Part shown: positions 1 through 49,963 of the stretch, in pieces
Position numbering within the stretch: position 1 is the stretch's first letter
Layout of the letters: each line of letters begins with the position of its first letter
Translations under genes and position numbers: made by a program
Notes under the pieces: generated by a model
Databases searched by the model: none
Seen by the model: the letters and a program-made list of their open reading frames with translations, nothing else
Told to the model about the DNA's origin: nothing
DNA from: Candidatus Tiamatella sp.
GTDB lineage: Archaea > Thermoproteota > Thermoprotei_A > Sulfolobales > Acidilobaceae
Direction: 5' to 3'
NCBI GenBank assembly: GCA_015522645.1
Contig: WALV01000034.1
Location: 1 to 49,963 of the forward strand
DNA length: 49,963 bases

Positions 1-338
1 CCGTTCTAACCGAGATAGGAGGGGATAAGAAGGTTAACTACGTTAAAGTTGAAAACAAAGTTACAGGAGAAAAGAAGACTTTGAATATTGACGGTGTTTT
101 TATAGAAATAGGATTCGAACCGGACAAGGAATGGGCAACTAGAAACGGGCTGAGTATAGATCAAAATGGCTACATAATAATAGATGACTGGATGAGAACC
201 AATCTCTCCGGCGTATTTGCAGCAGGGGATTGCACTAATAAATGGCCTAATTTTAGACAGGTGGTAACGGCAGCTGCGATGGGCTCAATAGCTGCTTACT
301 CTGCTTATAATTATCTGCAGGAAAACGATCTAATATAA
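1..338 (+). CDS. Thioredoxin-reductase-like flavoprotein, C-terminal fragment
   Basis: The reading frame is open from the left window edge, so only the last ~112 residues are seen. They match the C-terminal FAD-binding half of the thioredoxin reductase/TrxB family: a GVFIEIGFEPD segment, a GYIIIDDWMRTNLSGVFAAG stretch with the conserved GVFAAGD motif that contacts the FAD, and the QVVTAAAMGSIAA helix near the end. The family transfers electrons from NAD(P)H to thioredoxin or a glutaredoxin-like protein in the cytoplasm. The redox CxxC and the NAD(P)-binding motif would lie upstream of the window, so activity and cofactor preference cannot be judged. A ferredoxin- or other NAD(P)H-dependent relative is possible. 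Confidence 0.85.
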   Translation, partial: VLTEIGGDKKVNYVKVENKVTGEKKTLNIDGVFIEIGFEPDKEWATRNGLSIDQNGYIIIDDWMRTNLSGVFAAGDCTNKWPNFRQVVTAAAMGSIAAYSAYNYLQENDLI

Positions 339-427
339 TCTGGTCTATACGGCACAGGCAATACTAGAGTATTATCATGCCGTACAGTTTACAATATTCC
401 TGTTCAAATAATTTCACGGGGATAGTA

Positions 428-925
428 TTGAGCAGATTAGAAGGCAAAGCCATTACTAGCGACGATCTTAAGGTATGGTTGAAAAGGAAGATTATCGAAC
501 TAGAGGAAGATCTACACTATTATAAGGCAATGCTTTCAATACTGGAAGGTAACATGCCCATTTCACCTCCCATGCCTGGGGAGAAGTCCGAAGATCTAAA
601 GATTGGAAAGAAAAGGATAGCTATTATATTCAGGGGAGACGGTTATGTCAGGAGTTCCCCTAGCTTCAAAGCTTTTCTAACCTCCGAGTTGAGGGATTAC
701 ATAAATAATGTTGTTACAGAGATAAAGGCTATGCAAGGCGAGGAATCCACTATCGCCATTGAAATCAGGGAAAACCCCGATGGGTCCTTGAGAGAGATTC
801 GTGTTGAGGGCTTGCAATCTACTGTGGAAGAGCTTCGTATAATTGGCGCTATGAAATATATTCTCCAAACTCTTCATCAACAGTATAAGGCTACGTTGAA
901 AACTAGTCAGAAAGGCTCGGTGTAA
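428..925 (+). CDS. Conserved-looking hypothetical protein
   Basis: I do not recognise this family. An ATG at 377 is in frame, but the first 17 residues from it look non-coding. A TTG at 428 preceded by GGGGATAG gives a more natural start, SRLEGKAITSDDLKVWLKRK, and a 165-residue soluble protein. The N-terminal part is a charged helix (residues ~10-40). The middle has a beta-rich FRGDGYVRSSPSFKAFLTSE region, and the C-terminal half contains an EIRENPDGSLREIRVEGL hairpin followed by a helix. There is no signal peptide or membrane segment. It sits between a thioredoxin-reductase-like gene and DNA ligase, all on the same strand, with a 150-nt gap to the ligase. Function unknown. Confidence 0.7.
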   Translation: MSRLEGKAITSDDLKVWLKRKIIELEEDLHYYKAMLSILEGNMPISPPMPGEKSEDLKIGKKRIAIIFRGDGYVRSSPSFKAFLTSELRDYINNVVTEIKAMQGEESTIAIEIRENPDGSLREIRVEGLQSTVEELRIIGAMKYILQTLHQQYKATLKTSQKGSV

Positions 926-1099
926 CTCTGACCAGGCATTGATACCTTCTTGCCGGTTCTCGTCATCGCCAAATTATTGGTTTAGCAAAGGTGAAAAATA
1001 AGGATGAATGTTTTTCACTGATAATATTCAAATATAGATAAATGTTTATGCTAACATCGTATTCGCTGGTAAACGGTGTTTAGGTTGCCCGAGAATGAC

Positions 1100-2896
1100 A
1101 TGCCTTTCAAATATCTTGTTGAAACCCTTGATAGACTCGAGAAAATTAGTGCTAGAACGCAAATGACAGTCATACTTGTTAACTTGTTCAAGGAAACACC
1201 ACCGGAGATTATTGACAAGGTCGTATATTTAATGCAAGGTAAGCTTGGTCCCGATTGGAAGGATATACCTAACTTTGGTGTCTCGGAGAAGTTCTTAGTT
1301 AAAGCTGTTTCATTAGCCTATAAGAAGCCTGAGAAAGAGATCGACGCGCTTTACAAACAATTGGGTGATCTAGGCATAGTGGCGGAGACTTTGACTAGTA
1401 ATGCAGGGGGATCTCAAGTTGCCGGGCTTATGTCATGGATTGGCCAACAAGAGAAGAGGGAACTAACAGTCATAGAAGTATATAACACGCTTTACCGAGT
1501 AGCATTAGCACAAGGTGAAGGTAGCAGGGATATTAAGATACGATTAATATCTGGATTACTCTCGGAAGCCGAGCCATTGGAGGCTAGATACATTATCAGA
1601 ATTATTGAGGGAAGGCTTAGGTTGGGTGTCGGCGATGCCACCGTTCTTGACGCATTGGCTATAGCTTTTGGTGAAGGAGTACAGGATAGACCTGTTGTAG
1701 AAAGGGCATACAATCTCAGAGCAGACTTAGGCCATATAGCAAAGATATGTGCATCTCAGGGAGTTAAGGTTCTGAGTGATGTGAAACCGGAGGTGGGAAT
1801 ACCTATCCGACCAATGCTAGCTGAAAGGCTTAATGATCCTGTTGAAATATTGAGAAAGATAGGTGGAGATGGACTTGTAGAATATAAGTATGATGGTGAG
1901 AGAGGTCAGATTCATAAGAAGGGCAGTGAGGTCTATATCTACTCAAGAAGACTAGAGAACATAACCCATATGTATCCGGATGTGCGAGAGCTTGCTCAGA
2001 AATTCATTAAAGCACGTGAGGCTATAGTTGAAGGAGAGATAGTTGCTATAGACCCAGAAACAATGGAGCTGCGTCCATTCCAGGAACTTATGAGGAGGAA
2101 AAGAAAGCATGACATACACATAGCCATGAAAGAAGTGCCTGTAGCAGTGTTTCTTTTCGATTTATTGTACGTGGATGGGGAGGATCTCACAGTCAAGACT
2201 CTACCCGAGCGTAGGAAAGTGTTGGAGTCTATTGTCGAAAATGATCAGAACTGGACTATAGCTACTTATATTAGAACAAGTGATCCAGACAAGTTTATGA
2301 ATTTCTTCATGAAAGCCGTTTCAGAAGGAGCAGAGGGTGTTATGGCTAAAGCTGTACACGGGAATTCTCTATATAGGGCAGGAGCAAGAGGCTGGCTTTG
2401 GATAAAGTTCAAGAGAGATTATAAGAGCGAAATGATCGATACAGTCGACTTAGTTGCCGTGGGAGGATTTTATGGTAGAGGTAGGAGAGGAGGTAAAATA
2501 GGCACTCTCCTAATGGCAGCATATGACCCTGAGACTGATTCTTTTAAGACCGTATGTAAGGTTGGTAGCGGGTTTACAGATGAGGATCTAGATAAGATGT
2601 ATAGTCTCTTTGAACCCTATATAATACAGCACAAGCATCCTAGAGTGGACTCTATTATGAAGCCAGATCTATGGTTCGTCCCTGCTAAAGTGGCTGAAAT
2701 AATTGGAGCAGAGCTTACTTTATCACCTCTCCATACATGTTGCTGGAATAAGATCAGATCTGGTGCTGGTATCTCCATCAGGTTTCCGAGGTTTATTAGA
2801 TGGAGAGATGACAAGGCTCCGGAAGACGCTACAACTATGACTGAATTAGTGGAAATGTATACTAGGCAGTTGAAGAAGCTTGAAGAGGCAAAGTAG
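1100..2896 (+). CDS. lig: ATP-dependent DNA ligase
   Basis: Seals nicks in replication and repair by the three-step adenylation mechanism. The protein (~598 residues) has the archaeal/eukaryotic Lig1 order: N-terminal DNA-binding domain (~1-220), nucleotidyltransferase domain with motif I EYKYDGERGQIH, whose lysine (codon 1886-1888) is adenylated, motif III (VFLFDLLYVDGEDL), motif IV (EGVMAKAVHGNSLYRAGARG), motif V (WIKFKRDY), and the C-terminal OB fold. An in-frame GTG at 1076 would add eight residues (FRLPEND); I prefer the ATG because MPFKYLVETLDRLEKI is the usual crenarchaeal beginning. The length is normal for the family. The 3' end overlaps the next gene by 17 nt, which suggests translational coupling. 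Confidence 0.97.
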   Translation: MPFKYLVETLDRLEKISARTQMTVILVNLFKETPPEIIDKVVYLMQGKLGPDWKDIPNFGVSEKFLVKAVSLAYKKPEKEIDALYKQLGDLGIVAETLTSNAGGSQVAGLMSWIGQQEKRELTVIEVYNTLYRVALAQGEGSRDIKIRLISGLLSEAEPLEARYIIRIIEGRLRLGVGDATVLDALAIAFGEGVQDRPVVERAYNLRADLGHIAKICASQGVKVLSDVKPEVGIPIRPMLAERLNDPVEILRKIGGDGLVEYKYDGERGQIHKKGSEVYIYSRRLENITHMYPDVRELAQKFIKAREAIVEGEIVAIDPETMELRPFQELMRRKRKHDIHIAMKEVPVAVFLFDLLYVDGEDLTVKTLPERRKVLESIVENDQNWTIATYIRTSDPDKFMNFFMKAVSEGAEGVMAKAVHGNSLYRAGARGWLWIKFKRDYKSEMIDTVDLVAVGGFYGRGRRGGKIGTLLMAAYDPETDSFKTVCKVGSGFTDEDLDKMYSLFEPYIIQHKHPRVDSIMKPDLWFVPAKVAEIIGAELTLSPLHTCCWNKIRSGAGISIRFPRFIRWRDDKAPEDATTMTELVEMYTRQLKKLEEAK

Positions 2897-3221
2897 AAGA
2901 AGGAATTATAATAGGGACTTAATTATCCAGCGGATGAGGATACTCTATGACTTAGCTGTGGAGGACGCTAGAAAAGGGGACTTCGAACATGCCCGAATGC
3001 TTACACGCCTCATAAAAAGGCTATCAATGAGGAATAGAGTTCGTATACCCTTAGATGTCAAGAGAGGCATATGTGAGAATTGCGATGTCCCATTGATCCC
3101 GGGTTTGACTAGTAGGATAAGATTGGTGAACGATGGAAGGTCATCTAGGATTGTTGTAACTTGCCTTGTATGCGGCTGGATGCACAGGTATCCCTATAAA
3201 CCCTCTAGGGCAACAAGCTGA
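2880..3221 (+). CDS. rnp4: Ribonuclease P protein component 4 (Rpr2/Rpp21 family)
   Basis: A 113-residue basic protein that belongs to the RNase P holoenzyme, which trims the 5' leader of pre-tRNA. The N-terminal half is helical and Arg-rich (residues ~5-50). The C-terminal half holds a zinc ribbon with paired cysteines, CENCDVPLIPG and VVTCLVCGWMHRYPY, as in the Rpr2/Rpp21/SNM1 family. The start is TTG inside the end of the ligase gene. It opens the conserved archaeal cluster that continues through FtsY. Confidence 0.93.
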   Translation: MKRQSRRRNYNRDLIIQRMRILYDLAVEDARKGDFEHARMLTRLIKRLSMRNRVRIPLDVKRGICENCDVPLIPGLTSRIRLVNDGRSSRIVVTCLVCGWMHRYPYKPSRATS

Positions 3222-3235
3222 GGAGGGTGTGGATT

Positions 3236-3502
3236 ATGGATAAAGAAAAGCTACACCAGATGGGAGTCGATATGATAATAGGGAAAAGAGGCCTAGATAA
3301 GGGGGTAGTCGAGGAAGTTAAGAGACGTTTAAAGAGGAAGAGGTATATTAAAGTCAAGATGCTCAGATCTACACTGATAGCGGAAGACTCTGATAGGAAG
3401 TCAGTTGCAGAGGAATTGGCTTTTAAAGCTGATGCAGAGCTTATAGATGTAAAGGGAAGAACTGTTATTCTAAAAAGGAAAGCTAACTTTAATAAGCGGT
3501 AA
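3236..3502 (+). CDS. YhbY/CRM-domain RNA-binding protein
   Basis: An 88-residue protein with a single CRM (CRS1-YhbY) domain. The GKRGLDKGVVEEVKRRLKRK segment carries the GxxG-type RNA-binding loop and a basic helix, followed by YIKVKMLRS and a C-terminal beta strand, DVKGRTVILKRK. Bacterial YhbY binds pre-50S ribosomes, so a ribosome-assembly role is plausible here by family and by its place between RNase P component 4 and S19e. The ATG was chosen because GGAGG lies 9 nt upstream; an in-frame GTG three codons earlier overlaps that site. Confidence 0.88.
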   Translation: MDKEKLHQMGVDMIIGKRGLDKGVVEEVKRRLKRKRYIKVKMLRSTLIAEDSDRKSVAEELAFKADAELIDVKGRTVILKRKANFNKR

Positions 3503-3544
3503 TTGATGTATTGGGAAATCAAGAAAGCGATGGGTGGTATAAAG

Positions 3545-4006
3545 ATGGTTAACGCGTTGGAGGTACCAGCTGATGAGCTTATAAAAAGAGTTGCCCTGAA
3601 ACTGAAGAGAATGAATGAAATAACGCCATTGACATGGTCATATTTCGTGAAAACTGGAGTGCATAAGGAGGCTCCTCCTACTGATACAGACTGGTGGTAT
3701 ATAAGAGCTGCATCCATTATGAGGAGGCTGTATAAAGCTAAAACACCTGTTGGAATCGAGAGGCTGAGGACAATTTATGGTGGAAGAGCCAGTCTAGGCT
3801 CGAAGCCGGAGCACTTCAGGAAATCGGGAGGCGCTGTAATAAGGAATATTCTTCAGCAGCTACAGAAGGCCGGTCTCGTCCAAATAGTACCCAGGAAAGG
3901 ACGTGTGCTGACGGCTTCAGGAGTCAGCTTACTGGATAACGTTGCACATGAGATCCTTAAGGAGCTAGCAGAAAAAAAGCTTGAACTTAAGCCTTATCTA
4001 GAGTAA
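3545..4006 (+). CDS. rps19e: 30S ribosomal protein S19e
   Basis: A 153-residue component of the small subunit, needed in archaea and eukaryotes for late 30S/40S maturation. Diagnostic stretches are NEITPLTWSYFVKTGVHKE, DTDWWYIRAASIMRRLY, GIERLRTIYGGRASLGSKP and SGGAVIRNILQQLQKAGL. The ATG follows a GGGTGG site. A longer frame from TTG at 3503 would add 14 residues (MYWEIKKAMGGIK) not typical of the family. It belongs to the conserved translation cluster. Confidence 0.97.
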   Translation: MVNALEVPADELIKRVALKLKRMNEITPLTWSYFVKTGVHKEAPPTDTDWWYIRAASIMRRLYKAKTPVGIERLRTIYGGRASLGSKPEHFRKSGGAVIRNILQQLQKAGLVQIVPRKGRVLTASGVSLLDNVAHEILKELAEKKLELKPYLE

Positions 4007-4053
4007 CTCTTTCATTCTATTATTATCAATACCAGCACTAGTCTGCCTTAATG

Positions 4054-4063
4054 TTATATTTAA
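4054..4063 (+). promoter_or_regulatory. Probable TATA box for the PDCD5-family gene
   Basis: TTATATTTAA lies 48 nt upstream of the preferred ATG at 4111, in the gap after the S19e gene. Its position suggests a separate promoter within the ribosomal cluster, with a start near 4085. Inferred from sequence only. Confidence 0.45.
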
Positions 4064-4110
4064 CTAGTTTAAATTACCATTTTAGTATGTTAGAGATGGG
4101 GTGTAAAACC

Positions 4111-4452
4111 ATGTCTGCGGACGACTATGATGATGAAGAATTAGCAGAAATAAGAAGGAGAAGGCTGGAGCAATATAGGGAGGAAGCGAAGAGAAGGGAA
4201 CTTCAAAAACAACTAGAAGCACAGAAACAAGCGCTCCTACGGAAACTCCTCACTGAAAAGGCTAGAGAAAGGTTGAATAATGTTAAGCTAGTTAAACCGG
4301 ATTTAGCATCTCTTGTAGAAGAGCAACTCATTGCATTAGCTCAGACAGGTAGAGTTGCTGTGCCTATAGGAGAAGATACTGTAAAGAACATTCTAGCAGA
4401 ACTTTACTCTAGGACTCACAGGGAGCCTAAAATTAGATTTAAGAGAAAATAG
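4111..4452 (+). CDS. PDCD5-family DNA-binding protein
   Basis: A 113-residue protein of the PDCD5/TFAR19 family, a helical-bundle protein found in all archaea and in eukaryotes, reported to bind nucleic acid. Features: an acidic N-terminus ([20 protein letters not shown]), a long charged helix rich in Glu, Arg and Gln (residues 10-45), the core [20 protein letters not shown], and the basic end [10 protein letters not shown]. The start follows GGGGTG. A longer frame from 4051 includes upstream promoter-like sequence and is unlikely. It sits between S19e and L39e, as in many archaea. Confidence 0.94.
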
Positions 4453-4498
4453 TTTTTATTACCTGTTAAGGCTAAACAGGCTTAGTATGGTGTCCTGG

Positions 4499-4654
4499 AT
4501 GGCGAGGAATAAGCATGTTGCAAGGAAGCTAAGATTGGCCCATGCCAATAAGTCAAGTAACCCTATACCTGTATGGGTTGTAGTTAAGACATTACGTAAG
4601 GTAAGATTCAACTATAAAATGAGGAACTGGAGGAGGCAGAAACTAAAAGTCTAA
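4499..4654 (+). CDS. rpl39e: 50S ribosomal protein L39e
   Basis: A 51-residue, very basic protein lining the peptide exit tunnel of the large subunit. The sequence begins [20 protein letters not shown], continues [16 protein letters not shown] and ends [10 protein letters not shown], matching L39e along its full length (typical family size ~50). The gene is shorter than common gene-calling cut-offs and easy to miss. A second in-frame ATG at 4487 would add MVSW. With a TTTTTATTA element about 30 nt upstream of 4487, a leaderless transcript starting there is possible, so the exact start is open. L31e follows after 11 nt. Confidence 0.95.
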
Positions 4655-4665
4655 GGTGAAAGCTA

Positions 4666-4965
4666 ATGGCGGATGAAAAGTCAACTATAGTGCTAGAGAG
4701 AGAATATACTGTATCCCTAGGCCCCCTATATTACGGGAAGAGGACAAACAGAGCTGCTAGAGCTGCGAGAAGGCTCGGCATGTATGTAAGAAGGCACACT
4801 AAGGCTGATAGGGTAGTTATAACTAATGATGTAAATAACTATATTTGGAGCAGGGGAATAGAAAAGCCTCCAAGATACATAAGGATTCTAGTAAGAGTTT
4901 TCGAGGAAGGAGAAGAGGAGGAGAAGGAGAAAGTCGCAGTTGTTTTCATGTCACATTCTAAATAA
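4666..4965 (+). CDS. rpl31e: 50S ribosomal protein L31e
   Basis: A 99-residue large-subunit protein. The core REYTVSLGPLYYGKRTNRAA, the LGMYVRRHTKADRVVITNDV stretch and IWSRGIEKPPRYIRILVRVF are family signatures. The end is unusually acidic for a ribosomal protein (EEGEEEEKEKVAVVF). Translation probably starts at the ATG preceded by AAGGTGA. It is co-directional with L39e and likely on one transcript with it. Confidence 0.97.
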   Translation: MADEKSTIVLEREYTVSLGPLYYGKRTNRAARAARRLGMYVRRHTKADRVVITNDVNNYIWSRGIEKPPRYIRILVRVFEEGEEEEKEKVAVVFMSHSK

Positions 4966-5009
4966 ACGTGCTTTACATGTTTAAGCCCGGGCCTCCTTTA
5001 ATGATATTA

Positions 5010-5020
5010 CTATTTATAAC
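5010..5020 (+). promoter_or_regulatory. Probable TATA box for the aIF6 gene
   Basis: ACTATTTATAA lies about 40 nt before the aIF6 ATG in the 93-nt gap after L31e. It may give the aIF6-L18a-prefoldin group its own promoter. Confidence 0.45.
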
Positions 5021-5058
5021 GATAATGCATTAAACAATTCTCAAGGGTTGACGGAATA

Positions 5059-5745
5059 ATGAATGATAGTTTTAGAGTCGAGTACTTCGACTATAGGGGA
5101 AACCCTAATGTTGGTGTATATATCGTAGCTAACAATAAATTGGCTTTGATCCCCATGGATTTAAACCCTAAAGATGTAGAGATCATACAAGGCGTCTTGG
5201 GGGTAGATGTTTTTCACTTAAAAATCTCGGATACTAGTCTTCTAGGTGTTCTAGTAGCATTGAATGACAATGGCATAATTGTACCGCGCACATCAAGTGA
5301 CCCTGAAATACGTAAGCTCAAAAACATAGTAAGAACCGTGGGTTTAGAGCTAGGAGTTTTACCGTCGAGAAATAATGCTATTGGAAACATGATATTAACC
5401 AATAATAAGGCAGCTTTAGTTTACCCGGAACTCGATGATAACTCGTTGAAAATTATAAGCGATGTTCTCGACGTTGAGGTGACTAAAAAATCAATAATAG
5501 GAATACCCACAGTTGGTTCTCTCGGAGTTATAACTGATAGGGGGGGAATCGTTCATAGGGACGTCACGGACGATGAGTTAGACTGGTTATCGGATTATTT
5601 TAAGGTGGATATAATGACCGGCACTATTAACTTCGGGGTTTCATTTATAAAGACGGGCTTGGTAGCTAATAGCAAAGGAGGACTAGTAGGCTCGGAAACA
5701 ACGGGCCCTGAGTTGGTTAGAATACAGATGGCTTTGGGTGGTTGA
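5059..5745 (+). CDS. eif6: Translation initiation factor 6 (aIF6)
   Basis: A 228-residue anti-association factor that binds the 50S subunit and keeps it from joining 30S prematurely. The fold is a five-fold pseudo-repeat, and the repeats are visible as VGVYIVANNKLALIPMDLN, ALNDNGIIVPRTSSDPE, MILTNNKAALVYPEL, VITDRGGIVHRDVTDDE and LVANSKGGLVGSETTGPEL. The length is normal. The following gene starts 2 nt past this stop, so L18a/LX is translationally coupled, the usual archaeal arrangement. Confidence 0.97.
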   Translation: MNDSFRVEYFDYRGNPNVGVYIVANNKLALIPMDLNPKDVEIIQGVLGVDVFHLKISDTSLLGVLVALNDNGIIVPRTSSDPEIRKLKNIVRTVGLELGVLPSRNNAIGNMILTNNKAALVYPELDDNSLKIISDVLDVEVTKKSIIGIPTVGSLGVITDRGGIVHRDVTDDELDWLSDYFKVDIMTGTINFGVSFIKTGLVANSKGGLVGSETTGPELVRIQMALGG

Positions 5746-5746
5746 T

Positions 5747-6010
5747 ATGAGTTATGTGAAAGTGTTTAGAATTAAGGGAAAAATGCTCTTGTCGCATGAT
5801 AAGTTCCCTGAGTGGAAAGATTTCACTGTCGAGATAAGAGCTTTAAACTCGAAAGACGCGGTTGAGAAACTGTACTCGGACCTAGGAAGCCGGCATAAAC
5901 TGAAAAGACGTCATATTAAGATTGAGGAAACTAGGGAAATCCCGCTTGAAGAGGCAGGGTCTACCTATGTTCTCAATATAGCAAATCTTGAGGGTTGGGA
6001 TGAGTCGTGA
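5747..6010 (+). CDS. rpl18a: 50S ribosomal protein L18Ae (LX)
   Basis: An 87-residue protein of the archaeal LX/L18Ae/L20A family. It begins MSYVKVFRIKGKMLLSHDKF, continues WKDFTVEIRALNSKDAVEKL and has the basic DLGSRHKLKRRHIKI segment. GGTGG upstream supports the ATG; an in-frame GTG three codons earlier is inside that site. It overlaps the prefoldin gene by 4 nt (GTGA). Confidence 0.95.
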   Translation: MSYVKVFRIKGKMLLSHDKFPEWKDFTVEIRALNSKDAVEKLYSDLGSRHKLKRRHIKIEETREIPLEEAGSTYVLNIANLEGWDES

Positions 6011-6459
6011 GTGAACAAGATAATAGGCTCGGAGAACTATACCAGAGTATACAGTATCTAGACCAGCTTATAACACAGCTCCAAACAAACCTAGAAGCGA
6101 TTTCAAGGGAAATACTAATAATCAAACAGTCAAAGGACAGTATAGACGCTATCGCGAAAAACTCGGAGAACGTTCTTATTCCCATAGATGCTAAATCGTA
6201 TTCTCTAGTTAAAGCTGAAAAATTGGATAACAGTAAAATTCTTGTCAGAGTTTCATCAAAGCATTATGCACCATTATCACCGTCTGAGGCGATTACTGTT
6301 CTTGACGAAGAGGAGAAAAGACTGCTAAAAGCGTCAGATGAAATCAAGCAGAAGATAAGTGAGCTAGTAGCGGAAAGGAACAGGCTCCAATCAAATCTAT
6401 CAGGTATATTACAGCAGTCACAGCAGACTCCGGCGGCTCAGGAAGCTACTAAAATCTAG
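6007..6459 (+). CDS. pfdA: Prefoldin subunit alpha
   Basis: A 150-residue subunit of the hexameric chaperone (two alpha, four beta) that hands unfolded proteins to the thermosome. Two long coiled coils flank a beta hairpin region: helix 1 at ~8-50 (LYQSIQYLDQLITQLQTNLE), the central NVLIPIDAKSYSLVKAEKL and ILVRVSSKHYAPLSPSEAI strands, and helix 2 at ~97-140. It starts with GTG overlapping the L18a stop. Its location before ftsY is the standard archaeal order. Confidence 0.95.
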   Translation: MSEQDNRLGELYQSIQYLDQLITQLQTNLEAISREILIIKQSKDSIDAIAKNSENVLIPIDAKSYSLVKAEKLDNSKILVRVSSKHYAPLSPSEAITVLDEEEKRLLKASDEIKQKISELVAERNRLQSNLSGILQQSQQTPAAQEATKI

Positions 6460-6515
6460 AGAGAAAATGGTATAAAACAGGCATACTGATAATGTAATAT
6501 CTGACTATTTTCTTC

Positions 6516-6525
6516 GTTTTATATA
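6516..6525 (+). promoter_or_regulatory. Probable TATA box for ftsY
   Basis: GTTTTATATA lies about 35 nt before the TTG start of ftsY in the 98-nt gap after pfdA. A GGTGA ribosome-binding site follows 5 nt before the TTG. Confidence 0.5.
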
Positions 6526-6557
6526 TTCTATAGCCTTGTGTTTAACGGGTGATTTAA

Positions 6558-7487
6558 TTGTTCAGTAAGCTCCGCTCTGTTCTCAAAAAAGGAGTTGATA
6601 CGTTTAGTGAGAAGGTTGCGAAAAAAATTGCATACAAAGAGTTGTCGGAAGAAGACTTCGAAGGAATTGAGGACAATCTTATACTAGAGTTAGCTCAAAG
6701 TGATGTGGCATATGACGTTGCAGTGGAAATAGTAGAAAACGTTAAGAAGAGGCTTTTGGGTATTAAGGTGAAACGTGGAACCGATATTAGGGCATTTGTT
6801 GAGGAAAGCTTCAGAGAAGCAATTCTAGATATCCTTTCAAAGCCGACGCAGGTAGATATTCTCGAGGAAATAGAGACAAGGTGTAAACGAAAATTGCTAA
6901 CTAAGATAATGTTCTTGGGTGTTAATGGTGTTGGGAAAACCACAACTATTGCAAAAATGGCGTATTTACTAAAGAAGAAGGGAATAACTCCTGTTATAGG
7001 AGCTACTGATACTTTTAGAGCGGGAGCTCAGGAGCAGCTAAAACTTCACATGGAAAAACTAGGGCTTCCGTTCATAGGAGGCAGGTATGGTGCAGATCCA
7101 GCATCAGTAGGGTACGATGCTATGAAGTATGCTGAAGCTAGAGGTTACTGTGTTGTTTTGATTGATACGGCGGGAAGACTTCACGTCGACCGTGATCTTA
7201 TGGAGGAATTAAAGAAGGTGTCTAGAGTCACCAAGCCAGATTACAAGATACTAGTTATAGATTCCCTCACAGGGAATGATGCTTTGGACCAGGTTAAGTT
7301 TTTCGACGATGCAGTCTCTATAGATGGTATAATACTAACAAAAATGGATGCAGACGTAAAGGGAGGTACGGCTGTTTCAGTTATTGCTATGTCAGGTAAA
7401 CCAGTTATATTCATAGGAACGGGCCAGAAATATGAGGATTTGGAACCATTCGACCCTGAGGATCTCGTTGGGAAAATTTTCTCCTAA
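6558..7487 (+). CDS. ftsY: Signal recognition particle receptor FtsY
   Basis: The 309-residue membrane-associated SRP-GTPase that receives ribosome-nascent-chain complexes from SRP54. The N-terminal helical domain (~1-95) is followed by the NG domain: P-loop LGVNGVGKTTTIAKMA, the insertion-box motif ATDTFRAGAQEQL, G3 DTAGRLH, G4 TKMDADVKGG and the closing GTGQKYEDLEPFDPEDLVG. It lacks the long acidic A domain of bacteria, as is usual in archaea. The start is TTG with GGTGA 5 nt before it. It ends the information cluster; the next genes point the other way. Confidence 0.97.
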   Translation: MFSKLRSVLKKGVDTFSEKVAKKIAYKELSEEDFEGIEDNLILELAQSDVAYDVAVEIVENVKKRLLGIKVKRGTDIRAFVEESFREAILDILSKPTQVDILEEIETRCKRKLLTKIMFLGVNGVGKTTTIAKMAYLLKKKGITPVIGATDTFRAGAQEQLKLHMEKLGLPFIGGRYGADPASVGYDAMKYAEARGYCVVLIDTAGRLHVDRDLMEELKKVSRVTKPDYKILVIDSLTGNDALDQVKFFDDAVSIDGIILTKMDADVKGGTAVSVIAMSGKPVIFIGTGQKYEDLEPFDPEDLVGKIFS

Positions 7488-7498
7488 AAAGGCACAAT

Positions 7499-8350
7499 TT
7501 ATTCTAGAAGCTTACTAATTATGTCTCTGGCTGAGACTATTCTGACCAACTTACCATTATCATCTACTACGGGATAGATCTCCGATCTAGTTTGAACCAT
7601 CCATCCTATGACCCGTTTCAAATCCTCGTTTTCGTGCACTTCAATGAAGTTCCTCGACATTACTTCTTCGGCGGTAATGAAGAACGCCATACTGCTAAAG
7701 ACAGTCTTGTTCCTATACTTGGCACCTTTTTTGCAGGGAGATGCTAGTAACTCTCTAGCGAGATTATGCCTGCAGATAATACCGGTAGGCTTATCATCGC
7801 TATCAACGACGATAATAGCGTTATGGTTGCTTGCACGAATATTAGCAGCTACATAATAAATGCTGTGATCCTTGTTACATGTGATAACGTTGGATGACGC
7901 CATCGTTCTAACCTTTAAGCTAGCGTCTATTTTCGATTGTATAGACATTAAGAGATCCCATAATGTTATTCTCCCTATCAGTTTCCCATGATAGTCAACC
8001 ACGGGCAACTCGTCTAGGTACGAGTTACTAACAATTTGGCTTGCAGCAGTCTTCAGCGTTTGACGTGTTCTCACTATTCTCTCATCGTTCTCTGTATACG
8101 ATTCCATAATGTCTTCGATTTTCACGTCCGTGAGTGGTTTCTGATATAGCTTCCTGTCTATGAATTTATCCCCTACGAGATCAGTGTTTATGAACCCTTC
8201 AAGCCTCCCCTCGTCTAAGACATATATCGTTTTCAGCTGGGTTCTCTCTACGAGATCCAATGCTGTTATGAAACTTGTTTTCATAGGAACCGTGAGAACG
8301 TCTCTTCTGTAAAAACGTGCTATTCTATCATGTAGGTGAATCTTTGGCAT
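7499..8350 (-). CDS. CBS-domain protein (third of three)
   Basis: A 283-residue soluble protein built from four CBS repeats and nothing else that I can see. Repeat hallmarks include YVLDEGRLEGFINTDLVGDK, LPVVDYHGKLIGRITLWDLL, IIVVDSDDKPTGIICRHNLA and YPVVDDNGKLVRIVSARDII. CBS pairs bind adenosyl ligands such as AMP, ATP or SAM and usually regulate another protein. Here there is no attached catalytic domain, so the target is unknown. The ATG was chosen because GGTGA from the upstream gene's end is 5 nt away; an in-frame GTG three codons earlier overlaps that site. It is the last gene of a leftward run of three CBS proteins and converges on ftsY with an 11-nt gap. Confidence 0.9.
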   Translation of the reverse strand: MPKIHLHDRIARFYRRDVLTVPMKTSFITALDLVERTQLKTIYVLDEGRLEGFINTDLVGDKFIDRKLYQKPLTDVKIEDIMESYTENDERIVRTRQTLKTAASQIVSNSYLDELPVVDYHGKLIGRITLWDLLMSIQSKIDASLKVRTMASSNVITCNKDHSIYYVAANIRASNHNAIIVVDSDDKPTGIICRHNLARELLASPCKKGAKYRNKTVFSSMAFFITAEEVMSRNFIEVHENEDLKRVIGWMVQTRSEIYPVVDDNGKLVRIVSARDIISKLLE

Positions 8351-8355
8351 GAAAT

Positions 8356-9294
8356 TCACCTAACTAACAGGCCGTATAAGACGTCGCGCTCAGTTATAAT
8401 ACCCACTATCGATTCTTCTTCTATGACAGGCAATCCACTTAGCCCTGTTTTTACCATTCTCTCCGCAACTTCCCCTATATCCTCACTAGGATGGGTAATA
8501 GTGTAGTAAGGAGTAGAGATTTCTGATACATGAACTCTCAAGACCTCCCTTATGTCCCCAGTTTTAACGTATTTAAATGCCTTGTGAGACCCGAAGAAGG
8601 AGACTATTCCTTTTGCTGTAATGAAACCAGCTAGTTTGTCCTCATCGAAAACCAGTAATCTTCTGAACCCGTATTTCACTATAAGCTTCATCGCTTCCCA
8701 GAGGCTTCCCCTTTTGTCTATGCCTATTACAGTTCTACTCATAACTTCAGCGACTGTTCTCCAAGTAGTTTTCCCAGCTAGATACTTCACTAGATCATGC
8801 TCTGTTAAAACACCATTTACCGTATTCTCTTTATCTATTACAGGCAGGAATCCAACTCCGTGCTCAGCCATTGTTTTCAAAGCTTCATCGATTTTTGCGG
8901 AACCTACGATGGAGATAGGTGACTTGTAGATAAGTGCTTCAACAGGCATTTTCTCTAGTGATTCATATATATTGAAGCTAAATTTTTTGCTGACCATGTC
9001 AAAGAGGCTTCCCCCTCCCAAGTAATTGATAAGATCACCACCAGTTAATACACCATATAATCTCTCACCGGATTCAACAATAGGTAAGCCCCTGACATTA
9101 TTTGACGCTATTTTCTCTGTTGCCTCGAGAATACTTGAGTCCTTTGGTATTGTAATAGGAGGCTTAGAGGCTATTAGGAGAACTTCACCTAGTTTATCAG
9201 TGATATGTTGATTCCAATTTGGCTTCCCGTCACTTCTAATCCACCTGTATCCTTCCACCCTACGCCTAATCGGAGGTGGTATATGATGAGACAT
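8356..9294 (-). CDS. CBS-domain protein (second of three)
   Basis: 312 residues with four CBS repeats after a ~35-residue N-terminal extension (RRRVEGYRWIRSDGKPNW). Repeats show RGLPIVESGERLYGVLTGGD, VGFLPVIDKENTVNGVLTEH, RRLLVFDEDKLAGFITAKGI and SGLPVIEEESIVGIITERDV. No transporter, kinase or other effector domain is attached. The ATG has a GGTGA site 6 nt upstream. The 44-nt gap from the preceding CBS gene and 5-nt gap to the next indicate one transcript. It is related in layout to its two neighbours but not a recent copy. Confidence 0.92.
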   Translation of the reverse strand: MSHHIPPPIRRRVEGYRWIRSDGKPNWNQHITDKLGEVLLIASKPPITIPKDSSILEATEKIASNNVRGLPIVESGERLYGVLTGGDLINYLGGGSLFDMVSKKFSFNIYESLEKMPVEALIYKSPISIVGSAKIDEALKTMAEHGVGFLPVIDKENTVNGVLTEHDLVKYLAGKTTWRTVAEVMSRTVIGIDKRGSLWEAMKLIVKYGFRRLLVFDEDKLAGFITAKGIVSFFGSHKAFKYVKTGDIREVLRVHVSEISTPYYTITHPSEDIGEVAERMVKTGLSGLPVIEEESIVGIITERDVLYGLLVR

Positions 9295-9337
9295 GAGTTA
9301 TCACCCCGTTGAAAACATGGGCCTATTAATGGATAGA

Positions 9338-10150
9338 TTATATGTTTTCTAGAATAAATCTTGTTATATCTGATCTATCGATTATTCCTACTAACCTACC
9401 GTGTTCATCTGTAACCGGCATCCTCCCAAACCCCGTTGAAGCCATTATTTCAATAAGTCTCCATAAATCTTGGCTGGGTTTAATAGTGGCAGCAGGAGTA
9501 GACATTATTTCTTTTACTTTCACACTCCTAGCGGGCCCGGATTCTGAGTCAAGCACTATTCCAGATGAACGCTTCCGCAGGATATCGTACTGGGTGAGAA
9601 TGCCTATGCATTTTAACTTGGAATCGACAACAGGGAGCCCCGTGAATTTTTCTTTAACTAACTTCCTTATTGTGTGTGAAATAGTGTCGTCTTGGGTGAC
9701 ATATAGCAAGTTATTTGATGACATGGCTTCTGAAACTTTATTTTCAGTTAATTTTTCTTTTAAGAACCCACTCTCGTAGACCCATCTAATAAAGGCCTCG
9801 AGGCTTATGGTACCTGTGGGTTTTCCATCACTGCCAATTATTGGAACAGTCCATTCGTCCTCATCGACCATTAATCTTAGTGTAGTCGATGTATCGTCTA
9901 AGCTTTTAACTAAAATCTTCGGCCTCTCCATTAAACTCCTTACACATAGGTTTGATTTGCCAGAGGTCAATGTAATTATTGTAGCCCTATAGATTATTCC
10001 ACTAAGTAACTGGTGTTCATCTGTTACAAGAGCTATTCTAGGTGCATATCTCCGAAACTCCCTTCTCGCTTTGGTCAACGGGTAGTCTGGTTTCAGTTCG
10101 AGGAAATATGCGTCTTTTATCTCTTTAAGAGAAAGGGATAAGGTGTGCAG
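9338..10150 (-). CDS. CBS-domain protein (first of three), probable CTG start
   Basis: A CBS-only protein with four repeats, e.g. PRIALVTDEHQLLSGIIYR, VPIIGSDGKPTGTISLEAF, TGLPVVDSKLKCIGILTQYD and GRMPVTDEHGRLVGIIDRSD. The first standard start is TTG at 10078, but it would cut off the beginning of the first CBS repeat. Reading further upstream in frame gives LKEIKDAYFLELKPDYPL, which looks coding. The frame is open to a TGA near 10159, and no ATG, GTG or TTG exists in that extension. A CTG at 10150 lies 6 nt after a perfect GGTGA, the same spacing used by neighbouring genes, so I place the start there (270 residues). If CTG is not used, the gene starts at 10078 with 246 residues. Confidence 0.8.
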   Translation of the reverse strand: MHTLSLSLKEIKDAYFLELKPDYPLTKARREFRRYAPRIALVTDEHQLLSGIIYRATIITLTSGKSNLCVRSLMERPKILVKSLDDTSTTLRLMVDEDEWTVPIIGSDGKPTGTISLEAFIRWVYESGFLKEKLTENKVSEAMSSNNLLYVTQDDTISHTIRKLVKEKFTGLPVVDSKLKCIGILTQYDILRKRSSGIVLDSESGPARSVKVKEIMSTPAATIKPSQDLWRLIEIMASTGFGRMPVTDEHGRLVGIIDRSDITRFILENI

Positions 10151-10156
10151 AAGCAG

Positions 10157-10161
10157 TCACC
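10157..10161 (-). promoter_or_regulatory. Ribosome-binding site deciding a CTG start
   Basis: GGTGA on the minus strand, 6 nt before CTG at 10150. Several genes in this window have the same GGTGA-N5-7-start arrangement. It lies 33 nt past the stop of the upstream solute-binding protein gene. Confidence 0.55.
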
Positions 10162-10193
10162 AAAAAATAATCAGTGGTTAGCTGCTAATAAAA

Positions 10194-12014
10194 CTACTTC
10201 TTCATAGCGTACCATGCCGCGGCTATGATTATTATGATTATTATGATCACCGAGGTCCATAGCAGGGCAGCATTACCCTTCTTCTGCGTAGTGCTGGTCT
10301 GTGCTGGCGAAGAAGAGGTTGTTGTACTGGTTATAGTAGTCGAACTTGTTTGCACAGGCGATGTTGTACTCGTCATGCTTGATGATTGTGTTGACGTGGC
10401 CTGGCATTCCGCCGGTAAATTCATAGGTGTCTCATTAAGGAACTTCTTCCACATATTAACGAGCTGGTAGGCTACACATGGAACTTGCGGGGCAGGTTTG
10501 CTATGATCCGTTGACTCGAACTGTTTGAGTAAGCTGTCCGCTCTATTTATCATGGCATTCTCCCATTCAAGTTTTAGCTGGTTGAGTAGTGTCGCATCAC
10601 TACGCATCTTATTGTTCATGCTTGCAGCATATTTCTCTGAGAACGTTACATTCTTACCGGTAACGGGATCCTTGAAAGACAGCGGGCTCAATAGTTTCCA
10701 AGAGTAATATGCCATCCAATCATCACTTATCTTATGATTGATCCATGCATTTGCTATTTCGCTCCATGTATTCTGGAGATCTTGGTGGGCGTTCCCTACT
10801 AGAGCAGCTGAGAAGTATTGTTGCATAGCGAATTCCCAGCTAGCTGCTCTAGTGTCGTTGAAAATAAAGCCTATATTCCCTAGGGCATTCTCGTAACTCT
10901 GTTGCAGGTCAGGTCTCTTCAAACTAGGTGGAGCAACCTTAAATACCGCTGGATTTATAGGGAGCCTGTTTATGTCTTTGTAAAGCCAAACCTGCTGTCC
11001 ACCGTACTCGCTAAGTACCCATGCTATGAATGCAAGAGCTTGAATAGGGTGTTTGGTGCTCTTCGCTAATGCTATAGGATCTCCATTTATGGCCGTTTGT
11101 TTCTGCGGCATTATGTACTCTGTATGCGGGTTTATTTGCATGGCAATATAACCGTAGAAGTCTATTGTGACACCTGCTGCAATATCTCCTTGGATTACAG
11201 CCTCTCTAACAGCATCACTTGCATCGTAAATCTTAGAGTTACCTGCAAATCCTGTTAGAATCATCCACCCCAAATCCCATCCATACACCTGGAGCATTAT
11301 CTCGTATATTCTCGTGTTACTAGTGGATTTCGTTGGATCAGCTCCTCCCACGCTTAACTGTGGTGTAGTGGCGAATATAGGGTTCGATAGATCCACCCAT
11401 GTACGCGGTGTAGGTAGATTCCATTCCTTCAGCTTGTCGTGGTTGACGGTGAAGCCGAAACTGCTTAAAGCAGCAGCAATCCAATATACTTTACCATCAG
11501 GACTGAATCTCTTTAATGGTATTCCATGTATGGTATTAGGGAACTTGCTGGCTTCGTAGAGAGCTGCATAAGCTGCTTTATTATAATCAGGGCTAATCGG
11601 AGCCAAGTAACCGTCCTTGTATAGGTAATCGAATAATGTAGGACCACCACCCCAAGCTACGTCAATAGGTGCTTTACTCATATAGTACTCAAATAACGTC
11701 GGCCCTACTTGTACAAAGTTTAGACCTACTATGTTTAATTTTTTCGCAACAGGGCTATTAAGGAATAGCTCCTTCGTCTTTTGCTGTATAGCTATGTCAT
11801 GCCTGGTTATAATAAGCAGTTTGACGGGCCCGGTATCACCGCTTTGCTTCCATAGTTGTACTAAATAATTAAGCCATGGATAGGGTTCTTGTGCATTTCC
11901 CCATGGCCATTTATTATCGGCTGCTCTAGTATTAATCGCTGTAATAGGTGCCGCTATCGAGAATACCAACCCTACAATAAGGAATATAGAAGCTATTCTC
12001 AGAATTCTATTCAT
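10194..12014 (-). CDS. Membrane-anchored ABC-type solute-binding protein
   Basis: About 606 residues. The start ATG (MNRILRIASIFLIVGLVFSI) begins a signal peptide; an upstream in-frame start at 12068 would put 18 residues before it and is unlikely. The mature part resembles the iron/thiamine-type extracellular binding proteins (family 1): VDVAWGGGPTLFDYLY-like ligand-loop region, SSFGFTVNHDKLKEWNLPTP, the PRTWVDLSNP motif, and the HPIQALAFIAWVLSEYGGQQ helix. The real ligand is not predictable. It ends with a Thr/Ser linker (~550-580) and a hydrophobic anchor with eight consecutive Ile and a short Lys tail, the crenarchaeal way of tethering binding proteins outside the membrane. No permease or ATPase gene adjoins it. 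The anchor-coding DNA is almost identical to that of the livK-like gene. Confidence 0.88.
   Translation of the reverse strand: MNRILRIASIFLIVGLVFSIAAPITAINTRAADNKWPWGNAQEPYPWLNYLVQLWKQSGDTGPVKLLIITRHDIAIQQKTKELFLNSPVAKKLNIVGLNFVQVGPTLFEYYMSKAPIDVAWGGGPTLFDYLYKDGYLAPISPDYNKAAYAALYEASKFPNTIHGIPLKRFSPDGKVYWIAAALSSFGFTVNHDKLKEWNLPTPRTWVDLSNPIFATTPQLSVGGADPTKSTSNTRIYEIMLQVYGWDLGWMILTGFAGNSKIYDASDAVREAVIQGDIAAGVTIDFYGYIAMQINPHTEYIMPQKQTAINGDPIALAKSTKHPIQALAFIAWVLSEYGGQQVWLYKDINRLPINPAVFKVAPPSLKRPDLQQSYENALGNIGFIFNDTRAASWEFAMQQYFSAALVGNAHQDLQNTWSEIANAWINHKISDDWMAYYSWKLLSPLSFKDPVTGKNVTFSEKYAASMNNKMRSDATLLNQLKLEWENAMINRADSLLKQFESTDHSKPAPQVPCVAYQLVNMWKKFLNETPMNLPAECQATSTQSSSMTSTTSPVQTSSTTITSTTTSSSPAQTSTTQKKGNAALLWTSVIIIIIIIIAAAWYAMKK
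10195..10284. repeat. Anchor-coding inverted repeat, arm A (90 bp)
   Basis: This 90-bp stretch is the reverse complement of 33259-33348 with one mismatch (position 10277 versus 33266). It encodes the membrane anchor and the first two stop-codon bases of the solute-binding protein gene. The similarity stops abruptly on the linker side and right at the stop codon. Confidence 0.93.
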
Positions 12015-12091
12015 CCTCCATCCCTCGAGGCATTTTTCGGGAATACATAGTAATATGATAGATAACAAAATATTTTCCTCTAACTATGTGG

Positions 12092-12104
12092 TAATTATTT
12101 ATAA
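12092..12104 (+). promoter_or_regulatory. Probable TATA box for the anchored surface protein
   Basis: AATTATTTATAAG stands in the gap between two divergent exported-protein genes, about 56-68 nt before the rightward ATG. A GGGGTG ribosome-binding site follows at 12147-12152. Confidence 0.4.
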
Positions 12105-12159
12105 GTAACAACTGGTTCCAAGGATTACCTAGAACTCCCTAATACGGGGTGCAATACAC

Positions 12160-13329
12160 ATGAATATGAAAGCAGTAACAATTCTCTTAATCTTGGTTAT
12201 AGGAGTATCGATGCTAGCAATAATACCTCACCCGGTGAACGCTAATACGTCTAAGATAGTTATCGGATTCGACATGGCTCACGGTGAGAATGCCAAGTAT
12301 GTAACTAATATATCAAAGACTCTGGATTACGCGAAGATCATACTGATAAACAAGTCTTTCGATCAGGTTGACTTAAGCCAGTTTGATATTATTGTGGTAG
12401 GACAGCCAACATCTTATTTGAGCCCGGATGAAATGGATGCACTAGCTAAATGGCTCGAATCTGGAGGTAAGGTTTTGTGGTTAGCTGGTGACAGTGATTA
12501 TGGTAGTGGGAATGTTACACAGGCCGCGGTCAATACTGTGGCTGAGTATGTTGGATCGCATTTGAGAGTGGATGAGGGTGCAATATACGATAATAAGCAT
12601 GACGCACAGAAGTTCTATAGAGTCCTAGCCCAAGTGTATCCTGACAAGGAAGCCTCTGCAGTAGCGGACGGTATAACACATCCAATACTAGCCCATGGCC
12701 CAGACAACGTTGTCTACGTTTACGACAACGGTACAGTTAACTTACTCGCATGCCAGAACCCACCGCAGAACGTTATCAGAATAGCCAGGTACTATCCGAC
12801 AGCATACATAGCTGATAACAACCTGCCGCCTCCACTCGCTATAAACCAGATATTCGCTGCCGGACTAGCCCCAGGCACCGGTGCCACCGCAGAAGCAGTA
12901 ACTGGCTGCCCAAACGCCAACTACACATTTATAGCAGCTGAAGTATTACCGACATCCAGCAATAAAGCTTCCCTAGTTATAGTTAGCGGTGAATCGCCTT
13001 ACGGTGACTACGAACCTACATTCGCTCCCTCCTATTACGGTGTGACTTTAGATGGCCCTAAGTTCATCTATAATGTATTCAAATGGGCCTATAGTTTCGT
13101 GCAAACATACACGCCTCCCCAAGGAGTAACTGTAACCCAGAAAGAGACAGTGACTCAAACCACTACGGTTACCAACACTGTAACTCATACAACTACTCAA
13201 ACATTGACAAAGACAACCACTTCACCGACCACGATAACTGTTGAGAAATCCAATGCAGGAGCGGTTGTCGGTGCAGCTATTATAGTGTTCATAGCCATAG
13301 TGGCTGCAGCATATATACTCAAGAAATAA
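12160..13329 (+). CDS. Secreted, C-terminally anchored surface protein with GATase-like domain
   Basis: 389 residues: signal peptide (~1-28, ending VNAN), a soluble domain, a Thr-rich linker (~325-355, TVTQ/TTT repeats) and a C-terminal membrane helix followed by LKK. The first part, KIVIGFDMAHGENAKYVTNI, with FDIIVVGQPTSYLSPDEMDA and WLESGGKVLWLAGDSDYGSG, looks like the Rossmann-like GATase/DUF4350 fold used in some ABC-transport-associated and surface proteins; no catalytic triad is evident. Similar proteins are common on crenarchaeal envelopes, but the function is unknown. It diverges from a gene for an anchored solute-binding protein, which suggests a joint surface role. Its 3' end overlaps the convergent MptE-like gene by 11 nt. 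Confidence 0.75.
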   Translation: MNMKAVTILLILVIGVSMLAIIPHPVNANTSKIVIGFDMAHGENAKYVTNISKTLDYAKIILINKSFDQVDLSQFDIIVVGQPTSYLSPDEMDALAKWLESGGKVLWLAGDSDYGSGNVTQAAVNTVAEYVGSHLRVDEGAIYDNKHDAQKFYRVLAQVYPDKEASAVADGITHPILAHGPDNVVYVYDNGTVNLLACQNPPQNVIRIARYYPTAYIADNNLPPPLAINQIFAAGLAPGTGATAEAVTGCPNANYTFIAAEVLPTSSNKASLVIVSGESPYGDYEPTFAPSYYGVTLDGPKFIYNVFKWAYSFVQTYTPPQGVTVTQKETVTQTTTVTNTVTHTTTQTLTKTTTSPTTITVEKSNAGAVVGAAIIVFIAIVAAAYILKK

Positions 13330-14041
13330 TCTTGACTCTATCTCCATATACTTTCTTTATTTTTTCCAGTAACTCGTAAAGAATCCTTATTTTTATACGT
13401 TTTGTTTCCTTGCTCCATGACACTGTTACTTCTTTGTGAGTGAAGATAGGGTTCTCCGAGAAGCAGCAGACAATTATTCTATTGAAACCTAGGGTTAAAG
13501 CAAGTAGAATAGCTCTATCCCCGTCAGTAAACCCGCCAACGTTCTTTATGCACACATAATCTTCAGTTTGAGTGGTTATTACTGTTTTAGCGTACCGAAG
13601 TAAGGAATTTAGGTATGCAATCCGGTAAATGTTATCTCCGTGTGCGTGTATTACAATGTATCTCCCCATCTCTTGTATGATACTATACATTTTCAGGGGA
13701 CCGTCCAGATCGGATACTACTATATCAGGCATTCTCCCCGTCTCGAGGAAGAACGCGTAAGATGCCCCGTCAACCCCTATTAGAATAGTGTTTTCCGGGA
13801 ATATTAGCTGATGACGCTCTAGCTGGCTTAATTCCGGTCCTATTATTATAGCGTTTCCTTTATTTGAGGCAATTTCCTTTAGCTTGCTCCATGTTTCCTC
13901 TATCCTTCGGCAGTCTATTATGGAAAAAACGTAGCTTACGGCTATTCTGTCCTTAGAGGGTTCAAGGTTAAGAAGTTTGTAGCCTGTTGTTAGATAGTAG
14001 TCTTTGAAATAGTTATTTCTGCCGTGTCTTCTAGTCAGCAT
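13319..14041 (-). CDS. mptE: 6-hydroxymethylpterin pyrophosphokinase, MptE-like (DUF115)
   Basis: 240 residues. The family (DUF115, related in fold to thiamine pyrophosphokinase) transfers pyrophosphate from ATP to 6-hydroxymethyl-7,8-dihydropterin in archaeal pterin synthesis. Visible signatures: AIIIGPELSQLERHQL, TILIGVDGASYAFF, MPDIVVSDLDGPL with the Asp pair that binds metal, YIVIHAHGDN, and KNVGGFTDGDRAILLALTLG. The start ATG overlaps the stop of the DUF447 gene upstream (ATGCTGA), indicating coupling. The final bases overlap the convergent surface-protein gene. Confidence 0.82.
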   Translation of the reverse strand: MLTRRHGRNNYFKDYYLTTGYKLLNLEPSKDRIAVSYVFSIIDCRRIEETWSKLKEIASNKGNAIIIGPELSQLERHQLIFPENTILIGVDGASYAFFLETGRMPDIVVSDLDGPLKMYSIIQEMGRYIVIHAHGDNIYRIAYLNSLLRYAKTVITTQTEDYVCIKNVGGFTDGDRAILLALTLGFNRIIVCCFSENPIFTHKEVTVSWSKETKRIKIRILYELLEKIKKVYGDRVKIIS

Positions 14042-14589
14042 TTCAGTTCATCCATCATCTTTAAATATAGTTCATCGGATGTGGATCGTTTTATTGATTT
14101 TGAACAAGTCTCATAGATTTTGCAGTACTCTTCTTTACTTGTAATGTTTGCTTGAAGCTTGGTGTAATATACCATTAGCTCTATAAGACAACCATCAGCT
14201 CTAGAGTAACCGTTCTCCAATAAGGTTAATGCCTTAGTCTCGTTTAATGGTGTTATTTCTATAACCTCATAATTATCATGCTGGGTTACCCTGTTAATTT
14301 TGCCTTCTATATAAATTGGAACACCTGGAATGATATAGCATTGATGTCTTGCACTGTATACGGTTTTCAAGTTCTTCTTGAGAGATTGGTAGAATATTTT
14401 TGCATTCAATGTTGGATAGATAAATATGTGCATGCATTCTTTTATCCTATGATAAAGCCGAGAGTTTTCGAATATTCTAGCATATATGTAGCCTTTTGCG
14501 CATTTAATGCCTAAGGGCATGTTTTCGCCTGAACTACATAAAACAGCTATTGTTTCAATGTAGGTATTTCTGCATTTTCCCAAGCTCAC
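14035..14589 (-). CDS. DUF447 (flavin-split-barrel-like) protein
   Basis: A 184-residue protein with the features of archaeal DUF447: YIETIAVLCSSGENMPLGIK at the start (the family's E..V.T....PMGI pattern), a CYIIPGVPIYIEGKINRVTQ strand pair, and RADGCLIELMVYYTKL near the end. The fold is related to FMN-binding split barrels, but the activity is unknown. The start is GTG; the stop overlaps the MptE-like gene. DUF447 proteins are often found near pterin and one-carbon genes in archaea, which agrees with this neighbour. Cysteine is more frequent than usual. Confidence 0.78.
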   Translation of the reverse strand: MSLGKCRNTYIETIAVLCSSGENMPLGIKCAKGYIYARIFENSRLYHRIKECMHIFIYPTLNAKIFYQSLKKNLKTVYSARHQCYIIPGVPIYIEGKINRVTQHDNYEVIEITPLNETKALTLLENGYSRADGCLIELMVYYTKLQANITSKEEYCKIYETCSKSIKRSTSDELYLKMMDELKC

Positions 14590-14605
14590 GGATTCCAGTT
14601 TGAGA

Positions 14606-15403
14606 TCACCTTGTTAGTTTTGAAAGAGTTATACAGATAGCTTCTTCTGTTCGGATGGTTATAGTCCCTTGGTTTTCCAGGATGTTGACAATTTCACTGT
14701 ATTCAATGTTTTTATATATTGATTTAATCCCTCTATTAGGTCCTCCAAAGAAGAATACCCTTTTCTCGGCTTTTTTACATTTCAAGCATTTTTCTATGGG
14801 GGTTCCTCTTACACTTGTTCCTATTATTGCACCCGGGTTTATTCGGAGAATAATTCTACGCAAATCTTTACTATTATTCGGGCAGTGTACAGTGAAGCCG
14901 GTATAGTATTCATTTCCCTCTATGATTCTATGTTTGTTAGCGTCAACGAGGACAATATTATCTGAGGGATAACCCTTTCTAGTTTCTACGATAAGAGGTT
15001 TATCTAGGCCAACGTCGATTCTCGCATGTCCGCTGCCGGCATCGATTACCCAACCTAGTCTTATAGGATCCTTTTTTAAATCTGGTAATACGGTATGGAT
15101 AGCTAAATTCAGGGGATAAGCTATTCCTACCTTTCTAAGCGTATCCTTTTTCTTAATGTATTTCTTGAGGTAAGGAGGTACTAGGACATATTTTAGTACG
15201 TCGCAGAAAATTCTGTGGTTTATATTACTTCTTTCGTCACGATAAACTATAGCATTGTCCACTTGGAATAATCCTAGTATACGGGCTATCCTAGATACAG
15301 TAAGTGTTTTCAATTCCAGTGTAGGTTCAACGGATATCGTGGATGATGGGATAATGATAGTATCAGAAAACCGGTTTTTCTTCAAGATATTCTTTACTGG
15401 CAT
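14606..15403 (-). CDS. SPOUT-class RNA methyltransferase (DUF171 family)
   Basis: 265 residues of the Methyltrn_RNA_3 (DUF171, SPOUT1/C9orf114) family of SAM-dependent methyltransferases. Matching regions: SRIARILGLFQVDNAIVYRD at the N-terminus, LKYVLVPPYLKKYIKKKDTLRKVG (split: KYVLVPPYLKKYIKK), GNEYYTGFTVHCPNN, and the knot-forming C-terminal part VFFFGGPNRGIKSIY. The RNA target in archaea is not known to me. The inserted middle domain (~90-185) is OB-like. It lies downstream of a small basic protein gene and upstream of DUF447 with gaps of 28 and 16 nt. Confidence 0.82.
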   Translation of the reverse strand: MPVKNILKKNRFSDTIIIPSSTISVEPTLELKTLTVSRIARILGLFQVDNAIVYRDERSNINHRIFCDVLKYVLVPPYLKKYIKKKDTLRKVGIAYPLNLAIHTVLPDLKKDPIRLGWVIDAGSGHARIDVGLDKPLIVETRKGYPSDNIVLVDANKHRIIEGNEYYTGFTVHCPNNSKDLRRIILRINPGAIIGTSVRGTPIEKCLKCKKAEKRVFFFGGPNRGIKSIYKNIEYSEIVNILENQGTITIRTEEAICITLSKLTR

Positions 15404-15431
15404 ACTGATATGAACCTATTAGGTTCTTTAA

Positions 15432-15563
15432 TTACCGTCTTCTTCCTTTCTTTTTACTCTTTTTCTCTTGTGTTCCCGTCATTGCAGCTTTCCTTCTAGC
15501 TTCTTCTTCGATCTCTCTTCTAGTTGAATCTATAAATAATGTGGTTTTTTGCTTGCCTCCCAT
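15432..15563 (-). CDS. Small basic protein, 43 residues
   Basis: A short gene with a perfect ribosome-binding site: GGTGA, 6 nt, ATG. The product starts MGGKQKTTLFIDSTRREIEE, continues EEARRKAAMTGTQEKK and ends in SKKKGRRR. It is strongly charged, probably a single helix with a basic tail, and has no membrane segment. The MGGK opening resembles the start of archaeal S25e, but it is much too short and lacks the rest of that family. It is 28 nt before the RNA methyltransferase gene, so a role with RNA or ribosomes is possible but unproven. Confidence 0.7.
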   Translation of the reverse strand: MGGKQKTTLFIDSTRREIEEEARRKAAMTGTQEKKSKKKGRRR

Positions 15564-15653
15564 TTGTATCACCAGGATAATAGGACAGGCTAAGACTTAT
15601 TTAATAAGGTTATATTCCTGTTTTACCCTAAGTATCAGCCGGTGTGTAATACA

Positions 15654-16559
15654 ATGGCCTTCCTATACCGTAGTAAACCGGTAGAGGGTCCAGCTAAGAG
15701 GCTTTCCGGTTTAATAGAAAAAAGGAAAACAATCCCTGTTATAGGCGTCTTTAACCCTATCAGCGCACTTCTAGCGGAGTCAATAGGTTTCGATGTAATA
15801 TACTTAAGTGGCGCAGCCTTAACAGGCAGTTTGGCAATGCCTGATTTGGGGCTTATAACCCTTACTGAACTAGTCATGTCGACCAGATACATAACAAGGG
15901 TAACTAGTTTGCCTTTAATTGTTGATACTGATACAGGGTTCGGTGAAACAATTAATGTTCAAAGGACAGTGATGGATCTAGCTGACGCGGGTGCAGCAGC
16001 TATTCAAATAGAAGACCAGGTTCTTCCGAAGAAATGCGGTCATTTAAAAGGCAAGAAACTGGCTCCTGCAGAGGAAATGGTTAGGAAAATAATTGCTGCA
16101 AAGAGGATTGCAAAAGATAAGATGCTAGTTATTGCGAGAACTGATGCCAGAGGAGTAGAAGGCTTAGACGAGGCGTTGAGGAGGGCCAAGCTTTACGAGC
16201 AAGCTGGAGCCGACATAATTTTTCCAGAGGCACTTACGAGTGAAGAGGAATTTAGGGAATTCTCGAAAAAGATAAACATACCACTACTAGCTAATATGAC
16301 TGAATTCGGAAGGACCCCGTATTTTACAGTTGAAGACTTTAGTAATTGGGGCTATAAACTTGTTCTATTCCCGGTTACTCTATTCAGGGTATCACTTGGA
16401 GCTATGAGGGATGCTCTTAAAACCATAAAATCCGAGGGAACTCAGAGAGGAATTCTAGATAAAATGATGACGAGGCAAGAATTCTACGAGCTTATAGGTT
16501 ACTATGAATATGAAAAGGAAGACAATTCGGTATACGAGTTTTCCAGAAAGGTTTCCTAA
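15654..16559 (+). CDS. prpB: Methylisocitrate lyase family enzyme (PrpB/isocitrate lyase superfamily)
   Basis: 301 residues of a (beta/alpha)8 enzyme that cleaves 2-methylisocitrate to pyruvate and succinate or a related substrate. The substrate and Mg site DTDTGFGETINVQRT (~91) and the catalytic loop PKKCGHLKGKK with Cys128 are intact, as is IARTDARGVEGLDEALRRAK. The start ATG follows a GGTG site; an in-frame GTG four codons earlier is less likely. Members of this superfamily with an intact KKCGH loop are usually lyases. Specificity for methylisocitrate over isocitrate or another acid is inferred. The methylmalonyl-CoA mutase operon 6 kb away makes a C3/C4 acid role plausible. Confidence 0.87.
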   Translation: MAFLYRSKPVEGPAKRLSGLIEKRKTIPVIGVFNPISALLAESIGFDVIYLSGAALTGSLAMPDLGLITLTELVMSTRYITRVTSLPLIVDTDTGFGETINVQRTVMDLADAGAAAIQIEDQVLPKKCGHLKGKKLAPAEEMVRKIIAAKRIAKDKMLVIARTDARGVEGLDEALRRAKLYEQAGADIIFPEALTSEEEFREFSKKINIPLLANMTEFGRTPYFTVEDFSNWGYKLVLFPVTLFRVSLGAMRDALKTIKSEGTQRGILDKMMTRQEFYELIGYYEYEKEDNSVYEFSRKVS

Positions 16560-16631
16560 AAGCCTTATTAATATTTCACGCTTAAAACAGTATTCTCCTC
16601 AGTTACCCCCAATAGAATAAAGGGGCATCTT

Positions 16632-18572
16632 ATGAGTGGACAGTCTCGAAAGAGAGGATTATCCAGTCTCATCGGAGCACTTTTATTGATACTTATACTG
16701 GTTAATTCGATATTGTTACTTCAAAGGTATACTAGTTATTCTACCAATATAATTGAACGTGAAATTAGAAACAAAATTCCAATTGATCTTCAAGCAATTG
16801 AGTTACCAAATGGAACAATCTTACTATATAATAACGAGAATAGTATACTCAGAGTAAGATATCTCATTTACTCTAACTCATCCTACGTCAAAACTAATTT
16901 ACTAATAAATCCTAAGAGCAGCGTTCTTCTTCGTGAAAACAACATTGTAGCACTGATCACAGATGATTCCCATGTTATAATGATCGGACAAAAACCTGTT
17001 CCACTAATAGGAAGCGAACTAAACCAATCATGCATATACTTAAAGAAAATCGTGCAGACGGGCATAGGAGACGGGCATCTATCAAGAGTATACCGGTATT
17101 ATATGTATCCAAGTATCAATAGCATTATACTGAAGAAACACGCGGATTACTCACTAGACAAATATCTCCAGGTGGATCTAAGTAGAATAAGTTACTTGAG
17201 ATTCGATATAGCATACCTATCAAATGATTCTACTTTCATTAAAAGCAGTTTCGACAAGTATAACAATAAGACACTAGTTATTAACATAACTAAAACAGGT
17301 TTCAAAACTAATTACATCACTGACTATGTCTACGAGTTCAATTTAAGCAAGCACTTGGAGAACGTTGAAAAGATCTATTTAATACCAGTAATAGGATCGA
17401 TATCTCTCGACGATGAAAATATGACGATAATCTATCATATCCAGTATTCTTCGCCGGTATCGAAACTATACTTAAACGTAAATGGGCGGCGTGTCGATAC
17501 AATATCAAGTGGAAACTACTACTCTATGGGTTCAGTATTTAATGTAACGATAAGGAGGTTAGGAATAAATCAGTTGCTATTCCAGTTAAAGGCAAGTAAC
17601 GCAAATTATAAGAGTATAATTCCATACTCTCCAGGTACTACATTATCTCTTGGAACAGGAGTAAGAATAAGATCGATTGGAATTAATGCAACTACAAAAC
17701 TGTATCCCTCCATTGTAATAGAGCCACCGCCTTTAGATAACGAGTATGCTTTACAGTTGAATGGTACAAAGCCTATCTATGTTAATGTTCGAAACGTTTT
17801 CCGGTATTATCCATTGAATATATATCCTAGCTATGTTTCATCTATTAACAGCGGTTTTAGATTAAAGGGAAATGGGAGCTTGGTATACGATGAGGACAGT
17901 AATAAACCATTACTACTGTTTTATTCATATAAGCGAAGATACCATTTCACAGTATCGTGTGGCCCGTTCACCAGCGTGATTGCCCTCAAACACACTGGAT
18001 ATTCTAGTTTTCAACTCTGCTATATAATTCCTTATGTGTCGAAAGATTCCCCCGTGTTAGAGATAAGAGAAAACACTGTTACGGATAAAATAATCTTCAA
18101 CGCTTTCTCCCTGAATAACAAAACATTATGCAAGTGTTCGTTTTCCACGGATTTTCTCCAAGGACTCTATGTGCACTCCTCAGAAAATAACTCGTTAGGA
18201 ATTTATAACTACATACCAGTCATTGGGAATCTTCTACTCGATTACCCCCGAGTATTGATAATCGAAAATTACCCCGTAATACTGTCTTGCAGATACATGA
18301 ACCTCTCGAATACGGAGCTCTTAGACCTTGTTCAGTATGATGCGTTAAACGGTAGTATCAGTGATGTTTCTATATGCTTTAAGTCAGATTATATTGGGTA
18401 CATAAATATCAAAGGTTCAAAGTATTCAATGATATATATAATCAAACCTGATGGGATAGCGGTACAGGCAATGAAAGGAGTTATCATAGGGGACAACTAT
18501 GTAGTTGCTAAGATACCGGAGAATGGTACATTAGCAATACCCTTTACAACACTATCGCAGAAGTCCCCCTAA
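16632..18572 (+). CDS. Large pilin-signal ectodomain protein (putative adhesin)
   Basis: 646 residues, not recognised. The N-terminus SRKRGLSSLIGALLLILILV resembles archaeal class III (type IV pilin) signal peptides, with basic residues and Gly before a hydrophobic stretch. The rest, about 600 residues, is predicted extracellular, beta-rich and Tyr/Ser/Asn-rich, with many N-x-S/T sequons (NGT, NSS, NIT, NLS) and several cysteines. No second membrane segment is seen. It is followed after 31 nt by a CedA1-like pilin gene, so it is probably part of the same operon. A role as a minor pilin or adhesin of the DNA-import apparatus is inference from position only. A ribosome site AGGGG precedes the ATG. 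Confidence 0.72.
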   Translation: MSGQSRKRGLSSLIGALLLILILVNSILLLQRYTSYSTNIIEREIRNKIPIDLQAIELPNGTILLYNNENSILRVRYLIYSNSSYVKTNLLINPKSSVLLRENNIVALITDDSHVIMIGQKPVPLIGSELNQSCIYLKKIVQTGIGDGHLSRVYRYYMYPSINSIILKKHADYSLDKYLQVDLSRISYLRFDIAYLSNDSTFIKSSFDKYNNKTLVINITKTGFKTNYITDYVYEFNLSKHLENVEKIYLIPVIGSISLDDENMTIIYHIQYSSPVSKLYLNVNGRRVDTISSGNYYSMGSVFNVTIRRLGINQLLFQLKASNANYKSIIPYSPGTTLSLGTGVRIRSIGINATTKLYPSIVIEPPPLDNEYALQLNGTKPIYVNVRNVFRYYPLNIYPSYVSSINSGFRLKGNGSLVYDEDSNKPLLLFYSYKRRYHFTVSCGPFTSVIALKHTGYSSFQLCYIIPYVSKDSPVLEIRENTVTDKIIFNAFSLNNKTLCKCSFSTDFLQGLYVHSSENNSLGIYNYIPVIGNLLLDYPRVLIIENYPVILSCRYMNLSNTELLDLVQYDALNGSISDVSICFKSDYIGYINIKGSKYSMIYIIKPDGIAVQAMKGVIIGDNYVVAKIPENGTLAIPFTTLSQKSP

Positions 18573-18603
18573 TTTCTTCGATAGAGCTGGACGGTGAAGG
18601 AAG

Positions 18604-18843
18604 TTGGATGCAGTACAATTTATACAAGATTTAACAACGAAAGTTACAACTATAGCATGGTCTCTCTTCATATTAACATGGAGTATTGGATGGACTTTGA
18701 AAGGATCCCCAATTCCATTCGCTAAACTAAAACGAGCTGGTGATAGTCTTATAGAAGATTCCATTTGGGCATCGTTTTGGCTGGCTATGGGAACAACTGT
18801 TTTCACCCTAGTTAGCTATGTGGTTCGCTCCGTTACAGGGTGA
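18604..18843 (+). CDS. cedA1: CedA1-like mini-pilin
   Basis: A 79-residue protein with two hydrophobic helices (~14-33 and ~54-74) joined by a basic loop, SPIPFAKLKRAGDSLIEDSI. This size, topology and position just before a polytopic CedA-like gene fit CedA1, the VirB2/TrbC-like pilin of the crenarchaeal Ced DNA-import system. Start TTG has GGTGA 6 nt upstream. In the known Ced pili the two helices pack into a tube with lipid. Identification is by pattern and context, not alignment. The loop motif recurs in the next gene. Confidence 0.78.
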   Translation: MDAVQFIQDLTTKVTTIAWSLFILTWSIGWTLKGSPIPFAKLKRAGDSLIEDSIWASFWLAMGTTVFTLVSYVVRSVTG

Positions 18844-18853
18844 GACGTAAATA

Positions 18854-20299
18854 ATGTTCAGTACGGATGACTTCATACAACTGGCTTTCTATTTATCCTT
18901 CTTGACTTACTATTTAGGAACACTCATATATGCGCTACCCATTCCTATATATTCATTGAAAAGATGGGGTCCTAACCTGATAAAGGATTCAATACTAACT
19001 TTCACACTGCTAGTATCAATAGATTTTATTAAGAACGGAATAATTGAAACGGCTAACATAATGGGATCCAACTGGGAGGGGTTTTATTCTTGGACGGACA
19101 CCACATTGGATTTCCTAGGCCAACAAAGACTTCTTCTCATAGCATATTATACCGCATTCAAAGCATTAAAATCACTCATTCTATACGGGGATCTTTTAGG
19201 CCCGGTAATCAGGTTAATATCCTATAACATGATAACGATAAGCTTCATAAGGATATCTGGCTATTTCTTCCAATCCTACTGGTTTATTCTTATTGCAATG
19301 GGAATAATGCTAATTTCTATGCCTTTCCGTATAGGAAGATCAGCAGGAGCCTGGCTTATCGCGCTTTCGGTTGTTTTTTACATTGGTTTACCTCTCCTCC
19401 CTGCTTTCGCACAATCACTAGCACCGCCAATGTCCCAGATCTCTACTCATCCAAATAATCTTTTAAACTGGGGAATAAGTTATCCTGTAGTAGAAACAGG
19501 TTTTCCCTACGCTCAACCTCCTAATAATACATCGTTCCCCGTTGAATTTAAGGTTAGAGAAGAGGCGGGGGATACATTAATTGCCCGATACGTCTCTGAT
19601 GCTGGGTACGTAGATGCTAGTTTAGCTGAGAGGGGGCTCCCCTCCAATAAAGAGTTCTTTGTCTACTATATTATAGATGGGATTTCTTTTCCAGCAGAAC
19701 CGTATCCGGTAGATCCAAACAGCGACTATACGATAAAAGAATCCAGGATAACCCTAGAAACGTTTTCACCATTTATCCTTTGGATGAATTCGAACTATGC
19801 ATTATTATATAGGGACTCGATGAAAATACAGGTTGACTCAATATCTGTAAGAAAAACATCGACATACAACTATATAGTCTCCTTGCAATTCCATGCGCCA
19901 AACCAAACGTATATCGAGCTTAGAGCTCCCGACAACACACAGGTTAACATCATATCTTGCGATAACTGCAATTTCTTCAGTAACGGTAAATGGAGATGGC
20001 TAGGACTAACAGGCACTTCAATTAGAATATTGACAACCAATCAGGCGAAAACCAGTAATGTAATAATTCAATTTGAGGGGAGGGAAACAGAAACCCCTGA
20101 CTTCAGTAAACTAGAGTACTACTATGTAAAAGACTTTCTAGGAGTAACAACTGATTCAATATACTTCATTATATCAAACATATTCTTCCAGCTAATGTTC
20201 ATGCCAATACTCTATCTAGCCATTCTCACGTTAATAGCCAGACAGCTCGCAAGACTTCTAGGAAGCCGAGTATTCCCATACATACCTATAAGGGGGTGA
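18854..20299 (+). CDS. cedA: CedA-like polytopic DNA-import channel protein
   Basis: 481 residues. Hydrophobic helices are visible at about 7-29, 42-65, 92-115, 122-158 and 164-187, and a last one at ~435-465, giving about six or seven membrane passes. Between them is an extracellular segment of about 240 residues (~190-432), beta-rich, with a CDNCNF motif. Residues 28-47 (LPIPIYSLKRWGPNLIKDSI) repeat the loop motif of the preceding mini-pilin, 12 of 20 identical. CedA is the multi-pass channel of the Ced system (VirB6-like role). The ATPase gene begins 9 nt later. The alternative is a membrane platform of another pilus type. Confidence 0.75.
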   Translation: MFSTDDFIQLAFYLSFLTYYLGTLIYALPIPIYSLKRWGPNLIKDSILTFTLLVSIDFIKNGIIETANIMGSNWEGFYSWTDTTLDFLGQQRLLLIAYYTAFKALKSLILYGDLLGPVIRLISYNMITISFIRISGYFFQSYWFILIAMGIMLISMPFRIGRSAGAWLIALSVVFYIGLPLLPAFAQSLAPPMSQISTHPNNLLNWGISYPVVETGFPYAQPPNNTSFPVEFKVREEAGDTLIARYVSDAGYVDASLAERGLPSNKEFFVYYIIDGISFPAEPYPVDPNSDYTIKESRITLETFSPFILWMNSNYALLYRDSMKIQVDSISVRKTSTYNYIVSLQFHAPNQTYIELRAPDNTQVNIISCDNCNFFSNGKWRWLGLTGTSIRILTTNQAKTSNVIIQFEGRETETPDFSKLEYYYVKDFLGVTTDSIYFIISNIFFQLMFMPILYLAILTLIARQLARLLGSRVFPYIPIRG

Positions 20300-20308
20300 A
20301 TTCTCTGG

Positions 20309-21628
20309 TTGAACTATGCATCCATCATCATATTACTATCATTAATACTGATAGTAAGAAACATTTACCGGTCAAGCAAGCCAGTTGTAGAATCAAGGAT
20401 AAATCCCAGGGAATACTCGATCAACTCTGATGGGACCTTGAAACTAGACAACCTATTTTTTTCCGGTACCAAAAGATTGTTTTGCACAAAAGTCAAACTA
20501 AACATTCCATACGATACACTTATATCAACAGATAAATTTTCACAAATATCCAGGAAAATCGCTTACTTCTCCACCCTTAATAAATCGATATATTCGTATA
20601 TAATTGATGCATATACTCCCTTAGACGAACGGAAAACATCTAAAAAGCTAGTAAATGTAAAGCTATACCAGGAGTTCATTAAATCAAAAAACAATGGGCA
20701 GTATGATCAGCTTATTAATAAAATAAGCAACGTTAGCTTCCATAACTCGAAAATACTGATTCTATGCTCTCCAGATGCAAACGAGCTGGAAAAGCACATT
20801 GGTTTTATGGGAATAGAACTATCATCTTTACTTGGTATCCATCCGCAAATGGTAATTGAAAAAGAAAAATTCCAGGATACAAATCTTCTCGCAGATCTCT
20901 TCAAGAGGCGTCTTACCATTAAAAAGAACACTATCTATGACCGTTTCGGTGCATTAATAACCCCCGGATTACCCGACTCCAGTGATAATATATGTGTAGG
21001 GAAGAGCCTTGAAGGCCCGGTATATTGCATGAAATGGATAGATGATTTCGAGAGGCATGTAGGGATTATTGGACCCACGGGAGCAGGGAAAACGACTCTC
21101 CTCTATACTATAACCTTAAACCTTATCAGTAAAGGAGTTAATGTTAGTATTATGGATCCTAAGGGAGATTTAGTGACCCTACTGGAAGACAAAGGCCTAA
21201 CAGAGCACCCCAAACTCGAGGTGTTGACAGGCTATAAAGAGGATATCGTGGAAGAGCTTGCCAAAAAAGATCCTGAAAACGAAAAGGCATTAATAATAGA
21301 CGAGGCGTGGAGAGTATTATCCAACACGGTTAAATTCAGTAAAACCTATCATTTATTCCGGGAATCAAGAAGTAAGAAACTGCGAATTATATACGCCACC
21401 CAAAACCCTTGGGATTTGAGTTCAACGGTTTACTCTAATACAGGCACTTTCATCGTATTTGCAAACCAGAACCTAACCTACATTAGGGGAGTATCAGAGA
21501 TAACAGGGCTGGGAATAGGGGAGTTATCAAGCTTAAATACACGAATAAAATTTCGAGCCATAGTTCTAAGGAACGGGCATTTTAGACCAGATATAATAAC
21601 TATATTTAAGATCAAAGAAACCCATTAA
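20309..21628 (+). CDS. cedB: CedB-like VirB4/HerA-family ATPase
   Basis: 439 residues: an N-terminal membrane helix (~3-18, YASIIILLSLILIV), a soluble domain (~40-235), then a RecA-like ATPase domain. Walker A is GPTGAGKTTLLYT (from residue 255), Walker B is ALIIDEAWR (Asp331, Glu332), and the sensor-like stretch is FRESRSKKLRIIYATQNPWD. These belong to the VirB4/TraC/HerA clade that powers conjugation and, as CedB, DNA import in crenarchaea. Start TTG follows GGGGTGA at the end of the cedA-like gene. A Gln in IYATQNPWD supplies the usual motif after Walker B. The IMP dehydrogenase gene follows 27 nt later on the same strand. Confidence 0.85.
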   Translation: MNYASIIILLSLILIVRNIYRSSKPVVESRINPREYSINSDGTLKLDNLFFSGTKRLFCTKVKLNIPYDTLISTDKFSQISRKIAYFSTLNKSIYSYIIDAYTPLDERKTSKKLVNVKLYQEFIKSKNNGQYDQLINKISNVSFHNSKILILCSPDANELEKHIGFMGIELSSLLGIHPQMVIEKEKFQDTNLLADLFKRRLTIKKNTIYDRFGALITPGLPDSSDNICVGKSLEGPVYCMKWIDDFERHVGIIGPTGAGKTTLLYTITLNLISKGVNVSIMDPKGDLVTLLEDKGLTEHPKLEVLTGYKEDIVEELAKKDPENEKALIIDEAWRVLSNTVKFSKTYHLFRESRSKKLRIIYATQNPWDLSSTVYSNTGTFIVFANQNLTYIRGVSEITGLGIGELSSLNTRIKFRAIVLRNGHFRPDIITIFKIKETH

Positions 21629-21655
21629 ACTCAGATAATAAGGGAGGTTTAGTAG

Positions 21656-22891
21656 ATGAATCCGTTTACAGAAAAAATACTCGTATTCGATGACGTAGTA
21701 ATAATACCAGGCTTATCTAGAGTAGAGCCTAACCAAGTGGATTTATCTACCAGTTTAACGGAAAGAATAAAACTATGTATTCCAGTGGTTTCCAGTCCAA
21801 TGGATATGGTGACCGAAGCGGAATTAGCTATCAAACTAGCAAAACTGGGAGGGCTAGGGGTTATTCATAGAAATATCAGCGTGGAGGAACAGGTTGACCA
21901 GGTTAGGAAAGTTAAAAACGTTGACAAGGTTTACCTTACAGAAGAATATGAGGACCCCGGCAGGATTGTTAGGCTGGAAGAAGCCGGTTCAGGCTATAGA
22001 TTGATAGTGGAGAAACCAAGAAACGTTTTGCTAGAGGAAATTTCAGAAATATCCGCTTATCTAAGATTAATCTCTGGATACCCTATCAAACCAACGATCG
22101 ACGAGAACGGTAGGCTTATGGTAGGAGCCGCTATATCACCATTCGATGTACAAAGAATTGAAAAATTAAGTAAAAAAGCCGATGTGCTCGTTGTCGATGT
22201 TGCACATGCACACAACGAAAACGTCATATCATCTCTAGCGAAAATAGCTCCTACACTGGAATCCGATTTAATCGTAGGAAACATAGGCACGAAACAGGCC
22301 GCTTTAGATATTATTTCTAGGGTAGAACATGTAAGCGGATTACGTGTAGGGGTTTCAAGTGGAAGCATTTGCAGTACAGGTGAAGTAACAGGCGCAGCCG
22401 CGCCAACCTTGTGGGCAGTAATGCAGGTTAGGGAAGCCCTAGAAGAACTAGGACTCCACGGTAAAATACCTATACTAGCAGACGGTGGTATCAGAAGTCC
22501 CTCCGACATAGCAAAGTCCCTGATTTCCGGTGCATCAGCTACCATGCTAGGAAGACTTCTAGCAGGTGCGAAGGAGTCTGCCTCACCAATCATATCTATT
22601 GGAGGAAGAAACTACAAGTTGTATAGAGGAATGGCCAGCTCTTCCGCTGTTCGTAAAAGATACGCGTCAGATAGATACAGTGGAACCGTGAAGAGAATTC
22701 CAGAAGGTGTAGAGGCGTTAGTTGACTATACTGGTAGCCTAACAGAGATTATCGAGAGAATAGTGAATACGTTACAAGCAAGCCTAGGATACGCAGGAGC
22801 TTCCTCGATAAGGGAATCGTGGAACGCGAAGCTAGGTGTGCTATCTGAGTCTGCGAAAAAAGAGATAAAGCCTCACGACCTAGTCTTATGA
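21656..22891 (+). CDS. guaB: IMP dehydrogenase lacking CBS domains
   Basis: Makes XMP from IMP with NAD+, the committed step to GMP. 411 residues of TIM-barrel: SSPMDMVTEAELAIKLAKLG, DVAHAHNENVI, the catalytic loop SSGSICSTGEVTGAAAPT with Cys239, ILADGGIRSPSDIAKSL, and the active-site flap YRGMASSSAVRKR. Between ~95 and ~150 there is no CBS pair, only a short linker, so the protein is shorter than the usual ~480-residue enzyme. GMP reductase shares this fold, but the flap and loop favour IMPDH. A GGAGG site precedes the ATG. The stop overlaps the convergent meaB gene by 6 nt. Confidence 0.88.
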   Translation: MNPFTEKILVFDDVVIIPGLSRVEPNQVDLSTSLTERIKLCIPVVSSPMDMVTEAELAIKLAKLGGLGVIHRNISVEEQVDQVRKVKNVDKVYLTEEYEDPGRIVRLEEAGSGYRLIVEKPRNVLLEEISEISAYLRLISGYPIKPTIDENGRLMVGAAISPFDVQRIEKLSKKADVLVVDVAHAHNENVISSLAKIAPTLESDLIVGNIGTKQAALDIISRVEHVSGLRVGVSSGSICSTGEVTGAAAPTLWAVMQVREALEELGLHGKIPILADGGIRSPSDIAKSLISGASATMLGRLLAGAKESASPIISIGGRNYKLYRGMASSSAVRKRYASDRYSGTVKRIPEGVEALVDYTGSLTEIIERIVNTLQASLGYAGASSIRESWNAKLGVLSESAKKEIKPHDLVL

Positions 22892-23881
22892 CCGGTCAAC
22901 CTTATGGATCATTTTAGAGGTAGCTTTCTCCGCCAGCATGCGGGTAATCGACCTATACTCCCTGCCTTCAACTATCTTTTTCTTTAACACGCCATCCAGA
23001 TCCATAAACGATTCCTGCAAACTCTCAGAGAACACCCTTTCAAGCAATAGCCTAGACAACAATAACCTCCTCGAAACAAGCTTCTCTTTAACTAACCCTC
23101 CACTTTTAACGTGGTTCCAGTGTTCCTCTACTATATTAACCAGCTCATCAATACCTTGACCCATTATAGCAGATGTCTTCACTATTCTAGGCACCCAATC
23201 CTCTTCGAACAGCCCTATATCGCCCTTATCTAAAGAGAATTTCAAATACTCGAATGTTCTAGTAGCTTCAGGTTTGTCACTCTTGTTGATAACGTAGATG
23301 TTCCCTATTTCCATTACACCAGCTTTGAGAGCCTGGATATCATCCCCGGCTCCCGGCATTGTAACAACTATAATCGTATGGGCTGCATTCATAATGTCCA
23401 CATCTGATTGACCTACACCAACGGTTTCAACAATTATTTTGTCATATCCAAGTGCATCGAAGACCTCTATAATAGATAGGCTAGCAATGCTTAATCCTCC
23501 TTTCAATCCTCTTGTAGATATGCTCCTAATGAAAACGTCTCTATCCGTGGCGTACTGCTGCATTCTAAGCCTGTCACCCATCAATGATCCTTGTGTAATA
23601 GGGCTCGAGGGGTCTATAGCGACTACAGCAACCTTATAACCACGCTTCCGGTATTCGCCTATCATTTTAGATATCAAAGTCGACTTCCCTGCTCCTGGAA
23701 TACCTGTTACGCCTATTACTTGCGCATTGCTGCCATGGCTGGAGATATGCTCAAGTAGCTCTAGAACTTCCAAACTGGAGTTTTCAACAATAGTTAGAAG
23801 ACGGCCAATAGACCTTAACTTACCCTTCCTAGCCTCTTCAAACAACTCAATTATATCCTCCAATAGCATTCCTCTCCTCAT
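22886..23881 (-). CDS. meaB: Methylmalonyl-CoA mutase chaperone GTPase MeaB
   Basis: 331 residues of the MeaB/ArgK/MMAA G-protein family that protects and reloads methylmalonyl-CoA mutase with adenosylcobalamin. Motifs: P-loop [51 protein letters not shown]3-like [12 protein letters not shown], and G4 NKSDKPEA. Its start overlaps the 3' end of the B12-subunit gene upstream by 35 nt (in another frame), so the two are coupled; an internal ATG five codons in is an alternative start. Ordered as large subunit, B12 subunit, MeaB, it forms a typical mutase operon. The 3' end overlaps guaB. Confidence 0.93.
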
Positions 23882-24269
23882 ATAGCCTCCTTACGGTATC
23901 TACAATGTATTTTAAAGAAGTACCAGGCAAAAACACCTCTTTTACACCCATCTGTTTAAGCGTGTCTACGTCGGGTATTGGTATAGTCCCACCTACTACT
24001 ACTGGAATATCAATAGCACCCTCTTGCCTTAATAGCTCTACGAGTTTTCTGACGTGATGCACATGCGCACCACTCAATATGCTCACACCAATGACGTCCA
24101 CATCTTCCTCTATTGCCGCTAATACCACTTGCTCAGGTGTTTGCCGGATACCTGTATAAACTACTTCCATGCCAGCATCTTTCAATGCTCTAGCTATCAC
24201 TTTGGCCCCTCTATCATGGCCGTCAAGACCAATTTTAGCAACCAGTACTTTGATAGGCTTCCTCCCCAT
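23847..24269 (-). CDS. Methylmalonyl-CoA mutase, B12-binding subunit
   Basis: A 140-residue cobalamin-binding domain protein. The signature [10 protein letters not shown] (DxHxxG with the cobalt-ligating His) is present, with [14 protein letters not shown] and [15 protein letters not shown] completing the Rossmann-like fold. It pairs with the large subunit encoded 11 nt upstream; in many archaea the mutase is split this way. The ATG has GAGGTG 7 nt before it; an in-frame TTG at 24284 that overlaps the upstream stop would add five residues and is unlikely. Confidence 0.95.
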
Positions 24270-24280
24270 TTTCCAGCACC

Positions 24281-25981
24281 TCAATAGATGGGGGGTTCCA
24301 CGTAAACACCGTAAACTCTCTTCAACGCACTCATTATTTCCCCGAGAGTAGCATAAGCTTTGGCTGCCTGGAGTATATAGGGCATAACGTTCTCTCCACG
24401 CACAGCCGCTCTTTCAAGCTCAGCTAAAGCACTTTCAACCTTCTCTTTATTCCTCACAGACTTAATGAACTTCAATCTCTCAATCTGCCTTTCCTCTATT
24501 TCCTCTTGGTTGAAGTCGAGTAAAGGTACATTCCTAACCTCATCGACGTCCTCGGATTCAAATATGTTAACACCTACAATGAACTTCCTACCATCATCCA
24601 CATCTTTCTGGAACTTATACGACGTCTCCGTGATCTCCCTTTGAGGGAATCCTTTCTTCACTGCTTCCAGCATTCCACCCATTTTCTCTATTCTATCAAT
24701 ATACTTCCACGCTCTCTCCTCTATTTCATCTGTTAACCACTCAACATAATAGCTGCCTGCTAGCGGGTCCACAGTATCAGCCACACCTGTTTCATAGGCA
24801 ATTATCTGTTGTGTACGAAGAGCTATCTTTGCGGCGAACTCGCTGGGAACCCTGAATGGCTCATCGAAACTATTAGTGTGCAGGCTTTGTGTTCCCCCTA
24901 GAACCGCCGCTAGGGCTTCAATGGTTGTTCTTACAATATTATTCCAGGGTTGCTGGGCAGTTAAACTAACACCAGCAGTCTGAGTGTGGAATCTCATCCA
25001 TAAGCTTCTATCTTTCTTAGCGTGGAACCATTCCCTCATTATTTTGGCCCACATTCTCCTAGCGGCTCTGAACTTTGCAATCTCCTCGAAGAAGTTTATA
25101 TGGGAATCCCAGAAGAAACTTAGCCTATGAGCAAAGCTGTCCACGCCAAGCCCTCTCGATACTAATTGGCGGACATACTCTATCCCGTCCGCTATCGTGA
25201 AAGCCAGTTCTTGAACGGCATCTGACCCGGCTTCCCTAATGTGATAACCGCTAATACTTATCGGGTTCCATTTCGGAAGCTTCTTCACGCTCCACTCGAT
25301 CAAATCCATTGCTACTTTGACAGCGGGCTCCGGGGGGAAAACATAGCTTTTCTGCGCTATGAACTCCTTAAGAGGGTCGTTCTGTGTTGTACCTCCAATT
25401 TTCTCATACAGAACTCCCTGCTTCTCCGCAACACCAACATACATGGCGAGTAATACAGGAGCTGGAGGGTTTATCGTCATGTTGGTGGTTACTTCACCCA
25501 TATTGATACCGTCAAAAATTATCTCCATATCCTTTAAAGTATCAACTGCCACTCCCACTATACCAACCTCCCCCCTAGCCATAGGATCATTAGAATCGAT
25601 GCCCACTAGTGTAGGATAGTCAAAGGCTAAGCTTAACCCGGTTTCCCCATGTGATATGAGGAACTTCAATCTCTTGTTAGTCTCTTCCGGCCCACCGAAC
25701 CCTGAGAACATCCTCATAGTCCATAGCCTTCCCCTATACATAGATGCATGTACTCCTCTCGTGTAAGGGTACTCGCCTGGGAATCCGAGTTTCTCATAGT
25801 AGTCGAATTTCTTGATGTGTGCTGGTGTATACACTCTATCTACTTCTACATCACTAAGCGTTGTGAATTTCTCCATTCGCTCAGGATACCGTTCTAGGCT
25901 TTTCGGAAGCGTCTCTCTCTCCCATCTTTTTAGATCTTCCTCTATCTCCTTCACGGTATCCTCCTTGAATAAGTGTGGCAA
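24281..25981 (-). CDS. Methylmalonyl-CoA mutase, large (catalytic) subunit
   Basis: Interconverts methylmalonyl-CoA and succinyl-CoA by adenosylcobalamin radical chemistry. 566 residues: [72 protein letters not shown], the [20 protein letters not shown] region with conserved His and Gln, and [15 protein letters not shown], all family hallmarks. It lacks the B12 domain, which is a separate subunit here. The start TTG follows AGGTGG; a GTG nine codons later with GGAGG before it is an equally plausible start. It is the first gene of the operon. Confidence 0.96.
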
Positions 25982-26021
25982 GGTTTATCCACCTATGAAT
26001 AGAATATTCACTGATTGGTTT

Positions 26022-26036
26022 CTTATTTATAATAAG
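26022..26036. promoter_or_regulatory. A+T-rich palindromic element upstream of the mutase operon
   Basis: CTTATT, TAT spacer, AATAAG form an inverted repeat about 40 nt upstream of the mutase start, in the 155-nt divergent gap. It probably overlaps a leftward TATA box; a dyad at this site could also be an operator. Inferred only. Confidence 0.35.
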
Positions 26037-26148
26037 AGGAAATAAAGTTTTTACAACGTATTTTTCCATCATCTGGCTGGCGTTGGATAAGATATCCATC
26101 AAAATAAAATACTCCACACTAATATAAGAGTAAACAATGGTGCAGCAG

Positions 26149-26958
26149 ATGAAAATTTACTCCGAGATCCTCGGGAAGCAAATAGAAATCCCCGACGACC
26201 CTCAACGGATAGTCAGTCTAGCACCGGCGATAACAGACACGATATACGAATTAGGAGCAGGAGACAAGCTAGCAGGTGTAAGTGTATTTTGCGATACACC
26301 GCCAGAGGCTAGGGAAAAACCCAGAGTAGGTTCATACTATAAAGTAAACTATAGGATTCTCGAGCAATTAAAACCGGATCTAATACTAGTGACAACTGGG
26401 GCGCAAAGAGATAGGATATACGAGCTAGAGGAGAAAGGATATACTGTTATACCTATACCTCTTCCTGTAAATCTATATGATATTCTTTCAAACACTATGA
26501 GTATAGGAATAATCCTAAACAAAATGGCTGAAAGCATGATACTGACACAGAAAATGATGGCTAGAATTCATGACCTATCAGTCGAGCAACCTATTGGTAC
26601 AGTTTACTATGAAGTAGACCTAGGAGGCCCAACTAGTATTGGGGGGATAACGTATATAGACCATGCACTAAGAATGATAGGTCTCAATAATATATTCGGA
26701 AACCAGAGAATTACCTGGATAATAAATCCCGACCCGGAGAAAATACTCGAAAAGAATCCAGACTACATATTATACGAACCCAAGCCATACTCTAAATACA
26801 GCAAGGAAAAGATAATCAAGGAACTAGAAGAAAGAGGGCTGAGTAATCTAAAAGCTTTAAGAGAAGAAAGGTTGATAATGATTAAGCCAAACGGTCTAGC
26901 ACACTACGGTCCAGCCCTGCTAGATACTTTAAAAGAAATAAAGCACAGTATACATTAA
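26149..26958 (+). CDS. BtuF/TroA-like periplasmic-binding-protein fold, no signal peptide
   Basis: 269 residues resembling the TroA-fold binding proteins for cobalamin or iron chelates: RIVSLAPAITDTIYELGAGD, the KPRVGSYYKVNYRILEQLKP segment, PDLILVTTGAQRDRIYELEE, the long central helix (~125-150) and NPDYILYEPKPYSKYSKEK. Unlike exported members it starts directly in the fold, with no signal peptide or anchor. GGTG 6 nt before the ATG supports this start; ATG at 26137 (MVQQ) is possible if the transcript is leaderless. It diverges from the B12-dependent mutase operon, so cobalamin handling is a reasonable guess. A cytoplasmic binding role is unusual. Confidence 0.82.
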   Translation: MKIYSEILGKQIEIPDDPQRIVSLAPAITDTIYELGAGDKLAGVSVFCDTPPEAREKPRVGSYYKVNYRILEQLKPDLILVTTGAQRDRIYELEEKGYTVIPIPLPVNLYDILSNTMSIGIILNKMAESMILTQKMMARIHDLSVEQPIGTVYYEVDLGGPTSIGGITYIDHALRMIGLNNIFGNQRITWIINPDPEKILEKNPDYILYEPKPYSKYSKEKIIKELEERGLSNLKALREERLIMIKPNGLAHYGPALLDTLKEIKHSIH

Positions 26959-26971
26959 ACGTGATGGCAAA

Positions 26972-28015
26972 ATGAAAGCAGAACTGTTCGAGCTTCTAAG
27001 ACAATCACTAAGCCCTCCAGGACCTTCGGGTTTTGAAGACGAGGTCAGAGAATTCATAACTAAGAAGCTAGAAGAACTAGGGTTACATCCGTCACAGGAT
27101 AAAATGGGGAATATATTCGTATCATACGGTTCTAATGATTACTCTGAAACCCTGGTTATCGCTGCCCATATGGATGAAATAGGTTTACTTGTTACAGGCG
27201 TAGACGATAATGGAAAACTCTACTTTACTCCATTAGGAGGAGTACCTCTAAACATACTTGATTCAATGCATGTGGAAGTGAAATCAAAACAGCGGTATAT
27301 CCCGGGGATTATAGGAATAATACCGCCACATCTCAAGAGAGATGAAAGGCAACCATCTAAACTGGAAGACTATCGAATAGACATCGGTGCAGAAAGCAAG
27401 GATGAGGCATTAGATCTAGGGATAGAACCACCGAATCCCGCTATACTAGAGCATAAATACATTGAACTAAGAAGAGGAGAGATCGTATCCGGCAGACCAT
27501 TAGATGACAGGATAGGGGTAGCAATTCTATTAAAACTAGCAAGCTATCTAAGAAATATAGATACCGGAAAAATGAGAATTATTCTAGCTTGGACGGTGCA
27601 AGAAGAAATAGGATTGAAAGGAGCCTACGCACTATCCCATCGATTGAATGCGGATTACATGATAGCAATAGACACTATAACTTGTTGCAGGCCGCCGTAT
27701 ACCGGAGGTTACAAACTAGGTAAAGGACCAGTGTTAAGACTAGTAGACAGGGCCTACATATCTTGTATGCCTCTGGCAAAATGGATAATTCAAGAATCAA
27801 AAAAAGCGGGGATCAAAATCCAAATAGCTGCGGCACAAGGGGGTACCGATGCTGCAGCAGGAACCCACACCGGAATATGCTCTACAGCCATAACTATTCC
27901 CGCGGAGAACTCGCACTCAACTGTCGAGAAGGCTTATAAGAGAGACATAGAACTCTCCTACAAGCTATTACAAGCGGTAGTAACTAAGTATTTAGAGAAG
28001 GGAGTAATAATATGA
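26972..28015 (+). CDS. M42-family metallo-aminopeptidase
   Basis: 347 residues of the M42 family (deblocking/tetrahedral aminopeptidases, formerly annotated as endoglucanases), which form large dodecamers and finish peptide breakdown in the cytoplasm. The two-metal site is visible: AAHMDEIGLLV (His, Asp), PLDDRIGVAIL (Asp), WTVQEEIGLKGAYAL (catalytic Glu pair), MIAIDTITC (Asp) and the final IPAENSHSTVE (His). The N-terminal SPPGPSGFEDEVREFI is typical. Length is normal. Its TGA overlaps the ATG of the next gene (ATGA). Confidence 0.94.
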   Translation: MKAELFELLRQSLSPPGPSGFEDEVREFITKKLEELGLHPSQDKMGNIFVSYGSNDYSETLVIAAHMDEIGLLVTGVDDNGKLYFTPLGGVPLNILDSMHVEVKSKQRYIPGIIGIIPPHLKRDERQPSKLEDYRIDIGAESKDEALDLGIEPPNPAILEHKYIELRRGEIVSGRPLDDRIGVAILLKLASYLRNIDTGKMRIILAWTVQEEIGLKGAYALSHRLNADYMIAIDTITCCRPPYTGGYKLGKGPVLRLVDRAYISCMPLAKWIIQESKKAGIKIQIAAAQGGTDAAAGTHTGICSTAITIPAENSHSTVEKAYKRDIELSYKLLQAVVTKYLEKGVII

Positions 28016-28617
28016 GCTATTATGATCTGCTTAGAACGGCTGTAACAATAGTAAATGACAACCCAGAGGTTACGGAGGAAACTAAAACAATAATTTTGGA
28101 GAAAGCGAGAAAGATATACGATTTATTGGAGAAACTAGAAACACAAACTATAAACATAGAAAAACTATGCAGTAACCAAGAATTGATTATAGATAGCAAG
28201 TTTACTAGTATAGAAGAAATCTACAGCATCCTTTCAAGCCTATATGACAGCTTACTACAATGCTATGGGAAATTGTCTTATAGCAAGAGTTTACTGAAAT
28301 CCCTTTACATATCATCCTTTACCGCGGTGCTTTCCTCAGTGCTACTGGCAATAGCAATTCAAGGTGTAGATATATACGGTATATCGCTCTACGCTATAGT
28401 TCTGGCGCTAATTACTAGTGGTTTATCGCTTTATAAATACAAGCTAGGTGCATATACAGTCTTTACAGGCTCGTTGATAGCATTAATTTACGAGTTGTTC
28501 ACTCTAGGAGGAGCTGGAAGCTACACGGCTTGCCTGGCAATATTGATACTATTCATACCGTTAGCAGCATCATTCTACATTACTAGAAACAAGAGCGTGG
28601 GGTTACTCATTGGTTAA
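28012..28617 (+). CDS. Hypothetical membrane protein
   Basis: 201 residues, family not recognised. Residues 1-95 are soluble and helical, rich in Glu/Lys/Leu, with a coiled-coil look (EETKTIILEKARKIYDLLEK). From ~102 there are three or four hydrophobic helices, ending near 190, followed by RNKSVGLLIG. Its start overlaps the stop of the M42 gene, and its end overlaps the phosphoesterase gene by 8 nt, so the three are coupled. Function unknown; a link to peptide breakdown is only positional. Confidence 0.75.
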   Translation: MSYYDLLRTAVTIVNDNPEVTEETKTIILEKARKIYDLLEKLETQTINIEKLCSNQELIIDSKFTSIEEIYSILSSLYDSLLQCYGKLSYSKSLLKSLYISSFTAVLSSVLLAIAIQGVDIYGISLYAIVLALITSGLSLYKYKLGAYTVFTGSLIALIYELFTLGGAGSYTACLAILILFIPLAASFYITRNKSVGLLIG

Positions 28618-29197
28618 GGCTCTCCACATAACTGATATACACTGTGAAACACATAAACTTAAGGAGGTCCTTACTAAAGAGGAATACGATATAGTTCTTA
28701 CTACAGGGGATTTCGAATGCATTGAAACACTAGAAGTAATACATGAATCAGACGCGGACGTATTAGCTGTAACAGGCAATACGGACCCGCCTCATATAGC
28801 TAGGAGGCTCAAAGAACTCGGTTGGAGTATTGAGGGCAGGATAGTTGTAGTACATAACTTGAAACTAGGGGGGATTGGGGGAATAGAGCCCGCATATAGC
28901 TTGGAGAAACTGGAATCCTCGCTTGGGAACAACGGTATAGATGTTCTATTAACACATTACCCTCCATATCAAACATTAGATAAGACTATTTTTGGAATCC
29001 ATGTAGGTTCTAAAAGAATAAGGGAATTCGTGGAGAGGTATAAGCCTCGATTGGTGTTATGCGGTCACATACATGAAGCCAGAGGCCTAATCAGTGATGG
29101 TAATACCATTATCGTTAATCCTGGCCCGTTATTCGAGGGTTATTACGCGTTAATAGATGTAGGAGAGAAAACATATGCCTCCCTAAAACACTTATAG
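28610..29197 (+). CDS. Metallophosphoesterase (YfcE/MJ0936-like)
   Basis: 195 residues with the calcineurin-like phosphoesterase motifs: HITDIHC (DxH), TTGDFE (GD), VTGNTDPP (GN[D/T]), THYPPYQT (H) and CGHIHEARG (GHxH), which hold two metals. A DTE-like variation replaces the second canonical Asp-His pair with NTD, seen in some archaeal homologues. The cellular substrate is unknown; related proteins act on cyclic nucleotides or phosphodiesters. Start TTG follows a GTGGGG site inside the preceding gene. Length matches the family. Confidence 0.86.
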   Translation: MVKALHITDIHCETHKLKEVLTKEEYDIVLTTGDFECIETLEVIHESDADVLAVTGNTDPPHIARRLKELGWSIEGRIVVVHNLKLGGIGGIEPAYSLEKLESSLGNNGIDVLLTHYPPYQTLDKTIFGIHVGSKRIREFVERYKPRLVLCGHIHEARGLISDGNTIIVNPGPLFEGYYALIDVGEKTYASLKHL

Positions 29198-29222
29198 ACA
29201 CAGGAATAGCGGTGGCTCAGGT

Positions 29223-29588
29223 TTGAATGAATGCGACAAGAGTATAATCAACGAGCTTAGGAAACTATTAACAAGTAAGGGTTACTATATCGAAGCAGTA
29301 CCCGATGCCATAAGGGTTGTAGAAAAGACTACACCTTACGTTTTCCTCGAAATAAGACTATGCAAAGATCGTATAGTAATCTCCCTAGGTTTCGATGACA
29401 AGTCACTAATTGATCTCGCTCCAGATGACGAGTTCATAGAAAGCGTTCAAAGAACGGTCGACGAATTGCTGGTCCAGGCAGATTATATTGGGAGACTAAT
29501 TAGTCCGACATGTAGAGTAGAGAAAGACCTGGATAGTATTATCGATGTATACCAGAATATAGATAGCGTTATAGAGGAGTACTCTTAA
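29223..29588 (+). CDS. Small hypothetical protein, 121 residues
   Basis: Not recognised. An acidic soluble protein with an alternating alpha/beta pattern: NELRKLLTSKGYYIEAVPDA, PYVFLEIRLCKDRIVISLGF, then a helix (FIESVQRTVDELLVQADYIG). No metal or nucleotide motif is evident. It starts with TTG, 25 nt past the phosphoesterase stop, and may be the last gene of the M42 operon. The next gene runs in the opposite direction. Confidence 0.65.
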   Translation: MNECDKSIINELRKLLTSKGYYIEAVPDAIRVVEKTTPYVFLEIRLCKDRIVISLGFDDKSLIDLAPDDEFIESVQRTVDELLVQADYIGRLISPTCRVEKDLDSIIDVYQNIDSVIEEYS

Positions 29589-29717
29589 ACAATATCTTGG
29601 GGATGAAGAGCCGTCAATTAATAACAAATCTCTCTAGATGAAAACTGGATGATTAGGCGGTGGCTGGCAGACCTCTCTTATCTCCATATATTAGTCTTTT
29701 ACGTTGGCTAAGTTATG

Positions 29718-30245
29718 CTATACGGAAAACAATTTTCTATATACGGGTACTTTCCGGTGAACGGCTTCGAGTTCCCTTTTCACAGTCTCTATATCCTCGT
29801 CTGTAACATTCCTAATAATCTTCCCTGGGATCCCGACGACAAGACTTCTACGAGGGATCATCTTACCCGGTGGAACCAGGGCCCCGGCAGCTATTATAGA
29901 TTCCTCTCCTACTACGGCTCCATCCAATACTATCGCTCCTATACCTACTAAGCTACGGTCTCCTATTATTGCACCGTGTACGATAGCCCCGTGGCTTACG
30001 AGGGCGTATTCACCTATACTAACTGGCTTCCCTTGGGGAGCCTCTACGAGGGAATTTTCCAGTATAACGCTATACCGTCCTATGTCAGCCTTATCATCGT
30101 CCCCGCGGACAATTGTTCCATATAGGATTGCAGCGTTTTCTTCAATAGTCACATCTCCAACTATCCTAGCGGACGGGTCAATAAATGCGGACGGATGGAT
30201 TTGAGGGGATTTACCGTTGAAGGGGAAAACATTCCTATTGTTCAA
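29718..30245 (-). CDS. Gamma-carbonic-anhydrase-like left-handed beta-helix protein
   Basis: 175 residues built of hexapeptide repeats, e.g. DPSARIVGDVTIEENAAILY and GAIIGDRSLVGIGAIVLDGA, then the C-terminal helix IETVKRELEAVHRKV. This is the gamma-CA/YrdA/CaiE family, which may be a carbonic anhydrase or an unknown hydratase. Two zinc His are present (VSHGAIVHG, His85 and His90), but the first position, normally His in SVVH, is Glu68 in NSLVEAP. RGDD of the proton-shuttle strand is kept. So zinc binding may be altered. It starts with TTG 5 nt after the CoA-transferase stop, in the same operon. Confidence 0.84.
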   Translation of the reverse strand: MNNRNVFPFNGKSPQIHPSAFIDPSARIVGDVTIEENAAILYGTIVRGDDDKADIGRYSVILENSLVEAPQGKPVSIGEYALVSHGAIVHGAIIGDRSLVGIGAIVLDGAVVGEESIIAAGALVPPGKMIPRRSLVVGIPGKIIRNVTDEDIETVKRELEAVHRKVPVYRKLFSV

Positions 30246-30250
30246 CCCTG

Positions 30251-31738
30251 TTATTCCCTCATATCGCCATTTCTAATGTAGTTTAGATGGAAGCTATAGG
30301 CTTTTTCCAGGTCAAACGGTGAGTGACCCCCTGATTTAACCGCGTTCTCATAATACTTCCACAACTGGTCCTTGTATATGGGGTGTGAGCATTTTTCTAT
30401 GATTAACCTAGCTCTCTCCCGTAAACTAAGGCCTCTCAGGTCACAGTAGCCCTGATCGGTAACTATTACATCTACATCGTGGTCTACCGTATCCACGTGT
30501 GTGACGAGAGGTACTACTGTGGAGATTTTCCCGTCTTTTCTTATCGAAGGTGTGATGAAGATGCTTAGGAATGCTCCCCTCGAAAAGTCTCCGCTGCCTC
30601 CTATACCGTTGATCATGTTTTTCCCTAGTATGTGAGTAGAGTTCACGTTGCCTAGTATATCCACTTCTACTGCAGTGTTTATCGCTATGACGCGGAGACG
30701 CCTGATCAATTCTATGTTATTAGTTATATCTTGTGGTCTCAAAACAATGCTTCTCTTAATTTCTTCAGCCTCCTGGTAAACTCTTTCCAGGTTCCTTGGG
30801 GAAAGCATAAGGCTAGTAGCTGACAAAGCATCCATTTTCCCTTCCAGGTACATGTTTAATAGGCTGTCCTGAATAACCTCTGTCCAAGCTTTTAATCCTT
30901 TGAATCCTGCTTCACCCACAGCTTTGAAAACAGCATCATTAACGGCTCCTACCCCACTCTCAAGCGGATACAGGTTTTCTGGTAACCTCCCTTTCCCAAC
31001 CTCTTTCTGGAAGAATTGGAGAAGATTCTCGGCAATAGCCTTTTCTACATTCCCAGGCTCTACCGGCTTCCCACCGACATCGATTCCACTTGATTCGACT
31101 ACACCTAGAAGCTTTCCTTTCGGCAGTTTAACTATGGGCGATCCTATTCTATCCTCAACATTCCTCAGAGGTATAGGCTCGCCTGGTTGAGGGATATATA
31201 TGTCATGTATACCGTTCATTTCCTCACTAACATCCCTGTTAACCTCTACAATCACATGCCTCGCCTTCTCCACGAAAGCAGTAATAGCGCCGACACTGCC
31301 AGTCGGCACGAAACCGTCATTGAGTACTTGTGCTGCTTCAACAATAGCGAGGTCTATACCCTCAACAACCTCGTCCAGCCAACCATACCTAATGAGAAAC
31401 GGCCACTCACCCAAATGATAATCCATGAACTCAACAATCCCTTCATTTATCAGTTTCCTCATAACAGGATTATTCTGGTAAGGATACCTTCTAATCGCAA
31501 CTCTTTTCTCAGCAAAAATACCGTCCATAGCGTATGCACTAGCACCGGTTAGAATAGATACCTTAACACCCTTTGAAGCAGCCTCCTCAGCCAAATACTT
31601 AGGCATAGTTTTCGGATATCCAACGCTTCCAAAACCGCTTGTCCCTATTACAAGTCTATTACCCACAGCTTTCTCGATAGCAATAGAAGACAGTTTCTCA
31701 GGGTCCGAAACATGCTCTCCTCTCGAGGTTAAAACCAT
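30251..31738 (-). CDS. Acetyl-CoA hydrolase/CoA-transferase family protein
   Basis: 495 residues of the class I CoA-transferase family (acetyl-CoA hydrolase/succinyl-CoA:acetate or 4-hydroxybutyrate CoA-transferase group). Features: VIGTSGFGSVGYPKTMPKYL, IVEAAQVLNDGFVPTGSVGA, SGVGAVNDAVFKAVGE, AWTEVIQDSLLNM with the likely catalytic Glu, VEVDILGNVNSTHILG and GIGGSGDFSRGAFLSIF. It may transfer CoA between succinyl-CoA and acetate or propionate. The ATG has GAGGTG 6 nt upstream; an in-frame GTG three codons before overlaps that site. It is coupled to the gamma-CA-like gene. The substrate is not fixed by sequence. Confidence 0.9.
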   Translation of the reverse strand: MVLTSRGEHVSDPEKLSSIAIEKAVGNRLVIGTSGFGSVGYPKTMPKYLAEEAASKGVKVSILTGASAYAMDGIFAEKRVAIRRYPYQNNPVMRKLINEGIVEFMDYHLGEWPFLIRYGWLDEVVEGIDLAIVEAAQVLNDGFVPTGSVGAITAFVEKARHVIVEVNRDVSEEMNGIHDIYIPQPGEPIPLRNVEDRIGSPIVKLPKGKLLGVVESSGIDVGGKPVEPGNVEKAIAENLLQFFQKEVGKGRLPENLYPLESGVGAVNDAVFKAVGEAGFKGLKAWTEVIQDSLLNMYLEGKMDALSATSLMLSPRNLERVYQEAEEIKRSIVLRPQDITNNIELIRRLRVIAINTAVEVDILGNVNSTHILGKNMINGIGGSGDFSRGAFLSIFITPSIRKDGKISTVVPLVTHVDTVDHDVDVIVTDQGYCDLRGLSLRERARLIIEKCSHPIYKDQLWKYYENAVKSGGHSPFDLEKAYSFHLNYIRNGDMRE

Positions 31739-31836
31739 CCTACACACCTCTGAGAAAGTAATAACGGATATTCCTCTAGTTCACTCATTGTAATACATGT
31801 TTTAAATGCTCCACTCAAGATTTTCGGATTGATATG

Positions 31837-31847
31837 TTTATATATAA
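31837..31847 (+). promoter_or_regulatory. Promoter TATA box of livK
   Basis: TTTATATATAA in the 171-nt divergent gap, about 63 nt before the livK ATG; a start near 31870 is expected. A GGAGGTG ribosome-binding site at 31894-31900 lies 9 nt before the ATG, one of the strongest in the window. Confidence 0.6.
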
Positions 31848-31909
31848 TTAACCTTAAATTATAGAATAGCAGAACATACCCATTTTCACTAATGGAGGTG
31901 TAAAACAGT

Positions 31910-33349
31910 ATGGACAAACTCACTAGCAGAATCTTAGTAAGCCTAGCCTTTATAGTAATAATAGCTTCAGTGGCTACGCCGTTAACAGCTTTCGCATCAA
32001 CATACCCGCAAACCGTCCAAGGGAACGTTATAAAAATAGGTATGACGGCCCAGCTTACGGGGAAATTCTCTGTTGAAGGAAAGCAGGCCCTATGCGGTGT
32101 TGAAGCGGCAATAGACTACTTTAACAACAATGGTGGCGTCCAAGTCAATGGAAAGACCTATAAATTACAACTTGTCTATTACGACGATCAATCCGATAAA
32201 AGCCAAGTAACTAGTCTCTACTCCAGATTGATTACAACAGACAAAGTAGATTTCCTAATAGCACCCTATAGTAGTGGTTTAACAGCTGCAGCAGCCCCCT
32301 TAGCAGAGCAATATAAGAAAGTAATGCTAAGTCATGGTGGTGCAAGTGACGCTATCTTCGAGCAGGGATATAAGTACATAGCCCAGATACTAGCACCCGC
32401 CAGCAAGTACTTTGCAACATCTCTTGAAATGCTCAAAGACTATCAAAGCCAGATAGGAAGCGTAAAAATAGCTTTCATATACGAGGATAATGCATTTGCT
32501 AGTGCAGTTATGAAGGGTGCATCACAAGAGGCTAAGAAGCTAGGGCTTGACGTGGTGTATAATAATTCATACGAGCCTGGTACGACTGATTATTCGAGCT
32601 TCATAACAGCAGCTATGGCAAAAGGAGCAAATGTCCTGATAGGTGGAGGACACTTCGCGGATGGTGAGGCATTGGTAAAGCAAGCTCACGATCTTGGCTG
32701 GCACCTGAAGTTCATAGGTATACTGGTAGCGCCAGCAGAGGAACAGTTCTATACTGACCTTGGAAATGTAGCTAATGGAGTCGCATATCCTTCGCAATGG
32801 GATATATCAATAAACTTTAACCCTGACTATGCCAAGAAAGTAGGCTTAACTTGGTTTGGACCGACGAAAGAACAATGGCTGACATACTTCAAGCAGCTCT
32901 GCCCTAGCCTCGTACCATCATATCATTCTGCAGAAGCTGGCGCAGCTGTTGTCTTCCTTGTTAAAGCAATTGAAACAGCTAACAGTTTGGATAGCACTGC
33001 TGTGAGACAAGCTATGAACAGCCTTGACCTTATTACGTTCTTTGGCCACCTGAAGATTGATCCCAAGACTGGTCTAGAGATAGGTCATCAGATCGTAGTA
33101 GTCCAATGGCAGAATGGAAAGCAAGTCGTAGTGTATCCCAAGGATGTTGCTACTGCGCAACCATTATTCATGGCTTCAGCTTGGTGGCCACAAACCACGT
33201 CTACAGCAACTCATTCGACTAGTCAGACACCAACGTCTTCTTCAACTTCAACTACTCCGAAGAAGAGTAATGCTGCCCTGCTATGGACCTCGGTGATCAT
33301 AATAATCATAATAATCATAGCCGCGGCATGGTACGCTATGAAGAAGTAA
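31910..33349 (+). CDS. livK: Branched-chain amino acid type ABC solute-binding protein, anchored
   Basis: 479 residues: signal peptide (~1-28), then a type I periplasmic binding fold of the Leu/Ile/Val family (KIGMTAQLTGKFSVEGKQAL, VYYDDQSDKSQVTSLYSRLI, VKIAFIYEDNAFASAVMKGA, LIGGGHFADGEALVKQAHDL, VVVQWQNGKQVVVYPKD). It ends in a Thr/Ser linker (~430-455) and a membrane anchor with eight Ile and a Lys tail. It feeds the permease encoded downstream. Ligand may be an amino acid, amide or urea-like compound. The anchor-coding DNA matches that of the 10194-12014 gene nearly perfectly, while the binding domains are unrelated. Confidence 0.94.
   Translation: MDKLTSRILVSLAFIVIIASVATPLTAFASTYPQTVQGNVIKIGMTAQLTGKFSVEGKQALCGVEAAIDYFNNNGGVQVNGKTYKLQLVYYDDQSDKSQVTSLYSRLITTDKVDFLIAPYSSGLTAAAAPLAEQYKKVMLSHGGASDAIFEQGYKYIAQILAPASKYFATSLEMLKDYQSQIGSVKIAFIYEDNAFASAVMKGASQEAKKLGLDVVYNNSYEPGTTDYSSFITAAMAKGANVLIGGGHFADGEALVKQAHDLGWHLKFIGILVAPAEEQFYTDLGNVANGVAYPSQWDISINFNPDYAKKVGLTWFGPTKEQWLTYFKQLCPSLVPSYHSAEAGAAVVFLVKAIETANSLDSTAVRQAMNSLDLITFFGHLKIDPKTGLEIGHQIVVVQWQNGKQVVVYPKDVATAQPLFMASAWWPQTTSTATHSTSQTPTSSSTSTTPKKSNAALLWTSVIIIIIIIIAAAWYAMKK
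33259..33348. repeat. Anchor-coding inverted repeat, arm B (90 bp)
   Basis: Reverse complement of 10195-10284 with one mismatch in 90 (89/90). It encodes the anchor of the LivK-like protein. The two arms are 23 kb apart and in opposite orientation. Confidence 0.93.
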
Positions 33350-33375
33350 GAAGTTTTTAATCGGTAATCTAATTG

Positions 33376-33393
33376 TTTTATTTTTTCTATTTC
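33376..33393 (+). terminator. Probable U-rich terminator after livK
   Basis: TTTTATTTTTTCTATTTC follows the livK stop by 26 nt. T-rich tracts terminate archaeal transcription without a hairpin. With a fresh TATA box before livH, it would let the binding protein be made separately and in excess. Confidence 0.4.
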
Positions 33394-33442
33394 CTGTTTA
33401 TTGTATTACTTACTTTTTAAGCTATTTTATGTTAGATAAAGA

Positions 33443-33450
33443 TTTTTATA
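33443..33450 (+). promoter_or_regulatory. Probable TATA box for livHMGF
   Basis: TTTTTATA, preceded by A/G-rich AAAGA that could act as BRE, about 55 nt before the livH ATG. A GGAGGGTG ribosome site at 33491-33498 follows. Confidence 0.5.
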
Positions 33451-33503
33451 CTCCTAATGGACAGTGGAAAAAATAATGGTTAACATGCTCGGAGGGTGCT
33501 TTA

Positions 33504-34481
33504 ATGTTAGAACTAGCATTAACTGGAGGAGCAATAACTAAAGGAATAATTATGGGACTCATTTATGGCAGTGTTATCGGATCAGTAGCAATAGGCTTAA
33601 CAATAATATGGGGCGTTATGAAAGTAGTGAATCTCGCACATGGTCATATAGTGGTATTTGCAGCAATGATGTCAGCCTTCCTCTACCTAACATATAAAGG
33701 AGCCTTATTATTCACACCGCCAATAGCATTTATATGGATAGGATTGCTTGGAGCTGCATTCGGAGTATTCTTCTATTACACAACATTGCATCCTGTTATT
33801 GGACATGTTGACACAATGACGTTGAAGTATGAAATGTCCAGTCTAATGGCGACATTCGGTTTTGGAATAGCATTATATGGCATACATTATATACTACCCA
33901 ATTATGTGCATAGTTATAGTGTTAATCCGTCTATAGGATATTCCATAGGAGCGGCAGGTCATACATACATTGTCTTTCTCGGCGTTGTTATAATGAAATC
34001 CACAGTACTAATGTCGGTTCTAGGATTCCTATTAACCTTAGTAGCATATTGGTTGATGAATAAGACTTCCATGGGACTAAAAATTCGCGCTGTAGCTCAA
34101 GATGCCAGAGCTCTTTCCTTAGTTGGAATAAATCCCGTTAAAGTAAAGGTCATGACCGCAGTATTAGCTACGGCACTTGCTATGGCATCAGGAGTATTAT
34201 TCCTAGGGTATAGTACTTCGGTTTACCCTGATATTGAAAGCACCGTATCTCCACTATGTTTCGTTATAGTAGTCTTGGGAGGATTAGGTAGTGTTCTTGG
34301 AACATATTTTGGCGGCTTATTTTTAGGTGTAATGTACTGGCTAACTTTAGAATTAACAGGGCAACAGTCTATTGCTCTCGCAGTTGCTTTTGCAATACTT
34401 CTAATTGCAATGGTATTAAAGCCCGATGGAGTCTTTAGCGGTATAGAACGAAAACTTTCTTTTCGAGCTAAAAGAGGGTGA
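33504..34481 (+). CDS. livH: Branched-chain amino acid ABC transporter permease LivH
   Basis: 325 residues with eight or so membrane helices. The N-terminal GLIYGSVIGSVAIGLTIIWG and VVNLAHGHIVVFAAMMSAFL are LivH hallmarks; the cytoplasmic coupling segment SMGLKIRAVAQDARALSLVG contacts the ATPase, and VIVVLGGLGSVLGTYFGGLF is the conserved C-terminal region. Works with LivM, LivG, LivF and the anchored LivK. LivM starts 6 nt later. Confidence 0.95.
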   Translation: MLELALTGGAITKGIIMGLIYGSVIGSVAIGLTIIWGVMKVVNLAHGHIVVFAAMMSAFLYLTYKGALLFTPPIAFIWIGLLGAAFGVFFYYTTLHPVIGHVDTMTLKYEMSSLMATFGFGIALYGIHYILPNYVHSYSVNPSIGYSIGAAGHTYIVFLGVVIMKSTVLMSVLGFLLTLVAYWLMNKTSMGLKIRAVAQDARALSLVGINPVKVKVMTAVLATALAMASGVLFLGYSTSVYPDIESTVSPLCFVIVVLGGLGSVLGTYFGGLFLGVMYWLTLELTGQQSIALAVAFAILLIAMVLKPDGVFSGIERKLSFRAKRG

Positions 34482-34487
34482 GTAATA

Positions 34488-35513
34488 ATGGTTAGCGTTT
34501 TTAGGAGGCCAGGATTCATTATTTCTACAATAATTGTATTGTTTTTCCTGGTTCTAGGGTATCTAGGTAACATAAATGCAATATCTAGGATGTATGTATC
34601 GAATGGAACCGACCTTATGTATTATATTGGAATAGGCTTAGCTATGGCTATTATTATGAGCTACGCAGGGTATGTAAGCTTCGGTCAAGCAGTATTTGTT
34701 GGAATTGGGTCATTCTCAACGGGATATGTGTTAGTTTTAATGAACAGGTCAAATATAATTTCGTATCTAGCAAAAATTGGAAGCGGGGGAAGAATCTCTA
34801 ATACCATGTTAGCAGTTTATTTCACAGAAAGCCTGCTATTAGCAATTACAATATCTGTATTTATAGCCGTAGTAGTTGGATATGCTGTTCTAAGACTAAG
34901 AGGAGCTTTTTTCGCTATATCCACTATAGGACTTGACTATGTTGTAATGTACCTGGTGAAATATATAACGAAGACACGTTCTCCTTTTGGAGGGGAAGAA
35001 CTGCTTAACCCGAGTATGGGACTTACCGATATGACTTTTTACTGGATGCATTTTATCTTATTCATTATTACAATATACGTGGCTTATTTTGTTAAAATAA
35101 GTAAATTCGGATACGGTTTAGCTGCTATTAGGGAAGATGAAGATGCTGCGGAGATAATGGGTGTGAATACATTCAGATACAAAATATACGCTTTTGCTCT
35201 CTCGGGGATTTTAGCTAGTTTTTGGGGTATTGCTGAAGCCTTCAGAAAGTCTTATAGTATAGGTTATTTCAAGCTTGACAAAAGTATTATAATGTTAGTA
35301 GAAAACGTTGTAGGGGGAATAGGCTCCTTTATAGGTCCTATAATCGGATCGATAATATATTATCTTCTTGAATGGTCTTTCTTAACTACCGTTGGTCAAT
35401 GGACTCTGGTCATTCTGGGTGCTACGGTTGTTGTTGTCGTTGCATTCTTCCCTGAAGGTATAGTGGGGTTGCTAAAGAAAAGATTCCCAAGGCTGCGGAA
35501 ATGGCTAGAGTGA
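34488..35513 (+). CDS. livM: Branched-chain amino acid ABC transporter permease LivM
   Basis: 341 residues, polytopic. Conserved parts are MSYAGYVSFGQAVFVGIGSF, LRLRGAFFAISTIGLDYVVM, the coupling segment FGYGLAAIREDEDAAEIMGV, FALSGILASFWGIAEAF and GGIGSFIGPIIGSIIYYLLE. It pairs with LivH to form the channel. The ATG is preceded by GGGTGA from the livH end. LivG begins 11 nt after its stop. Confidence 0.95.
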   Translation: MVSVFRRPGFIISTIIVLFFLVLGYLGNINAISRMYVSNGTDLMYYIGIGLAMAIIMSYAGYVSFGQAVFVGIGSFSTGYVLVLMNRSNIISYLAKIGSGGRISNTMLAVYFTESLLLAITISVFIAVVVGYAVLRLRGAFFAISTIGLDYVVMYLVKYITKTRSPFGGEELLNPSMGLTDMTFYWMHFILFIITIYVAYFVKISKFGYGLAAIREDEDAAEIMGVNTFRYKIYAFALSGILASFWGIAEAFRKSYSIGYFKLDKSIIMLVENVVGGIGSFIGPIIGSIIYYLLEWSFLTTVGQWTLVILGATVVVVVAFFPEGIVGLLKKRFPRLRKWLE

Positions 35514-35524
35514 GGTGAATGGTT

Positions 35525-36286
35525 ATGCGTGATGTTCTTGTCGTGGAGAATATTACTAAACGGTTCGGTGGACTAACTGCTCTTAGCCAGGTATCTTTTA
35601 AAGTGAAGGAGGGTGAAAGATTCGGCATTATAGGTCCTAATGGAGCGGGTAAAACAACACTCTTTAACGTGATAAATGGGGTATATAGACCTGATACTGG
35701 GAAAGTTATTTTTAAGGATACAGACATCACTCACTGGCCTCCTCATAGAAGGGCAAGGTATGGTATGGCTAGGACCCATCAGGTTGTAAAGCCGTTTAGT
35801 GATTTAACCGTTCTGGAGAATGCTATGATTGGGGCTTTGTTCGGACCTAAGCACGATTCTATAACCGAAGATGAGGCTAGGGAAATCGCGTCGAACGTAC
35901 TTGAGTTTATAGGGTTAAAAGAAAAAGCGGACCTGCCTGCTAATGTATTAAACGTACAGGAAAAGAAAAGACTAGAATTGGCTAGGGCCTTATCTTCTCA
36001 GCCAGACCTCCTGTTGCTCGATGAAGTTCTGGCGGGATTAGTGCCTAGTGAAATAGACGTGATGGTTGGTTTATTAAGGAAAATTAACGAGGAGAAAGGT
36101 ATAACGATTGTTATGATAGAACACGTTATGCATGCTATAATGAATCTCGCGGAAAGAATGATAGTTTTGGATTTTGGTAGGAAAATAGCTGAGGGAACAC
36201 CGAGCGAGATAGCTAACAACCCGGAGGTTATAGCAGCATATCTAGGAAATCCTGAGTTAGCACTTAAATTCGTACAAAAAAGGTGA
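35525..36286 (+). CDS. livG: Branched-chain amino acid ABC transporter ATPase LivG
   Basis: 253 residues. Walker A GPNGAGKTTLFNV, Q-loop region ARTHQVVKPFSDLTVLENAM, Walker B LLLLDEVLAGL, H-loop IVMIEHVM. The signature motif is LNVQEKKRLELARAL instead of LSGGQ, and the residue after the Walker B Glu is Val rather than Pro; such variants occur in LivG relatives. The ATG was chosen because GGTGA is 6 nt upstream (an ATG two codons earlier sits too close). Its stop overlaps the ribosome site of livF. Confidence 0.94.
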   Translation: MRDVLVVENITKRFGGLTALSQVSFKVKEGERFGIIGPNGAGKTTLFNVINGVYRPDTGKVIFKDTDITHWPPHRRARYGMARTHQVVKPFSDLTVLENAMIGALFGPKHDSITEDEAREIASNVLEFIGLKEKADLPANVLNVQEKKRLELARALSSQPDLLLLDEVLAGLVPSEIDVMVGLLRKINEEKGITIVMIEHVMHAIMNLAERMIVLDFGRKIAEGTPSEIANNPEVIAAYLGNPELALKFVQKR

Positions 36287-36291
36287 GTGAG

Positions 36292-37008
36292 ATGTCTATT
36301 TTACTTGGGGTTGAAAATTTAGTTTCTGGGTATGGTGAAACAGAGGTACTACACGGTGTTAGCCTTAAAGTCGAGAGAGGTACTATAACAACGCTTTTGG
36401 GTTCTAACGGTGTTGGGAAAACTACTACGTTATGGACTATTTCCGGCATATTGAAGGCTTGGAGCGGAAAGATAAAATTTAATGATGAAGAAGTTACTAT
36501 GTTACCAGCTCATCATAGAGCTGAAAAGGGCTTAATACTTGTTCCAGAGGGAAGAAGACTATGGCCTCAATTAACTGTTTACGAGAACTTATATTTGGCT
36601 TCCTTTACACGGAGGGCAAGGGAGAAGTTTGAGGAGAATCTTGAGAAGGTGTTCAATCTTTTCCCTCGGCTGAAAGAAAGGCTGAATCAGCAAGCAGGAA
36701 CACTGAGCGGTGGGGAACAGCAAATGTTAGCCATAGCTAGGGGATTAGTGTCCAACCCGGAGATACTGATGATGGATGAGCCTAGTCTAGGCTTGGCGCC
36801 TAAATTAGTTCAAGATATAGGTAGGGTAATTAAGAGGCTGAGAGACGAGGAGGGCCTGACAGTGCTATTGGTGGAGCAAAGCGTTCAGATGGCTGTTAGC
36901 ATAGGGGATTATGGTTATGTTATGGAGAATGGGAGAATAGTTTTAGAAGGAGCTATAGATGAGTTAATGGAGAACTCGAAGTTCAAGCAAGCGTATCTAG
37001 GCATGTAA
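36292..37008 (+). CDS. livF: Branched-chain amino acid ABC transporter ATPase LivF
   Basis: 238 residues with a fully canonical ABC domain: GSNGVGKTTTLWTI (Walker A), the LIV-specific LVPEGRRLWPQLTVYENLYL Q-loop region, signature TLSGGEQQMLAIARGL, Walker B EILMMDEPSLGLAP and the H-loop replaced by LLVEQSVQ, with Gln, as is typical of LivF. The start is ATG 5 nt after GGTGA; a GTG three codons earlier overlaps that site. Last gene of the operon. Confidence 0.95.
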   Translation: MSILLGVENLVSGYGETEVLHGVSLKVERGTITTLLGSNGVGKTTTLWTISGILKAWSGKIKFNDEEVTMLPAHHRAEKGLILVPEGRRLWPQLTVYENLYLASFTRRAREKFEENLEKVFNLFPRLKERLNQQAGTLSGGEQQMLAIARGLVSNPEILMMDEPSLGLAPKLVQDIGRVIKRLRDEEGLTVLLVEQSVQMAVSIGDYGYVMENGRIVLEGAIDELMENSKFKQAYLGM

Positions 37009-37154
37009 GGCTATGATAGTCTTTTTCATTTAAACTCGGTCCTGTTTTTATCAGATTCCCGAGCCTCCTCATCCCCGTTAATAATAGAGGGGTTGGTATA
37101 GCCAGTGGTCATCATCTAAAGGTAATAGAGGAAGGAGCTATAAGGTTTAAGTCT

Positions 37155-38375
37155 TTAGAAGAGGATGGTTTCACCATTTAGGATAATATCAGTGATTCTC
37201 ATTATATTACCCACGATTTCATTGATTATACCGCTTATTTCCTCTTTTTCATTCAGTGTTAGTTCTCTCCCCTCCCCCGGGTTCACCATTACGCTAGCAG
37301 CCAAGGGCTCATCTATAGGCCTTCCAATCTGGCTTAATAGTTTTACGTAAACCTCTTCTGCATCATTAACAACGCCTGCAATCTTGTTAGCGGCTAGCAT
37401 CGCTGCAACATTATATATCTTACCAACATGGCTGACAGGGTTCTTACCCGCGGTAGCCTCCAAGCTCATCGGTCTCAGAGGGGTGATCAGGCCGTTAACC
37501 CTGTTTCCACGGCCGGTCATGCCATCGTCCCCGTGCTCGCTACTGGTACCAGTGTATGTTAGGTAGAATATACCCTTCTCCGGGGTGTCTCCCGTGTTTA
37601 CATACACATTTACATTGTAGTCAGGCACTATTCTCGCAGCGAGATCTAGAACTTTCTCCCTAACCTCCTCCTTTACAGATAAGTATTCCTCCTTATCCGC
37701 AACAAGGCTGGATACGACGGCCATTGCTATCGTGAGGTCAATGGTGTCTCCTTTCCTTAAACCCATGACTTTAACGTCTTCTCCTACAGCGGGAATACTA
37801 CTCTTTACCTCCCTGCTATTAAGCAGTCTCTCCGTCTTAAACACTAGTGACTCTAGGGGGGAAAGCGGAGCATATCCTACTCCGAAGCTTGTATCATTAG
37901 ATCTGGGGGCTGATCTGACAGTATCAAATATTCCGACTAGATCAGCGCTTCCTTTACCGATTTTATAATCAACTATAACATGTTCTTCAGGCTCGAGGAA
38001 CCTCATGTTCTCTTTTATCCATCTCTTTACTGCTCCGACAATAAGGGATCCAACGGGTACCTCATCTACTCCATCTTCTGTTTTTACTTCAGTTACAGCC
38101 CTACCTGATACTATTATGTATATGGGATGTATTATCTGGCCTCCTCCGAAATAGACTTTCGCCTGTCCCCCAACAAGAAGGGTTTTATCCAAGTTATGGT
38201 GGAGTATTTTCCCATATTCCTTTAGATAGTATTTACTGAGCTCCCGGCTAGCCATTTCACTTGCCGAGTCAGCTATATAATCCGGATGCCCCAGGCCTTT
38301 TCTCTCAACGAGCTCTGTTCCAAGCTTATAAATAGGGGGATGCCTATACTCCTCTATGAATAAGTTTTGAACCAT
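37155..38375 (-). CDS. mat: S-adenosylmethionine synthetase, archaeal type
   Basis: Makes SAM from methionine and ATP. 406 residues of the archaeal MAT family, which is only distantly related to bacterial Met[21 protein letters not shown] at the N-terminus, [60 protein letters not shown] and [20 protein letters not shown]. The ATG is 6 nt after GGTGG. It converges with livF; the 146-nt gap holds nothing certain. Confidence 0.97.
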
Positions 38376-38445
38376 TCTATTCCACCTTCAAGATTCTCAT
38401 CCCGTTCGAAGCACGTAAACCTCTTATCTTGAGAAAAAAGTTGGG

Positions 38446-38460
38446 AATAATAAATAAATT
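38446..38460 (-). promoter_or_regulatory. Probable TATA box of the SAM synthetase gene
   Basis: On the minus strand, AATTTATTTATTATT lies about 70-85 nt upstream of the SAM synthetase ATG. It is the only strongly A+T-rich element in this 124-nt gap. Confidence 0.4.
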
Positions 38461-38499
38461 CGTTTTCTCTGCACGTTGACTAATTCAGAGTAACTAGTG

Positions 38500-38994
38500 T
38501 TACCCTTGATGGTTGTGAACCTTCTCTCCTCCAACCTCTTGCAGGACGTGGCGGAGTTTATCCCCTATTATCTCGAATAAAACTTTCAGGGCATCAGGAT
38601 TGCCTGGAACAGTGAATATTATCGAGGAACCGGAAACGAATCCGGTTACTCTGGAAGCCCAAGCGGCTTTCACACCCTTGTTAAACGATACGAACCTGTG
38701 TAAATCACCTATACCAGGCAGCTCTTTATCAGCCAAAGGCTCTACTGCTTGGACGCTTAAATCCCAGGGAGATGCTCCTGTCCCGCCTGTAACTATTATA
38801 ACCTTGCAGCCAGTCAATAATAGCTTCTCTACTGAATCACGGATTTCAATTAAGCTATTAGGCTTGTAGACTGTATAAGGGTTGAACCCTAGTGACTTGG
38901 CTTTGTTGTTGAAGAACTCGAGGGCGGAGTCCTGTTTCTCTCCTTTGATAATACTGTCGCTGGTAACTATTCTACAAATAGTTTGCTCACCCAA
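38500..38994 (-). CDS. moaB: Molybdopterin adenylyltransferase-like MoaB/MogA protein
   Basis: 164 residues of the MoaB/MogA family, which adenylates molybdopterin ahead of metal insertion. IIVTGGTGASPWDLSVQAVE (GGTG with conserved Asp), the ELPGIGDLHRFVSF segment, VKAAWASRVTGFVSGSSIIF and FTVPGNPDALKVL are the key parts. It starts with TTG 2 nt after the nicotinate phosphoribosyltransferase stop, so they form an operon. The cofactor theme recurs in mobA and the molybdoenzyme at the right end of the window. MoaB versus MogA specificity cannot be settled. Confidence 0.88.
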   Translation of the reverse strand: MGEQTICRIVTSDSIIKGEKQDSALEFFNNKAKSLGFNPYTVYKPNSLIEIRDSVEKLLLTGCKVIIVTGGTGASPWDLSVQAVEPLADKELPGIGDLHRFVSFNKGVKAAWASRVTGFVSGSSIIFTVPGNPDALKVLFEIIGDKLRHVLQEVGGEKVHNHQG

Positions 38995-38996
38995 CT

Positions 38997-40190
38997 CTAG
39001 ATTTCCGCCTCCCTTAACTGCCTAAGCACATATTCCCTGACCTCTATGAGGCCTGGCAGCTGATCTACTACCCTACCATTCTCCATTATTTTCCTTGTAA
39101 GCCGGGTTGGTTTAGAGCCGTCAGGACAGCTTTCTGACGGCTCCTCGTCCAGTAGTGTAATGTAGTCATGTATTCCTGGGCAACGGTAAAGTGCTTTGGC
39201 TCCAGGCAGTTTCCCCCTCTTTGTTATTTTCTCCCAACCCCTGCCTTTGTCAACTTCAACTATATCCATGCTGATATCAACGTTCTTAGGCCATGCTATA
39301 CTGGTGCCTACTCCAAAGCCGTCAACAACGTCACGTAGCTCTTCTATGCCGTCTTCATCTATGCCTCCGCTAACTATTATATTCACATTCCCGTATCCGT
39401 TTATATCCAGGGTCCACCTAACCTCTTCAACGATGTCTTTCATCCTACCTCTCCTACTTCCAGGAGTGTCAAGCCTTACTCCACCAAGCTTATCCCCTAG
39501 CTCCCTCGCAGCTAACAAGGATTCGTATCTTTCATCCATGAATGTATCGACAAGGGCGATTATCGGCGACTCCTTACCGTATATCTCTGCGTACCACTTC
39601 CACGCTTCTACCTGGTTCCCAAAGATAATGATTAAAGCATGAGGCATCGTACCCTTAGGCTTCAACCCCAGATACTTCTCGGCGAGTAAACCACTCACGC
39701 CATCCAGCCCTCCCATATAACTGTATTTATCAAGGACCAGGGAAATAGCGGGATGACTGCTTCTAAGACCGAAGAACAGAACTGCTTTATCCCCGGCTAG
39801 CTTCTTGATTCTTGCTGCTTTAGTTGTAACACTGGTTGCATGCCTCAATATGCCGAGTATTGCAGTTTCAAACATAGCCATATCAGAGTATTTGCCTTCA
39901 ATGACCATGAGAGGAGCTTTTTCCCTGTAGAAAGTTCCCTCCGGTAGCGCGTAAACAGTTATATCCTTACCCTCTAGAAGACTAATTGCTTCGGATAACC
40001 CTGCGAAAACAGCCCACTTATAGTTACTTGGTAGCTTATATGAATGAACTTCCATTCTAACTTTAACATCAGCTAAACCGGCTTCTTCAAGGATCCTCTT
40101 CGTGCGATAGAAGTATATGTCCGTGACTAGTCCTTCCTTAATCTCCTCTTCCGTTGGAATCATAATTCTCTTATTCACCAATACTTCCAC
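38997..40190 (-). CDS. pncB: Nicotinate phosphoribosyltransferase
   Basis: 397 residues. Converts nicotinate and PRPP to nicotinate mononucleotide for NAD salvage. Characteristic stretches: [97 protein letters not shown] and [18 protein letters not shown]-terminal cysteine pair ([20 protein letters not shown]) may bind zinc, as in related archaeal enzymes. It is the first gene of a two-gene operon with moaB. Confidence 0.93.
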
Positions 40191-40293
40191 ACTCCTGTTC
40201 TAACTATGCCTAGTAATCCTATGAGTGAAATAATTACAGGACCTATAATAATATACTTGTTTGCATAATATTCTTGTGAATAGTGTATAAACA

Positions 40294-41757
40294 ATGCCTA
40301 CATTAACTATTGAGACTAGAGGTATACTGAATAGCAACCTGGAATTCTTAGGGAACCGCATTACCATAGACGCTGCAACAGGATTAATCACGGGTATAAA
40401 CAAAGCTATAACATATGCTAAAGCAGTCCATTTAGATGGATACATATTCCCTGGGTTCATCGACGCTCATATGCACCTCACAGGCACGGGGCTAAAACTC
40501 CTAAGTGCTGATCTCGGGAATGCGAGAAACCCGGAGGAGATAGGGAGACGGCTTGCAGAACTAAAGAGAAGTATAGCGTTTGGTAGGGGCTGGGATCAAG
40601 AAGCATTTGACACCCCTGGAGTGCTACCTACAAGGAGAGTGCTTGATAAATATGTGCATGATAGACCGGCTATAGCTGTAAGAGTATGCGGCCATATGGC
40701 AGTGGCGAATACAGAAGCTCTCCGACTCGTAGAGCCATATAAAAAGTACCCTGATTATGTGGATACTGAGAAAGGAATACTGATAGAAGATGCAGTTGAG
40801 TATACTGTTAACGGGTTGCTAGAAAGGAACGGGAACATAAGGGAGTTCCTGAAAGCAGCGCTCAATGAGTTAGCAGAATCAGGCATAGCCGGCGTCTCCA
40901 GTATGAGTTGTCCTCCAAGTGAGTATGACACTCTCCTAGAACTATCCGGGCGGAATGAATTAATCCACAAGATATCATGCTATCCTGACTATAATAGATT
41001 GAATGAGTTTAACCTAGTAAAAGATAACAACGTCTCGGTTGCTGGAGTAAAATTATTTGCAGACGGCAGTTTCGGTGCCCATACTGCGGCACTAGAAGAA
41101 CCTTATGAAGACAAGGATACTAAGGGACGGCTACTTCTAACCTCGAGGGATATAGTGGAAATCGCCGGTAAAGCAGTTTCGAGGGGTCTGCGAGTAGCAA
41201 CGCACGCAATAGGGGATCAAGCTATATCAGAGGTATTAGACGCCTACGAGAAACTGGGAATAAACAGTAGCGGTAGAATAGAGCATTTCAGCCTATCAGA
41301 TAATAACGACATCTCACGTGCCTCTGCACTCGGAATACACGTTGTTGTCCAACCATACTTTAGGATAGGAGACTGGTGGCTAGATAAGAGGCTAGGACGA
41401 GACCGGGCGTTAAACGCTTATCGCTTCAAAACAATGATTCGTAAAGGGGTGAAAGTATCGTTCTCAACGGACTCCCCCGTGGATCCTTACCAGCCTTGGG
41501 AGACTCTCAGAGCCTCCTACTCAGATTGCAGCACAATACTTTGCAGGAAAGATGAAGCGTTGAACCCGGAGGAAGCCTTCCACTCATACACCGTTATGGC
41601 TGCCATGGCTTCTGGGGGAACAGTATCACGGCTGGGGAGAATAGAAGTAGGCTCTCCCGCGGGCTCCCTGGCATGGAGCCCTAGTGATCCTACTAGAAAA
41701 GAATGGAGAGGGCTAGCACGGCTATTGCCACTCGTTCTCAAAGAAATGCTACTATGA
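40294..41757 (+). CDS. Metal-dependent amidohydrolase (Amidohydro_3/YtcJ-like)
   Basis: 487 residues of the amidohydrolase superfamily. Metal ligands can be traced: FPGFIDAHMHLTG (HxH), GVKLFADGSFGAHTAALEEP, RVATHAIGDQAISEVLDAYE (His), RIEHFSLSDNND (His) and VSFSTDSPVDPYQPWETL (Asp). The lysine ligand of other subgroups appears in VAGVKLFADGS. Substrate unknown. The rather short upstream gap with a TATA-like ATAATATAC suggests a leaderless or short-leader transcript. The stop overlaps the convergent flavin-reductase gene by 6 nt. Confidence 0.88.
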   Translation: MPTLTIETRGILNSNLEFLGNRITIDAATGLITGINKAITYAKAVHLDGYIFPGFIDAHMHLTGTGLKLLSADLGNARNPEEIGRRLAELKRSIAFGRGWDQEAFDTPGVLPTRRVLDKYVHDRPAIAVRVCGHMAVANTEALRLVEPYKKYPDYVDTEKGILIEDAVEYTVNGLLERNGNIREFLKAALNELAESGIAGVSSMSCPPSEYDTLLELSGRNELIHKISCYPDYNRLNEFNLVKDNNVSVAGVKLFADGSFGAHTAALEEPYEDKDTKGRLLLTSRDIVEIAGKAVSRGLRVATHAIGDQAISEVLDAYEKLGINSSGRIEHFSLSDNNDISRASALGIHVVVQPYFRIGDWWLDKRLGRDRALNAYRFKTMIRKGVKVSFSTDSPVDPYQPWETLRASYSDCSTILCRKDEALNPEEAFHSYTVMAAMASGGTVSRLGRIEVGSPAGSLAWSPSDPTRKEWRGLARLLPLVLKEMLL

Positions 41758-42363
41758 CTTAAACAATTCTCTCCAGGGCTTCTTGACACCAATACCCCAA
41801 CGCGTATTTACCACGGAAACCCTTTCACAGGGAAAGGTGAAGAAATGCTTAGCTAAATGTAGAACGGGTTTTCTCTCTTCAATAACCCAGCCACGCTCAT
41901 CATCATAAGCGTCTATATCAGCGTATGCACCTTCAACATGCCCTACAAACATAGTGGACGCGTCAAAGTCGACCTCCCGAATAACCCTAGCAACCAACAC
42001 GCCCATGAATCCATGGGGAAACGGAATATTCTCATCCCCCTCCCAAGGAGAAAGGTTAATTCCAGTAACCAGAATCTTATCGACCTCACGCCCAGTCCTA
42101 GTTCCAACATACTTAACTAAGTCAGCCTGAGAGGAATCCGGTATGGCTATAGTAAACCAAGGATACTTCTTTAGCAACGACCAAGAATAATTCCCCTTCT
42201 CAACCACAACCCCCATGTTCCTCTGCCTCTTAGATAGAGGAGTGACCCAGCTCAACGTCATAACATCTAAGTCACCTTCAATCATCGAACCTGTAAACAA
42301 TAAAAACACTGGTAACGGCCTCAGTAACCTGAGTTCCCTATCACTGACCCTCTTATACGCCAC
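41752..42363 (-). CDS. Flavin-reductase-like FMN-binding protein
   Basis: 203 residues with the flavin reductase split-barrel domain: LPVFLLFTGSMIEGDLDVMT, LSWVTPLSKRQRNMGVVVEK, YPWFTIAIPDSSQADLVKYV, TGREVDKILVTGINLSPWEG and PVLHLAKHFFTFPCERVSVV. Such proteins bind FMN and reduce it or act as small oxidoreductases. The electron partner is unknown. It stands alone, transcribed toward the amidohydrolase gene. Confidence 0.83.
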   Translation of the reverse strand: MAYKRVSDRELRLLRPLPVFLLFTGSMIEGDLDVMTLSWVTPLSKRQRNMGVVVEKGNYSWSLLKKYPWFTIAIPDSSQADLVKYVGTRTGREVDKILVTGINLSPWEGDENIPFPHGFMGVLVARVIREVDFDASTMFVGHVEGAYADIDAYDDERGWVIEERKPVLHLAKHFFTFPCERVSVVNTRWGIGVKKPWRELFKS

Positions 42364-42445
42364 TCGCTACACCAGCAAAGGTTGATAATGTTATACCCAA
42401 TAATAATTAACTCTATATGAGATACAGGAAATACAAGGATAAGAT

Positions 42446-43276
42446 ATGGATGACGCGGCAGGCATAATATTAGTAGGGGGTGCATCTAAGAGATACGGCA
42501 AACCTAAAGCACTTGAAATAATTAATGGAAAAACCTTCCTCGAAAGAGTTTTCAAGGAATTATCCCAGCTCACTAATAGCGTATTCGTATCCTACTCGGA
42601 GAAAACTCCAGAAGAAGCTTTAGATCTAGCTGTTCAGCTAGGAGGTAAACCGGTCAAGGATAAAGACTTACCCTGTAACGGCCCCCCCAGGGGTCTTTCA
42701 AGTATAACAACGGATATCGTTCATAAATACAGGTACTTCTGGATAGTAGCGGTTGACTACCCTTACATTAAGGCTGACACACTGGGAAAAATAGCTGAAA
42801 TGGCTGAGGAAACAAGCGTAGAAGCGCTATCGCCATTACTACAGGAAGGATATCCAGCTGTAACCTTGGGGTACGTTAGAAACAGCGTTCTACAAACTCT
42901 GAAAGAGTCATGCATTTTAAGAAAGCATTTAACGAGAACAACCGATATGTATCGAGGAGCAAAGAACACTATCTACCCAGATTGGTCTCACTTCTCAAGT
43001 ACATATATAGAGTTTCTAAACATGAATACAACTGACTCGAATCAAACACGCATTTCCACCCCGTCTAGGACAAAAATAATATTAAGCAAAGGCGACCTCT
43101 TCTTAGAGTCATTAACTCAGATTAGAAACAAGAATTATTATCAGGCAAGTATCTTATACCTAATGGAATCAGAGCAATACGAATCACTAGAACTATTCTT
43201 ACTGTCTATCCATGCGAGAAAAGATGCTCAAAGAGTAATAGAAATAAGGAACAGAGAGTTTTACAGGTATCTCTGA
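42446..43276 (+). CDS. mobA: Molybdenum cofactor guanylyltransferase-like MobA with C-terminal extension
   Basis: 276 residues. The first ~190 are MobA: AGIILVGGASKRYGKPKALE (nucleotide loop), KDLPCNGPPRGLSSITT, YFWIVAVDYPYIKADTLGKI (the Asp that holds Mg) and ALSPLLQEGYPAVTLGYV. MobA adds GMP to molybdopterin for bis-MGD enzymes of the DMSO reductase family, one of which is encoded at the right end. Residues ~195-276 (LSKGDLFLESLTQIRNKNYY, then SLELFLLSIHARKDAQRVIE) form an unrecognised helical extension. A related NTP transferase cannot be excluded. Confidence 0.85.
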   Translation: MDDAAGIILVGGASKRYGKPKALEIINGKTFLERVFKELSQLTNSVFVSYSEKTPEEALDLAVQLGGKPVKDKDLPCNGPPRGLSSITTDIVHKYRYFWIVAVDYPYIKADTLGKIAEMAEETSVEALSPLLQEGYPAVTLGYVRNSVLQTLKESCILRKHLTRTTDMYRGAKNTIYPDWSHFSSTYIEFLNMNTTDSNQTRISTPSRTKIILSKGDLFLESLTQIRNKNYYQASILYLMESEQYESLELFLLSIHARKDAQRVIEIRNREFYRYL

Positions 43277-43359
43277 GGAATTATAGAGAAAACTGTATAT
43301 AAGCTTATTACCATAGGATGAAAACATGAAAAAAGACAGTAAGTTGAGAGGTGTCTGGA

Positions 43360-43692
43360 GTGGGCGCGATTTTCCAAGGGGACGAGCTATTGATTCTACT
43401 AGTTATACTGCTCCTAATACTAGGGCCATCAAAACTCCCTCAATTAGCTAAAGGTCTGGGTCAAGCTATGAGAGAATTCAAAAAAGCCAGCCAAGGATTG
43501 TATGACGAAGAAACCATAGGTCAAGCTAAAAAGCTTAGCGCTGCCTCTGAGTCAAGTGAATCATCAAGCAATATCGATATGGACTTAGTTAGGAAGCTAG
43601 CTAGCAAACTAGAGGTATCTACTAAAGGCAAGAGTGATACTGAACTTGTGAAAGAGGTACTGGCGAAAGCTAAAGAGAAAGGTATTATATAG
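43360..43692 (+). CDS. tatA: Twin-arginine translocase subunit TatA
   Basis: About 110 residues: a membrane helix (DELLILLVILLLILGPSKLP), the hinge GPSKLPQLAKGLGQAM, an amphipathic helix with REFKKASQGLYD and a soluble tail ending in a helical VRKLASKLEVSTKGKSDTEL. Start GTG with GAGGTG 6 nt before it; a GTG three codons earlier overlaps that site. TatA makes the pore for folded proteins with an RR signal, such as molybdoenzymes. tatC follows about 100 nt later. Confidence 0.92.
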   Translation: MGAIFQGDELLILLVILLLILGPSKLPQLAKGLGQAMREFKKASQGLYDEETIGQAKKLSAASESSESSSNIDMDLVRKLASKLEVSTKGKSDTELVKEVLAKAKEKGII

Positions 43693-43791
43693 AAAATTCA
43701 AGCAAATTAGGGCCTGACTTGCATTATAACCAATACTGAATTAGCTGAACCTAATAGGTAATGTAGCTTTTACAGTGGATGATAATGGTGT

Positions 43792-44712
43792 ATGGTATTG
43801 AATGAACTAAGGAGGGAGAGATTTGAAGACGGCATACCCCCTCATGATAAAGAGAAACCTATAATGGATCACTTGGTAGAACTCTCAATACGTCTGAGAA
43901 GAATTTTTATAGCTGTAATAGTTACTGCTGGTGTACTATCATTCATTCCAGTCGACTTTAAATACTATATTCCACTAGTTAGTTACTTTCCAAATGCAGT
44001 TATAAGCTATGTTCTACCTAAAACTGTTACTTGGCACGGGAAAACGTTTGCTGTACATATAGCACAGTATAACCCGTTCGCGGGATTTAACCTTCTAATA
44101 AAGACGGCGTTACTTCTAGGACTTTTAGGCGCAAGCCCTGTAATAGCACATGAAATATATGCCTATGTGGAACCAGCACTATACCCTAATGAGAAAGCAA
44201 GGATAAAATCACTTGCAATCGCGTCAATCGGATTATTTCTAGCAGGCATCGCGATTGCTTTCTTTATAGTTCTCCCTTTTGCTTTTAAAATAATGATCGT
44301 AACCTCTGCAGCTGTCGTAGGAAGTAATACACTAATAGCATTTTCGGATGTGGAGCAACTCTTTTCCACGATAGTACTAATAGCACTAGCCACAGGAGTA
44401 GCTTTCGAAGTCCCATTAATAATATACTTGTTGGTATCATTTAATATTGTGGAAGAAGGATGGTTTGTCGGTGAGAATAAAAAGTATATCTTTATTCTAA
44501 GCATGTTTTTAGGAGCAGCCATAAGCCCGGATCCTAGTGGAGTAGGAATGGTTGTAATAGGTACGGCTATGTTTGCTACAATAATGCTGGCAGCAAAGCT
44601 TGGAGCTAAACATAAAAGACGCGGAAACGATGGGATGCCAATACCGGCTGAAGTCATACCCTCCGAACCTGTAGTCTTCCAGGATCACCAGGATCAGAAG
44701 GAGGATGTTTAA
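43792..44712 (+). CDS. tatC: Twin-arginine translocase subunit TatC
   Basis: 306 residues, six membrane helices. HLVELSIRLRRIFIAVIVTA at the start of the core, the GASPVIAHEIYAYVEPALYP segment with the conserved F/Y..P..Y motif, and FLGAAISPDPSGVGMVVIGT with the conserved Pro are as in TatC. The region VTWHGKTFAVHIAQYNPFAG is a periplasmic loop of the usual length. A charged tail (~275-306) is archaeal. A TTG two codons after the ATG, at better spacing from GGTG, is an alternative start. Confidence 0.93.
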   Translation: MVLNELRRERFEDGIPPHDKEKPIMDHLVELSIRLRRIFIAVIVTAGVLSFIPVDFKYYIPLVSYFPNAVISYVLPKTVTWHGKTFAVHIAQYNPFAGFNLLIKTALLLGLLGASPVIAHEIYAYVEPALYPNEKARIKSLAIASIGLFLAGIAIAFFIVLPFAFKIMIVTSAAVVGSNTLIAFSDVEQLFSTIVLIALATGVAFEVPLIIYLLVSFNIVEEGWFVGENKKYIFILSMFLGAAISPDPSGVGMVVIGTAMFATIMLAAKLGAKHKRRGNDGMPIPAEVIPSEPVVFQDHQDQKEDV

Positions 44713-44813
44713 ATAGAGAAGTCATTGTAATATCAGTTCTACCCCTAGCGGAATCTATAAAGGATTGATTAATATTCTTATTACAAAAACGCATATCTAC
44801 GGTGTGTTGAGAA

Positions 44814-46292
44814 TTGGTTGTAGTGACAACAAAGGAGATAATAGAACAAATAGGGTCACTGAACGCATATACTTTGATTTACAGCACCGAAGATGAAATG
44901 GAGGACGCAATTATAGCAAGCGTATCTAAAGACCTGCCTGTTATAGGGTTATACCCGAAAGCATGGGAGCACTATCCTATTGTACGAAGGGAACTCGAGA
45001 AGAGGGGTGCTAATATCTATCTTTACCACCCTTTAGATACTATGGAATTCAACTATATCCCAGAGGTCGATCCACGCCACCTAGTGCATGCAAAGCACTC
45101 CTCCCTCCTTTCATTCATGGCTCAAAACGCTCTCTATAAAATAAGGCCAACCAAAACGGTAGATAGGAGAACGATCCTGACATCACCGTTTAAATCATTA
45201 CTAGACTATTATCCCGCTCCAATGCTCATACAGCCTGAAGCATGTAAATCCTGGAAGTACTGCAATGCTTGTATTGAAGCATGCCCATACCAAGCTCTCA
45301 TAGGTAAACCACCCCAAGTTAATTTAGACAAATGCACGGGATGTGGTTTATGCACGGGATCATGCCCATTCGGCTTCCTACTAATGCCTCAATGGAACAT
45401 AGAATCAATGACATATCTTCTATCTATTATCCGTAGACAAACTGATAAGCCAGGATACCTTATTGGGGCGTGTAATGATTCGCTACCCGAGTTAACTCGA
45501 GTAAATATAGAAACATTATATCCAACGATTTTCGTTAACATAGAATGCCCTGGATGGCTCTCAGATTACCATATACTAGCTGCGGCATCCAAGGGTTTTT
45601 CAACGGTGGTTTACTGTAGCGAGGAAAGAATAGGTAAATGCGGCGGCAGAGAGGTATTCGAGGCAAGACTAAGGAATATGGAGCCATTGGGGGCTATACC
45701 GAGAATAATAACACAGTCAACAGAGTTAACAGAGGTATTAAATAGGCCTTTGACTGTAAAGGTTCTAGAAGAAGATTACTCAATAACGAAAGAGAAGACG
45801 GATGCCTATAAAATCCTGTCATCCCTGGGGGTTGAAAGAGCAAAATTCAATGATGCTGTCGTCGGATTAGTTAAGGTAGATGAAGAGAAATGCCCTGTAT
45901 GCGACTCGTGCTCCAACCTATGCCCCTTCAGAGCACTAGAAAGAGTGAACGAGGGGGACGAGACTAAATTAGTCTTCCACATGGATAGGTGTACTGCATG
46001 CGGGATATGCGAGAAAGTATGCCCATACAATGCATTGAAACTGGATTACGAGTTCGATAAGCAAGTGCTAGACGAAGAGAAGCATGTCCTAGCTAGAGAC
46101 GAAATCGCTAGGTGTAGGCGCTGCGGGAAACCAATAGGATCCAGGAAATACTTGCTTATGCTTGAAAAGAAACTCAGGGAGTCAGGAGCTGATGAATGGG
46201 TCCTGGAGCAGCTATGGCTTTGCCAGGAATGCAAGATGAAGACACTTATCGAGAGGCAGCTATTAGGAAAATCCCGGGAGGATTCCACATAA
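44814..46292 (+). CDS. Multi-cluster iron-sulfur protein
   Basis: 492 residues. After ~140 residues with no clear domain there are four ferredoxin-type cysteine motifs: CKSWKYCNACIEACP, CTGCGLCTGSCP, and in the second half CPVCDSCSNLCP and CTACGICEKVCP, i.e. up to four [4Fe-4S] clusters. Between them (about 205-330) is a segment with FVNIECPGWLSDYHILAAAS and EERIGKCGGREVFEARLR, reminiscent of the MvhD/HdrA-associated delta domain. It ends in CRRCGKPIGS ... LCQECKMKT, probably a zinc ribbon. It likely passes electrons in the cytoplasm. It is not a known subunit of the molybdoenzyme, though it lies near it. Start TTG. Confidence 0.85.
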   Translation: MVVVTTKEIIEQIGSLNAYTLIYSTEDEMEDAIIASVSKDLPVIGLYPKAWEHYPIVRRELEKRGANIYLYHPLDTMEFNYIPEVDPRHLVHAKHSSLLSFMAQNALYKIRPTKTVDRRTILTSPFKSLLDYYPAPMLIQPEACKSWKYCNACIEACPYQALIGKPPQVNLDKCTGCGLCTGSCPFGFLLMPQWNIESMTYLLSIIRRQTDKPGYLIGACNDSLPELTRVNIETLYPTIFVNIECPGWLSDYHILAAASKGFSTVVYCSEERIGKCGGREVFEARLRNMEPLGAIPRIITQSTELTEVLNRPLTVKVLEEDYSITKEKTDAYKILSSLGVERAKFNDAVVGLVKVDEEKCPVCDSCSNLCPFRALERVNEGDETKLVFHMDRCTACGICEKVCPYNALKLDYEFDKQVLDEEKHVLARDEIARCRRCGKPIGSRKYLLMLEKKLRESGADEWVLEQLWLCQECKMKTLIERQLLGKSREDST

Positions 46293-46295
46293 GAA

Positions 46296-47321
46296 TTATT
46301 CTACCTCAATCCACCTATACCCAGGTAACTTATCTATCATCTCCCTCGTCAGCCTAGAGTTAAGAGCCTCTCGGAACAATTTCACTCCTTCAGAACCTAA
46401 CCTATTAAACGTAGTGAAACACTCGTATTTCTCCCATCCGACTGTGAATCCATTCAAACCGTAGAGCTCGCTGTAATACCGGATAGTTATGCCTGCCTCA
46501 GATCTACCAGAAGCTATTTCACGGGCTACTTCTTCATGGGTAAACTTGACGTTATCGTATCCTTTAATTATTGATTTATCGATACTGGCTTTCTCCAGGA
46601 AAAGATCCAAGTACAGTCTAGTACCACTGCCCGGGTTTCTATTCACAATTCTAATCTCTCCTTTTCTAAGTAATTCCAGTACCTCCTCTATGTTGCTTAC
46701 ATCTAAACTAGGATTAACTGTAAACACTACTTCTCTCTCAAAACCCCCTAAACGAACGGGGTTCTCTATATAGTATTTCCGTAAATATGACTCGTTGTAA
46801 CTGTTTTCACTCGGATCGTACAGATGAGTGCAGGAAACATCGCTCTCTCCGAGTGATAGCATAGCTAGAGCTCTCAGTGAACCACTGCAAACCCCTTCAA
46901 CTGGAAGCTTAGCCTTAATTCTTTCCACAATAACTTCAATTATATGATCATGGCTATAAGCGACTATGAGGGAAGGTGCCACTTGAAGGCTGGTTCTAGG
47001 AAATAGAGGGCCAATACACTCGACTATCTTTTTCTCTCCAGCTAAGTAAGCGTTTAGTAACTCTTCAGCTGCTCTGGTTAGCCGGGCCCCGCCTCTACTC
47101 CCCCCGCCTCTCCAGGTTTCAATTAGTCTTTCCCCTAAAATCCTTTCTGCTCTATTCAACATATCCCATGCCTTGGAATAAGGGATTCCCAGGGACTGAG
47201 AGGCCTTTAGAAGAGATCCCTTGTTCTTCACTTCTAGGAGTAATTGGGATGTCAGTCCGTCAAGCACTTCCCTGCCATCTACTTCAACTATAATATCATA
47301 TCTTATCCTAGGTTTCTTCAA
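46296..47321 (-). CDS. ModE-like HTH fused to a substrate-binding-protein domain
   Basis: 341 residues. The N-terminal ~100 residues are a LysR/ModE-type winged helix: LLLEVKNKGSLLKASQSLGI, YSKAWDMLNRAERILGERLI and TWRGGGSRGGARLTRAAEEL. Residues ~115-341 resemble the PBP-like domain found with molybdate/tungstate regulators (VAYSHDHIIEVIVERIKAKL, CSGSLRALAMLSLGESDVSC, RIVNRNPGSGTRLYLDLFLE, GITIRYYSELYGLNGFTVGW). The likely role is sensing a cofactor or oxyanion and regulating neighbouring genes. The ligand is unproven. Start TTG, with GAGGAGG about 10 nt before. Confidence 0.85.
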   Translation of the reverse strand: MKKPRIRYDIIVEVDGREVLDGLTSQLLLEVKNKGSLLKASQSLGIPYSKAWDMLNRAERILGERLIETWRGGGSRGGARLTRAAEELLNAYLAGEKKIVECIGPLFPRTSLQVAPSLIVAYSHDHIIEVIVERIKAKLPVEGVCSGSLRALAMLSLGESDVSCTHLYDPSENSYNESYLRKYYIENPVRLGGFEREVVFTVNPSLDVSNIEEVLELLRKGEIRIVNRNPGSGTRLYLDLFLEKASIDKSIIKGYDNVKFTHEEVAREIASGRSEAGITIRYYSELYGLNGFTVGWEKYECFTTFNRLGSEGVKLFREALNSRLTREMIDKLPGYRWIEVE

Positions 47322-47385
47322 GCCGTCATGGCCTCCTCGGTTAACTATAATGTTATTTTCAATGATAAAAAGAATGAACAGGAGC

Positions 47386-48072
47386 CTACAAGTATCTTTC
47401 AGATAATAATAGTGACTCTAAGGTGACAGCCATATTGGTTATAAGACTGTTTCCAGTATTATTTTTCAGGCATGAAGTAAACTCGGCTGTCCACTTCGAC
47501 AAGTGATCCTCCATAAACGCACCCCTAAGTTCGCCTATATCAAGCGGGTTAACATCGATTAGGGATCCCTTCAATGCTAGGGCTTCAGCGTCATGCAGTG
47601 CAGCCAGGAATTCCAGTTCAACACTTATATTATCAGAGCCGAAGACCTTTTCCTTGTCAGCTTTGAGCCCTAGTAACGAGTAGTATCTATCTAAGCTCTC
47701 ACCGATAGCCGGTACTTCTATCATCTTGTAGCCCCCGTGTACAACATAGACACTCTCGTATGGAGGGCACTTGACGTGCTTGTATCCCGAGACAGTAAGT
47801 GAGGAGTACTCGCTGGCAAAGGTTTCCCAGCATCCATCGTCACTTAGGCACTTCTTTAAGTTACTAGCTAGTGTTTTAACGTTATTAACCGCTTCACCAA
47901 TTTTGGGATGCCAGCCCTCTAGTTCCGGGTCAGTCTCTAGTAATTGATCGATTATATCACCGGTATGAGAATTCAGTAGTGGTCTAGCTGTAGATGGTGG
48001 GAGGAATGCTATGCCTAGCAGTCTATAGGACCTCGAGTATGTTCTATGTAGCTTGTCCAAACTCAACACCAC
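47386..48072 (-). CDS. TorD-family molybdoenzyme assembly chaperone
   Basis: 228 residues, all-helical. The family signature is near residues ~95-105: VKCPPYESVYVVHGGYKM, comparable to the PxxS/ExxY pattern of TorD/DmsD/NarJ chaperones. Such proteins bind the signal sequence of the apo-molybdoenzyme and hold it until the cofactor is inserted and Tat export can start. It lies downstream of the molybdoenzyme and Fe-S subunit on the same strand, after a 78-nt gap that has its own TATA-like CTTATACATT. Starts GTG, possibly leaderless. Confidence 0.85.
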   Translation of the reverse strand: MVLSLDKLHRTYSRSYRLLGIAFLPPSTARPLLNSHTGDIIDQLLETDPELEGWHPKIGEAVNNVKTLASNLKKCLSDDGCWETFASEYSSLTVSGYKHVKCPPYESVYVVHGGYKMIEVPAIGESLDRYYSLLGLKADKEKVFGSDNISVELEFLAALHDAEALALKGSLIDVNPLDIGELRGAFMEDHLSKWTAEFTSCLKNNTGNSLITNMAVTLESLLLSERYL

Positions 48073-48150
48073 AAACAGAGTAATGTATAAGAGGATACCC
48101 TACTTGGTTAATTTAAAAAGGTATGAAGTAGTTCTACTTTAAAAAGGATC

Positions 48151-48945
48151 CTAGTCTCCCCAAGCCTTGGTTTCATTAAGTTTTTCTTGATGGATCTCTT
48201 CAACGTTAGGCTTGTAATGCCCTGATGTTACATAGTATACTCTAGCGGCTGTATGCCTTACTGGGCCGTGAGGTGTTCCAGGCACGGCAGTGTTTCTCTG
48301 CACTATCTGGTAAACCTCACTGTTCGGATCATCTAAGTCACCGAATATTCTTACATGTGCTGGGCACGTCTCTACACATGCTGGCAGCAATCCTTTCTCT
48401 ACACGGTGATAGCAGAATGTGCACTTGTCAATAGTCTTTGTCAATAAGTTAACTTGCCTAGCTGCATATGGGCATGCTGCTATACATGCACCGCATAGTA
48501 TACACTTGTTCGGGTCAACTAGCACGACTCCTTCCTTCGTCTGGAAACTGGCATGTGTAGGGCATACTGTAACGCATGGAGCATTGTCACAGTGCTGGCA
48601 TATCCTGTGGTACAGCATCATACCGGGTTCCGGATACTTACCGCCTTCTATTTCATATATCTCAGTTCTAAGCCATAACTTGTTAACCAGCTCCATAGCC
48701 TTCTCTTTCGCCTTCTTTGGATTCTTATCTAGAAGACCCTCAGTCTGCTCTGCTGCTTGCTCAACTATATACTCTGCTGGAGGCTCCTCTCCGTGTAGGC
48801 CTAGTAGGCCTGAAAGGAAGCTTTTCTTGGGTTGGAACTCCAGCTCTCTAACGTCACTGTTTAAGTTCTCAGCTATGCACGCTGCTTCGCAGGCACCGCA
48901 ACCCATACACCTATCTATATCTATAACCATAGCATACCTAGTCAT
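48151..48945 (-). CDS. 4Fe-4S subunit of a molybdopterin oxidoreductase
   Basis: 264 residues of the DmsB/PsrB/NrfC ferredoxin family that carries electrons to or from a molybdoenzyme. Four clusters can be assigned: CMGCGACEAACIAEN, CQHCDNAPCVTVCPTHASF, CILCGACIAACPYAARQ and CTFCYHRVEKGLLPACVETCP (split as CTFCYHRVEKG and PACVETCP). An insertion (~35-90, rich in Glu/Lys) is longer than in most members. GGAGGTGA precedes the ATG; it starts 14 nt after the catalytic subunit stop. The quinone-linked anchor subunit was not seen. Confidence 0.95.
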   Translation of the reverse strand: MTRYAMVIDIDRCMGCGACEAACIAENLNSDVRELEFQPKKSFLSGLLGLHGEEPPAEYIVEQAAEQTEGLLDKNPKKAKEKAMELVNKLWLRTEIYEIEGGKYPEPGMMLYHRICQHCDNAPCVTVCPTHASFQTKEGVVLVDPNKCILCGACIAACPYAARQVNLLTKTIDKCTFCYHRVEKGLLPACVETCPAHVRIFGDLDDPNSEVYQIVQRNTAVPGTPHGPVRHTAARVYYVTSGHYKPNVEEIHQEKLNETKAWGD

Positions 48946-48959
48946 TTCACGTCACCTCC

Positions 48960-49963
48960 TCAAGCCTTCTTTATAGACACGACTGTGTCGCCTAGGATCG
49001 CGCTCCCTGTGACAGGGTCGATCTCAGGCGGCACAATCTTATTATAAGGCACAGTCTCATCTGGTCCAGGGGCGAATCTCATTCTAGGGCTTTCAAGGCC
49101 GTATGCGAATGGAACAAATACCGTGTCGGGCCTTACTCTCTCCGTTACATGTACTCTCATGTTGTAGCATTTTCCAAGAGTACTACACACCTCTACCATG
49201 TCGCCTTCTGAGACCCCCAACCCGGCTGCTCTGCTGGAGTGGATCCATATCCTCCTATAGTCCTCACGTGTTAGCCTCTCGAGGAGAGGGTTATCCGCGG
49301 TGCTTGTATGAGTCATTGTAGGGACTTTCCCATATATAACGTAGAATTCATTACCATTCAACTCCCCGTTTACCTGTTCAACCCTTGGAGGCACCCAGTC
49401 TATTAGAGGATGCCACTCAGGCTTTATTGCACCCTTAAGACTCTTAGCCGCAGCATATAATGTTATACTATATACTTCTAGTAGCCCTGTAGCCGTGTAA
49501 AGCTTGTGGTTCTCAAGGACCTCCATGTTCTCATTCAGGATTTCCTCCTTATCTTTCAATACTATGAACCCCTTGGTCCTCAGCTCCTCTAGAAGCTGGT
49601 TCTTCGACAAACCGAACCTCGCAGCTAAGCCCTCTGCTTGAATCTCCTGAATCTTCGCCAGGAACCCGATGGCTTTATTGCTATCGGTCAGGTAGCTCCT
49701 ATCCAAAGACTCGAAGAGTGCAGCCATTTCATTCTGCTGTGCCTCTGGTAATCCGAGAAGCCTAGCAAACACTGTACCGAATTCTCTGGCTTTACCCAGC
49801 TCTTTAGCGAATAATCCGGCAAACACTGTGAAAGGTATGCAGTTCCCAACAGGGTTATCGACCGCTGGTACTCCAGTATATAGGGCCCCGTACGGCACGA
49901 ATTCTACCGGTCTAATCAAGTCATAGGATTCTAGGTATATGCAGTCATTAAGTACAACATCAG
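48960..49963 (-). CDS. Molybdopterin oxidoreductase catalytic subunit, C-terminal part (truncated by window)
   Basis: The frame remains open to the window edge (reading DVVLNDCIYLESYDLIRP before the first TTG), so it is the end of a larger DMSO-reductase-family gene. The visible ~334 residues include VEFVPYGALYTGVPAVDNPV, MTHTSTADNPLLERLTREDY, and the C-terminal dinucleotide-binding domain with IHSSRAAGLGVSEGDMVEVC, VRPDTVFVPFAYGLESP and the closing ILGDTVVSIKKA. The substrate (polysulfide, thiosulfate, tetrathionate or another) and the Tat signal are outside the window. It leads an operon with Fe-S and TorD subunits. Confidence 0.92.
   Translation of the reverse strand, partial: DVVLNDCIYLESYDLIRPVEFVPYGALYTGVPAVDNPVGNCIPFTVFAGLFAKELGKAREFGTVFARLLGLPEAQQNEMAALFESLDRSYLTDSNKAIGFLAKIQEIQAEGLAARFGLSKNQLLEELRTKGFIVLKDKEEILNENMEVLENHKLYTATGLLEVYSITLYAAAKSLKGAIKPEWHPLIDWVPPRVEQVNGELNGNEFYVIYGKVPTMTHTSTADNPLLERLTREDYRRIWIHSSRAAGLGVSEGDMVEVCSTLGKCYNMRVHVTERVRPDTVFVPFAYGLESPRMRFAPGPDETVPYNKIVPPEIDPVTGSAILGDTVVSIKKA

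Follow-up and report, generated by a model that had tools for sequence, protein, structure and literature searches.

What a large pilin-like gene is doing at the head of a DNA-import operon is the question raised by a locus of Candidatus Tiamatella sp., a member of a little-known genus of thermophilic archaea (Acidilobaceae; contig WALV01000034.1), which we analysed within a window of 49,963 nucleotides, the whole stretch of DNA under study. The original prediction had placed a row of four same-strand genes at 16632-21628, and we confirmed these at the positions and lengths proposed: four plus-strand open reading frames of 646, 79, 481 and 439 aa, with intergenic gaps of 31, 10 and 9 nt. It had taken the last three for the Ced importer and the first for an additional component that could stand in for the Ups pili of Sulfolobus. 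Sa. islandicus requires UpsC to aggregate and both to import and to export DNA (PMC11868833). The same authors note that other Crenarchaea lack Ups pili and leave their substitute open; they suggest that Ced archaea without Ups pili either need no aggregation or achieve it by means of other appendages (PMC11868833).

The assignment of the three downstream genes to Ced was borne out by profile matches and synteny. The 79-aa protein (18604..18843, plus strand, TTG start) scored 128 bits against NCBIfam NF041797 (CedA1, cut-off 100) and matched chain B of PDB 8dfu, the A. pernix CedA1 pilus, with an E value of 5.6e-30; by sequence it is certainly CedA1, the conjugative-pilus subunit, and the matched chain is, judged from sequence and context, the A. 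pernix pilus of PMC9905601. The best NCBIfam family of the 481-aa protein (18854..20299, plus strand) was NF041796 (CedA; E 1.7e-41, 142 bits over residues 1-202, cut-off 330); its N-terminus also matched the CedA1 model, and it carries a long ectodomain between its membrane helices. The 439-aa protein (20309..21628, plus strand, TTG start) has one N-terminal transmembrane helix and matched PF01935 and PF05872 (HerA/DUF87) above the Pfam cut-offs, with CedB (NF041017) as its best NCBIfam match at 48 bits (cut-off 700) and CedD behind at 36 bits. The latter two were thus annotated by best-family match and synteny as a putative VirB6-like channel, CedA, and a putative VirB4/HerA-type ATPase, CedB. 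The NCBIfam equivalog cut-offs for these two families appear to be tuned to Sulfolobaceae. The gene order cedA1-cedA-cedB was found throughout the related genomes, and CedA1 was present in 177 of the 229 genomes of the class. A CedD candidate was also detected on another contig of the same genome (C63; a 568-aa frame, 262 bits over positions 183-526, equivalog cut-off 600), which fits the reported co-occurrence of CedB and CedD (PMC11868833).

The gene preceding cedA1 (16632..18572, plus strand) encodes a protein whose N-terminus, MSGQSRKRG/LSSLIGALLLILILVNS, is a textbook class III prepilin signal comprising residues 1-9 with a predicted cut between G9 and L10 (the slash marks the cut), with a score of only 12 bits against the signal model TIGR02537 (cut-off 20). 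The class III motif was found in all members of the family, as RKRG/LSSLIGALL in the window and as KKG/LSNL, RRA/LSEV and RTG/ISSL in the relatives. The signal is followed by an N-terminal helix to around residue 47, a beta domain to around residue 118 and a body of about 530 residues predicted to be mostly beta, and about 17 N-glycosylation sequons are spread across the whole protein. Searches of Pfam, NCBIfam and PDB sequences returned nothing usable, and a full-length AlphaFold2 model built from three sequences was unusable (pLDDT 36). The AlphaFold2 model of residues 1-130 (pLDDT 70) consisted of a 43-residue helix and seven strands, and its best PDB match was 8fk7, the archaeal type IV pilus of Pyrobaculum calidifontis (E 3e-3), with Ig-like fimbrial chaperones next in rank; this model lends moderate support to a type IV pilin fold for the N-terminal domain. 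The same genome encodes an A24 prepilin peptidase (contig C11) as well as type IV pilus ATPases (T2SSE) and platform proteins (TadC-like), whose genes are spread over several contigs. Pilus assembly genes are absent from the ced operon of the window.

The reading frame is a real gene, as it is kept at full length in relatives with 36-63% identity and with dN/dS values of about 0.09-0.22. Among the 229 genomes searched, full-length relatives were found only in the same genus, in G066 (63% identity) and G067 (36%), and both lie directly upstream of cedA1; the CedA1 identities for the same pairs were 95% and 90%, respectively. A fourth copy was located on a contig binned as 'Nitratiruptor' (L002), a bin that is surely wrong because its cedA1 is 91% identical to that of the window. 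Each of the four copies known from this genus thus adjoins cedA1; the spacing of 31 nt in the window is similarly close in G066, L002 and L003. Another genus (G039) has a truncated relative directly after prpB, cut by the contig end, of which 100 residues could be aligned (E 3e-10). Nei-Gojobori estimates of dN/dS were 0.09 for the window and G066, where dS was near saturation, and 0.22 for L002 and L003; the cedA row of the latter comparison was left out as an artefact, since cedA was truncated there and cedA1 had been picked instead. Positive selection on the 646-aa gene was rejected, with pairwise dN/dS well below 1. The gene is thus under purifying selection, yet it has the highest dN in its neighbourhood.

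Beyond the genus, the Sulfolobaceae matches of the 646-aa protein include a 575-aa Saccharolobus protein that is UpsC by NCBIfam (1057.7 bits). A four-sequence profile had matches at E < 1e-3 in eight Sulfolobaceae genomes, and in seven of them (G197, G198, G199, G200, G214, G215 and G217) the matched gene was the one recognised by the UpsC model, although these seven span three genera and hence are not independent. In the reverse direction, an HMM of the UpsC N-domain built from the N-terminal 135 residues of 20 Sulfolobaceae sequences, with the window family left out, placed the proteins of the window, G066 and G067 at the top of 4,708 open reading frames (E 1.6e-7 to 4e-7); the window protein scored an E value of 1.8e-7, where the best of the other pilins of the same genome reached 2.7e-4. 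For the N-domains of the 646-aa family and UpsC, hhalign returned a value of 97%. Two pilins encoded on contig C33 of the same genome served as controls: the large one (581 aa) had no Sulfolobaceae match at E<=0.01, and UpsC was not among the matches of the small one (202 aa), which were mainly to a 187-aa pilin. The UpsC score fell to about 10 bits, which is not significant alone, once the signal and transmembrane segment were removed, and no relation between the bodies of the two proteins was detectable past residue 125. Between genera of Sulfolobaceae, too, UpsC-like proteins resemble one another in the N-terminal part only, and their bodies cannot be aligned. Of the Sulfolobaceae pilins, UpsC is specifically the nearest to the N-terminal ~115 residues of the 646-aa protein, whereas its other ~530 residues had no match. 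Because the UpsC family model (equivalog cut-off 800 bits) does not recognise the protein, having no match in the window genome at E<=0.01, we call it UpsC-like and not UpsC.

We gathered about 100 cedA1 loci, 94 of which had enough upstream sequence, and searched them for look-alikes, defined as large, sequon-rich secreted proteins with a single N-terminal transmembrane segment encoded on the same strand within 100 nt of cedA1. Such a gene was found at 7 of the 94 loci, and none of 397 background genes of the same stretches fitted the definition (Fisher p = 8e-6, ignoring phylogeny). Two of these loci belong to this genus, three to family f3 (G087, G090 and G072) and two to family f11 (G226 and G227). 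In f3 and f11, a small pilin-like gene precedes the large gene, and in most of these loci a huge C-terminally anchored surface protein lies further ahead. Homology between the large proteins of these two families and the 646-aa protein was supported by neither BLAST nor hhalign, and they therefore represent a recurring kind of neighbour and not one family. The remaining 87 loci have no such gene, from which it follows that Ced works without it in cis. Within the family, prpB directly adjoins cedA1 with no pilin gene in 10 of 30 loci (G027 among them), so that the pilin gene looks to have been inserted between the two; a 392-nt gap between prpB and cedA1 in G038 held no pilin remnant. The proposal that the gene lies outside the described core set agrees with its absence from most cedA1 loci, and the expectation of a homologue beside cedA1 elsewhere held within the genus, but not for most cedA1 loci. 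Rather than a subunit of Ced in general, the 646-aa protein is an addition specific to certain lineages, namely this genus and one or more others.

The gene upstream of the pilin gene is prpB (15642..16559, plus strand), a methylisocitrate lyase by TIGR02317 (410 bits, cut-off 354) and synteny; a role of this neighbour as a PEP-mutase/ICL-type component of the system was rejected on this identification. Between prpB and the pilin gene lies a putative promoter region (16565..16578, plus strand) with the TATA-like sequence TTATTAATATTTCA, for which one match was found and 0 were expected, and which is shared in nearly identical form with the sister species G066. A search before the operon for TATA together with the UV-response hexamer, in the pattern A(N)TTTC, gave no convincing match. 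The gap of 31 nt between the pilin gene and cedA1 is too short for a promoter, which could lie there only within the coding end of the pilin gene, and the spacing and promoter placement suggest that pilin, cedA1, cedA and cedB are likely co-transcribed. An IMPDH-domain gene (21656..22891, plus strand; PF00478, E 4.5e-103) follows 27 nt past cedB and is conserved in G066.

The best reading of these results is, in our estimate, one with an even chance of being correct: that an UpsC-like large pilin, processed by the type IV pilus machinery, has been recruited into the chromosomal ced operon as a minor or tip pilin or adhesin for partner contact. It is supported by the gene order, the Ced identity of the downstream genes, the class III signal, purifying selection combined with fast divergence, the UpsC-related N-domain, and the presence of peptidase and assembly genes in the genome. 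The protein would enter the membrane via its N-terminal helix and be clipped by the host prepilin peptidase between G9 and L10, and it would expose on the cell exterior a mostly beta, glycosylatable part of about 600 residues. As a minor or tip pilin or adhesin it may then bring cells together or choose the partner, after which the CedA1 pilus and the CedA/CedB channel-ATPase would import DNA. In Sulfolobaceae this contact job falls to the Ups pili (UpsA/B/C); in the window, the gene that would serve it adjoins those of the importer and probably shares their transcript. From what the locus holds, a class III signal and an UpsC-like domain in a ced operon, we infer the processing, the location and the part in adhesion or partner choice as the most likely extension. 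The suggestion that the protein might stand in for Ups was strengthened by the UpsC-like N-domain and its controls.

Among the other explanations, we weighed whether the pilin is part of another type IV pilus, used for adhesion, and came to lie after prpB by a chance insertion, without any function in DNA transfer. These archaea commonly have large pilins, and the genome encodes a second one at an ordinary pilus locus; prpB next to cedA1 without a pilin gene is a common arrangement in the family, and the operon itself has no pilus assembly genes. However, the close linkage has been kept in four copies despite divergence to 36% identity and is seen again in a second genus, two further families have look-alikes at this position against none of 397 background genes, and the N-domain is UpsC-like, unlike the other local pilins; we consider a separate pilus unlikely, though a serious contender.

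The position directly upstream of cedA1 would also suit a structural partner of the CedA1 pilus, located at its tip or base in the manner of VirB5, in place of a pilin assembled by type IV machinery. Bacterial conjugative pili carry VirB5 as a tip adhesin (PMC11868833), and Ced has no described VirB5 homologue. Against such a partner, the class III signal and the relation to UpsC point to type IV processing and assembly, and the solved structure of the CedA1 pilus from A. pernix is a filament of one protein plus lipid (PMC9905601); we consider such a partner improbable. Pfam, NCBIfam and PDB sequence searches gave no VirB5-like match for the 646-aa protein. Least probable of all, with only a slim chance, is a membrane-anchored surface-layer or cell-wall accessory that is unrelated to pili and uses the helix merely as an anchor. 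The very large, beta-rich and sequon-rich protein would fit this description, and huge N- and C-anchored surface proteins are encoded upstream of cedA1 in G005 and G182, but the presence of the canonical class III motif throughout the family and the combination of a pilin-type helix with a beta domain speak against it.

An UpsC-like pilin recruited into the ced operon would be a specific and testable candidate for the missing contact step. Ups pilin subunits have been proposed to contain species-specific recognition regions (PMC7064770), and the fast divergence of the 646-aa protein next to a nearly invariant CedA1 is the pattern expected of such a recognition protein. On a broader view, to which we hold only tentatively and would sooner bet against, a partner-recognition subunit derived from type IV pili and an importer derived from type IV secretion systems would form one chromosomal unit, where archaea without a recognised ups operon put a fast-diversifying UpsC-type pilin ahead of ced and other crenarchaeal families used unrelated large pilins. 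The ced operons, UpsC and large archaeal pilins were already known; a literature search that covered few subscription papers found no description of their combination in one operon or of such a gene at a ced locus.

Compared with known systems, the 646-aa protein shares with type IV pilins the class III signal motif and the N-terminal helix and beta fold, at a score below the TIGR02537 cut-off. With UpsC (NF053659; SiRe_1957) it has in common the size class, the class III signal, the N-terminal helix with a beta domain of about 80 residues, and a sequon-rich, cysteine-poor body, but it has no equivalog-level match and its body cannot be aligned; moreover, upsC is encoded on its own, whereas the 646-aa gene stands in the ced operon. 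The large pilin on C33, in a locus of type IV pilus type, resembles the 646-aa protein in its class III signal, its length of 500-600 aa and its probable function as a minor pilin or adhesin, but it belongs to another family with no match to UpsC or to the 646-aa protein and is linked to a TadC-like gene and not to ced; its place in a normal pilus locus shows that large pilins are not specific to Ced. The VirB5-type tip adhesin of bacterial type IV secretion systems shares only the proposed role in partner contact, without likeness in sequence or signal peptide. The Ced systems of Sulfolobales and Aeropyrum (PMC9905601, PMC11868833) have the same gene order and families, with a clearly orthologous CedA1 and with the CedD candidate placed elsewhere in our genome. 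Against these known systems, CedA and CedB of the window fall below the NCBIfam equivalog cut-offs, its CedA has an ectodomain that the 260-aa CedA of Sulfolobaceae lacks, and an extra 646-aa pilin heads the operon.

In two other families with a large pilin-like gene before cedA1, a conserved-looking cassette of a small pilin-like gene, a large pilin-like gene and cedA1-cedA-cedB was found (loci L071, L108 and L113 for family f3, and L074 and L097 for family f11), and a gene for a huge C-terminally anchored surface protein preceded this cassette in four of the five loci. The cassette was absent from genome G089, a congener of G090. Directly before cedA1 in loci L075 (genome G005) and L084 (genome G182), huge proteins of 1494–1549 aa were encoded, both with membrane segments at the N- and C-terminus and many sequons. 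The contig ended 7–45 nt from cedA1 in G037:C61, G040:C93, G222:C5 and G137:C51, and two of these genomes are congeners of G039, whose pilin gene is cut off by the end of its contig. If an upstream surface gene varies among strains, this could have broken the assemblies near cedA1.

The genome of the window also encodes a second large pilin of 581 aa beside genes for a small pilin and a TadC-like protein, the latter weakly matching UpsF (locus L214, contig C33, 7258–10372, minus strand). Relatives of the 581-aa pilin were found in 47 of the 229 class genomes, most of them matching it in the C-terminal part, and often stood in tandem arrays of three or four. On contig C21 of the same genome (L152, 850–3498), an intein interrupts a type IV pilus/archaellum-type ATPase gene (TIGR01445 above cut-off). 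Separately, locus L002 (JALWCE010000049.1) is a contig of the window's archaeal genus mis-binned into a MAG titled Nitratiruptor sp.

Since genes for methylisocitrate lyase (15642–16559), methylmalonyl-CoA mutase with MeaB (22886–25981) and succinyl-CoA:acetate CoA-transferase (30251–31747) surround the ced operon in the window, propionate/methylmalonyl metabolism is suggested.

In the window (18854–20299) and in most families, CedA has a length of about 450–490 aa and a roughly 220-residue ectodomain ahead of the last TM helix, whereas Sulfolobaceae CedA is ∼260 aa long.
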